NCBI GenBank assembly: GCA_030430575.1
Contig: JAUIKF010000047.1
Location: 1-64,000, forward strand
Source: Bacteroidia bacterium
GTDB taxonomy: Bacteria > Bacteroidota > Bacteroidia > J057
Length of the DNA: 64,000 nucleotides
Direction: 5' to 3'
In this document: piece by piece, positions 1-64,000 of the stretch
Layout of the letters: every line of letters starts with the position of its first letter
Position numbering within the stretch: the first letter of the stretch is position 1
Position numbers and translations under genes: made by a program
Notes under the pieces: generated by a model
The model's database searches: none
What the model saw: only the letters and a program-made list of their open reading frames with translations
What the model was told of the DNA's origin: nothing

Positions 1-123
1 GACAAAAAACTACTCAGTCCAGCAGCACGTTTGAATGGGTTTGTATATCATGAACAATGGCTCCAAAATCTCCTTATATCAGCTTCTTTAGGAGGCTTTA
101 GGCATCACCGCAAAACGTTATAA
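1..123 (+). CDS. C-terminal end of an unidentified protein (partial)
   Basis: Frame 1 is open from the window edge to a TAA at 121-123 and encodes 40 residues. The other two forward frames stop at 32-34 and 51-53. The segment has mixed, protein-like composition (for example LNGFVYHEQWLQNLL) and ends in a basic tail, HHRKTL. It would be the 3' end of a rightward gene that starts outside the window and converges on the DUF5916 gene. No family can be assigned from so little; the open frame could also be chance. Confidence 0.4.
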   Translation, partial: DKKLLSPAARLNGFVYHEQWLQNLLISASLGGFRHHRKTL

Positions 124-184
124 TCAGAGTTTTTGATTGCGTCTCAAAAACAGATGGAGAATCGGTAATCTCTCAATCCCTTTA

Positions 185-2689
185 TTATTTAAACATTCGC
201 TTAACCTGCAAATAATCTAGGAAATACAGAATCCTCAGCGAAATACTATTCGTTGCTGGAGACTGAAGGGTGTTGCCTAAGTTGGTGAAGAAGTCGGGGC
301 TGGTGTCAGCGTCATTGGTGTAAATGACGTTTTTCCAGACGAGACTCATCGTACTACCTGGCGCAAACTGCCAGGTATAGACACAATCGATGTTCCAGGC
401 ATTGAAATTGGTGTTATGGGCAGGAGTGCCATCGGGTTCTATGCCCTGATAATCAGTCTCTTGCAAATAGCCAGATTCATCTAGTTCAAAGAAGTCCACG
501 TACTGAACCTTGCTCCAATAGTGACGCAGGCGTAAATTGAGGCCCATATACTCATTGAAGGTGTAGTTCCCTGAAAGCACATTGGTAGCTGTGGTGATGA
601 ATCGCTTGCCAATGATAATGGCTTGGAGTTCGTCGGTTGGCGTGTATAGCTTGGTGGTAAACCCTAGTTCACGTCTCCGCCAATTGAGGTTAAGACGGTG
701 TTGAATGGAGAATTTATTACTAAAGCGGTAGCGAGGGCGCATGCTAAACCAGTTGTCAAACTGGTTCCATTCTGGGCGCTCCCAAAAGCCTGTGCTGATG
801 CTAGTGTAAAAGCGCTTTCGCCTATCAGTTCCACCCCAGGCGTAAATATTGTAACTCGCAGGCTTTTTGAACACCCGCGTACCTGTCCGCGCTTCAAAGT
901 GGTCATCCGTCACAGACGGATTTACGCCTGCCCCAAATCCACTATTCCAAAAGTTTTTGAAGGTCAAATCGGCGTTATACTCAATGCCCCAATCGTTATA
1001 AACTCGTGGCAAGTGAAGTTGCACATATTTCACCTCCACTTCCATCCAGTAGCGATTCAGGATTTTGCCAGGCTCATTTTTTCTATAACTCACTTCTAGT
1101 TGATGACTTACCTCATTAGCGGCCCGAAGGAAGCCCATGTCATTAGAATTGTAATTATGGCTTTCTACTAAGCGCTCTAGCCCATATTGGAGACGGCCAC
1201 TCACCTTGGCCACTTCTAATCGGTACCGATACCCCAAATCCAATTCCCGCTCGCCTGTGTCTTCATTCAGCGTCATGATCTGGCTTACAGCAGCCGAACC
1301 ATTGACATTGAAGGTGTTTTTTTTGTCGAAAAAAGAGAAATCAGTCCCTGTGACATTGGCATCTCGGCCACCATCCCAGCGTGTGACATTGGTATTGATA
1401 AAAGCGATTTTGGAGTTGTTCTTGAGGTTTTGGTCGAGGACAAATACATTAAAATTGGTCAATGGATCGGCCAGGACTTCTCGCTGGGTCTTGGTGAGGG
1501 TATCCTCGACAGTGGCGTAAGTCTGATTTGTCACCGCGTTGAAAAAGCCGATTCCCAGGCCACCATTGGTACGCCCCGATAGCTTAGCTGCATTGATCAA
1601 TGGCGCATCATTCGGCGCATCTATGATTTCTTCATTGCCATAAACCTCTCCCAAAATCCCATAGGCCCTGCCCACACGGCGCGAATAAAAGAGGTCCCCT
1701 CTATTGAACAATTCCGTCCCTTCCGTAAAAAATGGACGATTTTCATCAAACCGCACCTCAAACGGACTGAGGTTAAATACGATATCATCAGCGACTACTT
1801 GCCCAAAATCGGGAATGAGGGTTACGTCTAATGTAAAGCTTTCATTAATCCCATACTTCAGGTCCATGCCTCCATTGACTGACTGCGTCCAGTCAGAGCC
1901 TTCGTCGTCTTTGACGAGGTAGCCAGAGACATAAGGCGTGAACTGGAGACGCACGGGCGGCTTCACATCCTGGATGCCTGTCAAAGTGCCAAACTGGTTG
2001 ACCAGGCCATTGATATTGGGGTCTACGGGGTGCCAATAGGCTTCTTCCTGGAGGCGCTGTATGCGCCGCATAAAATTGATTCCCCAAGTCTGGACTTCCT
2101 CTTTCGGAAAGCGGATCGCCGAATAAGGAATTTCCATTTCCACATTCCAGCCATCTTCATCCAACGTCACACCACTTCTCCAGACAGCATTCCAATTGGG
2201 ATCCTCATCATCTGGTGTCACATAAATATCTGTCTGAACACCTGCCGCAGATACCTGAAAGACAAAGGCATTCTGGCGATTCAGATAGGTGTCAAACCCG
2301 ACCGCAAATAAGTCAGTGTTTTTGCCCTCTTCATCTCTTAATCCTAATTCTCTTAAAATACTGTCAGGGGAGGCATCATAAAGTTTTGCGCCAATATATA
2401 CCGCAAAGTCCGTGTAGATCACCTGTACACGAGAGCGCTGGGTCGCTGGCGAGCCATTGTCAGGAGAAGATTGGGTAAAAAAGCCTTCAAAAACCCCCGT
2501 AGCGGTTGCCCAGCACGCATCTGTTAACCGACCATCGACTGTTGGGGCATCGCTGATACGGACAGCAGAGAGTTCTTCTGTTGATTGAGTAGGGGAATAT
2601 GAAAGGGTATTGGCGTGTTGTCCCATGGCGATTAACGGCAAGAGAAAACACACAGATAGCCAAGCAGGTAGGCGTAGCTGCATAAGCAT
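185..2689 (-). CDS. DUF5916 outer-membrane protein with CBM9-like N-terminal domain
   Basis: This 834-residue protein begins with a signal peptide (hydrophobic segment about residues 8-22, cleavage after AMGQ). Residues about 45-220 resemble the carbohydrate-binding family 9-like fold that precedes DUF5916, with VDGRLTDACW near residue 51. The rest matches DUF5916, including the typical segment LSPFEVRFDENRPFFTEG. The C-terminal half alternates aromatic and polar residues as outer-membrane barrels do, and it ends LQVKRMFK. The family is common in Bacteroidota; its substrate is not known. Met3 at 2683 is an equally possible start. The gene stands alone, with a repeat hairpin (2715-2800) just upstream of the start. 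Confidence 0.85.
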   Translation of the reverse strand: MLMQLRLPAWLSVCFLLPLIAMGQHANTLSYSPTQSTEELSAVRISDAPTVDGRLTDACWATATGVFEGFFTQSSPDNGSPATQRSRVQVIYTDFAVYIGAKLYDASPDSILRELGLRDEEGKNTDLFAVGFDTYLNRQNAFVFQVSAAGVQTDIYVTPDDEDPNWNAVWRSGVTLDEDGWNVEMEIPYSAIRFPKEEVQTWGINFMRRIQRLQEEAYWHPVDPNINGLVNQFGTLTGIQDVKPPVRLQFTPYVSGYLVKDDEGSDWTQSVNGGMDLKYGINESFTLDVTLIPDFGQVVADDIVFNLSPFEVRFDENRPFFTEGTELFNRGDLFYSRRVGRAYGILGEVYGNEEIIDAPNDAPLINAAKLSGRTNGGLGIGFFNAVTNQTYATVEDTLTKTQREVLADPLTNFNVFVLDQNLKNNSKIAFINTNVTRWDGGRDANVTGTDFSFFDKKNTFNVNGSAAVSQIMTLNEDTGERELDLGYRYRLEVAKVSGRLQYGLERLVESHNYNSNDMGFLRAANEVSHQLEVSYRKNEPGKILNRYWMEVEVKYVQLHLPRVYNDWGIEYNADLTFKNFWNSGFGAGVNPSVTDDHFEARTGTRVFKKPASYNIYAWGGTDRRKRFYTSISTGFWERPEWNQFDNWFSMRPRYRFSNKFSIQHRLNLNWRRRELGFTTKLYTPTDELQAIIIGKRFITTATNVLSGNYTFNEYMGLNLRLRHYWSKVQYVDFFELDESGYLQETDYQGIEPDGTPAHNTNFNAWNIDCVYTWQFAPGSTMSLVWKNVIYTNDADTSPDFFTNLGNTLQSPATNSISLRILYFLDYLQVKRMFK

Positions 2690-2714
2690 GGTACTTTGGG
2701 TTAAGGGTCTGAAA

Positions 2715-2800
2715 AATTATTAATTGATTTATTAACTAATTATTGATTCGACCCTAGTGTAACCTCAATCAATGATTAATCAATTTATCAATCAATAATC
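2715..2800. repeat. Family A start-proximal repeat hairpin (ATTG/ATTA words)
   Basis: Two imperfectly complementary arms of about 33 nt (2715-2748 and 2766-2800) are built from ATTR words such as ATTATTGATTGAT. By eye about 27 of 33 positions pair, and several mismatches would be G-U in RNA. It lies 26 nt upstream of the DUF5916 start. Nothing else is recognisable between 2801 and 2978. Confidence 0.75.
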
Positions 2801-2978
2801 AAAGGTACGGGAGCTAGCTTCTACTCGCTATTAAAGCCCAATACATATTTGTGTAGAATTTGCAGAAGTGAGCCAGTGATTTGCAGAATGATGCTCAAGA
2901 ATGGTAGAATCTGCTTATCTAGCTGAAGGAAATAGCGTAAATTAGACCTAAGCAGAACAAAATCTAAACAAAAATATT

Positions 2979-3200
2979 ATGAATACACTCCTGTTGAGCA
3001 CTATGTTGGGGTATGCCACCAAAGCTTTTTTCAGCATCCCTGTTTTGGTGATTTTGGTTTTGGACATCTTGGCCCTACGCAGTATCTGGCGTGATGAAAG
3101 TCGAAGTGAAATCACTAAATTGATCTGGACAATGATCGTCTTCTTCTTCCCATTGGGAGGGTTGATTATCTGGTGGTTTTTTGGAAGCAAGAAGTATTGA
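2979..3200 (+). CDS. Small PLDc_N-like membrane protein
   Basis: This 73-residue protein has two hydrophobic segments (about 11-32 and 47-68) separated by a short charged loop, RSIWRDESRSEITKL. It ends GGLIIWWFFGSKKY. This is the layout of the PLDc_N family (phospholipase D nuclease N-terminal-like), which also occurs as small stand-alone inner-membrane proteins with no nuclease domain; their role is unknown. The ATG at 2979 follows an A-rich leader. It is monocistronic and converges on the penicillin-binding protein gene across a strong hairpin. Confidence 0.7.
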   Translation: MNTLLLSTMLGYATKAFFSIPVLVILVLDILALRSIWRDESRSEITKLIWTMIVFFFPLGGLIIWWFFGSKKY

Positions 3201-3221
3201 AAAAATCTTCTCCAGCATGTC

Positions 3222-3269
3222 AATTTCCACCATTGCGAAGGGTTTAAACCCGTCGCAATGGTGGAAATT
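3222..3269. terminator. Bidirectional hairpin between convergent genes (family D palindrome)
   Basis: The arms 3222-3238 and 3253-3269 pair perfectly over 17 bp (ATTTCCACCATTGCGA and its complement). The loop itself holds the 12-base palindrome GGGTTTAAACCC at 3240-3251. It sits between two convergent stop codons, so it probably ends transcription from both sides. The ATTGCGA/GGGTTT...ACCC core recurs at 60.1-60.2 kb, which points to a dispersed element rather than a one-off terminator. Confidence 0.7.
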
Positions 3270-3282
3270 TCATATATGAATA

Positions 3283-5730
3283 TCAGTTCTTCTTCTTGAA
3301 AATTTTCTCCAACTCCCTCAAGAATTTTTCATCCTTCTTTTTCTTCTTGCGTTCCTTTCGATCTTCCCTCCGCGCTTCGCGCTCCCGCTTTTGTTCCTCC
3401 TGAATCTGTCGAATGCGCTCGATCCAGTGCATCATCCAGAAAGGCTCTTCCTCCACTATGGGATCTTCGCTATAGGCTACACAGTCCAAAAGGTCCATAT
3501 AGCCAGCATTTAAAGCGGGAAATTTGCCGGTATTCACATCCTTAAAAGTTGCATCACCTGCCAGGTGTTGCATAAACAAGGCCCAAATCGGCAAGGCCGT
3601 TTTCGCCCCTTGGCCCAAGCCCAACGAGCGAAACCGAACCTTTGGGTCTGATCCTCCTACCCAGGCACCTGCTACCAGGCCAGGCCTAAAGCCCATAAAC
3701 CAACCATCAACTTGGTCTTGCGTAGTACCTGTTTTTCCCGCAATATGTCCTTTCAGTTTATAGCGATACCGCAGGCTGCCTGCGGTTCCACTATTCACAA
3801 CAGACTGTAGCATGTGTGTCATGAGCTTCACCGTGCTGTCTTTCATCACTTGCTCTCCTAATTCGGGTGCTGGTGCTTCAAAAAGCAGGTTGCCTGCTTT
3901 GTCTTCAATGCGCGTAAGGTAACGCGGGGATACCTGTTTGCCGCCATTGGCGAAGGTGCCATAGAGGGAAATCATCTCGTAAAGACTGAGGTCTGCCGCG
4001 CCGAGCGCGATCGCTGGCTGGACCGGCAATTCGCTCTGAATTCCCAGTTTTTTTGCAAAATCCACTACCTCCTGAACCCCTGTCTCCATCATGAGAGAAA
4101 CCGTAACGGTATTGACCGAATGGGTCAACGCGCCTTCCATGGAATAAGAGCCTCCATATTCTCCATTAGAATTGCCTGGAGACCAATCATTATAATCTTC
4201 ATAAACTTGCTGCTCATTCAACACATGGGCACAAGGATCCCGGCCTGCTTCTAAGGCCGCCGCATAAACAACAGGCTTGAAGGTGGACCCTACCTGACGC
4301 TTAGATTTGATATGGTCATACTGGTAATAATGATGGTCGATGCCACCTACCCAGGCCATGACATTGCCTGTCTGAGGTTCCATGGCGAGGAAGCCCGCAT
4401 TGAGGAAAGAGAGGTAATGGATCACAGAGTCCAATGGGCTAAGGACAGTGTCTTTTTCCCCTTCCCAGGTGAAAACTCGCATAGGCACTGGTAGTGTAAA
4501 TAGGGAGTCTATGACTGATTGAGGCTGTTTTTTCGCTTTGAGATTGCGGTATCGATCCGAGCGGACTACTGCTCGCTCTACGACAGAAAGGTCCTTACCC
4601 CAAGGCTTTCGTTTGCCCCAATGCTTATAGAATGTCGCTTGCAGAGCGGACATATGTTGCTTGACAGCTGCTTCCGCATAGCTTTGCATGCGGCTATTGA
4701 TGGTGGTGTATATTTTGATGCCATCCCGAAAGAGGTTATAAGGCTTGCCGTTTTCTTTGGGGTGGGCTTTGAGCCATGCCTTCAACTCTCCCTGAAGGTG
4801 AGAACGAAAATAGGGCGCAAGGCCTTCATTGGGGGTGTAGCGCTTATATTTGAGGGTAATGGGCAAATGTTGGAGAGAATCGACGATCTTGTGATCCAAA
4901 ATGCCTTGCTGTCCCATCAGTGCCAAAACGACATTTCGCCGATCTTTGGCTCGTTCTGGGAAAAGACGGGGATTGTAGCGATGTGTCGCCTTTAGCATAC
5001 CCACCAAGACTGCTGCTTCTTCTATTTTGAGGGCTGCAGGTGTCGTACCAAAAAATCGTTTCGATGCCGTTTCAATCCCAAAGACTTTCTCACCAAAAGG
5101 CACAGTATTGAGGTAAAGACTCAGGATCTGTTCTTTGGAATAAATGTCCTCAATTTTCCCTGCGACCACCATTTCCTTCACCTTATTGACAGGCATACTC
5201 AGCAGACCGTAATTCCGTCGAGGATAGAGGTTTTTGACAAGTTGTTGGGTTAATGTGCTTCCACCGCCAGCGCTTTGGTCCTGCATGAGGACCGATTTCA
5301 CCAGGACTCTCGCCATGCTGCGGTTGTCCACCCCATCATGGTCAAAGAAGCGCACATCTTCCGTCGCGACCAGCGCTTTCACCAAATAGGGCGAAAGGTT
5401 CTCAAAGGTGACTTGTGTACGGTTTTCGATGAAATAACGCCCCAGCAATTGCCCATCTGCTGAGTAGACTTCCGAAGCCAGCGCATTTTCTATTTGCCGG
5501 AGTTCTTCCGCATTGGGCAAGCGTCCAAATGCCCCCCAGCGCACGCTGAGGTAAAAGATGAGCATTCCCCCTAATACGGCACCAAACGCCCAACTCGCGT
5601 ACTTCCCCGCCTGGAATAACCGAGGAAACAGCCGCTTCCCTTTATACCACCTCCGCAACCACCAAACCCTTCCAATTCGGATTTGGCGGTGGATGTTGGC
5701 GATAAATGACGAGTCAGGGAGGAGGCCCAT
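3283..5730 (-). CDS. Class A penicillin-binding protein (PBP1A-type)
   Basis: This bifunctional peptidoglycan synthase has 815 residues. An N-terminal membrane anchor lies at about residues 46-64. The GT51 glycosyltransferase domain shows ATEDVRFFDHDG with the expected catalytic Glu124, and GGSTLTQQLVKNLY. The transpeptidase domain has the active-site Ser482 in GSTFKP, an SVNT (SxN) motif and Lys666 in KTGTT. The C-terminal tail of about 45 residues is extremely rich in Lys, Arg and Glu and ends IFKKKN, probably a flexible cytosol-like or wall-binding tail. A leftward TAAATTTG box at 5763-5770 fits a Bacteroidota -7 element. It is a single gene; the family assignment is secure, the exact paralogue name is not. 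Confidence 0.95.
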   Translation of the reverse strand: MGLLPDSSFIANIHRQIRIGRVWWLRRWYKGKRLFPRLFQAGKYASWAFGAVLGGMLIFYLSVRWGAFGRLPNAEELRQIENALASEVYSADGQLLGRYFIENRTQVTFENLSPYLVKALVATEDVRFFDHDGVDNRSMARVLVKSVLMQDQSAGGGSTLTQQLVKNLYPRRNYGLLSMPVNKVKEMVVAGKIEDIYSKEQILSLYLNTVPFGEKVFGIETASKRFFGTTPAALKIEEAAVLVGMLKATHRYNPRLFPERAKDRRNVVLALMGQQGILDHKIVDSLQHLPITLKYKRYTPNEGLAPYFRSHLQGELKAWLKAHPKENGKPYNLFRDGIKIYTTINSRMQSYAEAAVKQHMSALQATFYKHWGKRKPWGKDLSVVERAVVRSDRYRNLKAKKQPQSVIDSLFTLPVPMRVFTWEGEKDTVLSPLDSVIHYLSFLNAGFLAMEPQTGNVMAWVGGIDHHYYQYDHIKSKRQVGSTFKPVVYAAALEAGRDPCAHVLNEQQVYEDYNDWSPGNSNGEYGGSYSMEGALTHSVNTVTVSLMMETGVQEVVDFAKKLGIQSELPVQPAIALGAADLSLYEMISLYGTFANGGKQVSPRYLTRIEDKAGNLLFEAPAPELGEQVMKDSTVKLMTHMLQSVVNSGTAGSLRYRYKLKGHIAGKTGTTQDQVDGWFMGFRPGLVAGAWVGGSDPKVRFRSLGLGQGAKTALPIWALFMQHLAGDATFKDVNTGKFPALNAGYMDLLDCVAYSEDPIVEEEPFWMMHWIERIRQIQEEQKREREARREDRKERKKKKKDEKFLRELEKIFKKKN

Positions 5731-5800
5731 GGGTTTGCGGATTTACTGTACTAATCGTACTGCAAATTTAGGGCAAATATTATTTGTGAAGATAAAAAGA

Positions 5801-5893
5801 AAGTTCAAATGCAAATTCAAGCTCAAACTCAAATCTGTTCAAGAGATAAGGTAGCTCTCCTTGAACTTGTACTTGATGTTGAATTTGAATTTT
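5801..5893. repeat. Family C hexamer repeat hairpin (CAANNT / TTGAAN)
   Basis: The left arm 5801-5842 runs in six-base steps (CAAATG, CAAATT, CAAGCT, CAAACT). The right arm 5859-5893 is its rough complement (CTTGAA, CTTGTA, CTTGAT, GTTGAA, TTTGAA). It lies directly after the stop of the leftward reductase gene and upstream of the PBP gene. Confidence 0.75.
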
Positions 5894-5898
5894 TCCTC

Positions 5899-7002
5899 CT
5901 ATTCATACACAATCTTCACATCTGCTGTCATCGGATGAGACTGGCAGGTCAAAATATAGCCTTTGTCGATTTCACCTTGAGTCAGTCCGTCGTGGGCATC
6001 CATTTCTACTTTTCCACTCAGTAATTTCGCTTTACAAGTGGTGCAAATTCCGCCTTGACAGGCAAAAGGCGCATCTAGGTCGGCATCCAATGCTGCTTCT
6101 AAAATTGTTTCGTCAGCGGGAACGGTGACTTCGTGTGTTTCTCCTTCGAGGGTTATGATTACTGTTTGATCTTCCATAGTGATTCGTTTTTTAGGGGAAA
6201 TATCATCGCCAAGAGATTCCTTGGCGTAGGCTGCTGCCACCTGCGCTTCGCTCGGTGGTGGAGCCGAAAATAGTTCGTGATAAATGTGATTGGGGTGCAC
6301 GGCGTGCTTGTCCAGCGCTGCTTCTGCTGCTGTGATCAGGCCGTGGGGGCCGCAGAGGAAATACCGCTTGCGGTGTTCGTCGGTCATGAAAAGGCGAGAG
6401 ACTTTATCGTAAATGGCCGTCTTGTCAAAACGGCCTATAGGCCCTTCCCACGCAGCCGAAGGCTGGGAGAGCTGATGATGTACAACTAGTCGATCTGGAA
6501 ATTGGTTTTCCCATTTCTCCAACTCCTGCTTGAAAATAATGGATTCCTCATCCCTATTTCCATACCACAAGTGAACCACACTGTCTGGCTCAGCATAAAG
6601 GACCGTCTTTAAGATAGAGATAAGTGGGGTGATCCCACTTCCGCCCCCAATCAATACATAGCAGAGGGTATTTTCGGGGTGAGTGGTAAGGGAAAAATTG
6701 CCCATGGGAGGCATGGACATCACCGTGTCACCTACTGAGAGGTGATCGCGCAAAAAATGAGACATCAAGCCATTTTTCACACGTTTAACCGTCACACTGA
6801 GGAATTCGTCAACCAGTGGAGAACTGGACAGAGAATAGGCACGGCGGTGACTTTTGCCCTCAATATCCACTTTCAATGTCAAGTACTGCCCTGCTTGGTA
6901 GACAAAACGCTCATCTTCAGGTTTTTCAAAAAACAAGGTATATGCGTCCGCCGTCTCATCTTGGATACGCCTCACGGTCAACGGTATAAACGATTTACCC
7001 AT
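5899..7002 (-). CDS. Ferredoxin--NADP reductase-like flavoprotein with C-terminal 2Fe-2S domain (PaaE/Hmp-reductase type)
   Basis: This 367-residue three-domain reductase should move electrons between NAD(P)H and an iron-sulfur partner. The FAD-binding barrel has the RxYSxxS signature in RAYSLSSSP (about residue 54). The NAD(P)-binding domain has IGGGSGITPLISIL (about 115-130). The C-terminal plant-type ferredoxin domain carries the 2Fe-2S ligands Cys315, Cys320, Cys323 and Cys353. This order matches PaaE and related oxygenase reductases; no paa genes or oxygenase lie nearby, so the partner is unknown. The insert at about 240-265 linking the last two domains is Ala/Ser-rich. The start ATG lies just downstream of an ATTR-word repeat. 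Confidence 0.9.
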   Translation of the reverse strand: MGKSFIPLTVRRIQDETADAYTLFFEKPEDERFVYQAGQYLTLKVDIEGKSHRRAYSLSSSPLVDEFLSVTVKRVKNGLMSHFLRDHLSVGDTVMSMPPMGNFSLTTHPENTLCYVLIGGGSGITPLISILKTVLYAEPDSVVHLWYGNRDEESIIFKQELEKWENQFPDRLVVHHQLSQPSAAWEGPIGRFDKTAIYDKVSRLFMTDEHRKRYFLCGPHGLITAAEAALDKHAVHPNHIYHELFSAPPPSEAQVAAAYAKESLGDDISPKKRITMEDQTVIITLEGETHEVTVPADETILEAALDADLDAPFACQGGICTTCKAKLLSGKVEMDAHDGLTQGEIDKGYILTCQSHPMTADVKIVYE

Positions 7003-7013
7003 AATTTCTTTAG

Positions 7014-7049
7014 GATTATTAACTAATCAATAATCTATCAATTAATAAT
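7014..7049. repeat. Family A start-proximal repeat
   Basis: An ATTR-word stretch (ATTATTAACTAATCAATAAT and following) lies 11 nt upstream of the reductase start codon. The two halves, 7014-7033 and 7034-7049, are loosely complementary. Confidence 0.6.
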
Positions 7050-7229
7050 ATCTTTTAGGAAGCGCGAAGGTCCAAATAATTTGGGGAGAAAAGCAAGTGT
7101 TGGAATAAATCTGCTCTAACTAAAAAAGAGATAAACAAACAATCCAGAATGATTGATGTTTAGAGTCTTTGATAAAAAAAAATGAGAACTTTCAACCGTT
7201 TTGTTAAACGAACAGTAGCATCCAATATC

Positions 7230-9608
7230 ATGCGCAGCAACTCCCCATATCATTTTATTCTCCTCTTCCTCCTTTTGTTTGTCAGTACAATGTCCCTCTC
7301 CGCCCAAACCGGAGTGATCAAAGGGCGCGTCTACAACGACATCAATAATGAGTCGCTGGAATTTGCCGCTGTATTTCTGCAAGGGACTCAGCGCGGTGCT
7401 TATACAGATAGCATGGGACAATACGTGCTTGACCGCTTGGAGCCAGGGCTTTACAACCTCGAAGTCCGCTATGGCGGTTTCAAATCTCAGGTCATCTATG
7501 AGATTCAGGTCACGAATTCCAAGCCTTATGTGGTAGACATAGGCATGGAAACCGACGAATCGGCTTCAGACTCTGTGGTCATACAGGCTTCGCCGTTTAA
7601 GCGAATAGAGGAAGCACCGCTCTCGCTGCGCACCATCGGTACGAGTGAGATTAAACGAAATCCTGGCGGCAACCGCGACATCTCTAAAGTGATCCAGTCC
7701 TTGCCAGGTGTAGCCAGTACGGTCAGTTTCCGTAATGACATCCTGATTCGGGGGGGGGGACCGAATGAAAACCGTTTCTATATAGATGGCATCGAGACGC
7801 CCAATATCAACCACTTTGCGACGCAAGGCGCTTCTGGCGGCCCTGTAGGGCTCATTAATGTGGACTTTATCGGAGAAGTGGATTTCTTCTCAGGCGCCTT
7901 TCCTGCCAATCGCGGCAATGCGCTGAGCTCCGTATTCGAATTTCGTCAGCGCGAAGCGCGTGACGACCGCATGGGCTTCACGGCGACCGTAGGGGCCAGC
8001 GATTTGGCTATGACCGTGGAAGGGCCCGTGAGTAAAAAGTCTACGATCCTTTTCTCCGCCCGCCGCTCTTATTTGCAGTTTTTGTTCAAAGTCCTCGGAT
8101 TGCCCTTTTTGCCTACCTACAATGATTTTCAGTTTAAACAAAAGATCCAACTCGGAGAACGTCATCAAATTACGCTAGTTGGGTTAGGAGCTGTAGACCG
8201 CTTTAAGCTAAACCTAGAAGCTGATAGCACAGATTATCAAAAGTACATCCTCAACAATCTCCCCGTCAATACGCAGGAAAACTATACGGCAGGAATCAAT
8301 TATAAATACTTTGGGAATAAAGGATTCTGGCAAGTGGTGATGAGCCGTAATGCCATTAATTTCGACGCTGTCAAATACACCAACAACGATGAGTCATTAC
8401 CTAAACTCCTGGATTACAACTCTCAGGAAGTGGAGAATAAATTGCGTGTAGAACATACGACAAGAGATAAGGGATGGAAATGGACTGTAGGAGGCAATGT
8501 TGAGCAGGTGACTTACCGCAATTCAACGTTTAACGTTTTGCCCTTTCAAGTAATTGACTTTGAGTCGGAACTGAATCTATGGAAATTTGGCGCTTTTGGG
8601 CAGGTAAGTAAAAAGTGGTTAGATGATCGGTTGATCCTCTCTGCAGGGCTGCGGATGGATGCGACGGACTATTCGCCTTCCATGCAAAATCCCCTTGAAC
8701 AACTTTCCCCTCGCCTTTCGGCCTCTTATCTCATTACCCCTCGTCTGAGTGCCAATTTCAATACAGGCATTTACTATCAGTTGCCCGCCTACACGGTACT
8801 GGGCTTCCGCAACAATGAAGGAGAACTCGTCAATACATCTACGACCTATATTCAAAACCGCCAAGTAGTCGGCGGTCTGGCTTTCGAAACAGGTACCAAT
8901 TCTAAGGTTTCCATTGAAGGGTATTATAAGCGTTATTACAACTATCCCTTCCTGTTGAGGGATTCTATTTCCCTCGCCAACCTCGGGGGCGATTTTGGGG
9001 TAGTGGGTAATGAACCTGCAGCTTCTACTTCTGAAGGGCGTACCTATGGTATGGAAGTATTGCTTCAGCAGCGCCTTTACAAAGGCTTCTATGGCATTCT
9101 TGCCTATACCTTGGGATGGAGTGAGTTCACTACCAAGAACGGTGAATTTGCCCCATCTGCCTGGGACAGTCGTCATATCGTCGCACTGACGATGGGCAAG
9201 AAATTTAAAAAAGACTGGGAGATCGGTGCACGCTGGCGCTTGACTAGTGGCGCTCCCTTTACACCAGCCAACGTTCCATTTTCCAGTCTTACGGCAGTTT
9301 GGGATGCCCGCGGAGCAGAAGTCCCCGATTTTGATCGCCTCAATAGCGAACGCCTTCCTGCCTATCATCAATTAGATGTGCGGATAGATAAAAAATGGTT
9401 TTTTGATAAATGGAGCTTTAACCTCTTTTTTGACATGCAGAATGTATACGCCTATTCGATTAATGGCAATCCTATTCTCAACGTCGTCAAAGATGAAAAT
9501 GACCAGCCCATTCTCAATCCGAATGACCCATCGCGTTATCAGACGTATTTTATTGAAAATTCCTTGGGAATCATCCAGCCTACGTTGGGGATTGTGGTGA
9601 CGTATTAA
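7230..9608 (+). CDS. TonB-dependent receptor with carboxypeptidase-regulatory-like domain
   Basis: This outer-membrane receptor has about 792 residues from the ATG at 7230. I prefer this start because it gives a clean signal peptide ending SLSAQ; the upstream ATG at 7182 would add 16 basic residues. A CarboxypepD_reg-like domain (GVIKGRVYNDINNESLEFA onward) is followed by a plug domain with RNDILIRGGGPNENRFYIDG, then a 22-strand-type barrel to the C-terminus, where the last residues GIIQPTLGIVVTY end in an aromatic. There is no SusD partner beside it, so it is probably not a SusC-type glycan importer; the substrate is unknown. The small gamma-carbonic anhydrase-like gene follows after 39 bp. 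Confidence 0.92.
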   Translation: MRSNSPYHFILLFLLLFVSTMSLSAQTGVIKGRVYNDINNESLEFAAVFLQGTQRGAYTDSMGQYVLDRLEPGLYNLEVRYGGFKSQVIYEIQVTNSKPYVVDIGMETDESASDSVVIQASPFKRIEEAPLSLRTIGTSEIKRNPGGNRDISKVIQSLPGVASTVSFRNDILIRGGGPNENRFYIDGIETPNINHFATQGASGGPVGLINVDFIGEVDFFSGAFPANRGNALSSVFEFRQREARDDRMGFTATVGASDLAMTVEGPVSKKSTILFSARRSYLQFLFKVLGLPFLPTYNDFQFKQKIQLGERHQITLVGLGAVDRFKLNLEADSTDYQKYILNNLPVNTQENYTAGINYKYFGNKGFWQVVMSRNAINFDAVKYTNNDESLPKLLDYNSQEVENKLRVEHTTRDKGWKWTVGGNVEQVTYRNSTFNVLPFQVIDFESELNLWKFGAFGQVSKKWLDDRLILSAGLRMDATDYSPSMQNPLEQLSPRLSASYLITPRLSANFNTGIYYQLPAYTVLGFRNNEGELVNTSTTYIQNRQVVGGLAFETGTNSKVSIEGYYKRYYNYPFLLRDSISLANLGGDFGVVGNEPAASTSEGRTYGMEVLLQQRLYKGFYGILAYTLGWSEFTTKNGEFAPSAWDSRHIVALTMGKKFKKDWEIGARWRLTSGAPFTPANVPFSSLTAVWDARGAEVPDFDRLNSERLPAYHQLDVRIDKKWFFDKWSFNLFFDMQNVYAYSINGNPILNVVKDENDQPILNPNDPSRYQTYFIENSLGIIQPTLGIVVTY

Positions 9609-9647
9609 AATTTGGTTCATCAAGCCATTTAGTGGACTAAATTTTTT

Positions 9648-10163
9648 ATGCTAAAACCATTTAAAGGAATTTTTCCTCAAATAGCCTCAGATGTCTTCAT
9701 CGCGGAAAACGCCACCATCATCGGCCAGGTGACGATAGGTGAGGCGAGTAGCGTGTGGTACAATGCGATCTTGAGAGGCGATGTGGACGCCATTCACATC
9801 GGTCAACGCACGAATCTGCAAGACGCTGTCATCGCACATTGCACGACCAATCGTTGTCCTACGATTGTAGGAGATGAAGTCACAGTCGGCCATGCAGCGA
9901 TTTTACATGGCTGCACCATCGAAAATCAGGTCTTGATAGGAATGGGGGCAAAAGTCCTTGACGAAGCGATTGTACCAAGTCATTGTGTCGTCGCGGCAGG
10001 TGCCTTGGTCTTGGAACGCCAGGAACTCGCAGCGGGCTATCTCTATGCAGGCGTGCCTGCCCGCAAAGTCAAGGCACTGACACAGGCGCAGATAGCGGGG
10101 ATTCAACAGAGTGCCTTGCACTACGTCGAAAATGCTCGACTTCATCGAGAAATCTCAGGCTGA
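9648..10163 (+). CDS. Gamma-carbonic anhydrase-like hexapeptide-repeat protein
   Basis: This 171-residue left-handed beta-helix protein belongs to the YrdA/PaaY/gamma-CA family. Hexapeptide-like repeats run from about residue 20 to 130, with NAILRGDVDAIHIGQRTNLQ matching the conserved Arg/Asp and Gln/Asn positions. The zinc-type histidines appear in VIAHC, TVGHAAILHGC (HxxxxH). The C-terminal helix VKALTQAQIAGIQQSALHYV is typical. Many members lack measurable carbonic anhydrase activity, so the reaction is not certain. Its last 95 bp overlap the convergent acyltransferase gene. Confidence 0.88.
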   Translation: MLKPFKGIFPQIASDVFIAENATIIGQVTIGEASSVWYNAILRGDVDAIHIGQRTNLQDAVIAHCTTNRCPTIVGDEVTVGHAAILHGCTIENQVLIGMGAKVLDEAIVPSHCVVAAGALVLERQELAAGYLYAGVPARKVKALTQAQIAGIQQSALHYVENARLHREISG

Positions 10164-11289
10164 GATGCCCTATCAGGGGAAGGGCAAATGGTATGACCAG
10201 TGCTATGGGAAGAGGCAAAAAGACAAAGCCTAGTAAGGTATAGATGAAATAAAAAATCGATACCCAGATCATTCGCATGACAATTCGCACAGAAGTCTTG
10301 AATTTAGGACTAGGGATGAGTTTGTGTACCAATATGTCCGTCAACACAAGGGGGAGGAAATGAATAATAAAGCCCAGTATAAAAGGGATGAAGAAAAGGA
10401 TTAGGCGAAATATTGAAGGCTTTTCTGGAGTGCCTGACAGGCGTTTTGTTTTGTGAGACTTTTGCGAGGAGTGAGGTGCCAAAGCATCCAGTTCAGGTTG
10501 GGATAATGTGGCTAATTGCCTTGCTACTTTTTGCTCCGCCAAAAATGCTTCACGATCAGTCCATTGACTTTTTGTAGCTAGTGTTTTCGCTGCTTCTTGC
10601 GCGACCAGCGCGTCAAGTTTCTCATAATGCGCCGCTGGCGCGATGTGTAGCATTTCTGATTCCAGACGGGCTTGTAGGTCTAGGGTAAATTGGCGTATGC
10701 ACTGACGCGGATTGGTGCGATAGGCATCTAGATAATCCCTCACGGATATCGCCTCTCCAAATTGTACCTGTACCACGCTCCGCCAGCGTGCATAATCCTG
10801 AAAATGAACCCCTACAGGCACCACCTGTACATCTAACCCCAATTCATCAGCGGCACTCAGCGCAATACGCGCACAGCCCTTTTTGAGGGGGCGGAGGGCA
10901 TAGGTCATTTCCTGGTTGGCCTCAGGAAAAAGTAGGACTGCATGACCTTCCGCCAATATTTCGCGGCATTTGTGAAAAACAGCTTCGTTTTTTTCTACCG
11001 TATTCACTTTGTCGCGCTGGCGATATACCGCGACTAGGTTGAAAGACGACAACAGCCGTGCGAGCCATGGACGCTGAAAGAGGTCTGCTCTGGTGAGAAA
11101 ATATCCTTGGCGATCAACTTGAGCTATAGGAAGCATCGCATCTACAAAGGCGTTTTGATGATTGGGGGCAAGGATTAGGGGCTTATCTGTTGGAAGGTTC
11201 TCAAGCCCATATACATCGATTTTCCTAAAATGCCCATTTAGTCCCCACATTCCCCATACCTTGAGCAGCCGATATTTCAATGGATGCAT
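10069..11289 (-). CDS. 1-acyl-sn-glycerol-3-phosphate acyltransferase-like (PlsC family) protein
   Basis: This 406-residue membrane acyltransferase shows motif I as NHQNAFVDAML (HxxxxD), a motif III-like VLLFPEANQ and a following PLKKGCARIAL. A C-terminal hydrophobic region at about 295-370 (LILFFIPFILGFIIHFL and IYTLLGFVFLPLPIALVIPF) should form membrane spans. Family members transfer an acyl chain to lysophosphatidic acid or similar glycerolipids at the inner membrane. The final 30 or so residues are encoded on the opposite strand of the gamma-CA gene's 3' end and read like an extension rather than a conserved domain. Divergently placed from yceD with a 74-bp gap. Confidence 0.85.
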   Translation of the reverse strand: MHPLKYRLLKVWGMWGLNGHFRKIDVYGLENLPTDKPLILAPNHQNAFVDAMLPIAQVDRQGYFLTRADLFQRPWLARLLSSFNLVAVYRQRDKVNTVEKNEAVFHKCREILAEGHAVLLFPEANQEMTYALRPLKKGCARIALSAADELGLDVQVVPVGVHFQDYARWRSVVQVQFGEAISVRDYLDAYRTNPRQCIRQFTLDLQARLESEMLHIAPAAHYEKLDALVAQEAAKTLATKSQWTDREAFLAEQKVARQLATLSQPELDALAPHSSQKSHKTKRLSGTPEKPSIFRLILFFIPFILGFIIHFLPLVLTDILVHKLIPSPKFKTSVRIVMRMIWVSIFYFIYTLLGFVFLPLPIALVIPFALPLIGHLSLRFLDEVEHFRRSARHSVESPLSAPVSVP

Positions 11290-11310
11290 GTGAATATTCG
11301 TTTTTGAGCT

Positions 11311-11341
11311 TTTGATTTACCTGTTACAATCCCTATCTTTG
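11311..11341 (+). promoter_or_regulatory. Bacteroidota-type promoter for yceD-rpmF
   Basis: TTTG at 11311-11314 and TATCTTTG at 11334-11341 are separated by exactly 19 bases. This is the known Bacteroidota -33/-7 consensus (TTTG-N19-TAnnTTTG). The yceD start codon follows 22 nt downstream. Confidence 0.85.
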
Positions 11342-11363
11342 CAGCCCAGCAAATTTTGCTGAT

Positions 11364-11924
11364 ATGATGAAAAAGTCCTTTGAAAGAAAATATGCTATCA
11401 ATGTTGGTCAACTAAAGTTGGGTAAACATGAAGAAACCTTCTTCATAGATACCACTTTTTTTGAGGAGTTTGACCAAGAAGATGTGCTCGAAAGTGCTGT
11501 TACAGTAAATTTAGCTATGGAAAAATTTGATACCCACTTGGATGTCAAATTTATCTTGAAAGGAAACCTTGGACTTCCTTGTGACCGCTGCCTAGAGCCC
11601 TATTCTTATGATTTCCATCTCGAAGACCGAATCATTTATTCTTTTGAAAAAGAGATAAATTTCAAAGACTCTGAGGTCATTTTCATTGATAGATTTGAAG
11701 CTAACTTGAGTTTTGTACAGGAGTTTTACGACTTCATTACACTCTCAATTCCCCTGAGAAAGGTTCCTTCACCAGAAGTGCATATCTGTGCGCCAGAGGT
11801 GCTCGACTTTCTTGGCCTTGACAGCGACGGGACCCCTAAAGTCACCTATTCCGATCCAGAAGCGGTAGAAACGGACCCACGCTGGGAAGCCCTTAAAAAA
11901 TTAAAAAAGAACCAAAACAACTAA
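11364..11924 (+). CDS. YceD/DUF177 family protein
   Basis: This 186-residue protein has the family signature Cys73-x2-Cys76 in LPCDRCLEPYSY, and a second Cys near the C-terminus (HICAPEVLD). YceD proteins are linked to 23S rRNA accumulation in Escherichia coli, and the gene almost always precedes rpmF, as here with a 10-bp gap. The start could be either Met of the ATGATG pair; the promoter spacing fits both. The acidic tail (YSDPEAVETDPRWEALKKL) is common in Bacteroidota members. Confidence 0.9.
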   Translation: MMKKSFERKYAINVGQLKLGKHEETFFIDTTFFEEFDQEDVLESAVTVNLAMEKFDTHLDVKFILKGNLGLPCDRCLEPYSYDFHLEDRIIYSFEKEINFKDSEVIFIDRFEANLSFVQEFYDFITLSIPLRKVPSPEVHICAPEVLDFLGLDSDGTPKVTYSDPEAVETDPRWEALKKLKKNQNN

Positions 11925-11934
11925 TCCCAGGATC

Positions 11935-12117
11935 ATGGCACATCCTAAACGAAAAATATCTAAAACGCGCAGAGACAAGCGCCGTACCCACCTGAAACTC
12001 ACACAGCGTCCATTCTATCTGGACCCAGAAACAGGTGAGCCTACCCTTTACCACCGTGTATGCCTCGAAAGTGGCCACTACCGTGGACGCCAGGTGATGG
12101 AAGGCGAAGACGATTAA
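11935..12117 (+). CDS. rpmF: 50S ribosomal protein L32
   Basis: The 60-residue protein has the highly basic L32 N-terminus MAHPKRKISKTRRDKRRTH. The middle carries YHRVCLESGHYRGRQV, with a single Cys, so this is the form without a full zinc ribbon. It is cotranscribed with yceD from the promoter at 11311-11341 and ends 5 bp before a small membrane-protein gene. Confidence 0.97.
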   Translation: MAHPKRKISKTRRDKRRTHLKLTQRPFYLDPETGEPTLYHRVCLESGHYRGRQVMEGEDD

Positions 12118-12122
12118 GCTAA

Positions 12123-12299
12123 ATGAGTAAATTTAGCCTCAAATCTAAGCTCATGATCTTTATGACCATTGGGCTTCTATTTCTATCTTATGGACTCCAT
12201 AGATACTTGGGACGCGGAGCAGTTTCTTGGATTCCATTTGGTTTAGGGGCTTTCTTTATCGTTTTAGGAATTGTCTTGGATAGATTCAAAAAGCAATAA
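12123..12299 (+). CDS. Small two-helix membrane protein
   Basis: A 58-codon frame starts with ATG 5 bp after the rpmF stop. It encodes two hydrophobic helices (about residues 10-24 and 36-52) around a short loop, RYLGRGAVSW, and a basic end DRFKKQ. Close spacing, positive-inside ends and a strong terminator 47 bp after its stop argue for a real third gene of the yceD-rpmF operon. I recognise no family or function. Confidence 0.65.
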   Translation: MSKFSLKSKLMIFMTIGLLFLSYGLHRYLGRGAVSWIPFGLGAFFIVLGIVLDRFKKQ

Positions 12300-12346
12300 T
12301 CCACGCCGTAGAGCGTTTTTTTACGGTAAAGGTTTGATACAAGTAT

Positions 12347-12380
12347 GGGGTGTCTACGCAAGGTAGACACCCCTTTTTGT
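12347..12380 (+). terminator. Rho-independent terminator of the yceD-rpmF operon
   Basis: An 11-bp perfect stem (GGGGTGTCTAC at 12347-12357 with its complement at 12363-12373) encloses a five-base loop and is followed by five Ts. Confidence 0.85.
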
Positions 12381-12518
12381 GTGTACACAATCTTTGGAGA
12401 TAAAACAGGTCATAAAGAACGGTTATCTTGAATCAAGACGATGGGGTGAAGTTAAAACTAAATAATTAGTTTTAAAACTATTTCTTTAGTTCTTTGGTTT
12501 TTCTTTTGTGAGCGATTG

Positions 12519-12576
12519 GTAGGGTCATATAGCGTAGGGTCAGGACATGTCCTGACCCTACGCTATATGACCCTAC
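12519..12576. repeat. 58-bp perfect palindrome
   Basis: Positions 12519-12547 and 12548-12576 are exact reverse complements (29-base arms, centre ACATGT, no loop). Each arm contains the direct repeat GTAGGGTCA twice, and a further TGACCCTA follows at 12583-12590. It lies 27 bp past the 3' end of the leftward glyS gene. It may end glyS transcripts, but there is no T run; a dispersed palindromic element is equally likely. The rest of 12381-12518 shows only AT-rich sequence. Confidence 0.8.
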
Positions 12577-12602
12577 TGAACATGACCCTATTGAAGTATA
12601 TC

Positions 12603-14144
12603 TTATCCTAGCAACTCCCGCCAGCTCAAGCGCTTGCTGATCTGCTCGCGCAGCGAACTGATTGGCACCCGCACCTGCTCCATGCTATCCCGTTCGCGGA
12701 TCGTGACACAATTGTCGTCCTTGGTCTCATAGTCTACTGTCACACAGTAAGGCGTACCAATCGCATCATGACGGCGGTAGCGACGTCCTACGGAGTCTTT
12801 TTCATCATACATGACTGAATAGTCAAGTTTCAATTCGTCAATGATCTGGCGAGAAATCTCTTGCAAGCCGTCCTTTTTGACTAAGGGGAATACAGCTACC
12901 TTGTAGGGAGCCAGTAATGGGTGCAGTTTTAATACCACACGGGTTTCCATTCCGCCTTTTGCATTAGGCACTTCCTCTTCCTGGTAAGCATTGCTCATAT
13001 GAGCGAGGAAAGTACGATCCAGTCCGACGGACGTTTCAAGGACATAAGGAACATAAGACTCGCGCGTTTCTGGGTCGAAGAATTGGAGTTTTTTGTTGGA
13101 GTATTCTTGATGCTGATTCAAGTCAAAGTCTGTCCGGGAGTGGATACCTTCCAACTCTTTGAAGCCAAAGGGGAATTGGAACTGGATGTCTTCAGCAGCA
13201 TCTGCATAGTGTGCGAGCTTCTCATGCACATGAAACTGCAAGCGATCTTCACTGAGGCCCAACGTTTTGTGCCATTTCACGCGATAGTTTTTCCAGTATT
13301 CAAACCACTCCATCTGCGTGCCTGGCTTAATGAAGTATTGCATCTCCATTTGCTCAAATTCTCTCATGCGGAAGATGAACTGGCGCGCCACGATCTCGTT
13401 GCGGAAGGCTTTCCCGATCTGAGCAATCCCAAATGGGAGCTTCATACGTGAGGTCTTCTGCACATTGAGGTAATTGACAAATATGCCCTGAGCAGTCTCT
13501 GGGCGCAGGTAGAGATCCAACGCCGTATCGGCAGTTGCACCTAGCTGAGTCTTGAACATCAGGTTGAACTGACGGACGTCAGCCCAGTTTTTGGAACCAG
13601 AAACGGGGTCTACTATGCCAAATTCGATGATGAGGTCGCGGAGCTTGGTGAGGTCTTCAGTGTTGAGGGCTTCCTCGTATTTTGCCTGCGCTTCGCGGGC
13701 CTTGACCGCGTTGCGATTATTTTTTAAATATTTTTCAAATTCCTCACTCCCAGCTTCCCAGCCTTCCTTGCGGGCGCGCTTCTGCGTGTCCTTGAGTGAT
13801 TTCGCCTCAAATTTCGCAATGTGATCCTCCAACAGTACGTCTGCACGGTAGCGTTTCTTGGAATCTTTATTATCGATCAACGGGTCATTAAAGGCATCTA
13901 CGTGGCCAGAAGCCTTCCACACAGTGGGGTGCATGAGGATGGCAGAATCAAGCCCCACGATGTTTTCATGCATTTGAACCATGGCCTTCCACCAGGCTGT
14001 CATGATATTTCGCTTCAGTTCCACACCGAGCTGGCCGTAGTCATAGACTGCGCCGAGGCCGTCATAGATTTCGCTAGATTGAAAAATAAAGCCGTACTCT
14101 TTCGCGTGGGAGATGATTTTGGGAAATATTTCGTCGTAGTTCAT
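12603..14144 (-). CDS. glyS: Glycine--tRNA ligase (dimeric, class II)
   Basis: This 513-residue enzyme charges tRNA-Gly. It is the single-chain alpha2 type, as shown by the N-terminal segment KEYGFIFQSSEIYDGLGAVYDYG (split here: KEYGFIFQSSEIYDGLGAV), motif 2-like FRNEIVARQFIFRMREFEQM and motif 3 ETSVGLDRTFLAHM. The C-terminal anticodon-binding domain covers about 405-513 (PYKVAVFPLVKKDGL). An insertion of about 60 residues rich in Lys, Glu and Asn (about 85-165) is usual in Bacteroidota and archaeal-type enzymes. It is a single gene. Confidence 0.97.
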   Translation of the reverse strand: MNYDEIFPKIISHAKEYGFIFQSSEIYDGLGAVYDYGQLGVELKRNIMTAWWKAMVQMHENIVGLDSAILMHPTVWKASGHVDAFNDPLIDNKDSKKRYRADVLLEDHIAKFEAKSLKDTQKRARKEGWEAGSEEFEKYLKNNRNAVKAREAQAKYEEALNTEDLTKLRDLIIEFGIVDPVSGSKNWADVRQFNLMFKTQLGATADTALDLYLRPETAQGIFVNYLNVQKTSRMKLPFGIAQIGKAFRNEIVARQFIFRMREFEQMEMQYFIKPGTQMEWFEYWKNYRVKWHKTLGLSEDRLQFHVHEKLAHYADAAEDIQFQFPFGFKELEGIHSRTDFDLNQHQEYSNKKLQFFDPETRESYVPYVLETSVGLDRTFLAHMSNAYQEEEVPNAKGGMETRVVLKLHPLLAPYKVAVFPLVKKDGLQEISRQIIDELKLDYSVMYDEKDSVGRRYRRHDAIGTPYCVTVDYETKDDNCVTIRERDSMEQVRVPISSLREQISKRLSWRELLG

Positions 14145-14457
14145 GCAATGGTTGTGTTAAAATCAAAAACGTCGCGAAGTTAGGAATTAATTTTCAATTC
14201 AAAATTCGTCATGATCCATTAATCTTAGGCTGTTATATTTATCATTGATTAGGCATAGTTAGTTTTTATGACCTAGTCGCGGATTACCCACAAGCCCTGG
14301 CACAAGCAGAAATCCACGACAGCACGTTAAAACGTGCTATTTGCGCATTTTTTTATACGCTGGGCTGGATTTCCAGATAGTGTGTTGGTTCTGTGCGTAA
14401 TCCAGCCCCTATAAAAAAGCGGAACGCTTCATTCTCTATGGATGGGACAGCCTACCC
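14145..14457. other. Intergenic region with two hairpins, no gene seen
   Basis: This 313-bp gap separates glyS from the leftward propeller gene's stop. It holds a perfect 8-bp stem AGCACGTT/AACGTGCT at 14321-14338 and a 10-bp stem GGGCTGGATT (14362-14371) with its complement at 14399-14408 around a 27-nt loop. The second lies 50 bp past the propeller gene's stop and could end its transcript, though no T run follows on that strand. AATTCAAAATTC at 14202 resembles the sequence at 56070-56110. Confidence 0.5.
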
Positions 14458-15963
14458 CTAATCCTCTTCACTCGCAAACCCAAAAGAAATGTCAATCCAA
14501 GAAGCGATCGCTCTGTCTGGGTTAGCGGCTTTTGCCGGAGCGAAACGAAGCTTGGGAAGATGCTTTTCTATCTCTTTTACATAAAGTGGATCTACTTCTT
14601 TCACCACAATATGCGTTGAATAAGCTCCTTTTGCATTTACCAATACCCGTAACACTACATTTTCCGCCACATCATGTGAATTGAAGAAGGGAATGAGTTC
14701 CTGGAGGACCACTTCTTTATTCAACACCTTTGCCTGCGATTCTCCCAGAAAAGGAACAGCAGGAGTAGGGACGTATTTCTCTAGCATAGAATCCGCCAGG
14801 GTTTCTGTCATGAAGAAAGGAGCTCCTGTGCTATCTAAGGCAAAGGGGTCATAACTATAGGACATCGGTGCGATTACTTCCCCTGTTTTTACCTGATAAT
14901 CCCTGAGGATCAGGGTAAAAGGCGTTGTCGTCTCACCGGCTATCTCGAATCGCCCTAAAGGATCCCGCTGATAGAAGCGCAATTGGGTGATGCTATCCCC
15001 CACACGTACTGGAAAATAGGCTTCGACGACAGATAGGTGGAGGTCTGTAGCTGTGAAAGCATCTAGGCGAAAAATGGCTTTTTCCTTTCCATCCCCCTCA
15101 ATCACACCGCCAAGCAAGTAGCCGGGTCCCATGAATTGGCGAAAGTGCGCCTGATCTATGATGTCCAAACTATCAAACAAAGCTGTTGTAAACTGTTGCT
15201 CAGGTTTGGTATCAACTCCCAATGTATAAAGCCATGATTCTGCTTCGGTATCTGACGTTTGTGAAGGAATGGTACCAAAAATGTATTGCAGATCTGGCGA
15301 GGCGACCAGGTGGGTATTAAGGGGTAAAGGCTCTTCAAAAAGCGCCTTCCAATAGGAAAAATTGCGATTTCCTACCATCCATCGCTTATTGGACGCTTGG
15401 CTGAGGTAGCAGTTGGGGTGGGAGGAAGTAGGAGGGGGTAAAGAATCCAAAAGGGCCAATGCGCTATCTGAAGGGCAATGAGTGATCTGGAGGTCTTTGG
15501 TATGTAGGATTAACGTATCTTTTTGGGCATGGGTATACATCACATTTCCCTTATTGATCCAGTACCAAAATTTTCCCTCAAACTTCGGGGGCAGTGTCCT
15601 GACATGGCGGCGCGCCACATCGATGATCACCGATAGGGTGTCTTTGGCCAATGCTAATTGCCGACTGTCAGGGGACCATTGTGGATCAGTGTAAGGCCCT
15701 TTGATGCTAAAGACCTCTGTCTTGGAATCACAATCGTAGATTTTTAAGCTGGCAGGGTCATCAGTAGTGATCGCTACCTGTTTACCGTCAGGCGAAAATT
15801 GGGCCCTAGTCGGCGTCAACGCGCCAAGTGAATGGCGTGATTCTATGATAATTTGAGAAGCAGTCGCTTGAGAAAAGGCTTCTTGTGCCTGAACTTGAAA
15901 AAACAATAGGCAGTTAAAAGCGGCAAAAACGATGTGATTTTGCAACTGACGATAGACAGACAT
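14458..15963 (-). CDS. Secreted WD40/TolB-like propeller protein with TonB-C-like C-terminal domain
   Basis: The predicted protein has 501 residues from the ATG at 15963, 13 nt after the accC stop; a longer frame from 15996 would overlap accC and spoil the signal peptide. After an export signal ending FFQVQAQ come blade-like repeats: LTPTRAQFSPDGKQVAITTD and GPYTDPQWSPDSRQLALAKD. The final 85 residues resemble the TonB C-terminal domain as found in secreted Bacteroidota proteins: VVLRVLVNAKGAYSTHIVVK, LRFAPAKAANPDRAIASWID. It probably sits in the periplasm. The precise role is unknown. It is cotranscribed with accC by position only. Confidence 0.7.
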   Translation of the reverse strand: MSVYRQLQNHIVFAAFNCLLFFQVQAQEAFSQATASQIIIESRHSLGALTPTRAQFSPDGKQVAITTDDPASLKIYDCDSKTEVFSIKGPYTDPQWSPDSRQLALAKDTLSVIIDVARRHVRTLPPKFEGKFWYWINKGNVMYTHAQKDTLILHTKDLQITHCPSDSALALLDSLPPPTSSHPNCYLSQASNKRWMVGNRNFSYWKALFEEPLPLNTHLVASPDLQYIFGTIPSQTSDTEAESWLYTLGVDTKPEQQFTTALFDSLDIIDQAHFRQFMGPGYLLGGVIEGDGKEKAIFRLDAFTATDLHLSVVEAYFPVRVGDSITQLRFYQRDPLGRFEIAGETTTPFTLILRDYQVKTGEVIAPMSYSYDPFALDSTGAPFFMTETLADSMLEKYVPTPAVPFLGESQAKVLNKEVVLQELIPFFNSHDVAENVVLRVLVNAKGAYSTHIVVKEVDPLYVKEIEKHLPKLRFAPAKAANPDRAIASWIDISFGFASEED

Positions 15964-15976
15964 TTGGATTTCCCTT

Positions 15977-17323
15977 TTAGTCCTCTGACAAATCAAAGGT
16001 ATTTAGAAAGCCTGTGTCATAGACACCCGAGCGGAAAATCTCATCGCGCATCAACCGCTGATGAAAAGGAATCGTCGTTTTGATTCCATCTACGATAAAT
16101 TCCTCCAAGGCGCGTTCCATTTTCGCGATAGCTTCCTCTCTGGACATAGCTGAGACAATCAGCTTGGCAATCATGGAGTCGTAGAAGGGGGAGATCGTGT
16201 ACCCAGAATAGGCATGTGTATCTACACGAACCTTATGCCCACCTGGTTTATGAAAGTATTCAATCTTTCCTGGGTGTGGGCGGAAGTCATTGAAAGGATC
16301 CTCCGCATTGATCCGGACTTGAATACTATGGCGTTCAGATGGGTAATAATCGATACCCAGGATAGGGACACCTGCTGCAACTTTGATTTGCTCTTTGATA
16401 AGGTCGTAGTCAAATATTTCTTCCGTCACGGTATGCTCCACCTGGATACGGGTATTCATCTCCATGAAGTAGAATTTGCCATGCTTATCGTAGAGGAATT
16501 CGACGGTTCCCGCCCCTTCATAGTCCACGAAGGCAGCAGCCGCTACAGCTGCGGCGCCCATTTCTTTACGGGTTTCTTTGCTCAGGACTGGGCTAGGAGA
16601 CTCTTCGACCAGCTTTTGGTGGCGACGCTGGATGGTACAATCGCGTTCGGAGAGATGGCAATGATTGCCATGCTGATCAGAGATGACTTGAATTTCAATA
16701 TGTCGAGGTTCCTCGATATATTTTTCGAGGTACATCCCGTCGTTGCCAAAGGCAGCCCCTGCTTCTGCGCGTGCAGAGTTCCAAGCGGCTTCCAGCCCTT
16801 CAGGGCTTTCGACGCGGCGCATGCCCTTTCCGCCCCCGCCAGCCGTAGCCTTGAGTAGGACAGGGTAGCCTGCTTTTTCAGCTTCTTCATAAGCTTGCTC
16901 CAATGACTCTAACAGCCCTTTAGAGCCAGGAACCACAGGTACCCCTGCTTTGATCATTGCTGCTTTGGCAGCTGCTTTATCACCCATCGTATTGATGACC
17001 TCAGCTGTCGGACCTATAAATTTGATCCCATGATCTTCACATATTTGGGCAAATTCGGCGTTCTCCGCCAAAAAACCATACCCTGGATGGATGGCATCAA
17101 CGCCCGTGATCTCTGCCGCTGCGATGATATGGGCCATATTCAGGTAGCTATCCTTACTGGCTGGGGGGCCGATACATACGGCCTCATCAGAAAACCTGAC
17201 AGGCAGACTTTCGCGGTCAGCAGTAGAAAATACGCTTACTGTTTGGATGCCCATTTCGCGGCATGTACGTTGGATACGAAGGGCGATTTCACCCCTGTTG
17301 GCAATCAATATCTTTTTGAACAT
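15977..17323 (-). CDS. accC: Acetyl-CoA carboxylase biotin carboxylase subunit
   Basis: This 448-residue ATP-grasp enzyme carboxylates the biotin carried by AccB in the first half of the acetyl-CoA carboxylase reaction, feeding fatty acid synthesis. The N-terminus is [20 protein letters not shown]; the ATP-binding loop is [14 protein letters not shown] (about residue 159); the catalytic region contains [18 protein letters not shown] (about 283). Length and ends match the family. It follows accB by 21 bp in the same orientation. Confidence 0.97.
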
Positions 17324-17344
17324 GACTTATTGCTATGCACTTAT

Positions 17345-17857
17345 TTATGCACTGGTATCAATCAAGAAAAGCTCTTGATCGTACTCCACTGGTTGTGCGT
17401 TTTCCACTAGGATTTTGACAATTTTACCTTCAATTTCAGATTCGATCTCATTAAAGAGCTTCATGGCTTCAATAATGCAGATCACCTGTCCCTTTTTCAC
17501 AGAATCACCCACATTGACAAAAGAGGGATTCTCGGGTGAAGAGGAACGATAAAATGTTCCAATCATGGGGGATTTGAACACCACGATATTTTCATTCTCA
17601 GTAGCCTTAGGTAATTCTGCTGGCGCAGCGGCTGGTGGTGAGGAAGCTGGTGCAGCGGGTTGAGGTGCTGCCTCTACTGGCGGAGCCATTACGGGCGCTG
17701 CTGCAACTGGCGGCGGTGCCGGTGCTGCGTAGACAATCTGGCTATCTCCAGATTCTCGCTTGATTTTCAGCTTGAACCCATCTTTCTCGATGGCTACTTC
17801 CGAAAGGGTGGTCTTGTTGACCAGTTTGAGGAGGTCTTGTATTTCCTTGTATTCCAT
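17345..17857 (-). CDS. accB: Biotin carboxyl carrier protein of acetyl-CoA carboxylase
   Basis: This 170-residue carrier has an N-terminal domain (MEYKEIQDLLKLVNKTTLSE), a flexible Pro/Ala linker (about 45-85) and a C-terminal biotinyl domain with the biotinylated Lys in IEAMKLFNEIE. The preceding GTFYRSSSPENPSFVNVGD is typical. It lies 4 bp after efp and 21 bp before accC; the efp-accB-accC order is common in bacteria and suggests one transcript. Confidence 0.97.
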   Translation of the reverse strand: MEYKEIQDLLKLVNKTTLSEVAIEKDGFKLKIKRESGDSQIVYAAPAPPPVAAAPVMAPPVEAAPQPAAPASSPPAAAPAELPKATENENIVVFKSPMIGTFYRSSSPENPSFVNVGDSVKKGQVICIIEAMKLFNEIESEIEGKIVKILVENAQPVEYDQELFLIDTSA

Positions 17858-17861
17858 AAGA

Positions 17862-18434
17862 TCAAGATTTCACGCGTTCCATATATTTTCTTGTGGCAGT
17901 TTCAATTTTGATCTTGTCACCGATATTGATAAATAAAGGGACTCTGATCTCTGCTCCACCATCGACGGTGGCAGGCTTTAAGGAGTTGGTGGCTGTATCT
18001 CCTTTGATACCAGGTTCTGTATAAGTGACTTCACGAATGACATTTTGAGCAAGCTCTACAGAAAGGATTTTATTATCAGCTGTATTAAACAACATTTCTA
18101 TCATTTCGCCTTCCTTCATGAGCTCCACATCAGAGACCATGCTTTTGTCAAGGGGGATTTCTTCCCAGGTATCTGTATCCATAAACATTAGGCTGGTTCC
18201 ATTATCGTAAGAATACTGATACTTCCGGCGCTCGACGCGAATTTCTTCTATTTTGGAAGTAGAATTGAAGGTGTCCTCGACAATCTTACCAGAATTCAAG
18301 CTTTTCATCTTTACCCGATAAAAACCTGCTGAACGGGCTTGCTTGACTTGTTGGAAACTGACTACACTCTGAATTTCACCTTTATGTTTGAAGGTCATCC
18401 CATTGCGAATGTTCGAGATGGATACTGATGCCAT
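17862..18434 (-). CDS. efp: Elongation factor P with non-canonical modification loop
   Basis: This 190-residue factor rescues ribosomes stalled at polyproline. The three domains are intact, with VTYTEPGIKGDTATNSLKPA and the C-terminal VPLFINIGDKIKIETATRKY. The loop that enters the peptidyl-transferase centre reads VKQARSAGFYRVK. By alignment with the usual VKPGKGxAFVR, the modified Lys34 is an Arg here and neighbouring Pro and Gly residues are gone. A leftward TATTTTTG at 18487-18494 may be the -7 element. It is the first gene of efp-accB-accC. Confidence 0.95.
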   Translation of the reverse strand: MASVSISNIRNGMTFKHKGEIQSVVSFQQVKQARSAGFYRVKMKSLNSGKIVEDTFNSTSKIEEIRVERRKYQYSYDNGTSLMFMDTDTWEEIPLDKSMVSDVELMKEGEMIEMLFNTADNKILSVELAQNVIREVTYTEPGIKGDTATNSLKPATVDGGAEIRVPLFINIGDKIKIETATRKYMERVKS

Positions 18435-18508
18435 AAATATAGACGTTGAGTTAGATTAATAAAGTGAATAATGGGAAAAGTGGCAGCAAAAATAACAAAA
18501 TCTAGGAA

Positions 18509-19483
18509 CTATTCGTCTACAAAATTTTTTAGCGTCCATACGCGAAGGATTTTTGCGCTAAATGGCACAGCCCGCAAAATCGTTTTGTCGCGGATATCTA
18601 GTTCCAAAAGGCTATCATTTCGTTGGATATAGGCTTTTGCTTCAAAAAAATCTATCCAGAAATCTTCTGCTCCTGATAGCAATCTCCTCCGTACAGGTGG
18701 TGTGCGTACCCATCCCTCTTCAAGGCTCACGTCGTCGAGCCATTCCTTCCCAAAAGAACTCCGCAGGTAAGGAGAGAATTGAATTTTTTGATAGACGGTA
18801 GGGACTTCTTCCCTTTTTAATTGATTCGAATTGTAACTGATCTCAGCTGCATATAACTGGCTATCAGCGTGAGTGATGACCTGGATGCGCCCAGCGCGGT
18901 CTAGCTGTAAATTGTAGATGGGGTGGTCAAAGGTGACTTCATTCAATTGTGCCAAAGCCTGTTCTCGATAAATGGCGACTTGGCGATTGCCTATTTGGAC
19001 ATAGAATTTGTCACTCTCATAGATTGCCTGACCTGGAATCACCTCTACTTCTATTTCATGAACCATTTTCTCCGAAGCTTTTCCCCAAAATCCCAAGCGC
19101 TTCTCCACAGTATCTGCTAGCAATAAATAATCTAGCCCATTGCAAATAAAATGTGGCTGAAAGGTCCCCAGTTCAAAAGTCTGGCTCACTTGCTCGTCCT
19201 TTACATCTACTAGATATAACATGCTATTTTCCCCGCTACTGATCCACAACTGGTCTCCTGTAGTCGTCATGTCACTCAAGTCTGCATCCGCCAGGCCAAG
19301 GGTGGCCTCCCAATCTGTGTGAATCCCTGTCGCATCTATGTGCCAGAGTTGACGAAAGCCGTCCGGACGGTCCGCCATCATCACAATAGCTTCATTGACA
19401 GGAAAATAGGCCTCGTCAGCATCTAGTTGACAAGCTGCCAACAGCGCCAGAAGTATCCCTGTTATGAAGTATTTTGTCGGCAT
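18509..19483 (-). CDS. Lipoprotein of unknown function with propeller-like repeats
   Basis: I start the gene at the ATG at 19483 (324 residues). This gives MPTKYFITGILLALLAACQ with a lipobox LAAC. The longer frame to 19636 would read through the family C hexamer repeat and into fabH. The body has repeated blades such as DGFRQLWHIDATGIHTDWEA and GDQLWISSGENSMLYLVDVK, which suggest a beta-propeller. It is anchored outside the cytoplasm by its lipid. Function is unknown. fabH lies 103 bp upstream on the same strand; the stop at 18509 is 74 bp from efp. Confidence 0.65.
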   Translation of the reverse strand: MPTKYFITGILLALLAACQLDADEAYFPVNEAIVMMADRPDGFRQLWHIDATGIHTDWEATLGLADADLSDMTTTGDQLWISSGENSMLYLVDVKDEQVSQTFELGTFQPHFICNGLDYLLLADTVEKRLGFWGKASEKMVHEIEVEVIPGQAIYESDKFYVQIGNRQVAIYREQALAQLNEVTFDHPIYNLQLDRAGRIQVITHADSQLYAAEISYNSNQLKREEVPTVYQKIQFSPYLRSSFGKEWLDDVSLEEGWVRTPPVRRRLLSGAEDFWIDFFEAKAYIQRNDSLLELDIRDKTILRAVPFSAKILRVWTLKNFVDE

Positions 19484-19501
19484 GGAGTAGGAGGAGAGGA
19501 A

Positions 19502-19586
19502 ATTCAAGTTCAATCTCAAACTCAAGTTCAAAATCAACCGCAATCGTTTTTCCTTGAACTTGAGTTTGAACTTGAACTTGAGGTTG
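19502..19586. repeat. Family C hexamer repeat hairpin after fabH
   Basis: The left arm 19502-19533 (CAAGTT, CAATCT, CAAACT, CAAGTT in six-base steps) and the right arm 19551-19582 (CTTGAA, CTTGAG, TTTGAA, CTTGAA) pair at about 27 of 29 positions. It starts immediately after the fabH stop on the leftward strand. Confidence 0.8.
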
Positions 19587-20570
19587 TTAGTAGGCCCAGC
19601 GCAAGAACACAGAACCCCAGGTGAATCCCCCACCAAAGGCTGTGAGGATCAATTGGTCTTCTTTTTTCAATTCGTGTTCCCATTCCCAAAGACAGAGGGG
19701 AATGGTGGCTGCGGTCGTATTTCCATATTTATGGATATTGAGCATGACCTTCTCATCAGGGAGTCCTGCGCGGCGTGCGGCGGCATCGATGATGCGCTTA
19801 TTGGCCTGGTGAGGGACCATATAGCGGATGTCATCACCCGTGAGGCCATTTTTGACCATAATTTCTTCTACGACATCTGCCATGCCTTTTACCGCAAACT
19901 TGAAGACTGTTCGCCCTTCCTGATAAGCATAGTGATGACGGTTTTTGACCGTCTCCTGGGACGCTGGATTTTTGCTGCCACCTGCTTTCATATGCAAGTA
20001 AGGGGCACCGCTTCCATCTGATTTCAGGATGGCGTCCATAATCCCATTGCCTGCTGTATCGGGTTCGAGCAGCACTACACCAGCTCCATCGCCAAACAGG
20101 ATGCAGGTATTCCTGTCTTCATAGTCAATGATGGAACTCATCATATCTGCGCCAATGACCAAGACCTTCTTATGGGTACCAGCCTCAACAAACTTGCTCC
20201 CTGTCTGTAAGGCAAAGAGAAAGCCTGAACAGGCTGCCTCCAGGTCAAAACCCCAAGCGTTGGTGGCACCGATCTTGTCTGCGATGATATTCGCTGTAGC
20301 GGGAAATACATGGTCTGGAGAGACCGTGGCGCAGATAATCAGCTCGATTTCTTTTGGGTCAAGCGCCTTTTTGGCCATGAGGTCTTGGATGGCGGCTACC
20401 GCCATGTCTGAGGTGGCTCGACCGTCTTTGAGGAGCCGGCGCTCAGCGATTCCTGTTCGCTCGCGGATCCACTGGTCATTGGTGTCGACCATCGTTTCCA
20501 ATTCGGCATTGGTGAGGATATATTCAGGCACATAGCCGCCTACTCCTGTGATTGCTGCCCTGGTTTTCAT
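19587..20570 (-). CDS. fabH: 3-oxoacyl-[ACP] synthase III
   Basis: This 327-residue condensing enzyme joins acetyl-CoA and malonyl-ACP to start fatty acid synthesis. The catalytic triad is visible: Cys in LEAACSGFLFAL (about 114), His in VPHQANKRIIDA (about 254) and Asn in GNTTAATIPL (about 284). The C-terminus GGGFTWGSVFLRW is standard. It is separated from accBC, with no other fab genes here. Confidence 0.96.
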   Translation of the reverse strand: MKTRAAITGVGGYVPEYILTNAELETMVDTNDQWIRERTGIAERRLLKDGRATSDMAVAAIQDLMAKKALDPKEIELIICATVSPDHVFPATANIIADKIGATNAWGFDLEAACSGFLFALQTGSKFVEAGTHKKVLVIGADMMSSIIDYEDRNTCILFGDGAGVVLLEPDTAGNGIMDAILKSDGSGAPYLHMKAGGSKNPASQETVKNRHHYAYQEGRTVFKFAVKGMADVVEEIMVKNGLTGDDIRYMVPHQANKRIIDAAARRAGLPDEKVMLNIHKYGNTTAATIPLCLWEWEHELKKEDQLILTAFGGGFTWGSVFLRWAY

Positions 20571-20585
20571 CTAGTTGTCAAATTT

Positions 20586-20660
20586 GAATGATTATTTGAT
20601 AAAATGAATAAATGATTAAATTTTCTCCTTTAATCATTTTCTCATTTATTCATTTTTTTC
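20586..20660. repeat. Family B octamer repeat hairpin (AATGANNA)
   Basis: AATGATTA-TTTGATAA-AATGAATA-AATGATTA at 20586-20617 faces a rough complement at 20630-20657. It fills the fabH-hpt gap and its right half encodes the last residues and the stop codon of hpt. Confidence 0.75.
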
Positions 20661-21197
20661 TTCTGGCTTATAAATCCCGCGTAACTCTCGCCCTTTTTGT
20701 GCATAGTCCAACCCGTAGCCTATCACGAAGAAATCTGGAATCTCAAATCCTACATATTCGGGTTTGGTCTTTCCTTTGAATGCATCAGGCTTGTATAGAC
20801 AAGTGGCCACCTTGACAGAGGCCGGTGCTTGCTGAGTCAAGTAGGCCCGTAAATAACCACTGGTGAAGCCCGTATCAATGATGTCTTCAATGATCAAGAC
20901 ATGCCGATCTTTCACCTTGAGTTTATTAAGCCCAAAAGAGTCGCGCACTTGCCTGCTACTGGTCATACTATCGCCGTAGGTAGATATTTTCACGAATTGC
21001 AAGGACGGTTGGAATTCCAGCGATCGGATTAAGTCTGCCGCGAAAATATAGGCCCCATTGAGGATGGGCAACAGCAATACATCTTCGCCCTGATAGTCGG
21101 CATTGATCTGCTCAGCCATTGCTTGAACCCGCGCTAGAATTTGGGATTCTGGGAGGTATAATTCGAAGTTTTTGTCGTGTACCCTAACTGAATGCAT
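20646..21197 (-). CDS. hpt: Hypoxanthine phosphoribosyltransferase
   Basis: This purine salvage enzyme has 183 residues from the ATG at 21197; the frame from 21203 uses a TTG. The PRPP-binding motif is VLIIEDIIDTGFTSGYL and the start of the fold VLLLPILNGAYIFAADLIRS is typical. It converts hypoxanthine (and usually guanine) plus PRPP to the nucleotide. A leftward TATTTTTG at 21201-21208 lies so close to the ATG that the mRNA could be nearly leaderless. The last residues, KNE and stop, come from an AATGAATA repeat word. Confidence 0.93.
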   Translation of the reverse strand: MHSVRVHDKNFELYLPESQILARVQAMAEQINADYQGEDVLLLPILNGAYIFAADLIRSLEFQPSLQFVKISTYGDSMTSSRQVRDSFGLNKLKVKDRHVLIIEDIIDTGFTSGYLRAYLTQQAPASVKVATCLYKPDAFKGKTKPEYVGFEIPDFFVIGYGLDYAQKGRELRGIYKPEEKNE

Positions 21198-21320
21198 GCG
21201 CAAAAATAGACAGTTTTTGGAAAATGTCTACTTTATCCACAATGTAGACCCCGGAAGTGTATAAGACTATGCATATTGTGACAACATATTCCGTTATATT
21301 TGCGCTCGAAAGTAGAGGGA

Positions 21321-21426
21321 ATTATTAATTGATAAATTGATTGATTATTAATTGGGAAAAATACTACTCACTGACTGTCAATTTATAGCCCTGAATCAAT
21401 TAATCAATAATCATTCAATCAATAAT
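21321..21426. repeat. Family A start-proximal repeat hairpin
   Basis: Two 33-nt ATTR-word arms (21321-21353 and 21394-21426) are imperfectly complementary. The right arm ends 38 nt before the amidophosphoribosyltransferase GTG and 6 nt before the small leader frame. Confidence 0.75.
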
Positions 21427-21432
21427 GTCCTT

Positions 21433-21468
21433 ATGGCTTCTTTAACCATCCAACATATCCGACTGTGA
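21433..21468 (+). CDS. Possible 11-residue leader peptide overlapping the purF-like start
   Basis: An ATG at 21433 opens an 11-codon frame (MASLTIQHIRL). Its TGA at 21466-21468 overlaps the GTG start at 21465-21467 as GTGA. This is the arrangement of translational coupling. No attenuator structure is evident beyond the nearby family A repeat. It could also be chance. Confidence 0.3.
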   Translation: MASLTIQHIRL

Positions 21469-23384
21469 GTGACCAGATCAAACACGAATGCGGCATCGGT
21501 CTTATCCGATTATTTCACCCTCTCGATTATTACCAGAAAAAATACGGCTCCGCCCTCTGGGGGTATAACAAAATGTACCTCCTCATGGAGAAGCAGCGCA
21601 ACCGAGGTCAAGACGGCGCAGGGCTGGGTTGTGTAAAACTGGGCATGAAACCTGGCCAGCCGTTTATGACCAGGATTAGAAATAGCCAAGCTTCTCCTTG
21701 GACCCAGATTTTCCGGACGCTCGACCAGGACTTGTCTCAGCTCAAGCGGGACGCCCCAGACCAATATCAGGAAGCCTCCTATCTCAAACAAAATTTCCCC
21801 TATGCAGGCGAGGTCTTGTTGGGCCACCTGCGCTATGGAACCCATGGAAGTTATGGCGACCATACGTGTCACCCAGTGAGTCGCACGAGCAATTACCGCA
21901 ACCGCAATCTCCTGATGGCGGGTAATTTTAACCTGACCAACGTTGATTATCTCTTTGAAAAACTAGTTGAATTGGGGCAGCACCCACGGCAGCTTACGGA
22001 TACAGAGACGGTACTAGAGCGGGTTGCTCACTTTTTGGATGTAGAGAATGCGCGATTGGCCAAGAAGTTTGAGAAAAATGGCTATGCCCACCACGAGATC
22101 AGCCAACTAGTGGCGGAAGAGCTGGACCTGGTGCGGGTATTCAAGCGCGCTGCTAATGCCTGGGATGGTGGATACGTCATGGGCGGCGTCATTGGAAATG
22201 GGGATTCGTTTATTGCAAGAGACCCAGCGGGCATTCGTCCTTGTTATTATTATGCCAATGAAGATTTTTTTGTGGCAGCTTCTGAACGAGCCGCGATCAG
22301 TGTGGTGTTTGACCTGATGCCACACGAAATCAAGGAACTGACACCTGCCCATATGTTGCATATCAAGGCCAATAGCAATGAAGTCAAGGTAGCCTCCTAT
22401 GCTAAGCCTGCTCCGCGCAAAAGTTGTTCTTTTGAGCGGATTTATTTTTCTAGGGGAAGTGATATCAAGATCTACAATGAGCGAAAACAACTGGGGCGCC
22501 TTATCATTCCCCAAATCCTCGAAAAAGTAGATCATGACATCGAGAATACAGTTTTTAGCTTTATCCCTAATACCGCCGAATCTTCGTTCCTCGGCATGAT
22601 GAAAGGCCTGGAGGACTACCTCAATGAGGCCAAGATAGAGCAGATTCTGGCCCTTGGGAATAATCCCAGTGAAGAGGCCCTTCGGAAAATCATGAATGTC
22701 CGCCCTAGGATGGAAAAATCCGTCAGCAAGGACGTCAAGATGCGTACGTTTATTGCCGATGATTCTACGCGTGATGACCTGGTATCCCACGTCTATGACA
22801 TTACTCAGGGCATTATTCGTCCAGGGGTAGATAAGCTGGTCTGTATAGATGACTCTATCGTCCGAGGGACGACGCTAAAGCGAAGTATCCTGCACATGCT
22901 GGCGCGCCTACATCCTACACGGGTTGTCATCGTGTCTTCTGCGCCCCAGATCCGCTATCCCGATTGTTATGGGATAGACATGTCCAATATAGGCAAACTG
23001 ATTGCCTTCCAGGCAGCGATTGCCTTGTTGAAAGACAGGGATATGGAGCATGTAATTGATAATGCCTACCAAAAAATCCTGCGGATGCGTCAGGAAGGAA
23101 GCATGCATGAGGTGAATGTAGTTCAGGAGATCTATGCACCATTCACAGATGAGGATATTTCTGATAAAATTGCGGAGTTATTGATCCCAGATAATTTTGA
23201 ACCTGAATTGGAGATTGTCTACCAATCAATTGAGAATCTGCACAAGGCGATTCCGAGGCATCTAGGTGACTGGTATTTCTCTGGAAACTATCCTACCCAA
23301 GGTGGAAATCGAGTGGTTAATCAGGCATTTCTCAATTTCTACGAAGGGAAGAATAAGCGGGCATATCAGATGTCTACTGCATGA
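21465..23384 (+). CDS. purF: Amidophosphoribosyltransferase (long Bacteroidota type)
   Basis: This 639-residue enzyme starts purine synthesis by moving the glutamine amide to PRPP. The start is GTG, giving MSDQIKHECGIGLIRL, the usual N-terminus for this long Bacteroidota form; Cys9 is the glutaminase nucleophile, so eight residues must be removed or tolerated. The glutaminase core shows GHLRYGTHG and the RDPAGIRP stretch. The phosphoribosyltransferase PRPP loop is VCIDDSIVRGTTLKRSI (about 463-480). A TATATTTG box at 21295-21302 fits a -7 element, with no good -33. The sialidase gene overlaps its stop by 4 nt. Confidence 0.9.
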   Translation: MSDQIKHECGIGLIRLFHPLDYYQKKYGSALWGYNKMYLLMEKQRNRGQDGAGLGCVKLGMKPGQPFMTRIRNSQASPWTQIFRTLDQDLSQLKRDAPDQYQEASYLKQNFPYAGEVLLGHLRYGTHGSYGDHTCHPVSRTSNYRNRNLLMAGNFNLTNVDYLFEKLVELGQHPRQLTDTETVLERVAHFLDVENARLAKKFEKNGYAHHEISQLVAEELDLVRVFKRAANAWDGGYVMGGVIGNGDSFIARDPAGIRPCYYYANEDFFVAASERAAISVVFDLMPHEIKELTPAHMLHIKANSNEVKVASYAKPAPRKSCSFERIYFSRGSDIKIYNERKQLGRLIIPQILEKVDHDIENTVFSFIPNTAESSFLGMMKGLEDYLNEAKIEQILALGNNPSEEALRKIMNVRPRMEKSVSKDVKMRTFIADDSTRDDLVSHVYDITQGIIRPGVDKLVCIDDSIVRGTTLKRSILHMLARLHPTRVVIVSSAPQIRYPDCYGIDMSNIGKLIAFQAAIALLKDRDMEHVIDNAYQKILRMRQEGSMHEVNVVQEIYAPFTDEDISDKIAELLIPDNFEPELEIVYQSIENLHKAIPRHLGDWYFSGNYPTQGGNRVVNQAFLNFYEGKNKRAYQMSTA

Positions 23385-24520
23385 AGTGCCAACTCAGTAA
23401 AAACTATTGGGTAATTCTTATCTTAGGAATATCTCTATGTGCCTGTGCGATTTCCGCTGATTCTCACTTCCCTGCCTCATCTCCTCCTATTCATACAGAT
23501 GTATTTCTGGCTGAGACGGATGGGTATCCCAATTATCGAATTCCTTCTCTTGTCACCTCCCAAAAAGGGACACTGCTAGCCTTCTGCGAAGGCCGAAATC
23601 AGCGAAGCGACCACGCAGCCAATGACCTGGTTCTAAGGCGGAGCCTGGATCAGGGCAAAAGTTGGGAACCCCTCCAAGTCATCGCTGAAGCGGGAGATGA
23701 TTGCCTCAGCAATCCACAAGCGGTTGTCCTTCAGGCTACTGGCCGTATCCTACTGGTATTTCAGCAATATCCTGAGGGAATCCATGAACGAGAAGTTATT
23801 CCAGGCTATGAGGGCGACAGTATTTGCCGTTCCTTTATCATGTATAGTGATGACGACGGGAAGACTTGGGCGCCTCGGAGAGAGATCACCCAATCGGTAA
23901 AACCACCAACAGCAACGAGCACCGCCAGCGGGCCTGGGATAGGCATACAACTGACACACAGCTCCTATAAGGGCCGCATCCTGATGCCTTTCAACCAAGG
24001 CCCCTTCGGGGATTGGAAGGTATATGCAGCATATAGTGATGATGGAGGAGCGTCCTGGCAATATGGCGAAACGGCTCCTGCAGGTGCACCAGGTCACGGA
24101 AACGAGGTTCAAATGGTTGAACTGGCGGATGGAGCGGTCATGCTCAATGCACGCAGTCATGGAGGAGAAGCTTATCGAAAAACGGCGATCAGCCAGGATG
24201 GGGGAGAGACGTGGAGTCCATTAAGAGATGATCACACTTTGATTGACCCCCAGTGTATGGGCACGATTTTGAAGTATGAGGAAAAAGTGCTGTTTTTTGT
24301 CAATCCCATGTCAAGGGATGAGCGAATGAATGGAGGGATCAGGGTTTCATGGGATGACGGCCATACCTGGTCAGCAGGGAGAACCATTTATCCTAAATCA
24401 TTTGCTTATTCCTGCTTGACAAAACTTCCAGATGGTTCTATAGGGTTGCTATATGAGGCAAATGATTATGGAAAAATTGCTTTTGCACGGTTTGGAATGA
24501 ATTGGGCGATGGGCAAATGA
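23381..24520 (+). CDS. Sialidase-like lipoprotein (exo-alpha-sialidase fold, Asp-box repeats)
   Basis: This 379-residue protein has a lipoprotein-type signal ending LCAC (likely lipidated Cys22). A YRIPSL motif (the sialidase F/YRIP) lies near residue 52. Five Asp-boxes follow: SLDQGKSW, SDDDGKTW, SDDGGASW, SQDGGETW and SWDDGHTW. An EGR motif (AFCEGR) matches the conserved Glu-Arg region. This is the GH33 six-blade propeller, expected to release sialic acid or a related sugar outside the cell; substrate is unproven. Its ATG overlaps the purF TGA (ATGA), so the two should be cotranscribed, an odd pairing. Confidence 0.85.
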   Translation: MKCQLSKNYWVILILGISLCACAISADSHFPASSPPIHTDVFLAETDGYPNYRIPSLVTSQKGTLLAFCEGRNQRSDHAANDLVLRRSLDQGKSWEPLQVIAEAGDDCLSNPQAVVLQATGRILLVFQQYPEGIHEREVIPGYEGDSICRSFIMYSDDDGKTWAPRREITQSVKPPTATSTASGPGIGIQLTHSSYKGRILMPFNQGPFGDWKVYAAYSDDGGASWQYGETAPAGAPGHGNEVQMVELADGAVMLNARSHGGEAYRKTAISQDGGETWSPLRDDHTLIDPQCMGTILKYEEKVLFFVNPMSRDERMNGGIRVSWDDGHTWSAGRTIYPKSFAYSCLTKLPDGSIGLLYEANDYGKIAFARFGMNWAMGK

Positions 24521-24534
24521 AATCTTCATGGAAA

Positions 24535-24570
24535 AGTTCAATCTCAACCTCAAGTGTCAAGTTCAATTGT
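24535..24570. repeat. Family C hexamer repeat, single arm
   Basis: AAGTTCAATCTCAACCTCAAG and a following TCAAGTTCAATTG lie between the convergent stops of the sialidase and the next gene. A GTTCAATCTCAA word matches the left arm at 19.5 kb. Confidence 0.65.
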
Positions 24571-24572
24571 TT

Positions 24573-25241
24573 TTACCCCAACAACAAATTTCCAAAAACC
24601 TCTTTGAGGATGTTCCAAACTTGCTGCGCGGCTTCTGGATTGACCCCCAATTGCGTCATACTGCTGACAATCGTTCCTACAAATAGGCTTTCCCAGTCTG
24701 AGCGGTTGAGTTTCCGCCCCATGTCCTTCATGTGATTGAACTTTACTCGAATCACTTCTATCTCTTCCTCACTCAGCCCCGTCTCATCAAGGCGCTGAGA
24801 TGCCGTATCCAGACGCCCGACTAATTGGTCATATTCCTTTACTGTAAAAAATGTATCGCCATCTGATCGTGGCTCAAAACCCACAGTTGTCCCAGCCAAC
24901 TCAACTGCCAGGCTTTGCCAGCGATCTGGCTCCCCTATCTCTCGGAGGAGATTCTCGAGCCATTCCTTGAAATATGCCTTGACCAGGTGCCAGTCGGTCC
25001 CAGGATTGGCTTCTGCTTCGTAATTGTGAAGCCCCGGACAGTATAGGACGTAGTGAAAGTCACGCCGATGGCGGCGGTCAATGAGAAAGGCATATTCAGT
25101 CCCTCTAAAGGTGAGGCGCGTAGCTGATGGCAAGACATCAAATCGACTCGGAACGGGTTCAAACACAAATTGACTAGGATTTAGGCCAATTTTCTCTATC
25201 ATGGCGAAAAGCTCGTTTTTTTGGCTGAGTAATAGTGTCAT
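24573..25241 (-). CDS. Hypothetical cytoplasmic protein
   Basis: I do not recognise this 222-residue soluble protein. It has no signal peptide or membrane segment. The N-terminal half mixes strands with aromatic and His-rich stretches (RRHRRDFHYVLYCPGLHNYE) and the C-terminal half is helical and acidic (GLSEEEIEVIRVKFNHMKDM). ATG start at 25241 is preceded by a family A repeat. A helical tail at about 180-222 may oligomerise. The neighbouring genes give no clue. Confidence 0.6.
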   Translation of the reverse strand: MTLLLSQKNELFAMIEKIGLNPSQFVFEPVPSRFDVLPSATRLTFRGTEYAFLIDRRHRRDFHYVLYCPGLHNYEAEANPGTDWHLVKAYFKEWLENLLREIGEPDRWQSLAVELAGTTVGFEPRSDGDTFFTVKEYDQLVGRLDTASQRLDETGLSEEEIEVIRVKFNHMKDMGRKLNRSDWESLFVGTIVSSMTQLGVNPEAAQQVWNILKEVFGNLLLG

Positions 25242-25248
25242 GGAAAGG

Positions 25249-25273
25249 AATTATTGATTGCTTGATTAATGAT
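25249..25273. repeat. Family A start-proximal repeat, single arm
   Basis: An ATTR-word run (AATTATTGATTGCTTGATTA and four more bases) starts 8 nt upstream of the leftward hypothetical gene's ATG. Confidence 0.6.
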
Positions 25274-25409
25274 ACGAGGAAGAAATGAAAAAGAAAATTA
25301 TATGGCCTCATTTCAATGAGTTCCTATTCTCAGATAATAGATTTGTAGCTGATCCACAAGTTTGTTTATTTTGAAAGAATAATACTAGCCAAAAAAAGAA
25401 ACTAATCTC

Positions 25410-25817
25410 ATGAAGTTTCAAATATTTAAAAACGAAAATTTTACGGTCCTAACGCTACAAGAAGCGAAGTTGACTTCTACCATTGCAAAAGACCTCAAAA
25501 CAGAGTTTATCCAACTCAATACATTGGGGGCCCAGCACATTATCCTGAATCTGGGAGATGTGTCGTATGCCGATAGCTCTGGACTCAGTGCTATCTTGAT
25601 CGGTAACAGACTCTGCAAAAGCTCAGGAGGCACGTTGATCCTTTGCTGCCTAAGCGCGCATGTAGAGAAATTGATCAATATCTCTCAATTGAACAATGTC
25701 TTGAACATTTGTCCGACTGAAGAAGAAGCGCGTGAAGCGATCTTCATGTTCATTCTGGAATCACAGATAGAGGGAGAGTCTACAGACGAAAAAGAAGAAA
25801 TTCCTTCAGAAGGATAA
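25410..25817 (+). CDS. STAS-domain protein (anti-sigma factor antagonist-like)
   Basis: This 135-residue protein is a single STAS domain with the SpoIIAA-type phosphorylation site YADSSGLSAIL; Ser57 is the equivalent serine. Members bind or release an anti-sigma kinase in partner-switch pathways. An acidic tail of about 20 residues (EGESTDEKEEIPSEG) follows the domain. No kinase, phosphatase or sigma factor is nearby, so the partner lies elsewhere. It is followed by rnz after 13 bp and probably shares its transcript. Confidence 0.85.
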   Translation: MKFQIFKNENFTVLTLQEAKLTSTIAKDLKTEFIQLNTLGAQHIILNLGDVSYADSSGLSAILIGNRLCKSSGGTLILCCLSAHVEKLINISQLNNVLNICPTEEEAREAIFMFILESQIEGESTDEKEEIPSEG

Positions 25818-25830
25818 GCCCATTGCATGC

Positions 25831-26754
25831 ATGTTTCAAGTCCAGATACTAGGGGCTAGCGCTGCCATTCCTACCAATCAACACCTTCCATCTGCTCAAG
25901 TAGTTACCTATCACGATCGGCACCACTTGGTAGATTGTGGGGAAGGAACTCAAATGCAGTTGCTGAAGTATCGGGTAAAGCTGTCTCGTCTGGACGCCAT
26001 TTTCATCTCCCATCTTCATGGAGATCATGTCCTGGGCCTTCCGGGCCTATTGACATCTATGAGCCTGTATGGCCGAAATTTTCCCTTGAAGCTCTATGCG
26101 CCAAGCGCTCTCAAAGAGGTGCTTGATCTGATTTTCAAGCAGACCCAGAGCTACTTGGTTTATGACTTGGAGTTTATCCCGATGGAAGACTTCGCCCCGG
26201 GCGAGGTGATCTATGAAACCCCGCGGTTGCAGGTGACAAGTGTACCCCTGAACCACAGGATTTTTTGCCGTGGGTTTCGATTTTCCGAACACAGCAAGCG
26301 CCCCAAATTCGATTTTTATAAAGCAAAAGCGCTGAACATCCCCAATAGCTATTTTGGCTTATTGAAACAAGGGGTGAGTATTACCCTGGAGGATGGGACA
26401 GAGATACATCCTGATATGGTCCTCCATCCTCCTGACAGTCCGCTTTCCTATGCCTATTGCTCAGATACGCGCTTTCAGGAGTCACTTGTGGACTATATCA
26501 AGGACACTACCCTCCTTTATCATGAAGCTACCTTCATGCATGACATGCTGGTCCGCGCCCAGGAAACCTGCCACAGCACCAGTCACGAAGCAGCCCAGAT
26601 GGCCAAAATCGCCCAGGTCAAGCATCTTCTCTTGGGCCACTATTCCGCTAGATACAAAAACCTGACCCCCCTCTTAGAAGAAGCACAAGCCGTCTTTCCC
26701 CATACAGAGCTAGCCATCGAAGGCAGTATCTTTAAGATAAAAGACTATGCGTAA
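25831..26754 (+). CDS. rnz: Ribonuclease Z
   Basis: This 307-residue tRNA 3'-processing endonuclease has the metallo-beta-lactamase motif SHLHGDHVLGLPGLL (His61, His63, Asp65, His66). Later metal ligands are in YCSDTRF and LLLGHYSARY. HEATFMHD and CHSTSHEAAQMAKIA match the family's HEAT and HST motifs. It overlaps the next gene by 8 bp. Confidence 0.95.
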   Translation: MFQVQILGASAAIPTNQHLPSAQVVTYHDRHHLVDCGEGTQMQLLKYRVKLSRLDAIFISHLHGDHVLGLPGLLTSMSLYGRNFPLKLYAPSALKEVLDLIFKQTQSYLVYDLEFIPMEDFAPGEVIYETPRLQVTSVPLNHRIFCRGFRFSEHSKRPKFDFYKAKALNIPNSYFGLLKQGVSITLEDGTEIHPDMVLHPPDSPLSYAYCSDTRFQESLVDYIKDTTLLYHEATFMHDMLVRAQETCHSTSHEAAQMAKIAQVKHLLLGHYSARYKNLTPLLEEAQAVFPHTELAIEGSIFKIKDYA

Positions 26755-27508
26755 TAAGGAAAACTTGCTGTTCCTCGTTTTGGGCGGCTTTTTTGTGACC
26801 AATGCGTTGGTGGCAGAGTTTATCGGCGTTAAAATATTTTCACTGGAAGGTTCCTTGGGGTTAGAACCCATTCTGATGGACTTTTTTGGTCAGGAAGATC
26901 TTTCTTTTAACCTGACAGCAGGGGTTTTGCTGTGGCCAGTCGTATTTATTATGACAGATGTCATCAATGAGTATTTTGGGAAGCGAGGGGTGAAATTGCT
27001 ATCTTATATGGCCGTAGGGCTTATTTCCTATGCCTTTCTCATGATCACGCTTGCGATAGGGACTCAGCCAGCGGCTTTTTGGGCGGAGCTTCCTCTCTAC
27101 ACTGAGCAGGGACTTGATATCAACCTGGCCTTCGAAATGATCTTTTCCCAGGGCAATTGGATCATCATTGGTTCGCTAGTGGCCTTTTTAGTTGGACAAT
27201 TGGTAGATGTAACAGTATTCCAATATCTGCGCCGCTATACGGGACATCGGATGATATGGCTTCGCGCAACAGGCTCTACCCTGGTCTCCCAGTTGATCGA
27301 TAGCTTTGTCGTCCTATACATTGCCTTTGGCCTAAGCCCGGCTGATTGGCCTATGAGCATGATATTGGCGGTGTGTACTGTCAACTATATCTACAAATTT
27401 GTGATGGCTGTGGGCCTTACCCCTTTACTTTATGTCTTTCATTGGGGAATAGATCGATTTCTTGGCAAGGAATTGGCAGAGAATTTAAAAGAAGCTGCGG
27501 CAAAATAA
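26747..27508 (+). CDS. Queuosine precursor transporter (YhhQ/VUT family)
   Basis: This 253-residue inner-membrane protein has six or so hydrophobic segments. The family signatures are present: KIFSLEG early on, WPVVFIMTDVINEYFGKRGV, and RATGSTLVSQLIDSFVVLYIAF. The YhhQ family imports queuosine precursors (preQ0/preQ1). The gene overlaps rnz, itself a tRNA-processing gene, so the pair fits a tRNA theme. The C-terminal end is short and charged. Following it, 27509-27805 shows no gene or clear hairpin. Confidence 0.9.
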   Translation: MRNKENLLFLVLGGFFVTNALVAEFIGVKIFSLEGSLGLEPILMDFFGQEDLSFNLTAGVLLWPVVFIMTDVINEYFGKRGVKLLSYMAVGLISYAFLMITLAIGTQPAAFWAELPLYTEQGLDINLAFEMIFSQGNWIIIGSLVAFLVGQLVDVTVFQYLRRYTGHRMIWLRATGSTLVSQLIDSFVVLYIAFGLSPADWPMSMILAVCTVNYIYKFVMAVGLTPLLYVFHWGIDRFLGKELAENLKEAAAK

Positions 27509-27805
27509 GGGGGATTGGATACTTTTCTTCAAGACTGAGCAATTCTTACCTTTTTTCCCGACTCAAAATTTAATTTCCTGAGGTCAATTATTTCTGGCTT
27601 GGAAGGAAAAGTGGGCAGTTTTTATTTAGAAATTGGGGTGAAAACTTTCTGGAAAGGATTTAGGTAAAAATCTGTTTTTTTATTTATCTTGGCAAAATCT
27701 GTATTTTTGGGATCAATCTGACCCTTTTTTATAGGTAAGTTTGGCACTTGTTTTTCCACTCCTTATCCCACGTTTTGCGATGGCTAGTTTTTATCAAAAC
27801 GAATA

Positions 27806-29332
27806 GTGGATATACTTGAACGTATCATAGAGAATCTAACGAGCGATGAAGTAAGGCGCTTCAAAATCCTCTCCAACCGCTTCAAAGCGGATGAGGAGAA
27901 GAAGCTATTGATTCTTTTTGATGCAATACGTGCTGGGGGATTTAAGGAAATAGAGGAAGATGTGGTTCATCAATTATATGAGGGGAAAAGTGCCAAGTCC
28001 AAGAATAATTACTATCGACTCCGCAACAAGCTCCTTTCCAACCTGGAAAAGAGTTTGCTCTTTTACCATTTTAACTATAAAAATACAATAGAGTCGTACA
28101 GCTTTATCCAGTTGGCGACTTTGTTCAAAGAGCGTGGTATCTATCGCGAAGCGTATCACTATCTGAAAAAATCAGAACGCGTAGCCACGAAATATGATCA
28201 ATTCAATGTCTTAGAGGTGATCTATGATGAAATGGTGCAGCTCGCCTCTCGGGATGTAGATGTCGATATCGCTGCCATCGTCGCCAAGCGTAAAGCCAAC
28301 CTCAAGAAGATTGAGATCCAACGATCTAGTAGCGAGGTCTTGGGAACGATTCTCCAACAAATCCGCAAACTGAACTTCTCCCGGGGCAAGCAAAGCCAGT
28401 CGGTCATTCAGATGTTGGAAAAGACCAAAGCCCAGTTGGAAGAGCATGAGCATATCTTTGCTTCCGCTTCTGGAAAGGAGGCGATTTATAAAGCTGTAAG
28501 TACGATCTTGTTTAAAAAGGGCGCATACCGTGATCTAGAAGAATATATCCTCAAAACGTTTGAGGAATTTGAAAGTGCAGATTTATTTGATCGAAACAAT
28601 CACTCCACCCGTCTGCTCATGCGTACCTGGCGTATCAACTCCCTCGCCAAGTTGTTGGAGATTCAGGAAGTGCATCAGCAGCTTCCACTTTTGTGGAAAG
28701 AGCTAGGGATGTATAGTCGGCAAAATTTTAATGAGTACGCGGTTTATTATTTCCGGGCAAAGATTTTGAATGATTCTTTTATGGGGAATCTGGATGAAGC
28801 GGGAGAGACACTCAAGGAGGCGTTTCGGACAAAAGAATTGACACAAAGCTCTCTCAACGAATTATACCTATTGCTCAGCCAGGCGGATATTTACTTCAGT
28901 CAGGAGGTTTTTGCCCAGGCATTTGAGACGATTCGTCAGATTCTATCTCACCCGAAATTTAGTTCCCTCGATGTAGCTGTGCAGTTCTATTTGCACATCT
29001 TTGAGTTGGTGATTAGCTATGAGGCCAAAAATTTTGGCTATACCGATACGCGCTATGCGCAGTTTCGCAAAAAGTATAAGCGTATGCTCAAGGATGAGGA
29101 GTATGCACATGCCCTAAGATTTGTGGACATCATCATGCGTTTGAATGTTGCAGCCATTGAAGGGAAGAAGGTATTTATCAAATCTGCCTATCGTCACTTC
29201 AAAGAAGACTTCCCCCCTTCAGAAATTGGAGATACAGAAACAATCATGTATGAAGTCTATCTCCGTGCAAAAGTGGAGGGAAAAAGCTACTACGAAGCAT
29301 TTCAAGAAGAAATACTGAAGGCAATGGAGTGA
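27806..29332 (+). CDS. Large helical-repeat protein of unknown function (paralogue of the 62.9-kb gene)
   Basis: This 508-residue protein starts with GTG (MDILERIIENLTSDEVRRF). It is almost entirely alpha-helical and has no signal or membrane segment. Helix pairs such as SQEVFAQAFETIRQIL and YREAYHYLKKSERVATKYDQ suggest TPR-like solenoids. A second copy, truncated by the window edge, lies at 62951-64000; the two share segments like FDRNNHS, NEYAVYY/NEYAIYY, GETLKEAF and MYEVYL and look about half identical by eye. I do not recognise a named family. A TATTTTTG at 27702-27709 may be a -7 element. Confidence 0.75.
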   Translation: MDILERIIENLTSDEVRRFKILSNRFKADEEKKLLILFDAIRAGGFKEIEEDVVHQLYEGKSAKSKNNYYRLRNKLLSNLEKSLLFYHFNYKNTIESYSFIQLATLFKERGIYREAYHYLKKSERVATKYDQFNVLEVIYDEMVQLASRDVDVDIAAIVAKRKANLKKIEIQRSSSEVLGTILQQIRKLNFSRGKQSQSVIQMLEKTKAQLEEHEHIFASASGKEAIYKAVSTILFKKGAYRDLEEYILKTFEEFESADLFDRNNHSTRLLMRTWRINSLAKLLEIQEVHQQLPLLWKELGMYSRQNFNEYAVYYFRAKILNDSFMGNLDEAGETLKEAFRTKELTQSSLNELYLLLSQADIYFSQEVFAQAFETIRQILSHPKFSSLDVAVQFYLHIFELVISYEAKNFGYTDTRYAQFRKKYKRMLKDEEYAHALRFVDIIMRLNVAAIEGKKVFIKSAYRHFKEDFPPSEIGDTETIMYEVYLRAKVEGKSYYEAFQEEILKAME

Positions 29333-29548
29333 CAGTCTGCCAGCTAATATGTACCAAGTCAGGGCGAAATAAAAACCATTCATACGTGGGGGCTTTGGAT
29401 AACCAATTGAATTATCCATTTTTGTTTCAGCAACAAGGTCATTTGAACAATTAGCCATAAAATACGTGCTAACCAATAGCAACTAATTTTACACTATCAT
29501 ATAATATCTTTTTAGGGTATTCTGAATCTTTTGAAGATTTAGTAGTGA
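29333..29548. other. Intergenic region, nothing recognised
   Basis: Between the helical protein's stop and the small hydrophobic frame I see no hairpin or promoter with a good match. The leftward open frame here (to 29219) mainly shadows the 3' end of the helical protein. Confidence 0.4.
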
Positions 29549-29758
29549 ATGCTAATAGCTTGTATTTGCTTGATTATTAGCTTGTTAAGGAGAGTATTCC
29601 TCTTTCTGATATGTGTTGTTGCCCTTGTTTATTCGGTCTATCAATATTGTGGCAATCTAGATCTTGCTGCTTCTCAATACCCCAAAAATAACTCATTCGT
29701 TTCGACCTTTTCTCATTCTTTGTTTAGCCTGAAAACTTCCCTAAAAGTCAATTTTTAA
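29549..29758 (+). CDS. Possible small membrane protein
   Basis: A 69-codon frame starts with ATG and has a long hydrophobic N-terminus (IACICLIISLL, then VFLFLICVVALVYSVYQ) and a polar tail. Its stop lies 13 bp before a hairpin with a T run (29772-29808), which would fit a short separate transcript. No family is recognised, and no promoter or homologue supports it, so this is tentative. Confidence 0.3.
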   Translation: MLIACICLIISLLRRVFLFLICVVALVYSVYQYCGNLDLAASQYPKNNSFVSTFSHSLFSLKTSLKVNF

Positions 29759-29771
29759 CCCTGTTGCTCAT

Positions 29772-29808
29772 GCATGTGTGCCATTTGGTGCACATGCACT
29801 TCTTTTTT
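29772..29808 (+). terminator. Rho-independent terminator
   Basis: GCATGTG (29772-29778) pairs with CACATGC (29791-29797), with inner CC/GG pairs and an ATTT loop, followed by TTCTTTTTT. It would end transcription from the helical protein or the small frame. Confidence 0.65.
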
Positions 29809-29843
29809 GGGGAATAGGCAGTGATATAAAATAAAGTATAAAA

Positions 29844-29863
29844 GGCTGCCCATATGGACAGCC
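29844..29863 (-). terminator. Hairpin ending the OmpA-like gene transcript
   Basis: GGCTG at 29844-29848 pairs with CAGCC at 29859-29863, with one mismatch and two further inner pairs. Read leftward it is followed by TTTTATACTTTATTTT. The OmpA-like gene's stop is 31 bp away. Confidence 0.6.
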
Positions 29864-29894
29864 CCTTTTCAACATTAAGTAGCCTTATAAAAGA

Positions 29895-31208
29895 CTATGG
29901 CAAAGAAGAAATCAAAGAATGGTAATTTTTGTCTCGAAGAACTTCTGTGTAATAAGTAGGAAGCTCTACAGGTTTGAAGTCTTTACGTCTAATAACGTAG
30001 ATATTTTGTTTGGGTCGATACTTTAGGTTTGAAAGGCTCATGTTGAGCATACTTTGGTGGCCCGCCTTTTTGGCCTTAGCATAGATCATAACCTCCTCTT
30101 GGGAAGCGGGAACGAGCAGTTCAAATTTACGTCTTTTCACTTGATCTGCTTTTATTACCCCAAATCCTTCTGCCACCCAATACTGTCCAAATAACTTAGC
30201 TTTCTTGACAGATTTTACTTTTACATACATAGGGGGAGCAATGGTTCCCGCATCCTCATCCCCATCTGTTTTGATGATCACATCCAAATTGATCCAGGTG
30301 GAAAAATGACCTACAATATTAAATTTGTAAAACGTCTTTCCATCCACGGTTTTAGTCAAAATATCAGCATTTTCAGATGCCTCCCAGATAGCACAGCCAT
30401 TCCCGTCATTCACAGCACGAAACAGTTCCATGCCGTCTACAAATTTCTGGGTAGGTATCCAGGCCATGATTTTGCCTTTTCCTTGAGGATAAACTTTCTT
30501 CCCATCCACCCGCGCATCTACCCGCAGCATTCCCGCAGAGGCTAGAAAATCCCCAGCAATCGTCCGTGTTTCTAGGCATCGATTGTGCTGAAGGGCCTGG
30601 AGAGGAGAATAGACCTCCTCGATTCTAATATCTACTTCGTCAAGCGAATAAGGGGCAAAGATATTGCCGATTACCTCTACCTTGGTCCCTTGGTTGCTCA
30701 CAATGGTTTTGTAGGGAGGGACTTGGGCAAAAGGTTTAAGGATAGGATCTATTTTTACTTCATGTTTCAGCGGAATATGCTGTTGGGTAGCCATTTGAGG
30801 CTGCTGGCTGGTATAAGTGAGGTAGATTTCCACCCGTCGATTTCGGAGACGTCCTTCCTCTGTATCATTAGAAAAAGCAGGGCGTGTCTCCCCCATCGGC
30901 AAAGCCACTATTCTTTCTTCATCCAATCCTGCCTCTTGAAAAGCTTGAAGGACTACTTTAGCCCTTTCATCAGAAAGGGTACGGTTATAGATATGGCCTC
31001 CCTTATTGTCGGTGTGGCCAAGCACTTCGATACGGTAAGGAGCACTCCGATCAATGCTTTCTATCAATTGCTGGAGTTCTGCAAAAGCTGCTGCTGAGAG
31101 TTCAGATTTATCTTGCTCAAAAAAAACTTCAGCTGTACGCTGATTTTGAGCCAGAAGAAATTGAAGGTTGAGAAGCAACAGGGAGAGGAAAAAAAACACA
31201 GGCTTCAT
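29895..31208 (-). CDS. OmpA-family protein with N-terminal OmpA domain
   Basis: This 437-residue exported protein starts with a signal peptide (MKPVFFFLSLLLLNLQFLLA). The OmpA/MotB peptidoglycan-binding domain comes first, at about residues 25-133: VLGHTDNKGGHIYNRTLSDE and the closing NRRVEIYLTY. About 300 residues follow with no recognised family. They are beta-rich and contain two Cys (NRCLE, NGCAIWE) that may pair. In most OmpA proteins the domain is at the C-terminus. It probably binds peptidoglycan and places an outer domain in the periplasm. Divergent from the next gene over 27 bp. Confidence 0.85.
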   Translation of the reverse strand: MKPVFFFLSLLLLNLQFLLAQNQRTAEVFFEQDKSELSAAAFAELQQLIESIDRSAPYRIEVLGHTDNKGGHIYNRTLSDERAKVVLQAFQEAGLDEERIVALPMGETRPAFSNDTEEGRLRNRRVEIYLTYTSQQPQMATQQHIPLKHEVKIDPILKPFAQVPPYKTIVSNQGTKVEVIGNIFAPYSLDEVDIRIEEVYSPLQALQHNRCLETRTIAGDFLASAGMLRVDARVDGKKVYPQGKGKIMAWIPTQKFVDGMELFRAVNDGNGCAIWEASENADILTKTVDGKTFYKFNIVGHFSTWINLDVIIKTDGDEDAGTIAPPMYVKVKSVKKAKLFGQYWVAEGFGVIKADQVKRRKFELLVPASQEEVMIYAKAKKAGHQSMLNMSLSNLKYRPKQNIYVIRRKDFKPVELPTYYTEVLRDKNYHSLISSLP

Positions 31209-31235
31209 AATCGAACAACCTAATTATTTGGTTTT

Positions 31236-32246
31236 GTGGGCATAAGTTACAAAAATTGTCGTGCATTGACACTTCAAACTGAAATATTGTCTAACGAGTC
31301 GCTTGATCTTGCACAGTGGGATGCATTTATTAGCCATTCTCCTCAAAGGTCATTGTACGCAATGTCTGGCTATGCAAGCATCTCAGCACCTGGCTGGAAG
31401 GCTATCGTTGTGACTGCCGGAAATCGTTGGTTAGGCGTGATGCCTATTTACCCCAAGCGAAAATGGGGCCTATCTTATCATCTGCAGCCGATTTTTTGTC
31501 AATACTGGGGTCTTTTTTTTTCTGAGGAACTGACAAAAAAGACGGCGGATACGCTGAGCAAAAAGGCGAAAGTAGTACAAAAAGTAATTGAGGCGTTGGG
31601 AGACTTCTCTTATCTGAAATACTACTTTGCTCCTGAATTTGACTATTCACTTCCCTTCATTTGGTCGGGCTATAAACTATCTCCACGCTATACTTATCAC
31701 TTAGCCTTACATCCAACTGAAGAAATTCTGTGGCAAGATACCGCTTATGATTTGAGAAGAAAAGTAAAAAAAGCAAAAAAAATTGGACTATCGTTTAATG
31801 TAATCAAAGATATTGATAAATGGGCTGAACTTGTGCGGCTCCAGGTAGCTGCTGGCCGTCAAGTAATGGGAGGAGTACCCGACTGGGAGCCCAAAATGCG
31901 GGCCATCGCCGCTTACCTCGACTCCTTCAAGGGCTTACACCTTTATGGGGTTCACGATGATAAAGGTAACCTAATAGCTGCTGGAATTTTTGCTCATTTT
32001 CAGCAGAAAGCCATTTTTTTGCACAGCGTATACCTGCCTACCCAAAAGAACTCAGGGGCTGTGGACTTACTGATGTGGGAGGCTATTCTCCACGCCAAAA
32101 CAGCAGGCTGTACCCATTTCGATTTTGAAGGCTCTATGATTGAAGGAATTGAACAGTTTTTTCGAAAATTTGGGGCACAGCCAATTCTTTATTTACAGAT
32201 AGCCAAAAATGACTTACCTTTACCCTTACAATGGATTCGAGAATAA
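31236..32246 (+). CDS. FemAB/GNAT-like acyltransferase-fold protein
   Basis: This protein has 336 residues from the GTG at 31236, though a TTG at 31266 (LTLQTEILSNE) is a plausible alternative start. It has the layout of FemAB-related GNAT proteins: an N-terminal half with SPQRSLYAMSGY and GVMPIYPKRK, a basic helix (DLRRKVKKAKKIG), and the second GNAT fold with LIAAGIFAHFQQKAIFLHSV and HFDFEGSMIEGIEQFFRKFG. Such proteins add amino acids or acyl groups to peptidoglycan precursors, lipids or polysaccharides; the substrate here is unknown. It overlaps upp by 16 bp. Confidence 0.7.
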   Translation: MGISYKNCRALTLQTEILSNESLDLAQWDAFISHSPQRSLYAMSGYASISAPGWKAIVVTAGNRWLGVMPIYPKRKWGLSYHLQPIFCQYWGLFFSEELTKKTADTLSKKAKVVQKVIEALGDFSYLKYYFAPEFDYSLPFIWSGYKLSPRYTYHLALHPTEEILWQDTAYDLRRKVKKAKKIGLSFNVIKDIDKWAELVRLQVAAGRQVMGGVPDWEPKMRAIAAYLDSFKGLHLYGVHDDKGNLIAAGIFAHFQQKAIFLHSVYLPTQKNSGAVDLLMWEAILHAKTAGCTHFDFEGSMIEGIEQFFRKFGAQPILYLQIAKNDLPLPLQWIRE

Positions 32247-32881
32247 CGCTGATCAGCAGGGACCATTCCTATCTCAACCACATCCTCTATGAATTGCGCG
32301 ATGAGAACATCCAACAGGATCGTTTGCGGTTTCGCGCCAATCTGGAAAAAGTAGGCGAGATACTGGCATATGAGCTCTCTAAGACCCTAACCTATACCCC
32401 CCAAGAAGTGACTACTCCTTTGGGGAAAATGGAAATGAACCTTCTGGGAGACCAACCCGTCATCCTATCTATCCTGAGGGCAGGCATCCCGCTTCACAAT
32501 GGCGTCCTGCGCTTTTTTGATCGGGCGGATAATGGCTTTATTTCGGCCTACCGGCATCATACACAGGGCAATGAATTCATTGTCAAAGTAGAATATCTCG
32601 CGATGCCTGAACTGGCAGGCCGGGATGTTATCTTAATCGATCCGATGATCGCTACAGGCCGTAGCCTGGTCGTCACTTACCAGCAAATGCTAGAATTTGG
32701 ACAGCCAGCCAGCCTGATGATTGGCGGGGTGATCGCTAGTGAAGAAGGGCTAGACTATGTGCTGCGCAACATTCCTCAGGCCAACGTGTTTGTAGCAGCA
32801 ATAGACAAAGAGTTGACGGCAAAGGGCTATATCGTTCCTGGACTGGGAGACGCAGGTGATTTGGCCTTTGGCCCCAAGTAA
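32231..32881 (+). CDS. upp: Uracil phosphoribosyltransferase
   Basis: This 216-residue pyrimidine salvage enzyme converts uracil and PRPP to UMP. The PRPP-binding motif reads LIDPMIATGRSLVVTYQQM. ILRAGIPLHNGVLRFF matches the family's LRAG region, and the uracil-binding end is GYIVPGLGDAGDLAFG. The ATG lies inside the 3' end of the upstream gene. A membrane-protein gene begins 10 bp after its stop. Confidence 0.95.
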   Translation: MDSRITLISRDHSYLNHILYELRDENIQQDRLRFRANLEKVGEILAYELSKTLTYTPQEVTTPLGKMEMNLLGDQPVILSILRAGIPLHNGVLRFFDRADNGFISAYRHHTQGNEFIVKVEYLAMPELAGRDVILIDPMIATGRSLVVTYQQMLEFGQPASLMIGGVIASEEGLDYVLRNIPQANVFVAAIDKELTAKGYIVPGLGDAGDLAFGPK

Positions 32882-32891
32882 TATTCAGACC

Positions 32892-33371
32892 ATGAGTGTA
32901 GTGATTTTGGCAATTGTAGCAGAGGGGATGCCAATAGGGAAAATGGCGGGCATTTTCCTCCTCAGCATTATCAAGTTTATTGCTGGAATGGCCATTGCAT
33001 TACCTCCTCTGGTAGGGTTGGACTTCTGGGAGATTGTCATAGCTGTGGGCGGCGGTAGCATCACAGGTGTGATCATTTTTACGTATTTTGGCAAAATCAT
33101 CTCTCGATGGCTTGCTAGCCATTTTAAACAATCCAAACCCATAAAATTCTCCCGTAGACGGGCCCTTGTCAAAATATGGAAGCGCTTTGGGCTTGTGGGA
33201 GTAGCCGTCTTGACCCCATTTATATCCCCTCCTGTATCTGTAGCGATTGCCCTTTCTTTTCGTTCCGAACCTAGAAAAATCATTCTATACATCTCCACCA
33301 GCCTCTTTATCTGGGCAATAGGATGTGCCATATTTCGCGATACCATCAGCCAGATGGCTGGCTGGGGATAA
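32892..33371 (+). CDS. Small integral membrane protein, possibly Sm_multidrug_ex-like
   Basis: The ATG at 32892 gives 159 residues (the longer frame from 32856 overlaps upp). Four hydrophobic segments are visible: about 7-24, 25-55, 110-125 and 132-150. RFGLVGVAVLTPFISPPVSV (RFG...P..PP) resembles the re-entrant region of the putative small multidrug export family (PF06695) and, more loosely, DedA/SNARE-associated proteins. I cannot decide between them. A weak hairpin, ATGATGA/TCATCAT at 33377-33394, follows the stop. Confidence 0.55.
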   Translation: MSVVILAIVAEGMPIGKMAGIFLLSIIKFIAGMAIALPPLVGLDFWEIVIAVGGGSITGVIIFTYFGKIISRWLASHFKQSKPIKFSRRRALVKIWKRFGLVGVAVLTPFISPPVSVAIALSFRSEPRKIILYISTSLFIWAIGCAIFRDTISQMAGWG

Positions 33372-33448
33372 GCGTGATGATGATTTTTCATCATTGTTAA
33401 GAATATTTTTCACGTGCTTTTGTAGAAAAAATAGGGTAAGATTGAAAA

Positions 33449-34165
33449 ATGATCCACCTAAGTGTAAACCTCAATAAAGTCGCCTTGATCCGCAATGCCC
33501 GAGGCGGTAACCTGCCCAACCTTTTGCAGGTCGCCAAGGACGTCGTGGAGTTTGGCGCAGACGGCATCACGGTGCATCCCCGCCCTGATGGTCGCCATAT
33601 TCGAAAAGATGATGTCTCTTTGCTGAAAAATGAACTGGAAGTAGAGTTCAATGTCGAAGGATTCCCGTCGGAGGACTTTTTGCAGATGATAGAAACTGTC
33701 AAACCCGATCAATGTACCCTTGTCCCAGACCCGCCTGAGGCGTTGACTTCTAGCGCAGGGTGGAATACCCTCGCTCATAAGCATTTCTTGCTAGAGGTGA
33801 TCCAGCGCCTACAATCCGCTGGGGTGAGAACTTCCATTTTCATAGAGACAGATCTTGATCAGATTGAAGGTGCAAAAGTCATTGGTACAGATCGCATCGA
33901 ATTGTACACCGAGGAATATGCCTCCCAATATGCGCAAGGTCACCCTGAAGCTGTTGAGCCTTATGTCCGTTCTGCATCCTTTGCCCATGAGTTAGGGCTA
34001 GGCGTCAACGCAGGACATGACCTCAACTTGCATAATTTGGCATATTTTGCGGAGCAGGTGCCGCACCTGGCTGAAGTGTCCATTGGACATGCACTGGTCT
34101 CAGATGCTTTGTATCTGGGGTTTGAAGAGACCATTCGTCGTTATCAGGGGTGTTTGGGGAAATGA
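33449..34165 (+). CDS. pdxJ: Pyridoxine 5'-phosphate synthase
   Basis: This 238-residue TIM-barrel enzyme closes the pyridoxine ring from 1-deoxy-xylulose 5-phosphate and 3-amino-2-oxopropyl phosphate. SVNLNKVALIRNARGGNLP at the N-terminus, GITVHPRPDGRHIRKDDV and the C-terminal HALVSDALYLGFEETIRRY are standard. The vitamin B6 DXP pathway is therefore present. The TGA stop falls inside an AATGATAG repeat word. Confidence 0.96.
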   Translation: MIHLSVNLNKVALIRNARGGNLPNLLQVAKDVVEFGADGITVHPRPDGRHIRKDDVSLLKNELEVEFNVEGFPSEDFLQMIETVKPDQCTLVPDPPEALTSSAGWNTLAHKHFLLEVIQRLQSAGVRTSIFIETDLDQIEGAKVIGTDRIELYTEEYASQYAQGHPEAVEPYVRSASFAHELGLGVNAGHDLNLHNLAYFAEQVPHLAEVSIGHALVSDALYLGFEETIRRYQGCLGK

Positions 34166-34228
34166 TAGAATGATAGTAGGAGGGAATGATAGAATGAAAA
34201 GAGAATGATTAATTGAGTAAATGATTAA
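34161..34228. repeat. Family B octamer repeat between pdxJ and aroB
   Basis: AATGATAG occurs at 34161-34168, 34169-34176 and 34185-34192, followed by AATG, AATTGAGTA and AATGATTA words. It contains the pdxJ stop codon and the apparent aroB ATG at 34221. Confidence 0.75.
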
Positions 34229-35318
34229 ATGGAGTTCTTCGACTTTCTATTTTATCCTTCATAATTTCCCTTTGAATCCTCCACTGATACATATCGGCGC
34301 ATTGAGCCTTCAGGCTTTGAGCACTTTTTTCCAAACGACTAGCTATACCCAAATACTGGTCTTGATGGATGAGAATACCAGCGACGCATGTTATCCGCTC
34401 CTGAAGCCATTTCTCCCTCCCCATAAGACATTAGTCTTGCCACCTGGTGAGCAGCATAAGCATCTGCAAAGTTGCATGGCGGTTTGGCAAGAGATGACGG
34501 ACCTTAGGATGGACAGGAAGGCCCTGGTCGTGAATCTTGGCGGAGGCGTCATCGGCGATTTGGGGGGATTTGTGGCAGGGACCTATAAACGTGGGATCGA
34601 TTTTGTACAGGTGCCTACGACCCTATTGGCGCAGGTAGATGCGAGTGTAGGGGGAAAAGTAGGGGTCGATTTTAAGGCATTCAAAAATCAAATTGGACTA
34701 TTTGCCGAACCCAAAGGCGTTTTTATTTGGCCAGATTTTCTGGAGACGCTGCCTGAACGAGAATTGCATTCGGGCTTTGCTGAGGTCATCAAGCATCACC
34801 TGATTGGAGATGCCAAAGGTTGGGAAGCGTTGAAGACGATTCGTTCGATGGAGACCCTCGATTTAGCCGCGATCATTCAACACTCCGTGAAGATAAAGTC
34901 AGCTATCGTCAAAGCAGATAGGAAGGAACATGGGGCCCGCAAGGCACTCAATTTTGGCCATACCATAGGCCACGCTATCGAAAGTGAATACCTGGATTCA
35001 CCGGTTCCCTTATTGCATGGCGAAGCCATTGCCATCGGCATGATATGCGAAGCATGGCTTTCGTGGAAACAAGGGTTCCTGAGCGAAACTGCTGTGGCAG
35101 AAATCAAGGAATTTATCTTGACCTTTTTCCCCCAACAAAAACTCTCCAAAGCTCAATTTTCTCATTTCTACCAACGGATGCTAAATGATAAAAAGAATCA
35201 AGGAGGTGCTATTCAGTTCAGCCTGATTGAAGGGCCTGGGAGGTATCAGATTGAGCAGGAAGTCCCTAGGGAACTGATTATGAAATCCTTGGATTTTTAT
35301 GGAGAAGAAATAGGCTAG
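34221..35318 (+). CDS. aroB: 3-dehydroquinate synthase
   Basis: This 365-residue shikimate pathway enzyme makes 3-dehydroquinate from DAHP. The NAD-binding segment GGGVIGDLGGFVAGTYKRG and the active-site region FVQVPTTLLAQVDASVGGK are clear. Zinc ligands lie in FAEVIKHHLI, NFGHTIGHAIE and LLHGEAIAIGM. The ATG at 34221 is part of the octamer repeat and gives an unusual N-terminus, MIKWSSSTFYFILHN; family similarity begins near PPLIHIGALS (residue 20). The true start may be a non-ATG codon in between. Confidence 0.93.
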   Translation: MIKWSSSTFYFILHNFPLNPPLIHIGALSLQALSTFFQTTSYTQILVLMDENTSDACYPLLKPFLPPHKTLVLPPGEQHKHLQSCMAVWQEMTDLRMDRKALVVNLGGGVIGDLGGFVAGTYKRGIDFVQVPTTLLAQVDASVGGKVGVDFKAFKNQIGLFAEPKGVFIWPDFLETLPERELHSGFAEVIKHHLIGDAKGWEALKTIRSMETLDLAAIIQHSVKIKSAIVKADRKEHGARKALNFGHTIGHAIESEYLDSPVPLLHGEAIAIGMICEAWLSWKQGFLSETAVAEIKEFILTFFPQQKLSKAQFSHFYQRMLNDKKNQGGAIQFSLIEGPGRYQIEQEVPRELIMKSLDFYGEEIG

Positions 35319-35322
35319 GAAA

Positions 35323-35385
35323 GCTCAAACTCAAGTGCAATTATCTTTCTTGAAACTTGAATTTGAGGTTGAATTTGCACTTGAT
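35323..35385. repeat. Family C hexamer repeat after aroB
   Basis: CTCAAACTCAAGTGCAA (35324-35340) faces TTGAAACTTGAATTTGAGG and following words to 35385, in six-base steps. A further hairpin-like pair, GGAAC and GTTCC around CGCGAAGTCGCG, is at 35469-35493. No gene is seen in 35319-35545. Confidence 0.65.
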
Positions 35386-35545
35386 CTTTCCACGGTCCCC
35401 AAAAAGCCAAAGACCCTCCAGGGATTTTGGAAGGCCTTCGGGGAAGCATACGAAATTCTTATATATGGGAACGCGAAGTCGCGTGATGTTCCAATGGGTT
35501 TCGCCAACTGTACGTGAAAAACTTACAAAGGTTAAGGTGAGCACG

Positions 35546-36859
35546 TTAGCCATGACTCTTCCGATGAGGAGATGCCTGCAATACTTTCAGGCGGTGGCGA
35601 TATACCAGTTGCCACATCAAATAAGCAGCAATTATGGACAGGTAGCCAAAAATTCTCATAAATTCATCACCTGAAAACATAACGTGATCGAAGTGAAAAT
35701 CCCACATGACACCCAAGGAGAAAACCGTAAATAAAGGGGCAAATACGGTAGAGACCGCCAATAAGATCATGCCTACCTTTTTTAGCCCAATCCGCTGATT
35801 TTTTTTGCCCCAAAATACCCCAATGACAGTCAGCCACCACAAGGCCCAAATACTGAAGATGGCTATATCCTCTTCATGTCGAATGCCCATGAGGTCAGCC
35901 GCAAATGTGAGAAACCCTACAAGGATCGCAAGTACTACGGCAGCGATAATCGCCCATAAAAAATACTTGAGGCTGGTGTATTGGAATATCAAAAAAGCCA
36001 ATCCTGCTAATAAGGAAGTAAATAACAGGATATGCATAAAGGTGCTTTCGTATTGGAGGTCATAAGAAAGCTGGTAGACGGAATCAATTTCATGCAAATG
36101 ATTTTGGACTACTTCCTTTTGGAAGCTGATCTTAGCGTCCATCAGGGCTTTGCCATTTTTATAGGATTCAACCATAGCCATAGGCGAATAGTCCCCTAAA
36201 TCTCCTCCATATTTATGGAATACCATACTGGCATACGCTAGTTTTGCCTCATCAGAATCCCCAACTAGCTGTGTCATATAATCGTTCCAGGGATCTGAAT
36301 CATGGCGATTGTCATGATCTAATCTACGGAGGGAACGGAAGTATGAATGATACGCATAACGATCAGCTGTATGGTTGACATAAGATTCGACCTCCCAATC
36401 ATCATATTGCCAATAACGCTCGCCATAATTCAGAGCGATATAATCAGCTTCGAGGGTCTTTAGAGATAGCTGTCTTTCCATACCCGCCTCTAGCCCTTGC
36501 ATATACGACCAAGGCATCATCACAAATAAGGCAGTCCCTACGACATAAGCCAAGGCCTGTTGCCAGGATTGGCCGATATGAAAATCGTATTTCCCTGGTC
36601 GGAACTTATAGACGGAATACCCCCAAAAAAGCCATGCCATGCCTGAGATCAAACAGACAAGGGGCAAGCTAAACTCAATGTCAGGTACGCTGGTAGGGGT
36701 GACTAGCCACCCTTTTATCCATAGCAAACTGCCAGCTACAAGCGTGGCAAATAACACATAGTGTATACGCGTAGCCCATATCACGGGCGAATTGACCAGC
36801 AAATGGTGATCAATCTTTTGAAGAAATGGGGGAACAAGGCTTCTGAGTTTGCGGATCAT
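35546..36859 (-). CDS. Multi-pass membrane protein, paralogue of the next gene
   Basis: This 437-residue protein has hydrophobic segments at about 36-53, 65-80, 102-118, then a soluble stretch of about 150 residues (120-270), then further spans at about 275-295, 300-325, 335-355, 365-385 and 400-420. The N-terminus PPFLQKIDHHLLVNSP and the ATRIHYVLF block are shared with the upstream gene. The soluble part is rich in Tyr, His and Asp (YWQYDDWEVESYVNHTADRY). I recognise no named family; transport or envelope sensing are guesses. It starts 21 bp after the upstream paralogue ends. Confidence 0.7.
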   Translation of the reverse strand: MIRKLRSLVPPFLQKIDHHLLVNSPVIWATRIHYVLFATLVAGSLLWIKGWLVTPTSVPDIEFSLPLVCLISGMAWLFWGYSVYKFRPGKYDFHIGQSWQQALAYVVGTALFVMMPWSYMQGLEAGMERQLSLKTLEADYIALNYGERYWQYDDWEVESYVNHTADRYAYHSYFRSLRRLDHDNRHDSDPWNDYMTQLVGDSDEAKLAYASMVFHKYGGDLGDYSPMAMVESYKNGKALMDAKISFQKEVVQNHLHEIDSVYQLSYDLQYESTFMHILLFTSLLAGLAFLIFQYTSLKYFLWAIIAAVVLAILVGFLTFAADLMGIRHEEDIAIFSIWALWWLTVIGVFWGKKNQRIGLKKVGMILLAVSTVFAPLFTVFSLGVMWDFHFDHVMFSGDEFMRIFGYLSIIAAYLMWQLVYRHRLKVLQASPHRKSHG

Positions 36860-36880
36860 GATAAAAAGGGTTGGCGTTTT

Positions 36881-38179
36881 TTAGTTCTTAGTAGGTTGGG
36901 ACTGAAGTTTGCGGAAGCGCTCGCGGAAAACTACATTCCATACAAGCATACAGATCCCAAATATAACCAGGATCTCAAGGGTAATATTTGCGTCAGTTTG
37001 AGAGATGCCGAAGTCTCTTCTTAATATTCGTTTTAAGAATAAGACACCTCCCCAAAACATCAAAACAGGCATAACGCCAGCAACAGCTGTTAAGGCGACG
37101 GTTTTCCATTGGGTCATCAAGCGTGTATTTTTCCCCCAGTATACTTGAATCAATAAAACGGTAAAAAATGCAAAACTGATAAGGAAAGCAGTCTTCTCTT
37201 CCATTCTATAATTGAGCCTCAGCGCATTATCCAATAATTCTGTGAGGAGTGCCACGGCCGCAGCACCTGCCAGAGAAAGCCCAAGGGCCAGTAGAAATTG
37301 CTTCCATTGGGTTTTTACAAAAACGATAAAGGTAAAAGCGACAAAAAGAATCGCTGCCATGATGGAATTTAATCCACCGTGATCCTGAAAGATGTATACC
37401 TCATTGGTTTTGATGCGCTCGATAATGGTGAAATTCTCTTCGACAAGTCGGTCCCAATTTTCAAATTGGGTGCTCTTGTAGATATCGCCAGAATGGTGCT
37501 CTTCCAAGACTCGTGTGGGCGCATATGGAAAATGATGCCCAGCATATTTCTCCCACACCTGGATGTAATTCTCAATATGTTCTTGATGTTGGGCAGGCGA
37601 ATTAGCCATATTGGCCATCAGGTATTGATCCTTAAGAGCTTCCAGTTTAGCTGGGTTTTGGTCGAAATATTCGTTGTGATAGTGATACCCCTGATTTACA
37701 TATTCCCAATCCCCTGTCATGTAATACTCGCCCAATGTAAGGGCGTTAATATCGTGCTCAAAAGTCTCCTGGCTGAGATGGTTATCGATTTTTTGCACCA
37801 ACATATTCCCATACATAAAAGGAGCCAATGCCAATAAGCCAATCCCCAAGAGGTAAATCAGTTGATTGCCGAGGTCTGCTTTTCCACTGTATTCCCCAAA
37901 ATTTCGCTCAGATCTAAATAGGTACACCTTGAAGGCCCAAAATCCTAACCCTATATAGAAGGGGATAAATAACAGGTAAAAATACGTTTCTGGGTTGGGA
38001 ATGCTATCTGGAGAGATAGATTGGGTGATAGCATGTAAACTGACCAGGAGGGTCCACAAAATTCCAAAAAACAGGAGAAAGTGAATTTTGGTCGCCCATA
38101 CTTGAGGATATTTCAAGAGCAGGTGACGATCTAGTTTCAGCAGGAAAGGAGGGCTTAGGCGTTGCAAAAATCTTAACAT
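36881..38179 (-). CDS. Multi-pass membrane protein, paralogue of the preceding gene
   Basis: This 432-residue protein (from the ATG at 38179; the frame to 38182 uses TTG) matches its neighbour in length, layout and motifs: PPFLLKLDRHLLLKYP, WATKIHFLLFF, and VYWGKNTRL against VFWGKKNQR. Its soluble middle region (about 128-265) has YMTGDWEYVNQGYHYHNEYF. The pair looks like an old tandem duplication, now clearly diverged. Upstream, family A-like words at 38184-38211 and 38270-38290 flank a 120-bp gap. Confidence 0.7.
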   Translation of the reverse strand: MLRFLQRLSPPFLLKLDRHLLLKYPQVWATKIHFLLFFGILWTLLVSLHAITQSISPDSIPNPETYFYLLFIPFYIGLGFWAFKVYLFRSERNFGEYSGKADLGNQLIYLLGIGLLALAPFMYGNMLVQKIDNHLSQETFEHDINALTLGEYYMTGDWEYVNQGYHYHNEYFDQNPAKLEALKDQYLMANMANSPAQHQEHIENYIQVWEKYAGHHFPYAPTRVLEEHHSGDIYKSTQFENWDRLVEENFTIIERIKTNEVYIFQDHGGLNSIMAAILFVAFTFIVFVKTQWKQFLLALGLSLAGAAAVALLTELLDNALRLNYRMEEKTAFLISFAFFTVLLIQVYWGKNTRLMTQWKTVALTAVAGVMPVLMFWGGVLFLKRILRRDFGISQTDANITLEILVIFGICMLVWNVVFRERFRKLQSQPTKN

Positions 38180-38334
38180 CAAGTAATGATTAATTGATTA
38201 TAGATTGAATAGGTATTGAACCATTGATATTCAGTACGGAATATTTTGTCTTTTAACTCATAATGAGTCAAATTATTAATTTATTATTCCCACTGTTGCT
38301 AGGCAACCCCAATTTAACAATTTAATCCTTGAAT

Positions 38335-38949
38335 ATGAACCTCCTGCTTATTTTTGTGAAGCATCCCATTCCTGGCCAAGTCAAAACACGCCTGGCAAAG
38401 ACTGTGGGAAATAATCGCGCCTTGGCCATCTACCAAAAACTCCTGGAATATACGCTGGAGCAGGCAGAGGGAACAAAAGCAGCTAAAGCCATATTCTATG
38501 GAAATGAAGTTCCTTCAGGGGATTTATGGGACGAGGCAGGTTATCAACGATTTTTGCAGGTAGAAGGAGATTTAGGGACTCGCATGCAACATGCATTTGC
38601 ATGGGGATTTGAGCAGGGATACAGCCGTATCCAGGTCATTGGAAGTGATTGCCCTGGGGTCACGAGTGAGCTGCTTCAAGAAGGGTTTGAAGCCTTAGCT
38701 ACTCACGACCTGGTACTAGGCCCGGCTCAAGATGGAGGCTATTATCTTTTGGGAATGAATAGCCCTTTTTATGGCATATTTGAAAAAAAATCGTGGAGTA
38801 CAGACAGGCTTTTTGGAGAAAGTGTAATTAGCATCTTTCAGGGTAAAAAGTCTTTTTGTCTTTTGCCAGAACTATCAGATATCGATCATGAGGGTGATTT
38901 GGAAGGTACGTTTTTGGAGAAAATGATAGAATATAGGAAGAATGAATAA
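38335..38949 (+). CDS. TIGR04282/DUF2064 family glycosyltransferase-like protein
   Basis: The ATG at 38335 gives 204 residues (a TTG two codons earlier is less likely). The nucleotide-diphospho-sugar transferase-like fold is shown by LLIFVKHPIPGQVKTRLAKT, VIGSDCPGVTSELLQEGF and GPAQDGGYYLLGMNSPFYG. Some family members are tied to arsenosugar synthesis, but most are of unknown role; no arsenic genes are here. Its end, RKNE and stop, is written in AATGAATA words. Confidence 0.85.
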   Translation: MNLLLIFVKHPIPGQVKTRLAKTVGNNRALAIYQKLLEYTLEQAEGTKAAKAIFYGNEVPSGDLWDEAGYQRFLQVEGDLGTRMQHAFAWGFEQGYSRIQVIGSDCPGVTSELLQEGFEALATHDLVLGPAQDGGYYLLGMNSPFYGIFEKKSWSTDRLFGESVISIFQGKKSFCLLPELSDIDHEGDLEGTFLEKMIEYRKNE

Positions 38950-38976
38950 ATGAGTATATGATAAAATGAATAAATG
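38931..38976. repeat. Family B octamer repeat at the end of the TIGR04282 gene
   Basis: AATGATAG, then GAATGAATA, AATGAGTA, TATGATAA and AATGAATA follow one another. The first words code for the protein's last residues and its TAA. Confidence 0.7.
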
Positions 38977-39017
38977 GGCTTGGCTTCCCCATTCTTAATT
39001 TTTCATTCCCCACTCCT

Positions 39018-39332
39018 TCATATTCTTTTCCAATGACCTTCTTTCCATATATATCCTTCTGAAATTCGGGTCCAATGACCTTGTATCCACATATGTCCTT
39101 TTTTGATTCTGACGCATTCACCATGTTCCCATTCATAAGATTGGCTGCGTTTGTTCCATTTCCAATGATCTCGTTTCCAGATATAGCCAGGGGGGCAATC
39201 ACTTCTGAATTTGGTGACTTCGGCAGGAGGGGTAGGGCGTTTTTGCACAGCTTCTTGAGCTGATGCAGAAAAAAAGACAAATGACATCATCCCCAAAGCG
39301 ATGAGCTTTGGCAGTGCTTTTGACAGCATCAT
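39018..39332 (-). CDS. Small secreted YXWGXW-like repeat protein
   Basis: This 104-residue protein has a signal peptide (Met1 or Met2, ending FFSASAQ). After a Pro-rich stretch it contains four copies of a Trp/His repeat: YIWKRDHWKWN, YEWEHGECVRI, HMWIQGHWTRI, YIWKEGHWKRI. This resembles the YXWGXW repeat family, with Lys, Gln or Glu in place of the usual Gly. Members are small periplasmic or secreted proteins with no settled function. It converges on the preceding gene. Confidence 0.75.
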   Translation of the reverse strand: MMLSKALPKLIALGMMSFVFFSASAQEAVQKRPTPPAEVTKFRSDCPPGYIWKRDHWKWNKRSQSYEWEHGECVRIKKGHMWIQGHWTRISEGYIWKEGHWKRI

Positions 39333-39458
39333 ACAACAGTTAATTATTTACAGGTGGAAAAATACAGTAATACAGTAGAGGTAAAATACAGTCGGAGTTG
39401 TAGGCGAGTAATTGTATTTTTACAAAAACTATTCCAACAAAATTATATTTCCCTCTAT

Positions 39459-40913
39459 TTAATCATCTCGCAAGAGTGGCAGGGTCAAGCAGTGGGGCCC
39501 TCCGTTGTCTGTTCGGATCTCATTGGAAGACATCTCTTCGAGGTGAGCGCCTGGGAATAGTTTTTCCATTTTGGCGCGTAAACTGCTGATAGTGCGAGGA
39601 TTACGATGGTAAGCGACTGCCCGATACGGAGCGGTCGTGAAGATGTTCCCAGCCATATTATGCTGTTCAAAAAGAGCTACTTTGAGATGGTCAAAAGGAT
39701 TGACATACTGGTCTGGATCTCCTCCCAGCCATACGATGTTATCCAAATTGATCAATCCATCTGCTACAAGTTGGTCGATAAAAAATGGGGCTTTTTGAGG
39801 AAGACGAACCACTTTGCCTTTCTGCTGTATATAATCACGGTCATAGACCTCGACTTTCCCTGCATGGTCAAAATCCTCCTCTGTAGGGATTCTGCTGAGA
39901 TCCACTGGCCAGTCGTCCATCTGGCTGCGCAACCACCGGACAAATTCTTTCAGAATATCAACAGCAGAAGAATTAGCAGGTTTGGGATATCCAAAGATAT
40001 AAGGCATCGCAATGCCAGCTTTCGGCCCAAACATGTTGAAAACAGTATCTAGGTGAATAAAACCCCGCAGGTCAGGGACATTGACGAGGTATACTCGTTG
40101 GATTTTTTTTGCGGTATCTGCTTCCAGTATTTTTTCTACCAATAATTCAAAGCCTTCCCTGGTCGTGCGGTTTGCATAAAAGAAATCTGCTTTCCCTACG
40201 CCAATGGCCAGGGTATCCTCACTAAGGACCAGGATATTTCCCCCCTCCATCAAGTAAGAAGCAGAAAGTCCAACCGCACTGGGGTCATCTCGAAGGGCGC
40301 GACGATGGCCCAGTAGATCGAGAAAAATACTATCGGGGTCAAACATCGGATGATGCTGAAAAACCGCTCTCACCAGCGCAGGTTCAAGGTTTCTGCGAAA
40401 GGAAGCCATCGCATTGATGACGATGCCGGCTGGGGTAGCCGCAGATGCATCCCGCATCCACATCAATTCCCGCTTGGGCGGGATGATCAGGGGCGGAATC
40501 TTCCCTTCGTGGAGGACCAGTTTGCGTGGGTAGCCTTGGATGAGGTCGTTCACAATCCGGTGAGACTCACGGTTTTCGAGAAGTAAGCCACGAGACTTTA
40601 GGTGGGCCTCGTACAATTGGGCATTGCCTTCCAGAATTTCCTGAAGGATTTTTTTTCGTTGAGGGAGATCTGACTGTTCAAATATTTCTTGCAGCAAGGT
40701 GCCCAATTCAAGCACATTTTCTGCCCCGATCTCTTGCGTCAGAAATCGCTTTAGATCGCCATGATTGTGCTGAAGTTCTACGTGGGATCGTGGATAAGGC
40801 CCCATCAAGGGATGGTCACCTTCCCAAGGGATAAGCTGCTCATGTTCGGCGCCGGGCGTATGGATGAGAATTTTTTTGAGGGGCTTGTATTCAGAGGTAA
40901 TGTAGGGTTTCAT
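39459..40913 (-). CDS. arcA: Arginine deiminase
   Basis: This 484-residue enzyme hydrolyses arginine to citrulline and ammonia. The catalytic Cys lies in DNGGPHCLTLPL near the C-terminus. MWMRDASAATPAGIVINAM and GFIHLDTVFNMFG match the substrate-binding and HxDxxF motifs. It is longer than typical bacterial enzymes (about 410) because of an insert at about 75-140 rich in Glu and Leu. No arcB, arcC or arcD is next to it, so citrulline use must be elsewhere. A family A repeat precedes the start. Confidence 0.9.
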   Translation of the reverse strand: MKPYITSEYKPLKKILIHTPGAEHEQLIPWEGDHPLMGPYPRSHVELQHNHGDLKRFLTQEIGAENVLELGTLLQEIFEQSDLPQRKKILQEILEGNAQLYEAHLKSRGLLLENRESHRIVNDLIQGYPRKLVLHEGKIPPLIIPPKRELMWMRDASAATPAGIVINAMASFRRNLEPALVRAVFQHHPMFDPDSIFLDLLGHRRALRDDPSAVGLSASYLMEGGNILVLSEDTLAIGVGKADFFYANRTTREGFELLVEKILEADTAKKIQRVYLVNVPDLRGFIHLDTVFNMFGPKAGIAMPYIFGYPKPANSSAVDILKEFVRWLRSQMDDWPVDLSRIPTEEDFDHAGKVEVYDRDYIQQKGKVVRLPQKAPFFIDQLVADGLINLDNIVWLGGDPDQYVNPFDHLKVALFEQHNMAGNIFTTAPYRAVAYHRNPRTISSLRAKMEKLFPGAHLEEMSSNEIRTDNGGPHCLTLPLLRDD

Positions 40914-40921
40914 TGAGTGGA

Positions 40922-40943
40922 GATTATTGATTGATTAATCATT
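40922..40943. repeat. Family A start-proximal repeat, single arm
   Basis: GATTATTGATTGATTAATCA and flanking bases lie 8 nt upstream of the arginine deiminase ATG. Confidence 0.55.
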
Positions 40944-41067
40944 TCCTGTTGTTTCTAGGGTAATATTAGCCAGATATTCTACAGTTTTCCTTTCTTGTCT
41001 AATTATTTTCTGAAAAACTATTCAATCCATTATAAAAACCGCCTGCTTATCTGATCTAACATACCCC

Positions 41068-42210
41068 ATGGATACCTCAAAGCGACACATCGCCGTCAAC
41101 ACGCGTTTACTGCTCAGTCATCGGCTGGAAGGGATTGGACGCTTTGCTTTTGAAGTGCTGAGTCGCATGGTCCAGCACAATCCGGATGTGCATTTCTCTT
41201 TTTTGTTTGACAGAAAATATGCACCTGAAATGGTTTTGGGTGAAAATGTAACCCCCTATGTCATTCCCCCTCAAGCGAGGCATCCGGTGCTGTGGCATAC
41301 CTGGTTTCACTTTCAGCTTCCCCGCAAGCTAAATCGGCTAAAGCCAGATCTGTTTTTTTCGCCCGAATTTTACCTTACAGCTCACCCTAAGATCCCACAA
41401 ATCCCTGTCTTTCACGACATTGCCTACGAGCATTTTCCCAAAGACATCCCTGCTTTTGCGTCCTGGCACTGCCGCCGGTACTCGCCGCGCTATGCGCAGC
41501 GAGCCAGCCATGTCCTCACCGTTTCGGAGTTCTGTAAAAAGGACATCATGGACCATTATGGCTTATCGGCAGACAAGATCAGTGTAGTATATAATGGGGC
41601 CAGCCGCCATTTTTTCCCTACAAATGATGCTCAAAAAACGGCAATCCGGGCACAATACACTGAAGGAAAGCCTTTCTTCCACTTTGTAGGTGCCATCCAG
41701 CCCCGCAAGAATATCGAACGCCTGCTCCAGGCATTTGACTTGTTCAAAGAAGCGACGGCATCTCCTGCCAAGTTGCTCTTGGTGGGGCGTAAAGGCTGGC
41801 ACTATCAAGGCGCGCTTGAGACCTATGAAGCCATGCGCCATCGTGAGGACGTCCGATTCACAGGATATGTCTCTGATGAGGACCTCAACGGTATTTATGC
41901 TGCTTCTCTGGGCTTGTGTTACGTGCCCTATTTTGAGGGTTTTGGCATCCCGATATTGGAAGCCATGCACAGCGAGACGCCGGTGATATGTAGCGCAGTG
42001 ACTTCTATGCCTGAAGTCGCAGGCGACGCGGCCTTGCTCGTAGACCCTTATTCGCCTCCAGCCATCGCAGATGCGCTAGGAGAATTATGGGCTAAGCCTG
42101 TACTTCGCGCGGAACTGGTAGCCCGAGGGAAAGTGCGGAGAGAAACTTTCTCCTGGGACAGGACCTATGAGTTGGTGTGGGAGGCGGTGAGGAGAGAAAT
42201 GATAAAATGA
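41068..42210 (+). CDS. Glycosyltransferase family 4 protein
   Basis: This 380-residue retaining glycosyltransferase has the GT-B fold. The C-terminal nucleotide-sugar site shows FVGAIQPRKNIERLLQAF (about 209) and the EX7E motif in FGIPILEAMHSETPVICSAV. Acceptor-domain segments include GIGRFAFEVLSRM and VSVVYNGAS-like ISVVYNGAS. It is probably used for exopolysaccharide or LPS sugars, but no other such genes are near. The last residues (EMIK, stop) are written in AATGATAA words. Confidence 0.9.
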   Translation: MDTSKRHIAVNTRLLLSHRLEGIGRFAFEVLSRMVQHNPDVHFSFLFDRKYAPEMVLGENVTPYVIPPQARHPVLWHTWFHFQLPRKLNRLKPDLFFSPEFYLTAHPKIPQIPVFHDIAYEHFPKDIPAFASWHCRRYSPRYAQRASHVLTVSEFCKKDIMDHYGLSADKISVVYNGASRHFFPTNDAQKTAIRAQYTEGKPFFHFVGAIQPRKNIERLLQAFDLFKEATASPAKLLLVGRKGWHYQGALETYEAMRHREDVRFTGYVSDEDLNGIYAASLGLCYVPYFEGFGIPILEAMHSETPVICSAVTSMPEVAGDAALLVDPYSPPAIADALGELWAKPVLRAELVARGKVRRETFSWDRTYELVWEAVRREMIK

Positions 42211-42278
42211 GTAAATGATTAGCTGAGAAAATAGAAACTTCATTTAATCATTTACTCATCCTCTCATTTTATCATTTT
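42198..42278. repeat. Family B octamer repeat hairpin
   Basis: AATGATAA-AATGAGTA-AATGATTA (42198-42221) faces a close complement at 42245-42278 (TAATCATTTACTCATCC and following). The left arm contains the glycosyltransferase stop codon. Confidence 0.8.
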
Positions 42279-42425
42279 CTTCCAATCCCGTGTGACTGAT
42301 TATCGATGACGCTTCATTCTTATTGACACACGGCTATTCATTTTGCAGAAACTGTCCTACTTTTCTGGCGTAATCTCATTCATGTGTATATTCGCACATC
42401 TATCATCACACCAAACCACTACGTC

Positions 42426-43589
42426 ATGAATCGATTATTACCCCTCTTTTTCCTGGCAATTCTTCTTCTTTCCGCTTGTAGCAGTGGAAAAAAAGCACTC
42501 ACCCGTGGCGATTATTACTCTTCTGTCCTCAAAGCAGTAAACCGTCTTCGCCAATCTCCCAATAATAAAAAGGCAGCTGAGACTTTAGCCTATGCCTATC
42601 CTGAGCTGATTTCCTATAATCAGGACCGTATCCGTCAGTTGAGCAGCAGCAACAATCCTTTCCGTTGGGAATCAGTGATAGAGTTGTATAAAGAACTCAA
42701 CCACGCCTACGACGAGGTCCTACGGGCCCCTGCGGCGAGCCGCGTCATCCGCGATCCTCAGAGCTTTCGCAATGAAGAAGATGATGCGCTCGACTATGCG
42801 GCTGAGGCACGATACGATCAAGGCCAGATCGAATTGGACAAAAGTATGATGTTGGAAGATCGCAATGCGGCCAAAGTGGCGTACCGCCATTTTCAGAAAG
42901 CCTTTGACCTGAAACCTTCTTTCCGCGATGCAGAAGCCAAAATGCTAGAAGCCAGAGAACTAGCGACAGTATATGTCCTTATAGAGCCGATCCCCATCCA
43001 TTCACAGAAATTTGGCTTAACCAACGAGTTTTTTCAAAACCAGATGACCGAGTATATCAAAAACAATACCTTTAGCCCTTTTGTGGAGTTCTTTACCTTG
43101 GCGGAATTTGACGCGACAGGGCAGCAACCTGACCATGTGATCCAAATGATCTTTGATGACTTTGTAGTTGGTCAAGCCAGAATCAAGGAAAAAGTAGAAG
43201 AGCGCTCAGCAGATAGTGTGGTCGTGGGTCAGGTAGAGGTAGTAGAAAATGGCGAAACTGTCAAGAAGGATGTCTACGGGACCGTAACGGCCAAGATGCA
43301 CCGCTTCGAAAAGACGCTTACGTCTTCTGGTCTCCTAGACTTCCGTATCTATAAGCCCAATCGACAAGAACTTCTTTCCCAGAAAAAATTTCCTGGAACC
43401 TATAGGTGGAGTGACCGCTGGGGCTATTTCAATGGCGATGAGCGTGCACTCACAAAAGATGACAAGCGCTACCTCAACCATGACCGAGAAGTGGCTACGC
43501 CTTCTGCTCAGGCATTGTTCATTGAGTTCACCAAGCCGATCTTTAACCAAGTGACGAGTTATGTGAAGAACTATTACGAGCGGTTTTAG
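42426..43589 (+). CDS. Lipoprotein of unknown function
   Basis: From the ATG at 42426 the protein has 387 residues and a clear lipoprotein signal, MNRLLPLFFLAILLLSACSS (lipobox LSAC). The longer frame from a GTG at 42384 would disturb it. The first 170 residues are helical and TPR-like (AKVAYRHFQKAFDLKPSFRD). The second half is beta-rich with a charged stretch (KMHRFEKTLTSSGLLDFRIY). It probably sits on the inner or outer membrane facing the periplasm. I recognise no named family. A strong terminator follows. Confidence 0.75.
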   Translation: MNRLLPLFFLAILLLSACSSGKKALTRGDYYSSVLKAVNRLRQSPNNKKAAETLAYAYPELISYNQDRIRQLSSSNNPFRWESVIELYKELNHAYDEVLRAPAASRVIRDPQSFRNEEDDALDYAAEARYDQGQIELDKSMMLEDRNAAKVAYRHFQKAFDLKPSFRDAEAKMLEARELATVYVLIEPIPIHSQKFGLTNEFFQNQMTEYIKNNTFSPFVEFFTLAEFDATGQQPDHVIQMIFDDFVVGQARIKEKVEERSADSVVVGQVEVVENGETVKKDVYGTVTAKMHRFEKTLTSSGLLDFRIYKPNRQELLSQKKFPGTYRWSDRWGYFNGDERALTKDDKRYLNHDREVATPSAQALFIEFTKPIFNQVTSYVKNYYERF

Positions 43590-43617
43590 GGAAAATATTG
43601 AATAAATAAGATTGCTA

Positions 43618-43659
43618 AAAGCCCCCGTAGGTTTCAAAAACCTACGGGGGCTTTCTTTT
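43618..43659 (+). terminator. Rho-independent terminator
   Basis: A 17-bp perfect stem (AAGCCCCCGTAGGTTT at 43618-43634 with its complement at 43638-43654), a three-base loop and a following CTTTT. Confidence 0.9.
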
Positions 43660-43780
43660 ATGTTTTGTTTTTTATTTATCTTGGATAATTAGCGCTTCCT
43701 GCAAATACCACATATGAGGGATGTCATTTGCCCATAATCTCTCACATATTTGCACTTTAACCTTAAGAGGTTTAACCAAA

Positions 43781-43817
43781 TGAATTAATAATCCTTCCCT
43801 TTATTAATCAATTATTC
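43781..43817. repeat. Family A start-proximal repeat hairpin
   Basis: GAATTAATAAT and ATTAATCAATTATT lie close together 19 nt before the propeller gene's ATG. The halves are loosely complementary. Confidence 0.55.
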
Positions 43818-43836
43818 CTTAACTCACCACCTAACC

Positions 43837-46035
43837 ATGAAGAAACCATTTTACCTGATCGTTTTTCTACTGATTGCCTCATTGAGTACCCTATACAGTC
43901 AGAAAGACAGAAACTGGCGCTGGCAAAATCCCTTGCCCCAGGGGAATACGTTGCATAGCTCTGCTACTATTGGCAATAATATTGTCTTTTTTGCGGGAGA
44001 TGCTGGAACCATTTTGAAGTCGAAGGATGGCGGCCAGACCTTTACCCGCCAAAAGACTTTTACGCGCGAAAACCTTTACTCGATTTTTTTCATTGGAACC
44101 AGGTGCGGAATGGCTGTAGGGACAAATGGAACCATTCTAAAAACCACTGATTGTGGCAATACGTGGAAGAAATTGTCTAGTGGACGTAAGGATACGCTTC
44201 GAGGCATTTCACTGCTCTCTTCCCAATCAGCTATTGCTGTTGGCGATACGGGTACCATCCTCCGTACGCGTGATGGAGGTGATACGTGGGTCTATGATCC
44301 ATTGCCAGGGTTTAAGCCCAACCTTAATGGCATCTCTTTCCCTACGCCAGATTTTGGCGTGATTGTGGGAGATTCCTTCCCGCCTTTTGGAGGCCCTCCT
44401 ATTATCGTTTCAGAAGATAGTGGCGATACTTTCAATCCTTATGGGCCTGGCAATCCTTCCCTCGCTGGGATCAATATCAACAGTGTCTTTGTGCCTGAAA
44501 AAGATCCAGATAAGGCAGTATTGGTAGGAGACAAAGGAGTCATTGTTTCTACTACTACAAAAGGCACTACCTGGTCGACGCCGATTTCAAATGTCACGGT
44601 AGATATTTCAAATGTATGGTTTTTTGATGGAGACAATGGCTTTGCGACAGGCCCTAATGGCACGATACTCCGCACTAAGGATTGCGGGGACACATGGTCT
44701 CTGATCATTTCTCCTATCAAAAGAGACCTCAACACAGTCATATTTCCTAAAAATGATACCTTGAATGGCTTCTTCGGTGGAGCCCATGGGATTATATACA
44801 GGACGCTTGATGGCGGGTTGACTGTTGACCCCATTGGGACAGGCTTCCGTCCTAATCTTACCGCTGTTACATTTTTAGATGACTCTTTTGGGATTGCGAC
44901 TGGGCATCAGGGAGCAATCCTCCGCACAGAAAATGCAGGAAATGATTGGCTTCCTGTTCAGACGGGACTGAACTTCGATTGGGAATCTCTGCAATTTGAA
45001 CCTACTAAGAGACGATTGTGGTTAGCGGGTGGCATCTTTGGTGATTCGGCCCGGATTGCCTTTTCAGATGACGATGGCCTCAATTGGACGCCACAACCTA
45101 TCCCTTCCCCTGTCAAGCTCTTCGACATTGCCTTTTCTGATTCTCTCAATGGGACCGCCGTAGGGCCAAGCGGTTGGTTATGGGTGACCAAAGACGGAGG
45201 CAAAAACTGGTTTTTGAAGTTTACAGGGATTACCGATTGGTTTTTGTCGACCGCCATGCCCAGTGACACGACCACATTTGTAGTCGGAGGAAATGGAACC
45301 ATTCTTCGTTCAGTAGACGGCGGAAATACCTTCGTCGCAGTTGCGAGTGGAACTTCAGAATGGCTGACTCATGTCTCCTTTTTGGATGACAGTGTCGGGA
45401 TGGCCTGTGGTAATCACGGGGTTGTTCTTAGAACGAGGGACAGGGGAAATACCTGGGAGGACGTTTCGCCTGTGCCGAATATTACATTCGACTTTACCGG
45501 GCTATCCCTATTCAGAGGACTTGGCGTTTCCAATAGAAGCAGCAAAGATGCCTTCAGCGTGACGCTTGTTGGTCAAAATGGCATCATCCTCAACAGCGAT
45601 GATAGTGGTGATACATGGACGCAGGACAATAGCCAAACCAATTGCCCGATAGCAGACTGCTTTTTCACTGATTCCCTGACAGGGACTGTGGTAGGGGCTT
45701 TTGGGATGATCCTACGGACAGACAGTAGGGGCGTGCGCGTGGGGATTGAGGATGGGTTGGAGCAAACCTTCCCTGTCCCTCAGTTGGGCCAAAACTACCC
45801 CAATCCCGCGACAGGCATTACCCAAATTCCCTTTACCCTGCCTTTCAGTACCATCGCTCAGCTCACGGTCTACGACCTCAATGGACGCGAAGTCGCAAGG
45901 CTTGTAGATCAGCCCTTGCCACGTGGAGTTCACCGCTATGCGTGGGATACCCAGGGCCTTACGCCTGGCATGTATATCTACCGCCTGGATGCGGGAGGGC
46001 AGGTGATGAGTAAGAAGATGATGGTAGAGGAATAG
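43837..46035 (+). CDS. Secreted YCF48-like beta-propeller protein with T9SS sorting domain
   Basis: This 732-residue protein has a signal peptide (MKKPFYLIVFLLIASLSTLY) and about a dozen BNR/YCF48-type blades with the motif GTILKTTDCGNTW, GTILRTRDGGDTW, GTILRSVDGGNTF. The last 85 residues are a type A T9SS C-terminal sorting domain: LGQNYPNPATGITQIPF, LTVYDLNGREVARL and the ending GMYIYRLDAGGQ. The protein should cross the outer membrane by T9SS and be attached or released. The binding target is unknown. It shares a hairpin with the convergent M6 protease gene. Confidence 0.92.
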   Translation: MKKPFYLIVFLLIASLSTLYSQKDRNWRWQNPLPQGNTLHSSATIGNNIVFFAGDAGTILKSKDGGQTFTRQKTFTRENLYSIFFIGTRCGMAVGTNGTILKTTDCGNTWKKLSSGRKDTLRGISLLSSQSAIAVGDTGTILRTRDGGDTWVYDPLPGFKPNLNGISFPTPDFGVIVGDSFPPFGGPPIIVSEDSGDTFNPYGPGNPSLAGININSVFVPEKDPDKAVLVGDKGVIVSTTTKGTTWSTPISNVTVDISNVWFFDGDNGFATGPNGTILRTKDCGDTWSLIISPIKRDLNTVIFPKNDTLNGFFGGAHGIIYRTLDGGLTVDPIGTGFRPNLTAVTFLDDSFGIATGHQGAILRTENAGNDWLPVQTGLNFDWESLQFEPTKRRLWLAGGIFGDSARIAFSDDDGLNWTPQPIPSPVKLFDIAFSDSLNGTAVGPSGWLWVTKDGGKNWFLKFTGITDWFLSTAMPSDTTTFVVGGNGTILRSVDGGNTFVAVASGTSEWLTHVSFLDDSVGMACGNHGVVLRTRDRGNTWEDVSPVPNITFDFTGLSLFRGLGVSNRSSKDAFSVTLVGQNGIILNSDDSGDTWTQDNSQTNCPIADCFFTDSLTGTVVGAFGMILRTDSRGVRVGIEDGLEQTFPVPQLGQNYPNPATGITQIPFTLPFSTIAQLTVYDLNGREVARLVDQPLPRGVHRYAWDTQGLTPGMYIYRLDAGGQVMSKKMMVEE

Positions 46036-46036
46036 G

Positions 46037-46068
46037 GAGGTTCAATTTCGTTCAACGACTTGAACCTC
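46037..46068. terminator. Convergent hairpin (family C-like)
   Basis: GAGGTTCA at 46037-46044 pairs with TGAACCTC at 46061-46068 between two convergent stop codons; the loop contains TTCAACGACTT. Confidence 0.6.
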
Positions 46069-46075
46069 TCCTCTC

Positions 46076-48115
46076 TTAGCGCTTCACTTGAAACTTCCCC
46101 CTACGCGCCACTTGGATCGCTTTATCATCGATTTGTTCCAGATAGCCGTCTGCTTCGATGATGAGCTTCCCGCGATTGCGGACGATGACTTGGCAATCTT
46201 CCTGAAGGATGAGTTTGCCTTCGCCGCGTACGATCAGAGATGCGCCTTTTTCAATGATGAGCTGACTGCCTGTGGCGAGTTCCAATTCGCTGAATCGATC
46301 GACGATCATTTGGCTACCTTTCTGAAGGCGGATGCCGCGGCCCCCTTCTACGAGTAGGCGGGTGGGATTGGAGCAGGTGCCTGTCTGGGGGTGTGCTGTG
46401 CTGCGATCAGGGGTGCCGCTTAGGTCGAGCAAGATGTTGGTTCTTTTGGAAATAGTCAGGTGTTTGTCGGTTTGGGTGTCGATATAGGGTAATAAGATAT
46501 TGCCGCACCAGCGCTTGTCTTCGCGCACTTCCCAATCGTCCAATTCAATCTCCAACTCGTAGCTCCCATCATCGAATTGTTGCACGACTCGGATGGTAAT
46601 GCCATTTAATACATAAGGCGAAAGGGTCTCTGTAGTTTTGTCCCAACTGGGATAATTGAGCAAGGGCACGATGCCCGAGAGGCCCAGTTCATCGCCTGTA
46701 TGAAAACGATCGTCTTCATTTCCCATATTATTTAACCCTACTACCGCTTCGCCCTTCCTTTCCTCCACCCAGATTTCATTGTGCTCTCCTGCCCGCCCGT
46801 CGCGGTTGCCGTGGATCATCCCGACGGGAATTTTGCCGTCTTTATTATAATCCAAGCGGATCGCCTGGAGGTCATTTTGCCCCGCAATAGGGTTCTGAAT
46901 CTCTTTTTTAAAGACAGGTGCATTCTTAAAGTACTTCATGTCAATCCTGCCTTCGGCTGAATAGTCCCAGTGGCCTTGGCCGTTGAGGATTTTCATGAGG
47001 TTGCAATCCTTGGGATTAAAGGTGCGGAGTTTGGGCTTGTGGCGATCTGCGCCAGGATTGGCCACGACAAAGGCATAGAGGCCATCTGAAATTCGAGGGT
47101 GGCCTTTGTCATAGCTGGTATAGAATAATTTGTCATCCCACAGGTCTGTTTTCTGATGATTTTCAATCCACAACGTGTTTTGAGTTCCTGGAAGCTGGAT
47201 GCGAATGGCATCGCCCGTTGAGACGAAGTCCTTGAGGGTGTATGTGCCTTTTTTCGTGACTTCTTGGGGTTCAAACCAGCCCAGCCACCAGCGTTCCCAC
47301 GCATTGGCGGTGAAGAAGGGGGGATTGAGGGTAGACATCAGGCCCCAACCGCGTTGGAGGTAGTAGTGGTCTCCATCGGTGCCATTGGCGCCCATATAGT
47401 GAGGCGCATCGAAGAGGTTGTGGGAAAACTCGTGCTTGAAGTACTCCCACTGGTGCTTGGCTTCTGTGTAGCATTTGATAGCCGTAAGGCCGTCTTGGAC
47501 TTTGTAGAGGCCATTGGGCACGCGAAAGCTGCCCGTGGCTGCCATGCCTGTCTGTCCGCCAGGGGCGCGGTGGAGAAACACGACATAGTCGAGGATATTG
47601 TCGGGCTTGGAGTCAGAATTATCTGACATGTAGCGCGGATTGTTGGTGCGATTGTCATAGCGACTCCAGTCGAATTCGGGGTGATTGATGGCAATCCATT
47701 TGATGGCTTCTTCATTGAGGCGCGTCTGACGGCCAAAGAAGCTCACACCGTGTTCAGGGATGTATTTGACGGGTACTTGTACGGGGTAAATATCAGCTGT
47801 AAGAATAAATTGCCCGCCAGACATGGTATAATAAAAATCGCTGATATTGCGCTTCCTCTCCCCATTCTTAAGGGGTTCTGGGGTGGCATAAAAAAGGTTG
47901 TTGTTCTCTCCCCTTGCCATCTCTGGCAACTGGTCGCTATTGGGCCAGGGCTTGCTCCAGGGCTGAAGGTCCTTGTCTTCATAGCGCACAAAAATGACGA
48001 GCAGATGTAGGTGGCCCTTTGGCGTGTGGACCGCGCCTAAGCGCGAGTCGAGCTGCTGTGCTGGAAGTACCGGAAGGCCTCCTAAAAGGATGATTATGGC
48101 CGATAAGAGGCTCAT
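46076..48115 (-). CDS. M6-family metalloprotease domain protein
   Basis: Starting at the ATG at 48115 the protein has 679 residues and a proper signal peptide (MSLLSAIIILLGGLPVLPAQ). The longer frame starts in a hexamer repeat. The zinc-protease motif is HEFSHNLFDAPHYMG, matching the immune inhibitor A-like (M6) family, with further family features in DNILDYVVFLHRAPGGQTG. After the catalytic domain (to about 480) come beta-rich repeats of the form LIIEKGASLIVRGEGKLIL, which resemble a right-handed helix. It is exported; no T9SS sorting domain is seen at its end (GKFQVKR). Confidence 0.85.
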   Translation of the reverse strand: MSLLSAIIILLGGLPVLPAQQLDSRLGAVHTPKGHLHLLVIFVRYEDKDLQPWSKPWPNSDQLPEMARGENNNLFYATPEPLKNGERKRNISDFYYTMSGGQFILTADIYPVQVPVKYIPEHGVSFFGRQTRLNEEAIKWIAINHPEFDWSRYDNRTNNPRYMSDNSDSKPDNILDYVVFLHRAPGGQTGMAATGSFRVPNGLYKVQDGLTAIKCYTEAKHQWEYFKHEFSHNLFDAPHYMGANGTDGDHYYLQRGWGLMSTLNPPFFTANAWERWWLGWFEPQEVTKKGTYTLKDFVSTGDAIRIQLPGTQNTLWIENHQKTDLWDDKLFYTSYDKGHPRISDGLYAFVVANPGADRHKPKLRTFNPKDCNLMKILNGQGHWDYSAEGRIDMKYFKNAPVFKKEIQNPIAGQNDLQAIRLDYNKDGKIPVGMIHGNRDGRAGEHNEIWVEERKGEAVVGLNNMGNEDDRFHTGDELGLSGIVPLLNYPSWDKTTETLSPYVLNGITIRVVQQFDDGSYELEIELDDWEVREDKRWCGNILLPYIDTQTDKHLTISKRTNILLDLSGTPDRSTAHPQTGTCSNPTRLLVEGGRGIRLQKGSQMIVDRFSELELATGSQLIIEKGASLIVRGEGKLILQEDCQVIVRNRGKLIIEADGYLEQIDDKAIQVARRGKFQVKR

Positions 48116-48148
48116 GTTGATCCTTCGACTGGACTTCGGACAAGTTTT

Positions 48149-48178
48149 CATTTTTATTTTGATTTTCATTTTAATTCC
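48149..48178. repeat. Hexamer AT-rich repeat at the histidine kinase end
   Basis: TTTTCA, TTTTTA, TTTTGA, TTTTCA and TTTTAA follow in six-base steps immediately after the kinase stop codon on the leftward strand. A longer protease frame would read it as alternating Met/Ile and Lys. Confidence 0.55.
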
Positions 48179-49117
48179 TTACCCCTCCGCAAGCTTCAAA
48201 CTAAAAGAAAAGGTCGTTCCTTCCCCTTGCCCACTATCCACCCAAATCCGCTCTCCGTGTGCTTCTATGAGGTGCTTGCAGATAGAGAGGCCCAAGCCTG
48301 TACCCCCGCGATCTCGCGATCTGCTTTTGTCTACCCGATAAAAACGGCGGAAGACTTTGCTGAGATGCTCTTCATCAATGCCAGGGCCATTGTCCGAGAC
48401 GAAGACCAAGAGTTTGCCTCCTTCTTTCTCAAAAGAAATGGTCACTTCTCCGTTGGCATCGCCATATTTGACCGCATTGTCGATCAGGTTGAGCAGTACT
48501 TGGTGGATGCGCTCCCGATCTGCCAAGACGAGTGTCTCTAAGTGCTTGCCGCTCACGCGACATTTGATATTTCGCCCTTTCCTTGTGAATTTGTAGTGAA
48601 TGGCTTCTATTACTTCAAGGGTCAGGTCGTAGATCGCAAACGCGCGAATTTTCATTTCCATCTCACCAGACTCTGCCTGGGTGATGATCAATAAGTCTTG
48701 GACAAGACTCGCCAGACGATCGGCATTCTTGGACGCTTTTTTCAAGAACTTTTCCCTGACACTTTTATCATCCATCGCCCCATCTAACAGCGTCTCGATA
48801 AATCCCTGTATGGCAAAAATGGGGGTCTTCAGCTCATGGGAGACTTCCCCCAGAAAATCCCTTCTATAGGTCTCCAGGTCGCGCAATTTCTTGATTTCCC
48901 GCTGAGACATCAGCCGCACATTTTTTAAGCTACGGACCACAAACCACTCCAGAATACCCCATAAAATCAGGAAGGAGAGGAGAAAAAATACAAAGGTGCT
49001 CATCAAGATGGAGCCATGCGTATCAGGCTTATATTGGAACCCAAGGAAATAAATCCCAGTCAACGCAAGGGCGATGTATAGGGAAAGAAGCGTAGAGTTA
49101 AACTTCTTGTAATTCAT
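48179..49117 (-). CDS. Sensor histidine kinase (PhoR-like)
   Basis: This 312-residue kinase has two membrane spans (about 8-26 and 37-59) with a very short periplasmic loop, so it has no large sensor domain. The HisKA site is His94 in FLGEVSHELKTPI. The ATP-binding domain shows NLIDNAVKYG, VSDNGPGIDEEHLSKVF and GGTGLGLSICKHLIEAHG. It resembles the small PhoR-like kinases of Bacteroidota. It overlaps the response regulator gene by 4 bp and follows it, forming a two-component pair. The signal is unknown. Confidence 0.92.
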   Translation of the reverse strand: MNYKKFNSTLLSLYIALALTGIYFLGFQYKPDTHGSILMSTFVFFLLSFLILWGILEWFVVRSLKNVRLMSQREIKKLRDLETYRRDFLGEVSHELKTPIFAIQGFIETLLDGAMDDKSVREKFLKKASKNADRLASLVQDLLIITQAESGEMEMKIRAFAIYDLTLEVIEAIHYKFTRKGRNIKCRVSGKHLETLVLADRERIHQVLLNLIDNAVKYGDANGEVTISFEKEGGKLLVFVSDNGPGIDEEHLSKVFRRFYRVDKSRSRDRGGTGLGLSICKHLIEAHGERIWVDSGQGEGTTFSFSLKLAEG

Positions 49118-49797
49118 TCTGCGAGGAACTTGTATCCTACTCCTTTAATGGTCACGATGTAGGATTCTCCTATTTTCTCTCGCAATTTCCGGACATGGAC
49201 ATCAATCGTACGATCTACCACAAAGACATCTCCCCACACTTTTTCCAATAAACGCTCTCTGCGATAGACTTTCCCGGGTTTGGAGGCGAGAAAAAATAAT
49301 AAGTCAAACTCTTTGCGGGGGAGCGTGATGGTTTCACCCCCTTTCCTAACGACGTACTCGTCTTTCACGATCTCCAGGTCATGGACCCTGAGTACTTCCC
49401 CTTCTTCCTCATCGGTAGTCCCTGACTTCCGCCTTAATATAGCCTTTAGACGGCTCATTAGCACGCGCGGTTTGATCGGCTTGGCGATATAGTCATCTCC
49501 ACCTACCTCAAAACCTGCCAGTTCCGAATACTCCTCTGAACGAGCTGTGAGAAATACTACGTAAATGCCTTCTAAGCCAGGAATCTCTCGAATACGCCTA
49601 CAAGTCTCAATGCCATCCATTTTGGGCATCATAATGTCCAAAAGAATCATGTCAGGCCGAAAGCTAGTCGCCATTTCAATGGCCATTTCACCATCCATGG
49701 CCCGTTCGACTTTGAAGCCTTCTTTCTCTAGATTGTAGGCCAATAAGTCTAAAATATCTACTTCGTCGTCTACTATTAGGATTTTGGTGGTCGCCAT
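49114..49797 (-). CDS. Response regulator transcription factor (PhoB/OmpR-like)
   Basis: This 227-residue regulator has a receiver domain with acidic pocket Asp10/Asp11, phosphorylated Asp54 in LLDIMMPKMDG and Lys in IAKPIKPRVLMS. A C-terminal winged-helix domain (about 128-227) includes LPRKEFDLLFFLASKPGKVY and VDVHVRKLREKIG-type sequence (DVHVRKLREKIGESYIVTIK). It probably controls transcription in response to the kinase that overlaps its 3' end by 4 bp. A family A repeat hairpin stands between the start and the upstream gene. Confidence 0.95.
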   Translation of the reverse strand: MATTKILIVDDEVDILDLLAYNLEKEGFKVERAMDGEMAIEMATSFRPDMILLDIMMPKMDGIETCRRIREIPGLEGIYVVFLTARSEEYSELAGFEVGGDDYIAKPIKPRVLMSRLKAILRRKSGTTDEEEGEVLRVHDLEIVKDEYVVRKGGETITLPRKEFDLLFFLASKPGKVYRRERLLEKVWGDVFVVDRTIDVHVRKLREKIGESYIVTIKGVGYKFLAE

Positions 49798-49808
49798 CGG
49801 GGGGAAGA

Positions 49809-49928
49809 ATTATTGATTTAGAAATTGATTGATTATTGATTAAAGGAACTAAACATTACCTTATTGACGATCAGTCATTTGTCATTTTTCATAAGAATTA
49901 ATCAATAATTAATCAACAATTAACAATT
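49809..49928. repeat. Family A start-proximal repeat hairpin
   Basis: Two 33-nt arms, 49809-49841 (ATTATTGATTTAGAAATTGA and following) and 49896-49928, are made of ATTR words. The first arm lies 11 nt upstream of the response regulator ATG, the second 2 nt past the TlpA-like gene's stop. Confidence 0.7.
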
Positions 49929-49930
49929 TC

Positions 49931-51346
49931 TTAACTTCCCAGCACTTCAGCCAGTTTTTGCTCAAGTTGCGGCCCTCGGAGGCCTTTGGCCAGGATCTTT
50001 CCATCCCGATCTATGAGAAAGGTCATAGGGATGCCTGAGACTTTGTAGGCTTTTGCAGCCTTGCTCGCCCAGCCGCCGAGATCAGAAACATGGAGCCAGG
50101 TAAGGTTATCATCTTTGATGGCCTTGACCCATTTTCCTTTTTCCTTATCCAGGCTTACGCCAAGAATTTCAAAGCCTTTCTTTTTGTATTCATTATAGAC
50201 CCGCACCACATTGGGGTTCTCGCGGCGACAAGGCCCGCACCAGCTCGCCCAGAAGTCAATCAAGACGACTTTACCCTTCAAATCACTGAGCTTCATCTTC
50301 CGCCCTTCTGGCGTATTCAGCTCGATCTCTGGCGGCGTAGCCCCTACAGCAAAGAGGCGTTCTTCCTCTTCCTTCTGACGAAAGTATTGCGCTAATTGCG
50401 TTTTGACCTGATTGATGCGAGGAACATTGGGGTCATTGGGAAATGTATTGACAAATTGTGAAGCAAATTTCCCATAATGCTTAAATCGAGATTGCTCCAT
50501 CATGTAAAGCGCACGCGCCATGGCATTTTGCTGAGCCTGTGAACCGGAGGGAAGCTTGGCAAAAAAGTTTTCTAAGTAATCCGCCACTTTATCCTTGGTG
50601 AGGTTCGTTTGCAGCAGGTTCTGCACATAGCTTTGGGTCTGATCTGCTAGAATGGGAATATAATTGTAAACAGGATCTTGCAAATTGACTTTTGACCAGA
50701 ACTCTCCCGCAAAATAGGAAAGCGCATCCGAATGGTTATTGGGATTGTTGGTAGGGTCAAAAGGGCCTGCGCCGAGATAGAGGGCTAACGCTTTGCTGGT
50801 AAGCGGATCCGTCGTAGCTAAGGAGTCAACGATGGCCTGCTGCTTGGCATAGAGGGCCTTGAGCTGCTGACTCATCTCTGGGGTCGCTGCTCCTCCAAAC
50901 TGACTGATCTGTCTAGTGAGGCCATTGTATTGATTGAGGTATTTGAAAAATGTGCCATGCGCCGCTTCGAAGTTGTCGTTAGCAGGCGAATTCACCAGTT
51001 TTGTTTGCTGCAATTTACCACAGGCACCAGTCACAATGATGCCTGCTTCGCCACCGAGTACCATGCTCCGCATGTTCTGAGAACTCTCTCCGAGCCAGTA
51101 CAGGCCTTTGGCGGGAATCTCACCAGAAAGCGTAAAAGTGGATTTCCCACTTTTCTGTTCGATTGGGGCGCTGGCAATTGTCTTCAGGAGAAAGCCATCT
51201 AGGGCATATATCCTCATGCTGTCCGAGGTACACCCTACCAATTCTCCCGACATCTCAAATGAAGTCTCACTGACTGTTTTATTTCCTCCACATGCGACCA
51301 ACAAGAGGGCTCCAAATAACACAAGGCTGAATGACTGTATCTTCAT
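49931..51346 (-). CDS. TlpA-like thiol-disulfide oxidoreductase lipoprotein
   Basis: This 471-residue lipoprotein has a signal with lipobox LVAC (Cys20 region, FGALLLVACGG). The first 330 residues include a DUF4369-like beta domain followed by a helical part. The C-terminal thioredoxin domain (about 330-471) has the active site WASWCGPCRREN and cis-Pro in VSGIPMTFLIDRDGKI. It should reduce or isomerise disulfides in the periplasm. The DUF4369-TlpA layout is common in Bacteroidota. Family A repeat words flank both ends. Confidence 0.92.
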   Translation of the reverse strand: MKIQSFSLVLFGALLLVACGGNKTVSETSFEMSGELVGCTSDSMRIYALDGFLLKTIASAPIEQKSGKSTFTLSGEIPAKGLYWLGESSQNMRSMVLGGEAGIIVTGACGKLQQTKLVNSPANDNFEAAHGTFFKYLNQYNGLTRQISQFGGAATPEMSQQLKALYAKQQAIVDSLATTDPLTSKALALYLGAGPFDPTNNPNNHSDALSYFAGEFWSKVNLQDPVYNYIPILADQTQSYVQNLLQTNLTKDKVADYLENFFAKLPSGSQAQQNAMARALYMMEQSRFKHYGKFASQFVNTFPNDPNVPRINQVKTQLAQYFRQKEEEERLFAVGATPPEIELNTPEGRKMKLSDLKGKVVLIDFWASWCGPCRRENPNVVRVYNEYKKKGFEILGVSLDKEKGKWVKAIKDDNLTWLHVSDLGGWASKAAKAYKVSGIPMTFLIDRDGKILAKGLRGPQLEQKLAEVLGS

Positions 51347-51349
51347 AAC

Positions 51350-51382
51350 AATTAATAATCAATCAATCTGTCAATTAATAAT
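51350..51382. repeat. Family A start-proximal repeat hairpin
   Basis: AATTAATAATCAATCAATC and CAATTAATAAT lie 4-36 nt upstream of the TlpA-like start. Confidence 0.6.
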
Positions 51383-51403
51383 TCCAAATATACAGCGATA
51401 AGA

Positions 51404-52504
51404 TTAGAGAATAAAGTTTTCTTTCCATCCATGAGGAGGGAGGTGAATGGCCCCTCCGAGAACAGGCAATTGGGTGCCTGTGGCTTTGGCCAAGGTATTG
51501 GGCATGCCTTTCAGCGCGGCAAGGCCCAAAAAGGCAAAGATGATGGCTTCCTTGAAATCCACGATAGCCAGATTCACGGTACGGTCTACGACGATCCCTA
51601 GTGGCGCCAAGTGTGATGCTATCTGCTCCCGCATAAATGAATTGTGATATCCGCCCCCAGTGATAAGCATTTGCTGGTCGCGAATACCGAGGCGTTTGGC
51701 AGCCAGAGCGATCTGAAAAGCGATATGCGCCACGGTAGTTCTAAGGGCATCTAGCGGAGCTGGTTGGTATTGAGTAAAAAGGGGGATGAACTGGGTGTCG
51801 ACCCATTCTGCTCCCAGGCTTTTGGGGGGGCGTTGGCGGTAATAGGGCAAAGCGTTCATTGCCTCTAAAAGGGCTGGATCGATTGCCCCTGAGGCGGCGA
51901 GTTCTCCATCTTTGTCATAGGCCAGATCAGGATCAAGGGCCTGGACGATGCGGTTCAAGACCATATTGCAGGGAGATATGTCAAACGCCTGCTCGCCCCA
52001 GGTCATATTGGCGATGCCGCCGAGGTTCATGAAGAGCTGATAATCAGAAAATAAGTACTGCTCGCCAAAAGGCACAAGAGGAGCTCCTTCGCCGCCTGCG
52101 GCGACGTTTTTATTTCGAAAATTGGTCACCAACGGGCAAGGCAGGCTTGCCACCATCGTCTCCCCATCTCCTATCTGAGCTGTGAAGCTCTTATGCGGTT
52201 GGTGAAAGACGGTCTGTCCGTGAGAAGCCACAAAGTCAGGCTCCAGCCCGTGCTTATCGATAAACTGTCGCGTTTGCTCCCCCATCCAATGCCCAAAATA
52301 GACATGGGTCTTGGCGTATATTTCCGCGTTTTGGTCCGCAATTTTCCTCAATCGATTTTGCCACCGCTCATCAAACCCCACGGTCTCAGCCACTACGACC
52401 TCAAAGCGATATTTACCATTTTCCTCAAAAAAATCACAACATGCGATGTCCAACCCATCCATTGATGTGCCTGACATTAGTCCTATTCCTCGGTAAGTTT
52501 TCAT
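51404..52504 (-). CDS. anmK: Anhydro-N-acetylmuramic acid kinase
   Basis: This 366-residue kinase (from the ATG at 52504) phosphorylates and opens 1,6-anhydro-MurNAc during cell-wall recycling. The N-terminus MKTYRGIGLMSGTSMDGLDI is the family signature. GQTVFHQP, NLGGIANMTW, and MLITGGGYHNSFM are also typical. The frame stays open upstream through an octamer repeat to 52726, but the added 74 residues are low-complexity and not family-like. A palindromic module fills 52571-52720 upstream. Confidence 0.93.
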   Translation of the reverse strand: MKTYRGIGLMSGTSMDGLDIACCDFFEENGKYRFEVVVAETVGFDERWQNRLRKIADQNAEIYAKTHVYFGHWMGEQTRQFIDKHGLEPDFVASHGQTVFHQPHKSFTAQIGDGETMVASLPCPLVTNFRNKNVAAGGEGAPLVPFGEQYLFSDYQLFMNLGGIANMTWGEQAFDISPCNMVLNRIVQALDPDLAYDKDGELAASGAIDPALLEAMNALPYYRQRPPKSLGAEWVDTQFIPLFTQYQPAPLDALRTTVAHIAFQIALAAKRLGIRDQQMLITGGGYHNSFMREQIASHLAPLGIVVDRTVNLAIVDFKEAIIFAFLGLAALKGMPNTLAKATGTQLPVLGGAIHLPPHGWKENFIL

Positions 52505-52532
52505 GAAGAGAATGAATGGGTGATAGAATGAG

Positions 52533-52568
52533 TGAATGATAGAATGATAGAATGATAGAATGATAGAA
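52533..52568. repeat. Family B tandem octamer repeat (AGAATGAT x3-4)
   Basis: TGAATGAT is followed by three exact AGAATGAT copies and a partial fifth at 52533-52568, 29 nt upstream of the anmK start. Copy number could vary. Confidence 0.8.
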
Positions 52569-52571
52569 GGG

Positions 52572-52720
52572 AGACCGCTCGAAGACTCGCTATCAGATAA
52601 GAGACTAAGAAAGGCTGCCTTTGTCTGAGAGCGAGGCAAGTCTTCGAGCCGAGCGGTCTTTCGTCTGACAGTGAGGCCGTTAGGCCGAACGGTCTGACAG
52701 CGAAGGCGGAGCCTGAGCGG
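52572..52720. repeat. Palindromic module with three GAGCGGTCT-type ends
   Basis: AGACCGCTCGAAGACTCGC (52573-52590) faces GCGA...AGTCTTCGAG...GAGCGGTCT (52631-52659). Two more related ends, GAACGGTCT near 52694 and GAGCGGTCT near 52715, follow in the same direction. It looks like a REP-type element, unlike the AT-rich families around it. Confidence 0.65.
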
Positions 52721-52722
52721 TC

Positions 52723-53370
52723 TCAAATCCTCACATGATCTACCACATCTCGCAATTCGCGCTTTTGGGCATCATCCATATAGGAGATAATGATATTGAG
52801 CGCAAATCCATTGATAATGGCGCATATATACTCTTGGCGAATCTCGCCTCCTAGGTAGAATAACTTCGCCTCCAGGACGTCAAACGTCTGGGTGCCCACC
52901 TCCATTTGATACATGTCTCTGTCGAAGGAATAGGGCATCTGAGACTGTTCAAGCAGGTTTTTGGTGTTGATGAGGTAGTCCTTGCCTGTCTGAATCGAAG
53001 GATACTTCCAGACATTCTCAGCGATGAAGCTGAAGGATGGATTGAATTGGACGGAGTCTGTCGATGGGTATTTGAAAACTGTGAGCAAGCTCGCCGTATT
53101 CACTTCGGAGGCTTCTATCTGCCGCTTGAATTGTTCATCTTCCCCTGCCACCAGATTCTCCCCTTTATCCACCAACTCCTCAAATGCTTCTTTATTTTGG
53201 ATTTGCCATCCTTCGGGAATCTTCACCTCCATGTCAAAGAAGGCATTGACATACCAGTCTTCCTGGAGCGTTCCATAGTCAAAGTCTTTGGGGATACCTT
53301 GATTCCCCATACAACCGACCAAGGCAAAAAACATTGAAAGAATCGCGAGAACCTTGATGTGATTTGCCAT
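52723..53370 (-). CDS. Lipoprotein of unknown function
   Basis: The ATG at 53370 gives 215 residues with a lipoprotein signal (MANHIKVLAILSMFFALVGC; lipobox LVGC). The longer frame to 53448 overlaps the desaturase gene. The mature part is an alpha/beta domain with MEVKIPEGWQIQNKEAFEEL and repeated aromatic strands; such stretches resemble DUF1795/PsbP-like proteins, but I cannot confirm this. Its stop lies at the end of the palindromic module; the desaturase ends 19 bp upstream and may be cotranscribed. Confidence 0.65.
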   Translation of the reverse strand: MANHIKVLAILSMFFALVGCMGNQGIPKDFDYGTLQEDWYVNAFFDMEVKIPEGWQIQNKEAFEELVDKGENLVAGEDEQFKRQIEASEVNTASLLTVFKYPSTDSVQFNPSFSFIAENVWKYPSIQTGKDYLINTKNLLEQSQMPYSFDRDMYQMEVGTQTFDVLEAKLFYLGGEIRQEYICAIINGFALNIIISYMDDAQKRELRDVVDHVRI

Positions 53371-53389
53371 GGTAAAAGGGTTTTTTAGG

Positions 53390-54139
53390 TCAACTTTTGA
53401 CTGGCTGCAGTTTGGGCGTTCGTAGCTGGATGATCCCCAATTTATCAAATAATCGGATAAAGGGGTAAACTGGATCGATTTCGTACCATTTCAGAGCAAA
53501 ATTAGGCCTAGAACCGTGCTTATGGTGGTTGTTGTGGTACCCTTCACCCATCATGAAGATGTCAAATGGCATAAGGTTTTTGGAGGTATCAGTGGTTTCA
53601 AAATTGGTGTAGCCATATTTATGAGCAAACCAGTTGATGATCACGCCGTGTACAGGACCCATGATAATATGTATAGGGATCAATAAATACATCCACCAAG
53701 CGGTCGCAAACTGTATGTAAAAGAGCACATACAAGATCACCCAAGCCAATCGTACAGGGCGGCTAGAAGCGAAACGATCAAATGCCAACCAGTTGGGAAG
53801 GTCCTTGAGGAAACGAGGTTCTATGTCTGCACGGCGATAGTAAATGTCGTTAAACACGAGGCGGGAGCGCCACATCATTTTGAACAGGTTGTCGTCGTAT
53901 TTGGGCGAATGGGGGTCTTTCTCAGTATCTGCATAAGCATGGTGCATGCGGTGCATGACCCCATAAGCATAGGGACTCAAGTAGGAGGACCCTTGAAAGA
54001 TAAAGGAAAGGATGTAAAACACTTTCTCCCAGCCCTTAGACATCGTAAACATTCGGTGTGCCGCATACCTGTGATCAAAAAAAGTCTGAAAAAAGAGAGA
54101 GAAGTACCAATGAATAATGAAGAAAATAAGGATTACCAT
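53390..54139 (-). CDS. Fatty acid desaturase (acyl-CoA desaturase-like)
   Basis: This 249-residue membrane di-iron enzyme has three His boxes: HRYAAH (residues 23-28), HRMHHAY (about 62) and HNNHHKH (about 207). Four hydrophobic spans separate them. It would introduce a double bond into membrane acyl chains, probably at delta-9, and so tune fluidity. It is shorter at the N-terminus than the eukaryotic type, as usual in Bacteroidota. A leftward TAAATTTG at 54198-54205 fits a -7 element about 60 nt upstream. Confidence 0.92.
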   Translation of the reverse strand: MVILIFFIIHWYFSLFFQTFFDHRYAAHRMFTMSKGWEKVFYILSFIFQGSSYLSPYAYGVMHRMHHAYADTEKDPHSPKYDDNLFKMMWRSRLVFNDIYYRRADIEPRFLKDLPNWLAFDRFASSRPVRLAWVILYVLFYIQFATAWWMYLLIPIHIIMGPVHGVIINWFAHKYGYTNFETTDTSKNLMPFDIFMMGEGYHNNHHKHGSRPNFALKWYEIDPVYPFIRLFDKLGIIQLRTPKLQPVKS

Positions 54140-54280
54140 TTTTGAGGATTGGAGTTAGGTTTGAGAAAATCAATTTGACCTGAGATGGGAGCGCGTGCAA
54201 ATTTATTGATTTCCCTTAACTTTTACACTGTTATCATCTTGTTTAAAGGGTTAGAAACATTAGCGGATATATAAAATAGG

Positions 54281-54316
54281 AAAACCTTCCAACAGCAATG
54301 GCTATTGAAAGGTTTT
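54281..54316 (-). terminator. Terminator of the small 109-residue gene
   Basis: AAAACCTT (54281-54288) pairs with AAGGTTTT (54309-54316) with an inner AGC/GCT pair. Read leftward the stem is followed by CCTATTTTATAT. The stop of the leftward gene lies 26 bp away. Confidence 0.7.
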
Positions 54317-54341
54317 GAGAGACGAAATGGGCCCGAATGGG

Positions 54342-54671
54342 TTATCTGATGGGGGCATTCGCCGCCTGGGAAGATGCAAACATATTCACATATCCGTTCT
54401 GAGTTACATCGAGCATCAGGTAGGCATTGGCGCCTCCAGAGATCGTAAGGTCTGCTGAAGCTACGCCTACATGAGGCGCTCCTTCAACATGAACTTCACA
54501 TCTGAAAGCATCAAGGTTGTTTACCGTAATCCACTCTGATACATTGCCGTCGGAGTCAATGTCGTTAAAGACAAGTTCTTCCATATTTCCGCCGTTGCGG
54601 AAGATTTTGATGGTTCCGTGAATTACATTTGTGGTGAGGTTGCGTACTTGTACAAAATTATTTTGTGCCAT
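54342..54671 (-). CDS. Small beta-rich protein of unknown function
   Basis: This 109-residue protein has no signal peptide or membrane segment. Its composition is beta-rich with many Asn, Val and Gly (VQVRNLTTNVIHGTIKIFRN). It contains a single Cys and ends ASSQAANAPIR. A good terminator and an A-rich leader, AAAAATAAGG, support it as a real single gene. I recognise no family; a lectin-like or stress-related sandwich fold is only a guess. Confidence 0.65.
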   Translation of the reverse strand: MAQNNFVQVRNLTTNVIHGTIKIFRNGGNMEELVFNDIDSDGNVSEWITVNNLDAFRCEVHVEGAPHVGVASADLTISGGANAYLMLDVTQNGYVNMFASSQAANAPIR

Positions 54672-54854
54672 GGTGATATGAGATGATTTTTGAGTAAAAA
54701 ATAGAAAAATAAGGGTGGAAATACCGTCATCTTTATTTGTCGATAGTTTAGCATAAAAAGTAACCTTAAATGAACTTATATGCCTTTTATGGTTTAAAAT
54801 ATAAGGCCTAGAAAGTCCTATAAAACATTAACACAACCCCATAAACCCCTAATT

Positions 54855-56036
54855 ATGAAACAATTACCCCTAATTATCATCCTATTTTTACCCCTAATCA
54901 CCCCTGCCCAATCTTTCGATGACATTACTTTTTTAGATGCCAATTGGATTGAATGTCTCCCCGATACAGCGACTTATTATCGCTTAGAACAGAGAGAAGG
55001 AAAGCTGAACCGTATCGGTATTTATTATCGAAAAAATGATCAGCTTGAAATTCAGTGGACTGAGACTCGCGGGAAGTCGCCTGTACTTGCAGGACAAGAG
55101 CAGCAGTATTTTGAAAATGGAAAACCCAAACAATTTACCCAGTACAGTATGGGGAAGAAAAACGGCCAGGAAGTTTGCTTTCATGAAAATGGGCAGCTTC
55201 ATATCAAGAGGAAATTTATAGAAAATGTACTTATTGGAGAGGAGAAAATGTGGTATGAAAATGGGCAAAAGAAGAAAGAATCCATTTGGGCAAATGGGGT
55301 AGAAAAAGTGCAAAATATCTGGCTAAAAAATGGCAATCAGATAGTCATTGAGGGAACGGGAGCGTATATTGACACTACCTTTCTCTCAACTCAGCATGGA
55401 GAGGATACCCTGATTACGACAGGGCAGTATGAAGCGGGATACCAAACGGGTTTTTGGAAGAGAATTTATGGCAATGATCAAGTTGTTTGGCAGGGTCACT
55501 ACGTCAATCAGAAGCGAGAGGGGCTTTGGGAGGCTTGGTATAAGGATGGACAGAAGATGCAGGTAAAGACTTTCGAAAATGGAACCCCAAAAGGGACGGA
55601 GATTTTTTGGTATCCCAATGGAAAAAAGGCATTTGAATTTGCCTATAATGATGGAATTCCTGTACATCGAACGACCTTTTTCCCTGATGGAGGCATAGAA
55701 TCCCAGCAAAAGGGAACACCCAAATGGGGGCCTGAAGGGTGGGATAGTTTTGGGGAATTGGAACCCTTGCCGCTCAATCTGGAAGCCATCAAGGAAAAAA
55801 TAGGGTACCCTGAAATCGCTAAAGATGCAGGCATTCAAGGAACCGTCATCGTTCGTGCCTTGGTCACGCGTGAAGGGACGGTAAAGCGTTATAAGATTAT
55901 CCGAAAAGTGCACCCTATCTTAGCAGATGCAGTGAGTAGGCAGATCCTATTTCTTTATTTTGCTCCTGCGATATGTGACGGAGTTTCTGTTCCCTTTTGG
56001 GTAGAAATTCCCTTTAAATTTAAGTTGATTAATTAA
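54855..56036 (+). CDS. Secreted MORN/YwqK-like protein with TonB-C domain
   Basis: This 393-residue protein has a signal peptide (MKQLPLIIILFLPLITPAQ). The middle (about 75-290) has MORN/YwqK-type repeats: YFENGKPKQFTQY, CFHENGQLHIKRKF, MWYENGQKKKES, AWYKDGQKMQVKTF and FWYPNGKKAFEFAY. The last 75 residues match TonB C-terminal domains: YPEIAKDAGIQGTVIVRALV and VSVPFWVEIPFKFK. There is no separate membrane anchor. It is first in an operon with three more genes; the next frame begins right after its stop, in the same reading frame. Confidence 0.8.
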   Translation: MKQLPLIIILFLPLITPAQSFDDITFLDANWIECLPDTATYYRLEQREGKLNRIGIYYRKNDQLEIQWTETRGKSPVLAGQEQQYFENGKPKQFTQYSMGKKNGQEVCFHENGQLHIKRKFIENVLIGEEKMWYENGQKKKESIWANGVEKVQNIWLKNGNQIVIEGTGAYIDTTFLSTQHGEDTLITTGQYEAGYQTGFWKRIYGNDQVVWQGHYVNQKREGLWEAWYKDGQKMQVKTFENGTPKGTEIFWYPNGKKAFEFAYNDGIPVHRTTFFPDGGIESQQKGTPKWGPEGWDSFGELEPLPLNLEAIKEKIGYPEIAKDAGIQGTVIVRALVTREGTVKRYKIIRKVHPILADAVSRQILFLYFAPAICDGVSVPFWVEIPFKFKLIN

Positions 56037-56084
56037 TTACAGACAATTGCCCCGATTATTACCGCTTCTAATTCAAAATTCATC

Positions 56085-56939
56085 ATTCTTCATTCAAAAT
56101 TCAACATTCTCTTTCTCCTCCTCCTCGTATCCTGCGAGCCTGACAGCCTACACATTGAGTTGGACCGCCCGCTCACCAAGACAAAGCGCTACTATGTATC
56201 GCCAGACTTTCGGCCTTTTTATCGCGAATCCGAACAGCCAGGCTTGATTTGGGGCGGCGATGTCCAGTACAAAGGGCAGTCCTTTCGCATCGGTCTTTAT
56301 GACCTCAATAGCAATGGCATCTTCAATGACATCGGTCAAGACGTGCTCATCTTAGCCCCATTTGAAGCTGATACCTTTCGGCTGCTGCCCTTTAGCAGCG
56401 CGAATTATCTGGACACCGTCAATACCATTTCCGTAGGCAAATTTCGCTTTCAAGTTGATGCCCTTTCACCAGAAGGCCATTGGATAGAGATGCACCCCAT
56501 TATACCAGACACCACGACGCCCACCGTTTATATACCAGACCATTTACCCGAACTCACAGTAGAATTGATTTCGGGCAAAAAACTCCCTAGCGATAGCCTG
56601 CTCCATCCAGGCAAATACCTGTATGTGGAGCTATTCAGTACCTGGCACCAAAATTCCTTTGAGGCGACGCCTACCCTCAAGCGCACCTACGACCGCTATC
56701 AGGACCGATTGGACATCCTGAGCCTGGTCGTCAATGAGGTAGACTATAGCCGTGTCACGCGCCATATCGCGCAGCACGACCTTCCTTGGAATTTTGGTAT
56801 CTACACCCTAGACTTCGGCATATCGATGATGCACCTGGGCTATGTGCCCTATGGCGCGCTCTACGCGCCCGACGGAAAGTTGATCAAGGCAGGACTCCAG
56901 CCTTGGGAATTGCGGAGATTTTTAGAAATTTTGATGTAA
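56085..56939 (+). CDS. Lipoprotein with redoxin-like C-terminal domain lacking CxxC; no canonical start codon
   Basis: The frame is open from the TAA at 56034-56036 to 56939, but the first ATG, GTG or TTG is a TTG at 56160. The codons before it read ILFLLLLVSC, a perfect lipoprotein signal and lipobox, so the true start must be upstream. I propose the ATT at 56085 (or ATC at 56082), giving about 284 residues and the N-terminus ILHSKFNILFLLLLVSCEP. The C-terminal 130 residues resemble a redoxin domain, but the place for WCxxC reads STWHQNSFEATP. The next gene starts 3 bp after its stop. Readthrough from the upstream gene cannot be ruled out. Confidence 0.65.
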   Translation: MLHSKFNILFLLLLVSCEPDSLHIELDRPLTKTKRYYVSPDFRPFYRESEQPGLIWGGDVQYKGQSFRIGLYDLNSNGIFNDIGQDVLILAPFEADTFRLLPFSSANYLDTVNTISVGKFRFQVDALSPEGHWIEMHPIIPDTTTPTVYIPDHLPELTVELISGKKLPSDSLLHPGKYLYVELFSTWHQNSFEATPTLKRTYDRYQDRLDILSLVVNEVDYSRVTRHIAQHDLPWNFGIYTLDFGISMMHLGYVPYGALYAPDGKLIKAGLQPWELRRFLEILM

Positions 56940-56942
56940 CTC

Positions 56943-58106
56943 ATGAAAAGCACTATTTTTATTTCCCTCCTGCTCAGCCTCTGCTGGCAGTGGGGCATCG
57001 CCCAATACGACGCAGTTGTATTCGACTACGAACTCAACTACTTCAACAACGGTCAGCCATTGCCCGCCGAGTCTCACATGCTCTTTTCAGGCGGTGTCGC
57101 CCTGAATATAGACCGAGTGGAAGTGGGCGTCTATCGTTCCAAATCCAGTTACCAGCAAGGCGCCCTATATTCTGCCAGTTGGAAGCGGGTTCCCGGTTCT
57201 GAAGTGGAAACCTTTAAAGTCCCCTTTCATTACAAGCTCCATGGGAATAATGACTACGACATCCAGATCGCCTTTTTTCGAGTTGTAACATTAGCCGAAA
57301 AAACGGCCTTGAGAAATCGCATCAAAGATGCCGTAGGCACCTATATCGACCAAAATGTGGTCATCCACCCCCATGAAGTCCTATTGGGACGGAATCCCCA
57401 TCAGATGGGAACGGATTTAAATACCATTGTCGCCAATAGCCTGGCGCCCTATCGAGCCACCAATGAACTCACATTTGAGGTTTTTTCTGATGTCGTAAAG
57501 GGAGAACTTCGCTCCCTCGACGCCAAGCAATCCCCCAAGACGCTGTCGGTAGATAGCAGTTTTGAGACGACGATGAAAAATCGAAAAGAAGCCCTGAAAC
57601 GTCAAGTCATCTCTGAACTAGAACCCCTCTTGCAGTCCGAGTTGCTCGTGAAAGTGGACTTGCGCACCGTTCGGGATTATCCCACGGAGCGGATGCGGAC
57701 TGCTTTTGCACTGAATGCAGGGTATGGAGGCGTATATTTGGGCGGAAAAGCAGAGACATTTACCTATGCGGAAAGCTTCTATCTGGGCCTTTCGCTTCCG
57801 TTGAGTAGTCGGATATTTTCGGGAAATATTCTGGGCAATACATCCCTTTCTATTGGCGCATTCCTCAAAAATTTTAAAGACGATATGGACCAGGAATTTT
57901 CAGGCCCTTTATTGGGCAGACCTTACTATATTGGGGCAGGGTATAGCCTGTTTCGCTTTGTGCGGTTCAATGCAGGCGTTACGGTGTTGGAAGAACTCGA
58001 CACGTCGGGCAATGGCTCCATCGATGTGGGAGCAATCATGCTCAAGCCATTTGTAGGCATCAGCGCCGACATTCACCTATCTATTGGATTAAGAGATAAT
58101 CGATAA
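56943..58106 (+). CDS. Secreted protein of unknown function with barrel-like C-terminus
   Basis: This 387-residue protein has a signal peptide ending WGIAQ. The first 170 residues form a mixed domain with YELNYFNNGQPLPAESHMLF. A charged helical stretch (about 200-235) follows, and the final 130 residues alternate aromatic and small residues (AFALNAGYGGVYLGGKAETF, GISADIHLSIGLRDNR), which suggests outer-membrane strands. No named family is recognised. Its stop overlaps the next start as TAATG, so it is translationally coupled to the patatin-CorA gene. Confidence 0.7.
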   Translation: MKSTIFISLLLSLCWQWGIAQYDAVVFDYELNYFNNGQPLPAESHMLFSGGVALNIDRVEVGVYRSKSSYQQGALYSASWKRVPGSEVETFKVPFHYKLHGNNDYDIQIAFFRVVTLAEKTALRNRIKDAVGTYIDQNVVIHPHEVLLGRNPHQMGTDLNTIVANSLAPYRATNELTFEVFSDVVKGELRSLDAKQSPKTLSVDSSFETTMKNRKEALKRQVISELEPLLQSELLVKVDLRTVRDYPTERMRTAFALNAGYGGVYLGGKAETFTYAESFYLGLSLPLSSRIFSGNILGNTSLSIGAFLKNFKDDMDQEFSGPLLGRPYYIGAGYSLFRFVRFNAGVTVLEELDTSGNGSIDVGAIMLKPFVGISADIHLSIGLRDNR

Positions 58107-60031
58107 TGAGCAAAAAAATAGGCATAGCCCTTTCTGGTGGTGGGGCACGAGGTATAGCCCATATAGGCGTCTTGCAGGCGCTGGAAGAGAATGGAATCTC
58201 TCCGGACTATATTTCAGGTACCAGTGCGGGCTCCTTGGTAGGCGTTCTCTACGCAGCAGGGCATTCGCCGAAGGAGATTTTGGAGATTGTGAAAAACACT
58301 TCTTTGCTCAAAATCTTCAAACCCGTGCTTTCTGTCACGAGCTATACGGGCCTTACAGATGCAGGCACACTGAAGGAAATCCTGTCCGATTATATCCCTG
58401 AAGACCGGTTTGGGGCATTGGGTAAAAAGTTCTTTGTCTGTGTCTCCAACCTCAGCAAAGGCCAATATGAGATTTATAGCCAGGGACCCCTAATGGACTG
58501 GGTGGTAGCCTCCTGTTCCATCCCCGTGCTATTTCGCTCCCGTCTCCTCAATGAGGAGACCTATGTAGATGGAGGGCTCCTCAATAACTTGCCCGTAGAG
58601 CCACTAGTGGCTCAATGTGACCATGTCATCGGCGTCAATGTGACGCCGATCAGTAGGGAAGAAGATCTCAGCAATCTGCTGAAAGTAGGTTACAGGAGCC
58701 TCGACCTCGCCATGTGGGCCAATGTCGAGCCACGGCTCCATCAATGTGAGGTAGTCATCCAGCCAGAAGGCGATGACTACGGCCTCTTTGACCTCGGCAA
58801 AGCCGATGAAATCTTTGCCCTTGGCTACCAAGCTGCCCTGCGCCAACTCCCCAACCTCAAAAAACTGATGGAATCCCAATCTCCTTCCCCTAAGCCCAAG
58901 CGGGCCAACGAATCCCTGGTCGGAAAAATGTTGAATAAGAGCGGAAGGCTTCGCTTCAATAAAACCAGGAACACCCAAGAGGCTTCTCAAGCAGATACCG
59001 TTTTCATGCCGCCAGGGACTTTGTTTTATGTAGGAAAAAAGCAGGTGGGAGAAAGCTTAGTAAGCCTCATCAGCTATAATGATAGGCGATTGGAAGAGAA
59101 AGGCATTATTCCCATCAGTCAAGTGGCAGAAGCCGTGAAAAGCGATGAAGTCAGTTGGGTAAATGTAGATGGCGTCCATGATGTCACGTCTATCGAGGCC
59201 ATCGCGCGGCAGCTAGGCCTGCACCCCCTCACGGCAGAAGACATCGTCCAGACCGAGGAACGCCCCAAAGTAGAGGCACATGAAAGCTATTTATACCTGA
59301 TCATCAAAATGCTAACCTTTGATCCGCATCAAAACATGATTGACGTAGAGCAAGTCAGTTTGGTGGTAGGAAAGGGCTTTGTGGTGTCATTTCAAGAGAA
59401 AAAGGAAGATGTGCTGGAGCCGCTACGCGAGCGCCTGCGCAATGCCACTGGCAGGGTGCGAAAGCTAGGCGAAGATTACCTCTTTTTTGCCATTATTGAC
59501 CTGATTGTTAGCCAATACTTTGTGGTGGTTCAGGCCATGGATGAACGGATAGAACGGCTGGAAGCACGCCTCAGCCTGGATTCAGGCAATGCCTTGCTGG
59601 CAGAGATACAGGACCTCAAAAAAGGCATATTTTTCCTCAAAAAGGCCATTTCTCCGCTCCGGACAGCCCTCAATGAACTCCTCAATGGAGACCATGACCT
59701 GATCCGCCCCAAAACCCTTCCCTACTTCAAGGACCTTGAAGGCCAAGTCTTAGAAGTCCTCGAACAGTTTGACAACCAGCGCAATATTCTCGATACCCTC
59801 AAGGACCAGTTCATCTCCCTCAGCGGCCACCGCGCCAATGAGATCATGAAGGTCCTCACCATCATGGCGACCATTTTTATTCCCCTTACCTTCATCACAG
59901 GACTCTATGGAATGAATTTCGACCACATGCCCGAACTCCACTGGAAGTACGGCTATTTCATGGTACTGGGAATTATCGTTGTAGCCAGTTTGAGCTTGCT
60001 GTGGTATTTTCGGAGAAAGCGGTGGCTTTAA
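58106..60031 (+). CDS. Patatin-like phospholipase fused to a CorA-type divalent cation channel
   Basis: One frame of 641 residues carries two complete domains. Residues 1-260 are a RssA/patatin-like phospholipase: IALSGGGARGIAHIGVLQAL for the oxyanion hole, GTSAG with nucleophile Ser40, and Asp155 in VDGGLLNNLPVEPL. A basic, Ser/Pro-rich linker spans about 261-300. From MPPGTLFYVGKKQVG onward the sequence is a full CorA-type protein with long helices (about 440-580), two C-terminal membrane spans and the GMN selectivity motif at 602-604, ending YFRRKRWL. An internal ATG at 58928 (Met275) could also give a separate channel of 367 residues. It is last of a four-gene operon. Confidence 0.9.
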   Translation: MSKKIGIALSGGGARGIAHIGVLQALEENGISPDYISGTSAGSLVGVLYAAGHSPKEILEIVKNTSLLKIFKPVLSVTSYTGLTDAGTLKEILSDYIPEDRFGALGKKFFVCVSNLSKGQYEIYSQGPLMDWVVASCSIPVLFRSRLLNEETYVDGGLLNNLPVEPLVAQCDHVIGVNVTPISREEDLSNLLKVGYRSLDLAMWANVEPRLHQCEVVIQPEGDDYGLFDLGKADEIFALGYQAALRQLPNLKKLMESQSPSPKPKRANESLVGKMLNKSGRLRFNKTRNTQEASQADTVFMPPGTLFYVGKKQVGESLVSLISYNDRRLEEKGIIPISQVAEAVKSDEVSWVNVDGVHDVTSIEAIARQLGLHPLTAEDIVQTEERPKVEAHESYLYLIIKMLTFDPHQNMIDVEQVSLVVGKGFVVSFQEKKEDVLEPLRERLRNATGRVRKLGEDYLFFAIIDLIVSQYFVVVQAMDERIERLEARLSLDSGNALLAEIQDLKKGIFFLKKAISPLRTALNELLNGDHDLIRPKTLPYFKDLEGQVLEVLEQFDNQRNILDTLKDQFISLSGHRANEIMKVLTIMATIFIPLTFITGLYGMNFDHMPELHWKYGYFMVLGIIVVASLSLLWYFRRKRWL

Positions 60032-60033
60032 AG

Positions 60034-60092
60034 GCAAGTTCAAGCGTTCAACGGGAGTTCAGGGGTTCAAAAATTAGCCTCACACTTGAACC
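60034..60092. repeat. Family C hexamer repeat after the patatin-CorA gene
   Basis: AAGTTCAAGCGTTCAACG and AGTTCAGGGGTTCAA, with GGTTCAA at 60064-60070 pairing TTGAACC at 60086-60092. It follows the stop at 60031. Confidence 0.6.
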
Positions 60093-60125
60093 ATGCGTTT
60101 TCTCCAGAAAGTCAAATTTGACTTT

Positions 60126-60217
60126 TACCTCATTGCGACGGACTTAAGTCGCGTCGCAATACTTTATGTGCCTATTTTTACTATTGCGACTGGGTTTCAA
60201 CCCGTCGCAATGAGGCA
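60126..60217. repeat. Family D nested GCGAC palindromes
   Basis: Two hairpins, ATTGCGAC...GTCGCAAT at 60132-60160 (inner palindrome GACTTAAGTC) and at 60183-60211 (inner GGGTTTCAACCC), are nested in an outer pair CCTCATTGCGAC/GTCGCAATGAGG (60128-60215). The same ATTGCGA core is at 3231-3259. It lies between convergent stops. Confidence 0.75.
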
Positions 60218-60256
60218 AGCTCCTTTAAAAAGGAATTTGAGGAACCCTCTTCCTCC

Positions 60257-61393
60257 CTACGCCAAGATCTTCCCCACCAGCGGTGCCGGCGTCTCCCGAT
60301 ACTCATAGAGCTGCGTACGCAAAACAGGCTTATAGCCCGCCTCTTTAATAATCTCTTGGATGCGGGTCGCATCTAAGCGATAGGGCGCGCCTGCGGCTGA
60401 GACGACATTCTCTTCTATCATGATAGATCCAAGGTCATTAGCTCCACCATGCAGGCAGACCTGGGCGACCTTGGGACCTACAGTCAGCCAGGAAGCCTGA
60501 ATATTTTCAATATTGGGGAGCATGATGCGACTGATCGCGATGGTGCGGATGTACTCATCCGCAGAGACGGTATTGCGAACGCCTTTCACGCGGTTTAGTA
60601 GGGTGCCATCATCCTGGTAAGGCCATGGGATAAACGCCTTGAAGCCATTGGCACCTTCGGGCCGTTCCGCTTGGACGGCGCGTATGCGCACGAGGTGGTC
60701 AAATCGCTCTTCGAGCGTCTCGATATGGCCAAACATCATGGTGGCACTCGTCGTGAGGTCTAGTTGATGGGCTTGACGCATGACTTCCAGCCATTCCTCT
60801 CCAAGGCATTTGCCATTGGAAATGATGCGCCGCACGCGGTCGGCGAGGATTTCTGCGCCTGCTCCTGGCATGGAATCCATGCCAGCAGCCATGAGGCGCT
60901 GGAGTACCTCGCGGTACGAGAGGCCAGAGAGTTCCGCTACATGTACGATCTCGGGCGGGCCAAGGGCATGCAAGCGAAGCGCGGGATACCAAGCCTTCAG
61001 CTTGCTGAAGGTTTCTTCATAATATTCAATACCCAATTCTGGGTGATGACCGCCTTGCAATAATAACTGATCTCCACCAAGGGCAAAGGTTTCATCTATT
61101 TTACGCTTATACGTTGCATCATCAGTGATATAAGCCTTATGCGCATATTTCTCTGTAGGTGGCACGAAGAAATTGCAAAATTTGCAATTGGCGACACAGA
61201 CATTGGTCGTGTTTACATTGCGGTCGATCTGCCAGGTGACGATGTCATTGGAGCCTGCTTTCTTGATTTTGCGGATTTCATGCGCAGTATACATGAGGTC
61301 GGCGGTGCTGGCATGGTGATGCAAGTACATGCCTTCTTCCTCGGTGAGGAATTCCAATTGGAGGGCTTTGGCCAAGAGATCGGTGGTAAGCAT
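60257..61393 (-). CDS. mqnC: Cyclic dehypoxanthine futalosine synthase
   Basis: This 378-residue radical SAM enzyme cyclises dehypoxanthine futalosine in the futalosine route to menaquinone. The radical SAM cluster ligands are Cys66, Cys70 and Cys73 in TNVCVANCKFCNFFVPP. Further family markers are GGDQLLLQGGHHPELG, MPGAGAEILADRVRRIISNG and SATMMFGHIETLEERFDHL, which fit MqnC rather than MqnE. Other mqn genes are not in the window. The start is preceded by a family A repeat. Confidence 0.92.
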   Translation of the reverse strand: MLTTDLLAKALQLEFLTEEEGMYLHHHASTADLMYTAHEIRKIKKAGSNDIVTWQIDRNVNTTNVCVANCKFCNFFVPPTEKYAHKAYITDDATYKRKIDETFALGGDQLLLQGGHHPELGIEYYEETFSKLKAWYPALRLHALGPPEIVHVAELSGLSYREVLQRLMAAGMDSMPGAGAEILADRVRRIISNGKCLGEEWLEVMRQAHQLDLTTSATMMFGHIETLEERFDHLVRIRAVQAERPEGANGFKAFIPWPYQDDGTLLNRVKGVRNTVSADEYIRTIAISRIMLPNIENIQASWLTVGPKVAQVCLHGGANDLGSIMIEENVVSAAGAPYRLDATRIQEIIKEAGYKPVLRTQLYEYRETPAPLVGKILA

Positions 61394-61398
61394 GAAGG

Positions 61399-61517
61399 AA
61401 TTAGTGATTATTAATTATTGATTGATTCATTCTTAAGGAAAAGTTCAAATGATTTCATTTATTTCAGGAGCCTTCCTATAACCCATTCATCAATCAATAA
61501 TCATTCAATGAATAATT
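61399..61517. repeat. Family A start-proximal repeat hairpin (mqnC)
   Basis: The arms 61399-61431 and 61485-61517 are each 33 nt of ATTR words (ATTATTAATTATTGATTGA and a rough complement). The near arm ends 5 nt from the mqnC start codon. Confidence 0.75.
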
Positions 61518-61615
61518 TTAAACAGGAACGCCAAAGTTATTCAAAAGTTTCAATAATTAATGAACTCTTTTCTCTTTTAGGATAATTTCTCAAGTTTGTA
61601 GGCTGAAATTGTGGG

Positions 61616-61652
61616 AATTAATAATCAGTCAATTAATCAGTCAATCAATAAT
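61616..61652. repeat. Family A start-proximal repeat (pyrF)
   Basis: AATTAATAATCAGTCAATTAA and further ATTR words end 8 nt before the pyrF ATG. No other feature is seen in 61518-61615. Confidence 0.65.
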
Positions 61653-61660
61653 ATCCCCTC

Positions 61661-62470
61661 ATGACGCCAACCGAACTTTTTGCCCAAATCCAACAAAAAC
61701 GTTCCTTTCTCTGTGTAGGACTCGACACGGACATCGATCGCATCCCGCAGCATTTGCTGACCGAAGAAGACCCTGTCTTTGAATTCAATCGGCAGATCAT
61801 CGATGCGACCCTGCCTTATGCGATTGCCTATAAGCCGAATCTCGCTTTCTATGAGGCTTTGGGGGCAAAAGGGCTGACCAGCCTCCAGCGTACGTTGGAT
61901 TATCTCCCCGCAGACGTCCTGACGATAGCCGATGCCAAACGAGGGGATATTGGCAATACTGCCGAGCGATATGCGAAGGCGTTTTTTGAGACCATGAATT
62001 TTGATGCTGTGACGGTGACGCCCTATATGGGGAGGGATGCCATCACTCCTTTTCTTTCACGACCTGGCAAGTGGGCATTTGCCCTTGCGCTGACCTCCAA
62101 TGCAGGCGCAGCTGATTTTCAATACCATACAGACGGTGGAGAGAAACTCTATGAGCGTGTGTTGAAGCGTTCTGCAGCATGGGGAGAAAGCGCTCCTGGC
62201 GAATTGGGGTTTGTGGTGGGGGCGACACGGGCAGAGGCCTTACAGGAGGTACGGGCTTTGGCGCCGAAGGCATTTTTCTTAGTACCTGGCGTAGGCGCTC
62301 AGGGAGGTGATTTGGAAGCGGTCTGTCGTATGGGAAAAAATGAGATGGGTGGATTATTGATCAATTCGAGTAGAGGCATCATCTATGCGGGGAGTGGCAA
62401 AGATTTTGCAAAAGCGGCAGGAGATGCGGCTTTTGCGCTACAGTCCCAGATGGCAGGATATATTGGCTAA
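61661..62470 (+). CDS. pyrF: Orotidine 5'-phosphate decarboxylase (PyrF type 2)
   Basis: This 269-residue enzyme makes UMP from OMP. The catalytic motif is ADAKRGDIGNTAERYAKAFF (Asp91, Lys93, Asp96). The N-terminal FLCVGLDTDIDRIP is the type 2 form, and LVPGVGAQGGDLEAVCRMG binds phosphate. It is a single gene here; the pyrimidine salvage gene upp lies 30 kb away. Confidence 0.95.
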   Translation: MTPTELFAQIQQKRSFLCVGLDTDIDRIPQHLLTEEDPVFEFNRQIIDATLPYAIAYKPNLAFYEALGAKGLTSLQRTLDYLPADVLTIADAKRGDIGNTAERYAKAFFETMNFDAVTVTPYMGRDAITPFLSRPGKWAFALALTSNAGAADFQYHTDGGEKLYERVLKRSAAWGESAPGELGFVVGATRAEALQEVRALAPKAFFLVPGVGAQGGDLEAVCRMGKNEMGGLLINSSRGIIYAGSGKDFAKAAGDAAFALQSQMAGYIG

Positions 62471-62950
62471 ATCGGTTCAGGTGTAAGAATTTGGGCGAAA
62501 ATGTGCTAAAATAATGAGATATAGATAGTCGATTTGTGCGGAAAAACCATAAATAACGAAAAGGTGAATCTTATTCTGGGTGTATTTTAATGTTAGGTAA
62601 TAGTATAATTGGCACAGTAATTGATTTAACCTAGACGTATGCGGATAACAACTTAAATAAAGTGCTCCACATACAAAAAGACCCCCCTTGTATTTGTAGG
62701 CGAAGCTTACAATTTCTCTGAACATGTGAAACAGCAACCTTAGGCGGATTCCGCCCTGGTGACACGTTCTTAAAAATGTAGGGTAGTCTTCTAATAAATT
62801 GACGTCAATAGAAGCAATCCGTGCTGACACCACAAAAAACTGTCATTTAACGATTTTATAACTTAATAAATCTTAGTGTGATGATGAAAGATATTACTAT
62901 TTGGCCTATGTAAAAATTCCTTGCTTCCATGAATTTGACACAGAGCTACT
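62471..62950. other. 480-bp intergenic region, no supported gene
   Basis: Between pyrF and the convergent helical protein gene I see one compact hairpin, GGCGGATTCCGCC at 62743-62755, and low-complexity AT-rich DNA. A leftward frame of 118 codons (62477-62833) has poor, hydrophobic composition and no clear start signal. No terminator with a T run and no promoter match stands out. Confidence 0.4.
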
Positions 62951-64000
62951 TTAGGTAGCTGCCACCAATATTTCATCTTGAAATAACTCGTAGTAAGACT
63001 TCTCCTCTAATTTAGCTTTTAGATAAACCTCGTACATGATAATCTGATTATCAGCCACTTCCGACTTGGGAAAGTTCTCGACAAAACTGTGGTAGGTAGC
63101 GTTAAGAGATACATTTCTTTTCTCAGTCGCAGCGCCATTGAGGCGCATGACAATCGTGGCAAACTTTTGCGCCTTAGCATACTCGCCATCAGACAAAACT
63201 TTCTTGTACTTTTTTCTTAGTGATTTGTATTTAGCTTCTATTAGCTCATACTTTTGAGCCTCATACCCGACGACAATTTCAAATATAGATAGGTAAAATT
63301 TAGCCTCTACGTCCAAGTCTTCGAAGCGTTTGTGTGTTTGGATACGGTGAAGAATATCGAATGCTTGGGCGTAGAGTTCTTGATTGAAGTATTGATCAGC
63401 TTGACTGATGAGCAAATAAAGCTCACTCAAGTCATTTTGGACAATGGCTTTATTGTTAAAAGCTTCCTTCAAGGTCTCTCCCGCCGCTTCTAGATTTCCC
63501 ACCAACTTTTCATTATTGATCTTAGAGGTATAGTAGTAGATCGCATATTCATTGTAATTCTGCTTACCATACATCTTGAGGTCTTTCAACAAAAGCTTGA
63601 TTTGATGTGCTTCTTCTGAGAATTGGAAGAGCTTCCGCAAGGTATTGATCAGCCAAATCCGCATTTGTAGGCGGAAGGAGTGATTGTTCCTATCAAAAAG
63701 CTTGTCCTTCTCAAAGGATTCGAAGGTCTCAATGATATAATCTTTGAGTTCCTGATAGACCCCTTTGCGCAGCAAGATGGCGCATACCGTTCGTGCAACA
63801 GAGATTTTTCCCGACGGAGAGTTGAAGATGTCCTGGTATTCTTCCAGGCGATCCTTGATCTGTTCCAGCAACTCGATCATGGAGGCCCCTTTCTGGCCTC
63901 TTGCGACGCTGAGGCGATTAGCCTTTTGAGAGACCATGCCGAGGATTTCGGTCGTAGATCGCTGAATATCAATCTTTTTGAGATTGGCATTTCGCTTTTC
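62951..64000 (-). CDS. Large helical-repeat protein of unknown function (partial; paralogue of the 27.8-kb gene)
   Basis: The C-terminal 349 residues are present and the frame runs through the right edge of the window, so the N-terminus is missing. An internal Met near 63937 is not the real start, since the codons before it continue the match (KRNANLKKIDIQRSTTEILG against KRKANLKKIEIQRSSSEVLG). Shared blocks include LFDRNNHS, NLEAAGETLKEAF, SQADQYFNQELYAQAF and IIMYEVYLKAK. It is alpha-helical, TPR-like and probably cytosolic. Function is unknown. Confidence 0.8.
   Translation of the reverse strand, partial: EKRNANLKKIDIQRSTTEILGMVSQKANRLSVARGQKGASMIELLEQIKDRLEEYQDIFNSPSGKISVARTVCAILLRKGVYQELKDYIIETFESFEKDKLFDRNNHSFRLQMRIWLINTLRKLFQFSEEAHQIKLLLKDLKMYGKQNYNEYAIYYYTSKINNEKLVGNLEAAGETLKEAFNNKAIVQNDLSELYLLISQADQYFNQELYAQAFDILHRIQTHKRFEDLDVEAKFYLSIFEIVVGYEAQKYELIEAKYKSLRKKYKKVLSDGEYAKAQKFATIVMRLNGAATEKRNVSLNATYHSFVENFPKSEVADNQIIMYEVYLKAKLEEKSYYELFQDEILVAAT

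Follow-up and report, generated by a model that had tools for sequence, protein, structure and literature searches.

The window is the whole stretch of DNA analysed here, 64,000 nucleotides long. It carries a gene in which a patatin-type lipase and a CorA-type channel share one reading frame, located behind a gene for a 387-aa protein. The features of this locus are given below with the evidence for each.

56943–58106, + strand: upstream gene, 387 aa, with no Pfam match (ORF; a homologue lies directly upstream of the fusion in genome G001)
58106–60031, + strand: patatin-CorA fusion gene, 641 aa (ORF; also fused in G001, L002:1486-3444)
58124–58606, + strand: patatin domain (PF01734), residues 7–167 (Pfam, E=1.4e-38)
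58136–58153, + strand: oxyanion/anion-binding motif GGGARG, residues 11–16 (motif reading and alignment)
58217–58231, + strand: nucleophile elbow GTSAG, residues 38–42, with Ser40 (motif reading and alignment)
58568–58576, + strand: DGG, residues 155–157, with the catalytic Asp155 (motif reading and alignment)
58883–58993, + strand: basic low-confidence linker, about residues 260–296 (pLDDT, alignment with G001)
58994–60028, + strand: complete CorA, about residues 297–641 (Pfam, TIGR00383, TmCorA match, fold)
59144–60016, + strand: PF01544 domain, residues 347–637 (Pfam, E=4.1e-71)
59240–59242, + strand: Asp379, equivalent to TmCorA Asp89 of the M1 magnesium site (alignment with TmCorA chains, native and D89K/D253K)
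59732–59734, + strand: Asp543, equivalent to TmCorA Asp253 of the M1 magnesium site (same alignment)
59903–59938, + strand: pore-entrance signature LYGMNFDHMPEL between the membrane spans (GMN at 59909–59917)

The fusion frame opens with an ATG at 58106 and runs through 641 codons to 60031 on the + strand with no internal stops, as the initial annotation had described. The Pfam scan orders the protein as an N-terminal patatin, a basic linker, and a complete canonical CorA. Both domains score far over their cut-offs and are nearly full length (PF01734, model positions 1–190 of 191; PF01544, 2–292 of 292). The domain search suggested in the initial annotation returns the two families in the order it had claimed. 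The junction truncates neither domain.

The 387-aa gene and the start of the fusion overlap by one base (TAATG). At 54855–58106 the window encodes a MORN/TonB_C protein, a thioredoxin-like protein (assigned by eye), and the 387-aa protein. The order is the same in G001, another genome from this genus, in which the fusion lies behind a homologue of the 387-aa gene and two further genes look alike in order and sequence. These genes may form an operon with the fusion. AT-rich repeats of the type AATTCAAAATTCA occupy positions 56040–56150, ahead of the thioredoxin-like gene, and a lipoprotein-like start (VSCEP) for this gene can be read upstream of its listed TTG start. A Por_Secre_tail domain is also present within the window and, together with the closest relatives in the CorA tree, suggests that the DNA is from Bacteroidota. 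Promoter and terminator sites found by scanning are no more numerous than in shuffled sequences.

Patatins are defined by the motifs G-G-G-x-[K/R]-G, G-x-S-x-G, and D-G-[A/G] with a Ser-Asp dyad (PMC9095652), and the patatin half of the fusion has the full set, including the dyad. GGGARG, Ser40, Asp155, and, in the CorA half, the GMN at residues 602–604 are all found where they had been reported from the letters of the sequence. The active-site motifs are kept in the alignment of patatin relatives, and G11, G12, R15, and G16 are invariant among the two fusions and their closer patatin relatives. The PF01734 score is 133.4 bits against a cut-off of 27.7. The patatin fold reaches about residue 256, and its first strand begins right at the start of the protein, without a signal peptide. 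When this domain is modelled alone, a mean pLDDT of 90.6 and a pTM of 0.90 are obtained. The best PDB match of the model is PlpD (5fya/5fqu, TM 0.79–0.85), followed by CapV, CapE, and plant patatin. Against the RssA equivalog model NF007623 the patatin half scores 83.7 bits, below the cut-off of 272.

The CorA half scores 271.6 bits against a cut-off of 200.75 with the TIGR00383 equivalog (model positions 3–320 of 320) and matches Thermotoga maritima CorA (TmCorA) at 1.4e-80 across residues 292–641. Its fold aligns to TmCorA chains with TM values of 0.79–0.94, and TmCorA accounts for every one of the top 50 PDB matches. The Asp89/Asp253 pair, to which Asp379 and Asp543 correspond, comprises the residues altered in PDB entries 5jtg and 5jrw. 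The CorA signature YGMNFxxMPEL (PMC9276622) is located at residues 601–611, flanked by spans at about 580–601 and 616–637, and the C-terminal helices of CorA are present in the AlphaFold2 model. Pfam, TIGR00383, and the signature thus agree with the initial reading of a whole CorA with two C-terminal spans and GMN. Neither the genome of the window (G000) nor G001 has a CorA besides the fusion, while each has one MgtE and one or two further patatins. With the fusion as the sole CorA in both genomes, losing the channel could carry a cost if MgtE does not cover for it.

The same profile searches bear on the idea that the protein is a membrane-attacking defence effector, composed of a patatin like those of CBASS and a CorA like those of CRISPR systems. 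PADLOC models of CBASS phospholipases match the protein at 3.5e-15 and those of CRISPR CorA weakly, at 2.4e-5, and type III CRISPR systems include CorA effectors that are joined to an enzyme, NrN (PMC10600005). However, CRISPR CorA proteins have diverged and possess a unique fold at the N-terminus (PMC10600005), whereas the CorA half of the fusion is a canonical transporter over the TIGR00383 cut-off. The patatin half reaches only 56.3 of the 200 bits required by the CBASS phospholipase effector model NF041079, and its nearest structure is PlpD. The neighbours examined are ordinary (OMP decarboxylase, CofH/MqnC-like, TonB/MORN, and AnmK), and no cyclase/CD-NTase or Cas gene was recognised among the neighbouring genes scanned, which are part of the genes of the window. 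We regard a role in defence as highly improbable.

The two domains are joined by a region (residues 256–300) with nine Lys/Arg against four Asp/Glu, in keeping with the basic linker noted initially. The full chain was modelled with AlphaFold2 as a monomer, from a checked alignment of 36 sequences, giving two folded domains and a disordered linker with a mean pLDDT of 89.8 and a pTM of 0.56. Low-confidence stretches are confined to residues 265–280 and 287–291 in the linker and 76–79 in a patatin loop, and block mean pLDDT values across residues 261–300 are 40–74. At this pTM the model gives no confident fixed placement of the patatin relative to CorA.

In G001 a fusion of the same order is found (L002:1486-3444), with 652 aa, 55% identity, and no stops. 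Identity between the two proteins is 63% in the patatin core, 51% in the patatin end, 27% in the linker, 41% in the CorA N-terminal edge, 57% in the CorA cytosolic part, and 65% in the membrane part. Base differences at codon positions 1/2/3 are 0.36/0.20/0.64 in the patatin, 0.34/0.22/0.58 in CorA, and 0.53/0.51/0.69 in the linker. The third-position excess in both domains suggests that patatin and CorA are under protein-level selection. The linker contains a 9-aa indel that is in frame, and the interdomain frame is kept though the linker sequence is not.

The comparison with G001 is also what decides whether two adjacent genes have been joined by an assembly or sequencing artefact. The assembly is a draft of 127 contigs, and an apparent case of such a join occurs elsewhere, between a phosphoketolase and CorA (L135). 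But G001 is independent and has the same fusion with the same neighbour gene, which makes a sequencing error very unlikely, and the junction leaves both domains whole. The frameshift or stop between residues 260 and 300 in a related genome that the initial annotation had named as its refutation is absent from the G001 fusion. An artefact is therefore scarcely credible, and the patatin-CorA fusion is real and is one gene.

A different question is whether the halves act together at all. They could be independent, perhaps through a cut in the linker or an internal start, in which case equal supply would be the sole meaning of their joint expression. The linker is flexible and fast-changing, and usable starts exist at Met275 and Met301 in the window gene and at Met293 in G001. 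On the other hand, the frame has stayed open in two genomes at 45% protein divergence, and the internal Met positions differ between the two fusions. The channel starting at Met275 that had been put forward as an alternative retains a possible start codon in the window, but the position is not kept in G001, where Met293 is the nearest. Joint expression alone is an improbable explanation.

The origin of the fusion can be approached through the other genera of the same family. In five of their genomes (G003, G004, G006, G007, and G010) the closest patatin has a gene to itself, split across two contigs in G010, and these single patatins adjoin a gene for a thioredoxin-like lipoprotein (from Pfam matches of one such neighbour). 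In the CorA tree the fused pair forms one clade (support 100), which is joined by the unfused CorA genes of G002 and G010 (support 99). The patatin tree is weakly resolved and places the fused patatins with the single ones of the family, no finer. In G002 the CorA gene lies behind a universal-stress-protein-like gene (assigned by eye). Two genomes from further genera in the family, G005 and G007, have MgtE but lack any CorA match. Since patatin and CorA are separate in the other genera, the fusion is a genus-level event. In those other genera the homologues of the 387-aa gene are on different contigs than the patatins, so the operon too looks genus-specific.

Three of the five single patatin orthologues have basic amphipathic C-terminal tails. 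The single patatins at L005, L011, and L124 (G004, G007, and G010) end with KNFWRRMRTSFLGVF, LRRFSKKIGDFFRNL, and WARLWARLRRWWQRL. Judged from sequence, these tails could be weak, peripheral membrane anchors that were replaced by an integral one in the fusion. Their presence in three of five orthologues weakly suggests that membrane contact mattered before the fusion. Against such a precursor, G003 and G006 lack the tails, and a search for an amphipathic remnant in the linkers of both fusions found segments that are not significantly amphipathic.

A third fusion was not found among 40 relatives at E<=1e-3 or in searches of the family and order; in 395 genomes of the class or among the matches listed from 395 genomes of the phylum; in 390 genomes of a neighbouring order and nine of another; among the best 80 of 590 confirmed loci in GTDB contigs; or in 1036 plasmid records with a match. 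The large genome searches covered strong matches only (E<=1e-55 to 1e-93) and the GTDB contig scan was queried with peptides of the window fusion itself, so that a distant fusion of independent origin could have escaped and these results demonstrate rarity, not uniqueness. Elsewhere, nine long open frames surrounding CorA were read out, and none contains a patatin. G009 and G012 encode patatin proteins of roughly 600 aa, which were considered as fusions and rejected, since their N-terminus is cyclic-nucleotide-binding-like (by eye), not CorA. Named hits in a viral fold library are either patatins or CorA proteins, and not one of them spans both halves. At L135:401-3991 (G424) a 1197-aa frame contains a phosphoketolase broken off within XFP_C and then a full CorA; this is probably a frameshift, not a fusion. 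The literature searched describes neither the patatin-CorA order nor any CorA that carries a lipase, consistent with the earlier remark that no named family with this order was known. The protein combines two known families in a rare and apparently undescribed architecture.

In CorA the N-terminus is cytosolic, as seen in TmCorA structures. Together with the lack of a signal peptide, this implies that the lipase would be intracellular, next to the inner membrane. The cytosolic-face position proposed in the initial annotation stands to this extent, as a deduction from the missing signal peptide and the TmCorA topology. The reading we favour, and hold to be probable, is a genus-specific fusion that puts a PlpD/RssA-like lipase ahead of a working CorA, so that the lipase is pentamer-tethered and clustered on the cytosolic side. 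The two CorA spans would insert the protein with its N-terminus in the cytosol, and the protein would assemble as a CorA pentamer. Up to five lipases would then hang from the cytosolic side of the inner membrane, each on a flexible linker of roughly 35 residues and held beside its phospholipid or lysophospholipid substrate. CorA would retain its role in magnesium uptake, and the chief effect on the lipase would be permanent membrane localisation and clustering. The gene structure, the conserved domains with their key residues, and the separate genes of the sister genera are observations; we infer the pentamer, the topology, an active lipase, and tethering as the chief outcome. Solved patatin relatives such as CapV form dimers or filaments, however, and a five-fold scaffold may not fit them simply.

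A stronger coupling can also be imagined, in which the opening and closing of CorA alters the spacing or exposure of the five patatins, thereby switching the lipase and tying magnesium status to membrane lipid turnover. The M1-site aspartates are conserved, and closed, magnesium-bound CorA is a symmetric pentamer that becomes asymmetric in the open, low-magnesium state, according to PMC6927688. Ligand-driven assembly also switches other bacterial patatins (PDB entries of CapV and CapE filaments). However, the linker is predicted to be disordered and is unconserved, and the domain arrangement is not confident; these observations mildly favour tethering over allosteric control. A review describes the way in which magnesium acts in CorA gating as unsettled (PMC9276622), which makes prediction from CorA alone uncertain. 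We consider a magnesium-gated lipase rather unlikely. The same estimate applies to a prokaryotic channel-enzyme whose CorA pentamer would sense cytosolic magnesium and directly switch a ring of phospholipases, so that divalent-cation status and membrane lipid remodelling would be coupled.

Compared with known systems, the fusion resembles TmCorA and TIGR00383 proteins over the whole length of its CorA half (YGMNFxxMPEL, the M1 aspartates, the basic RRKRWL C-terminus, and TM up to 0.94), but adds a 260-residue enzyme and a linker at the CorA N-terminus. It shares the fold (TM 0.79–0.85 to PlpD), GGGxRG, GxSxG, and DGG with the PlpD/RssA-type patatins. PlpD is a secreted lipase joined to POTRA and an Omp85-type barrel, and RssA is a single-domain protein, whereas the partner in the fusion is an inner-membrane channel. 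NrN-CorA of type III CRISPR systems likewise joins a soluble enzyme to a CorA-type membrane protein, but with another enzyme, a divergent CorA, and a CRISPR setting (PMC10600005). In Dechloromonas and Magnetospirillum a long CorA has an MgtE-like N-terminus, also a module added to CorA, although one that is transport-related and not an enzyme (PMC9276622). The existence of NrN-CorA and MgtE-CorA indicates that CorA accepts extra modules. To our knowledge, patatin-CorA has no sequence kinship with the channel-kinases TRPM6 and TRPM7, which are animal proteins with a kinase, not a lipase. By analogy only, these also combine an enzyme and a magnesium-permeable channel in one chain (PMC4276914 and PMC7252442).

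Should the two halves work jointly, magnesium homeostasis and phospholipid turnover would be naturally linked in one protein, and the fusion would be a simple bacterial channel-enzyme for study. A tether alone would still be a natural experiment, with the lipase free in sister genera and membrane-fixed here, and the pair of free and tethered patatins would allow the effect of localisation on patatin function to be compared directly.
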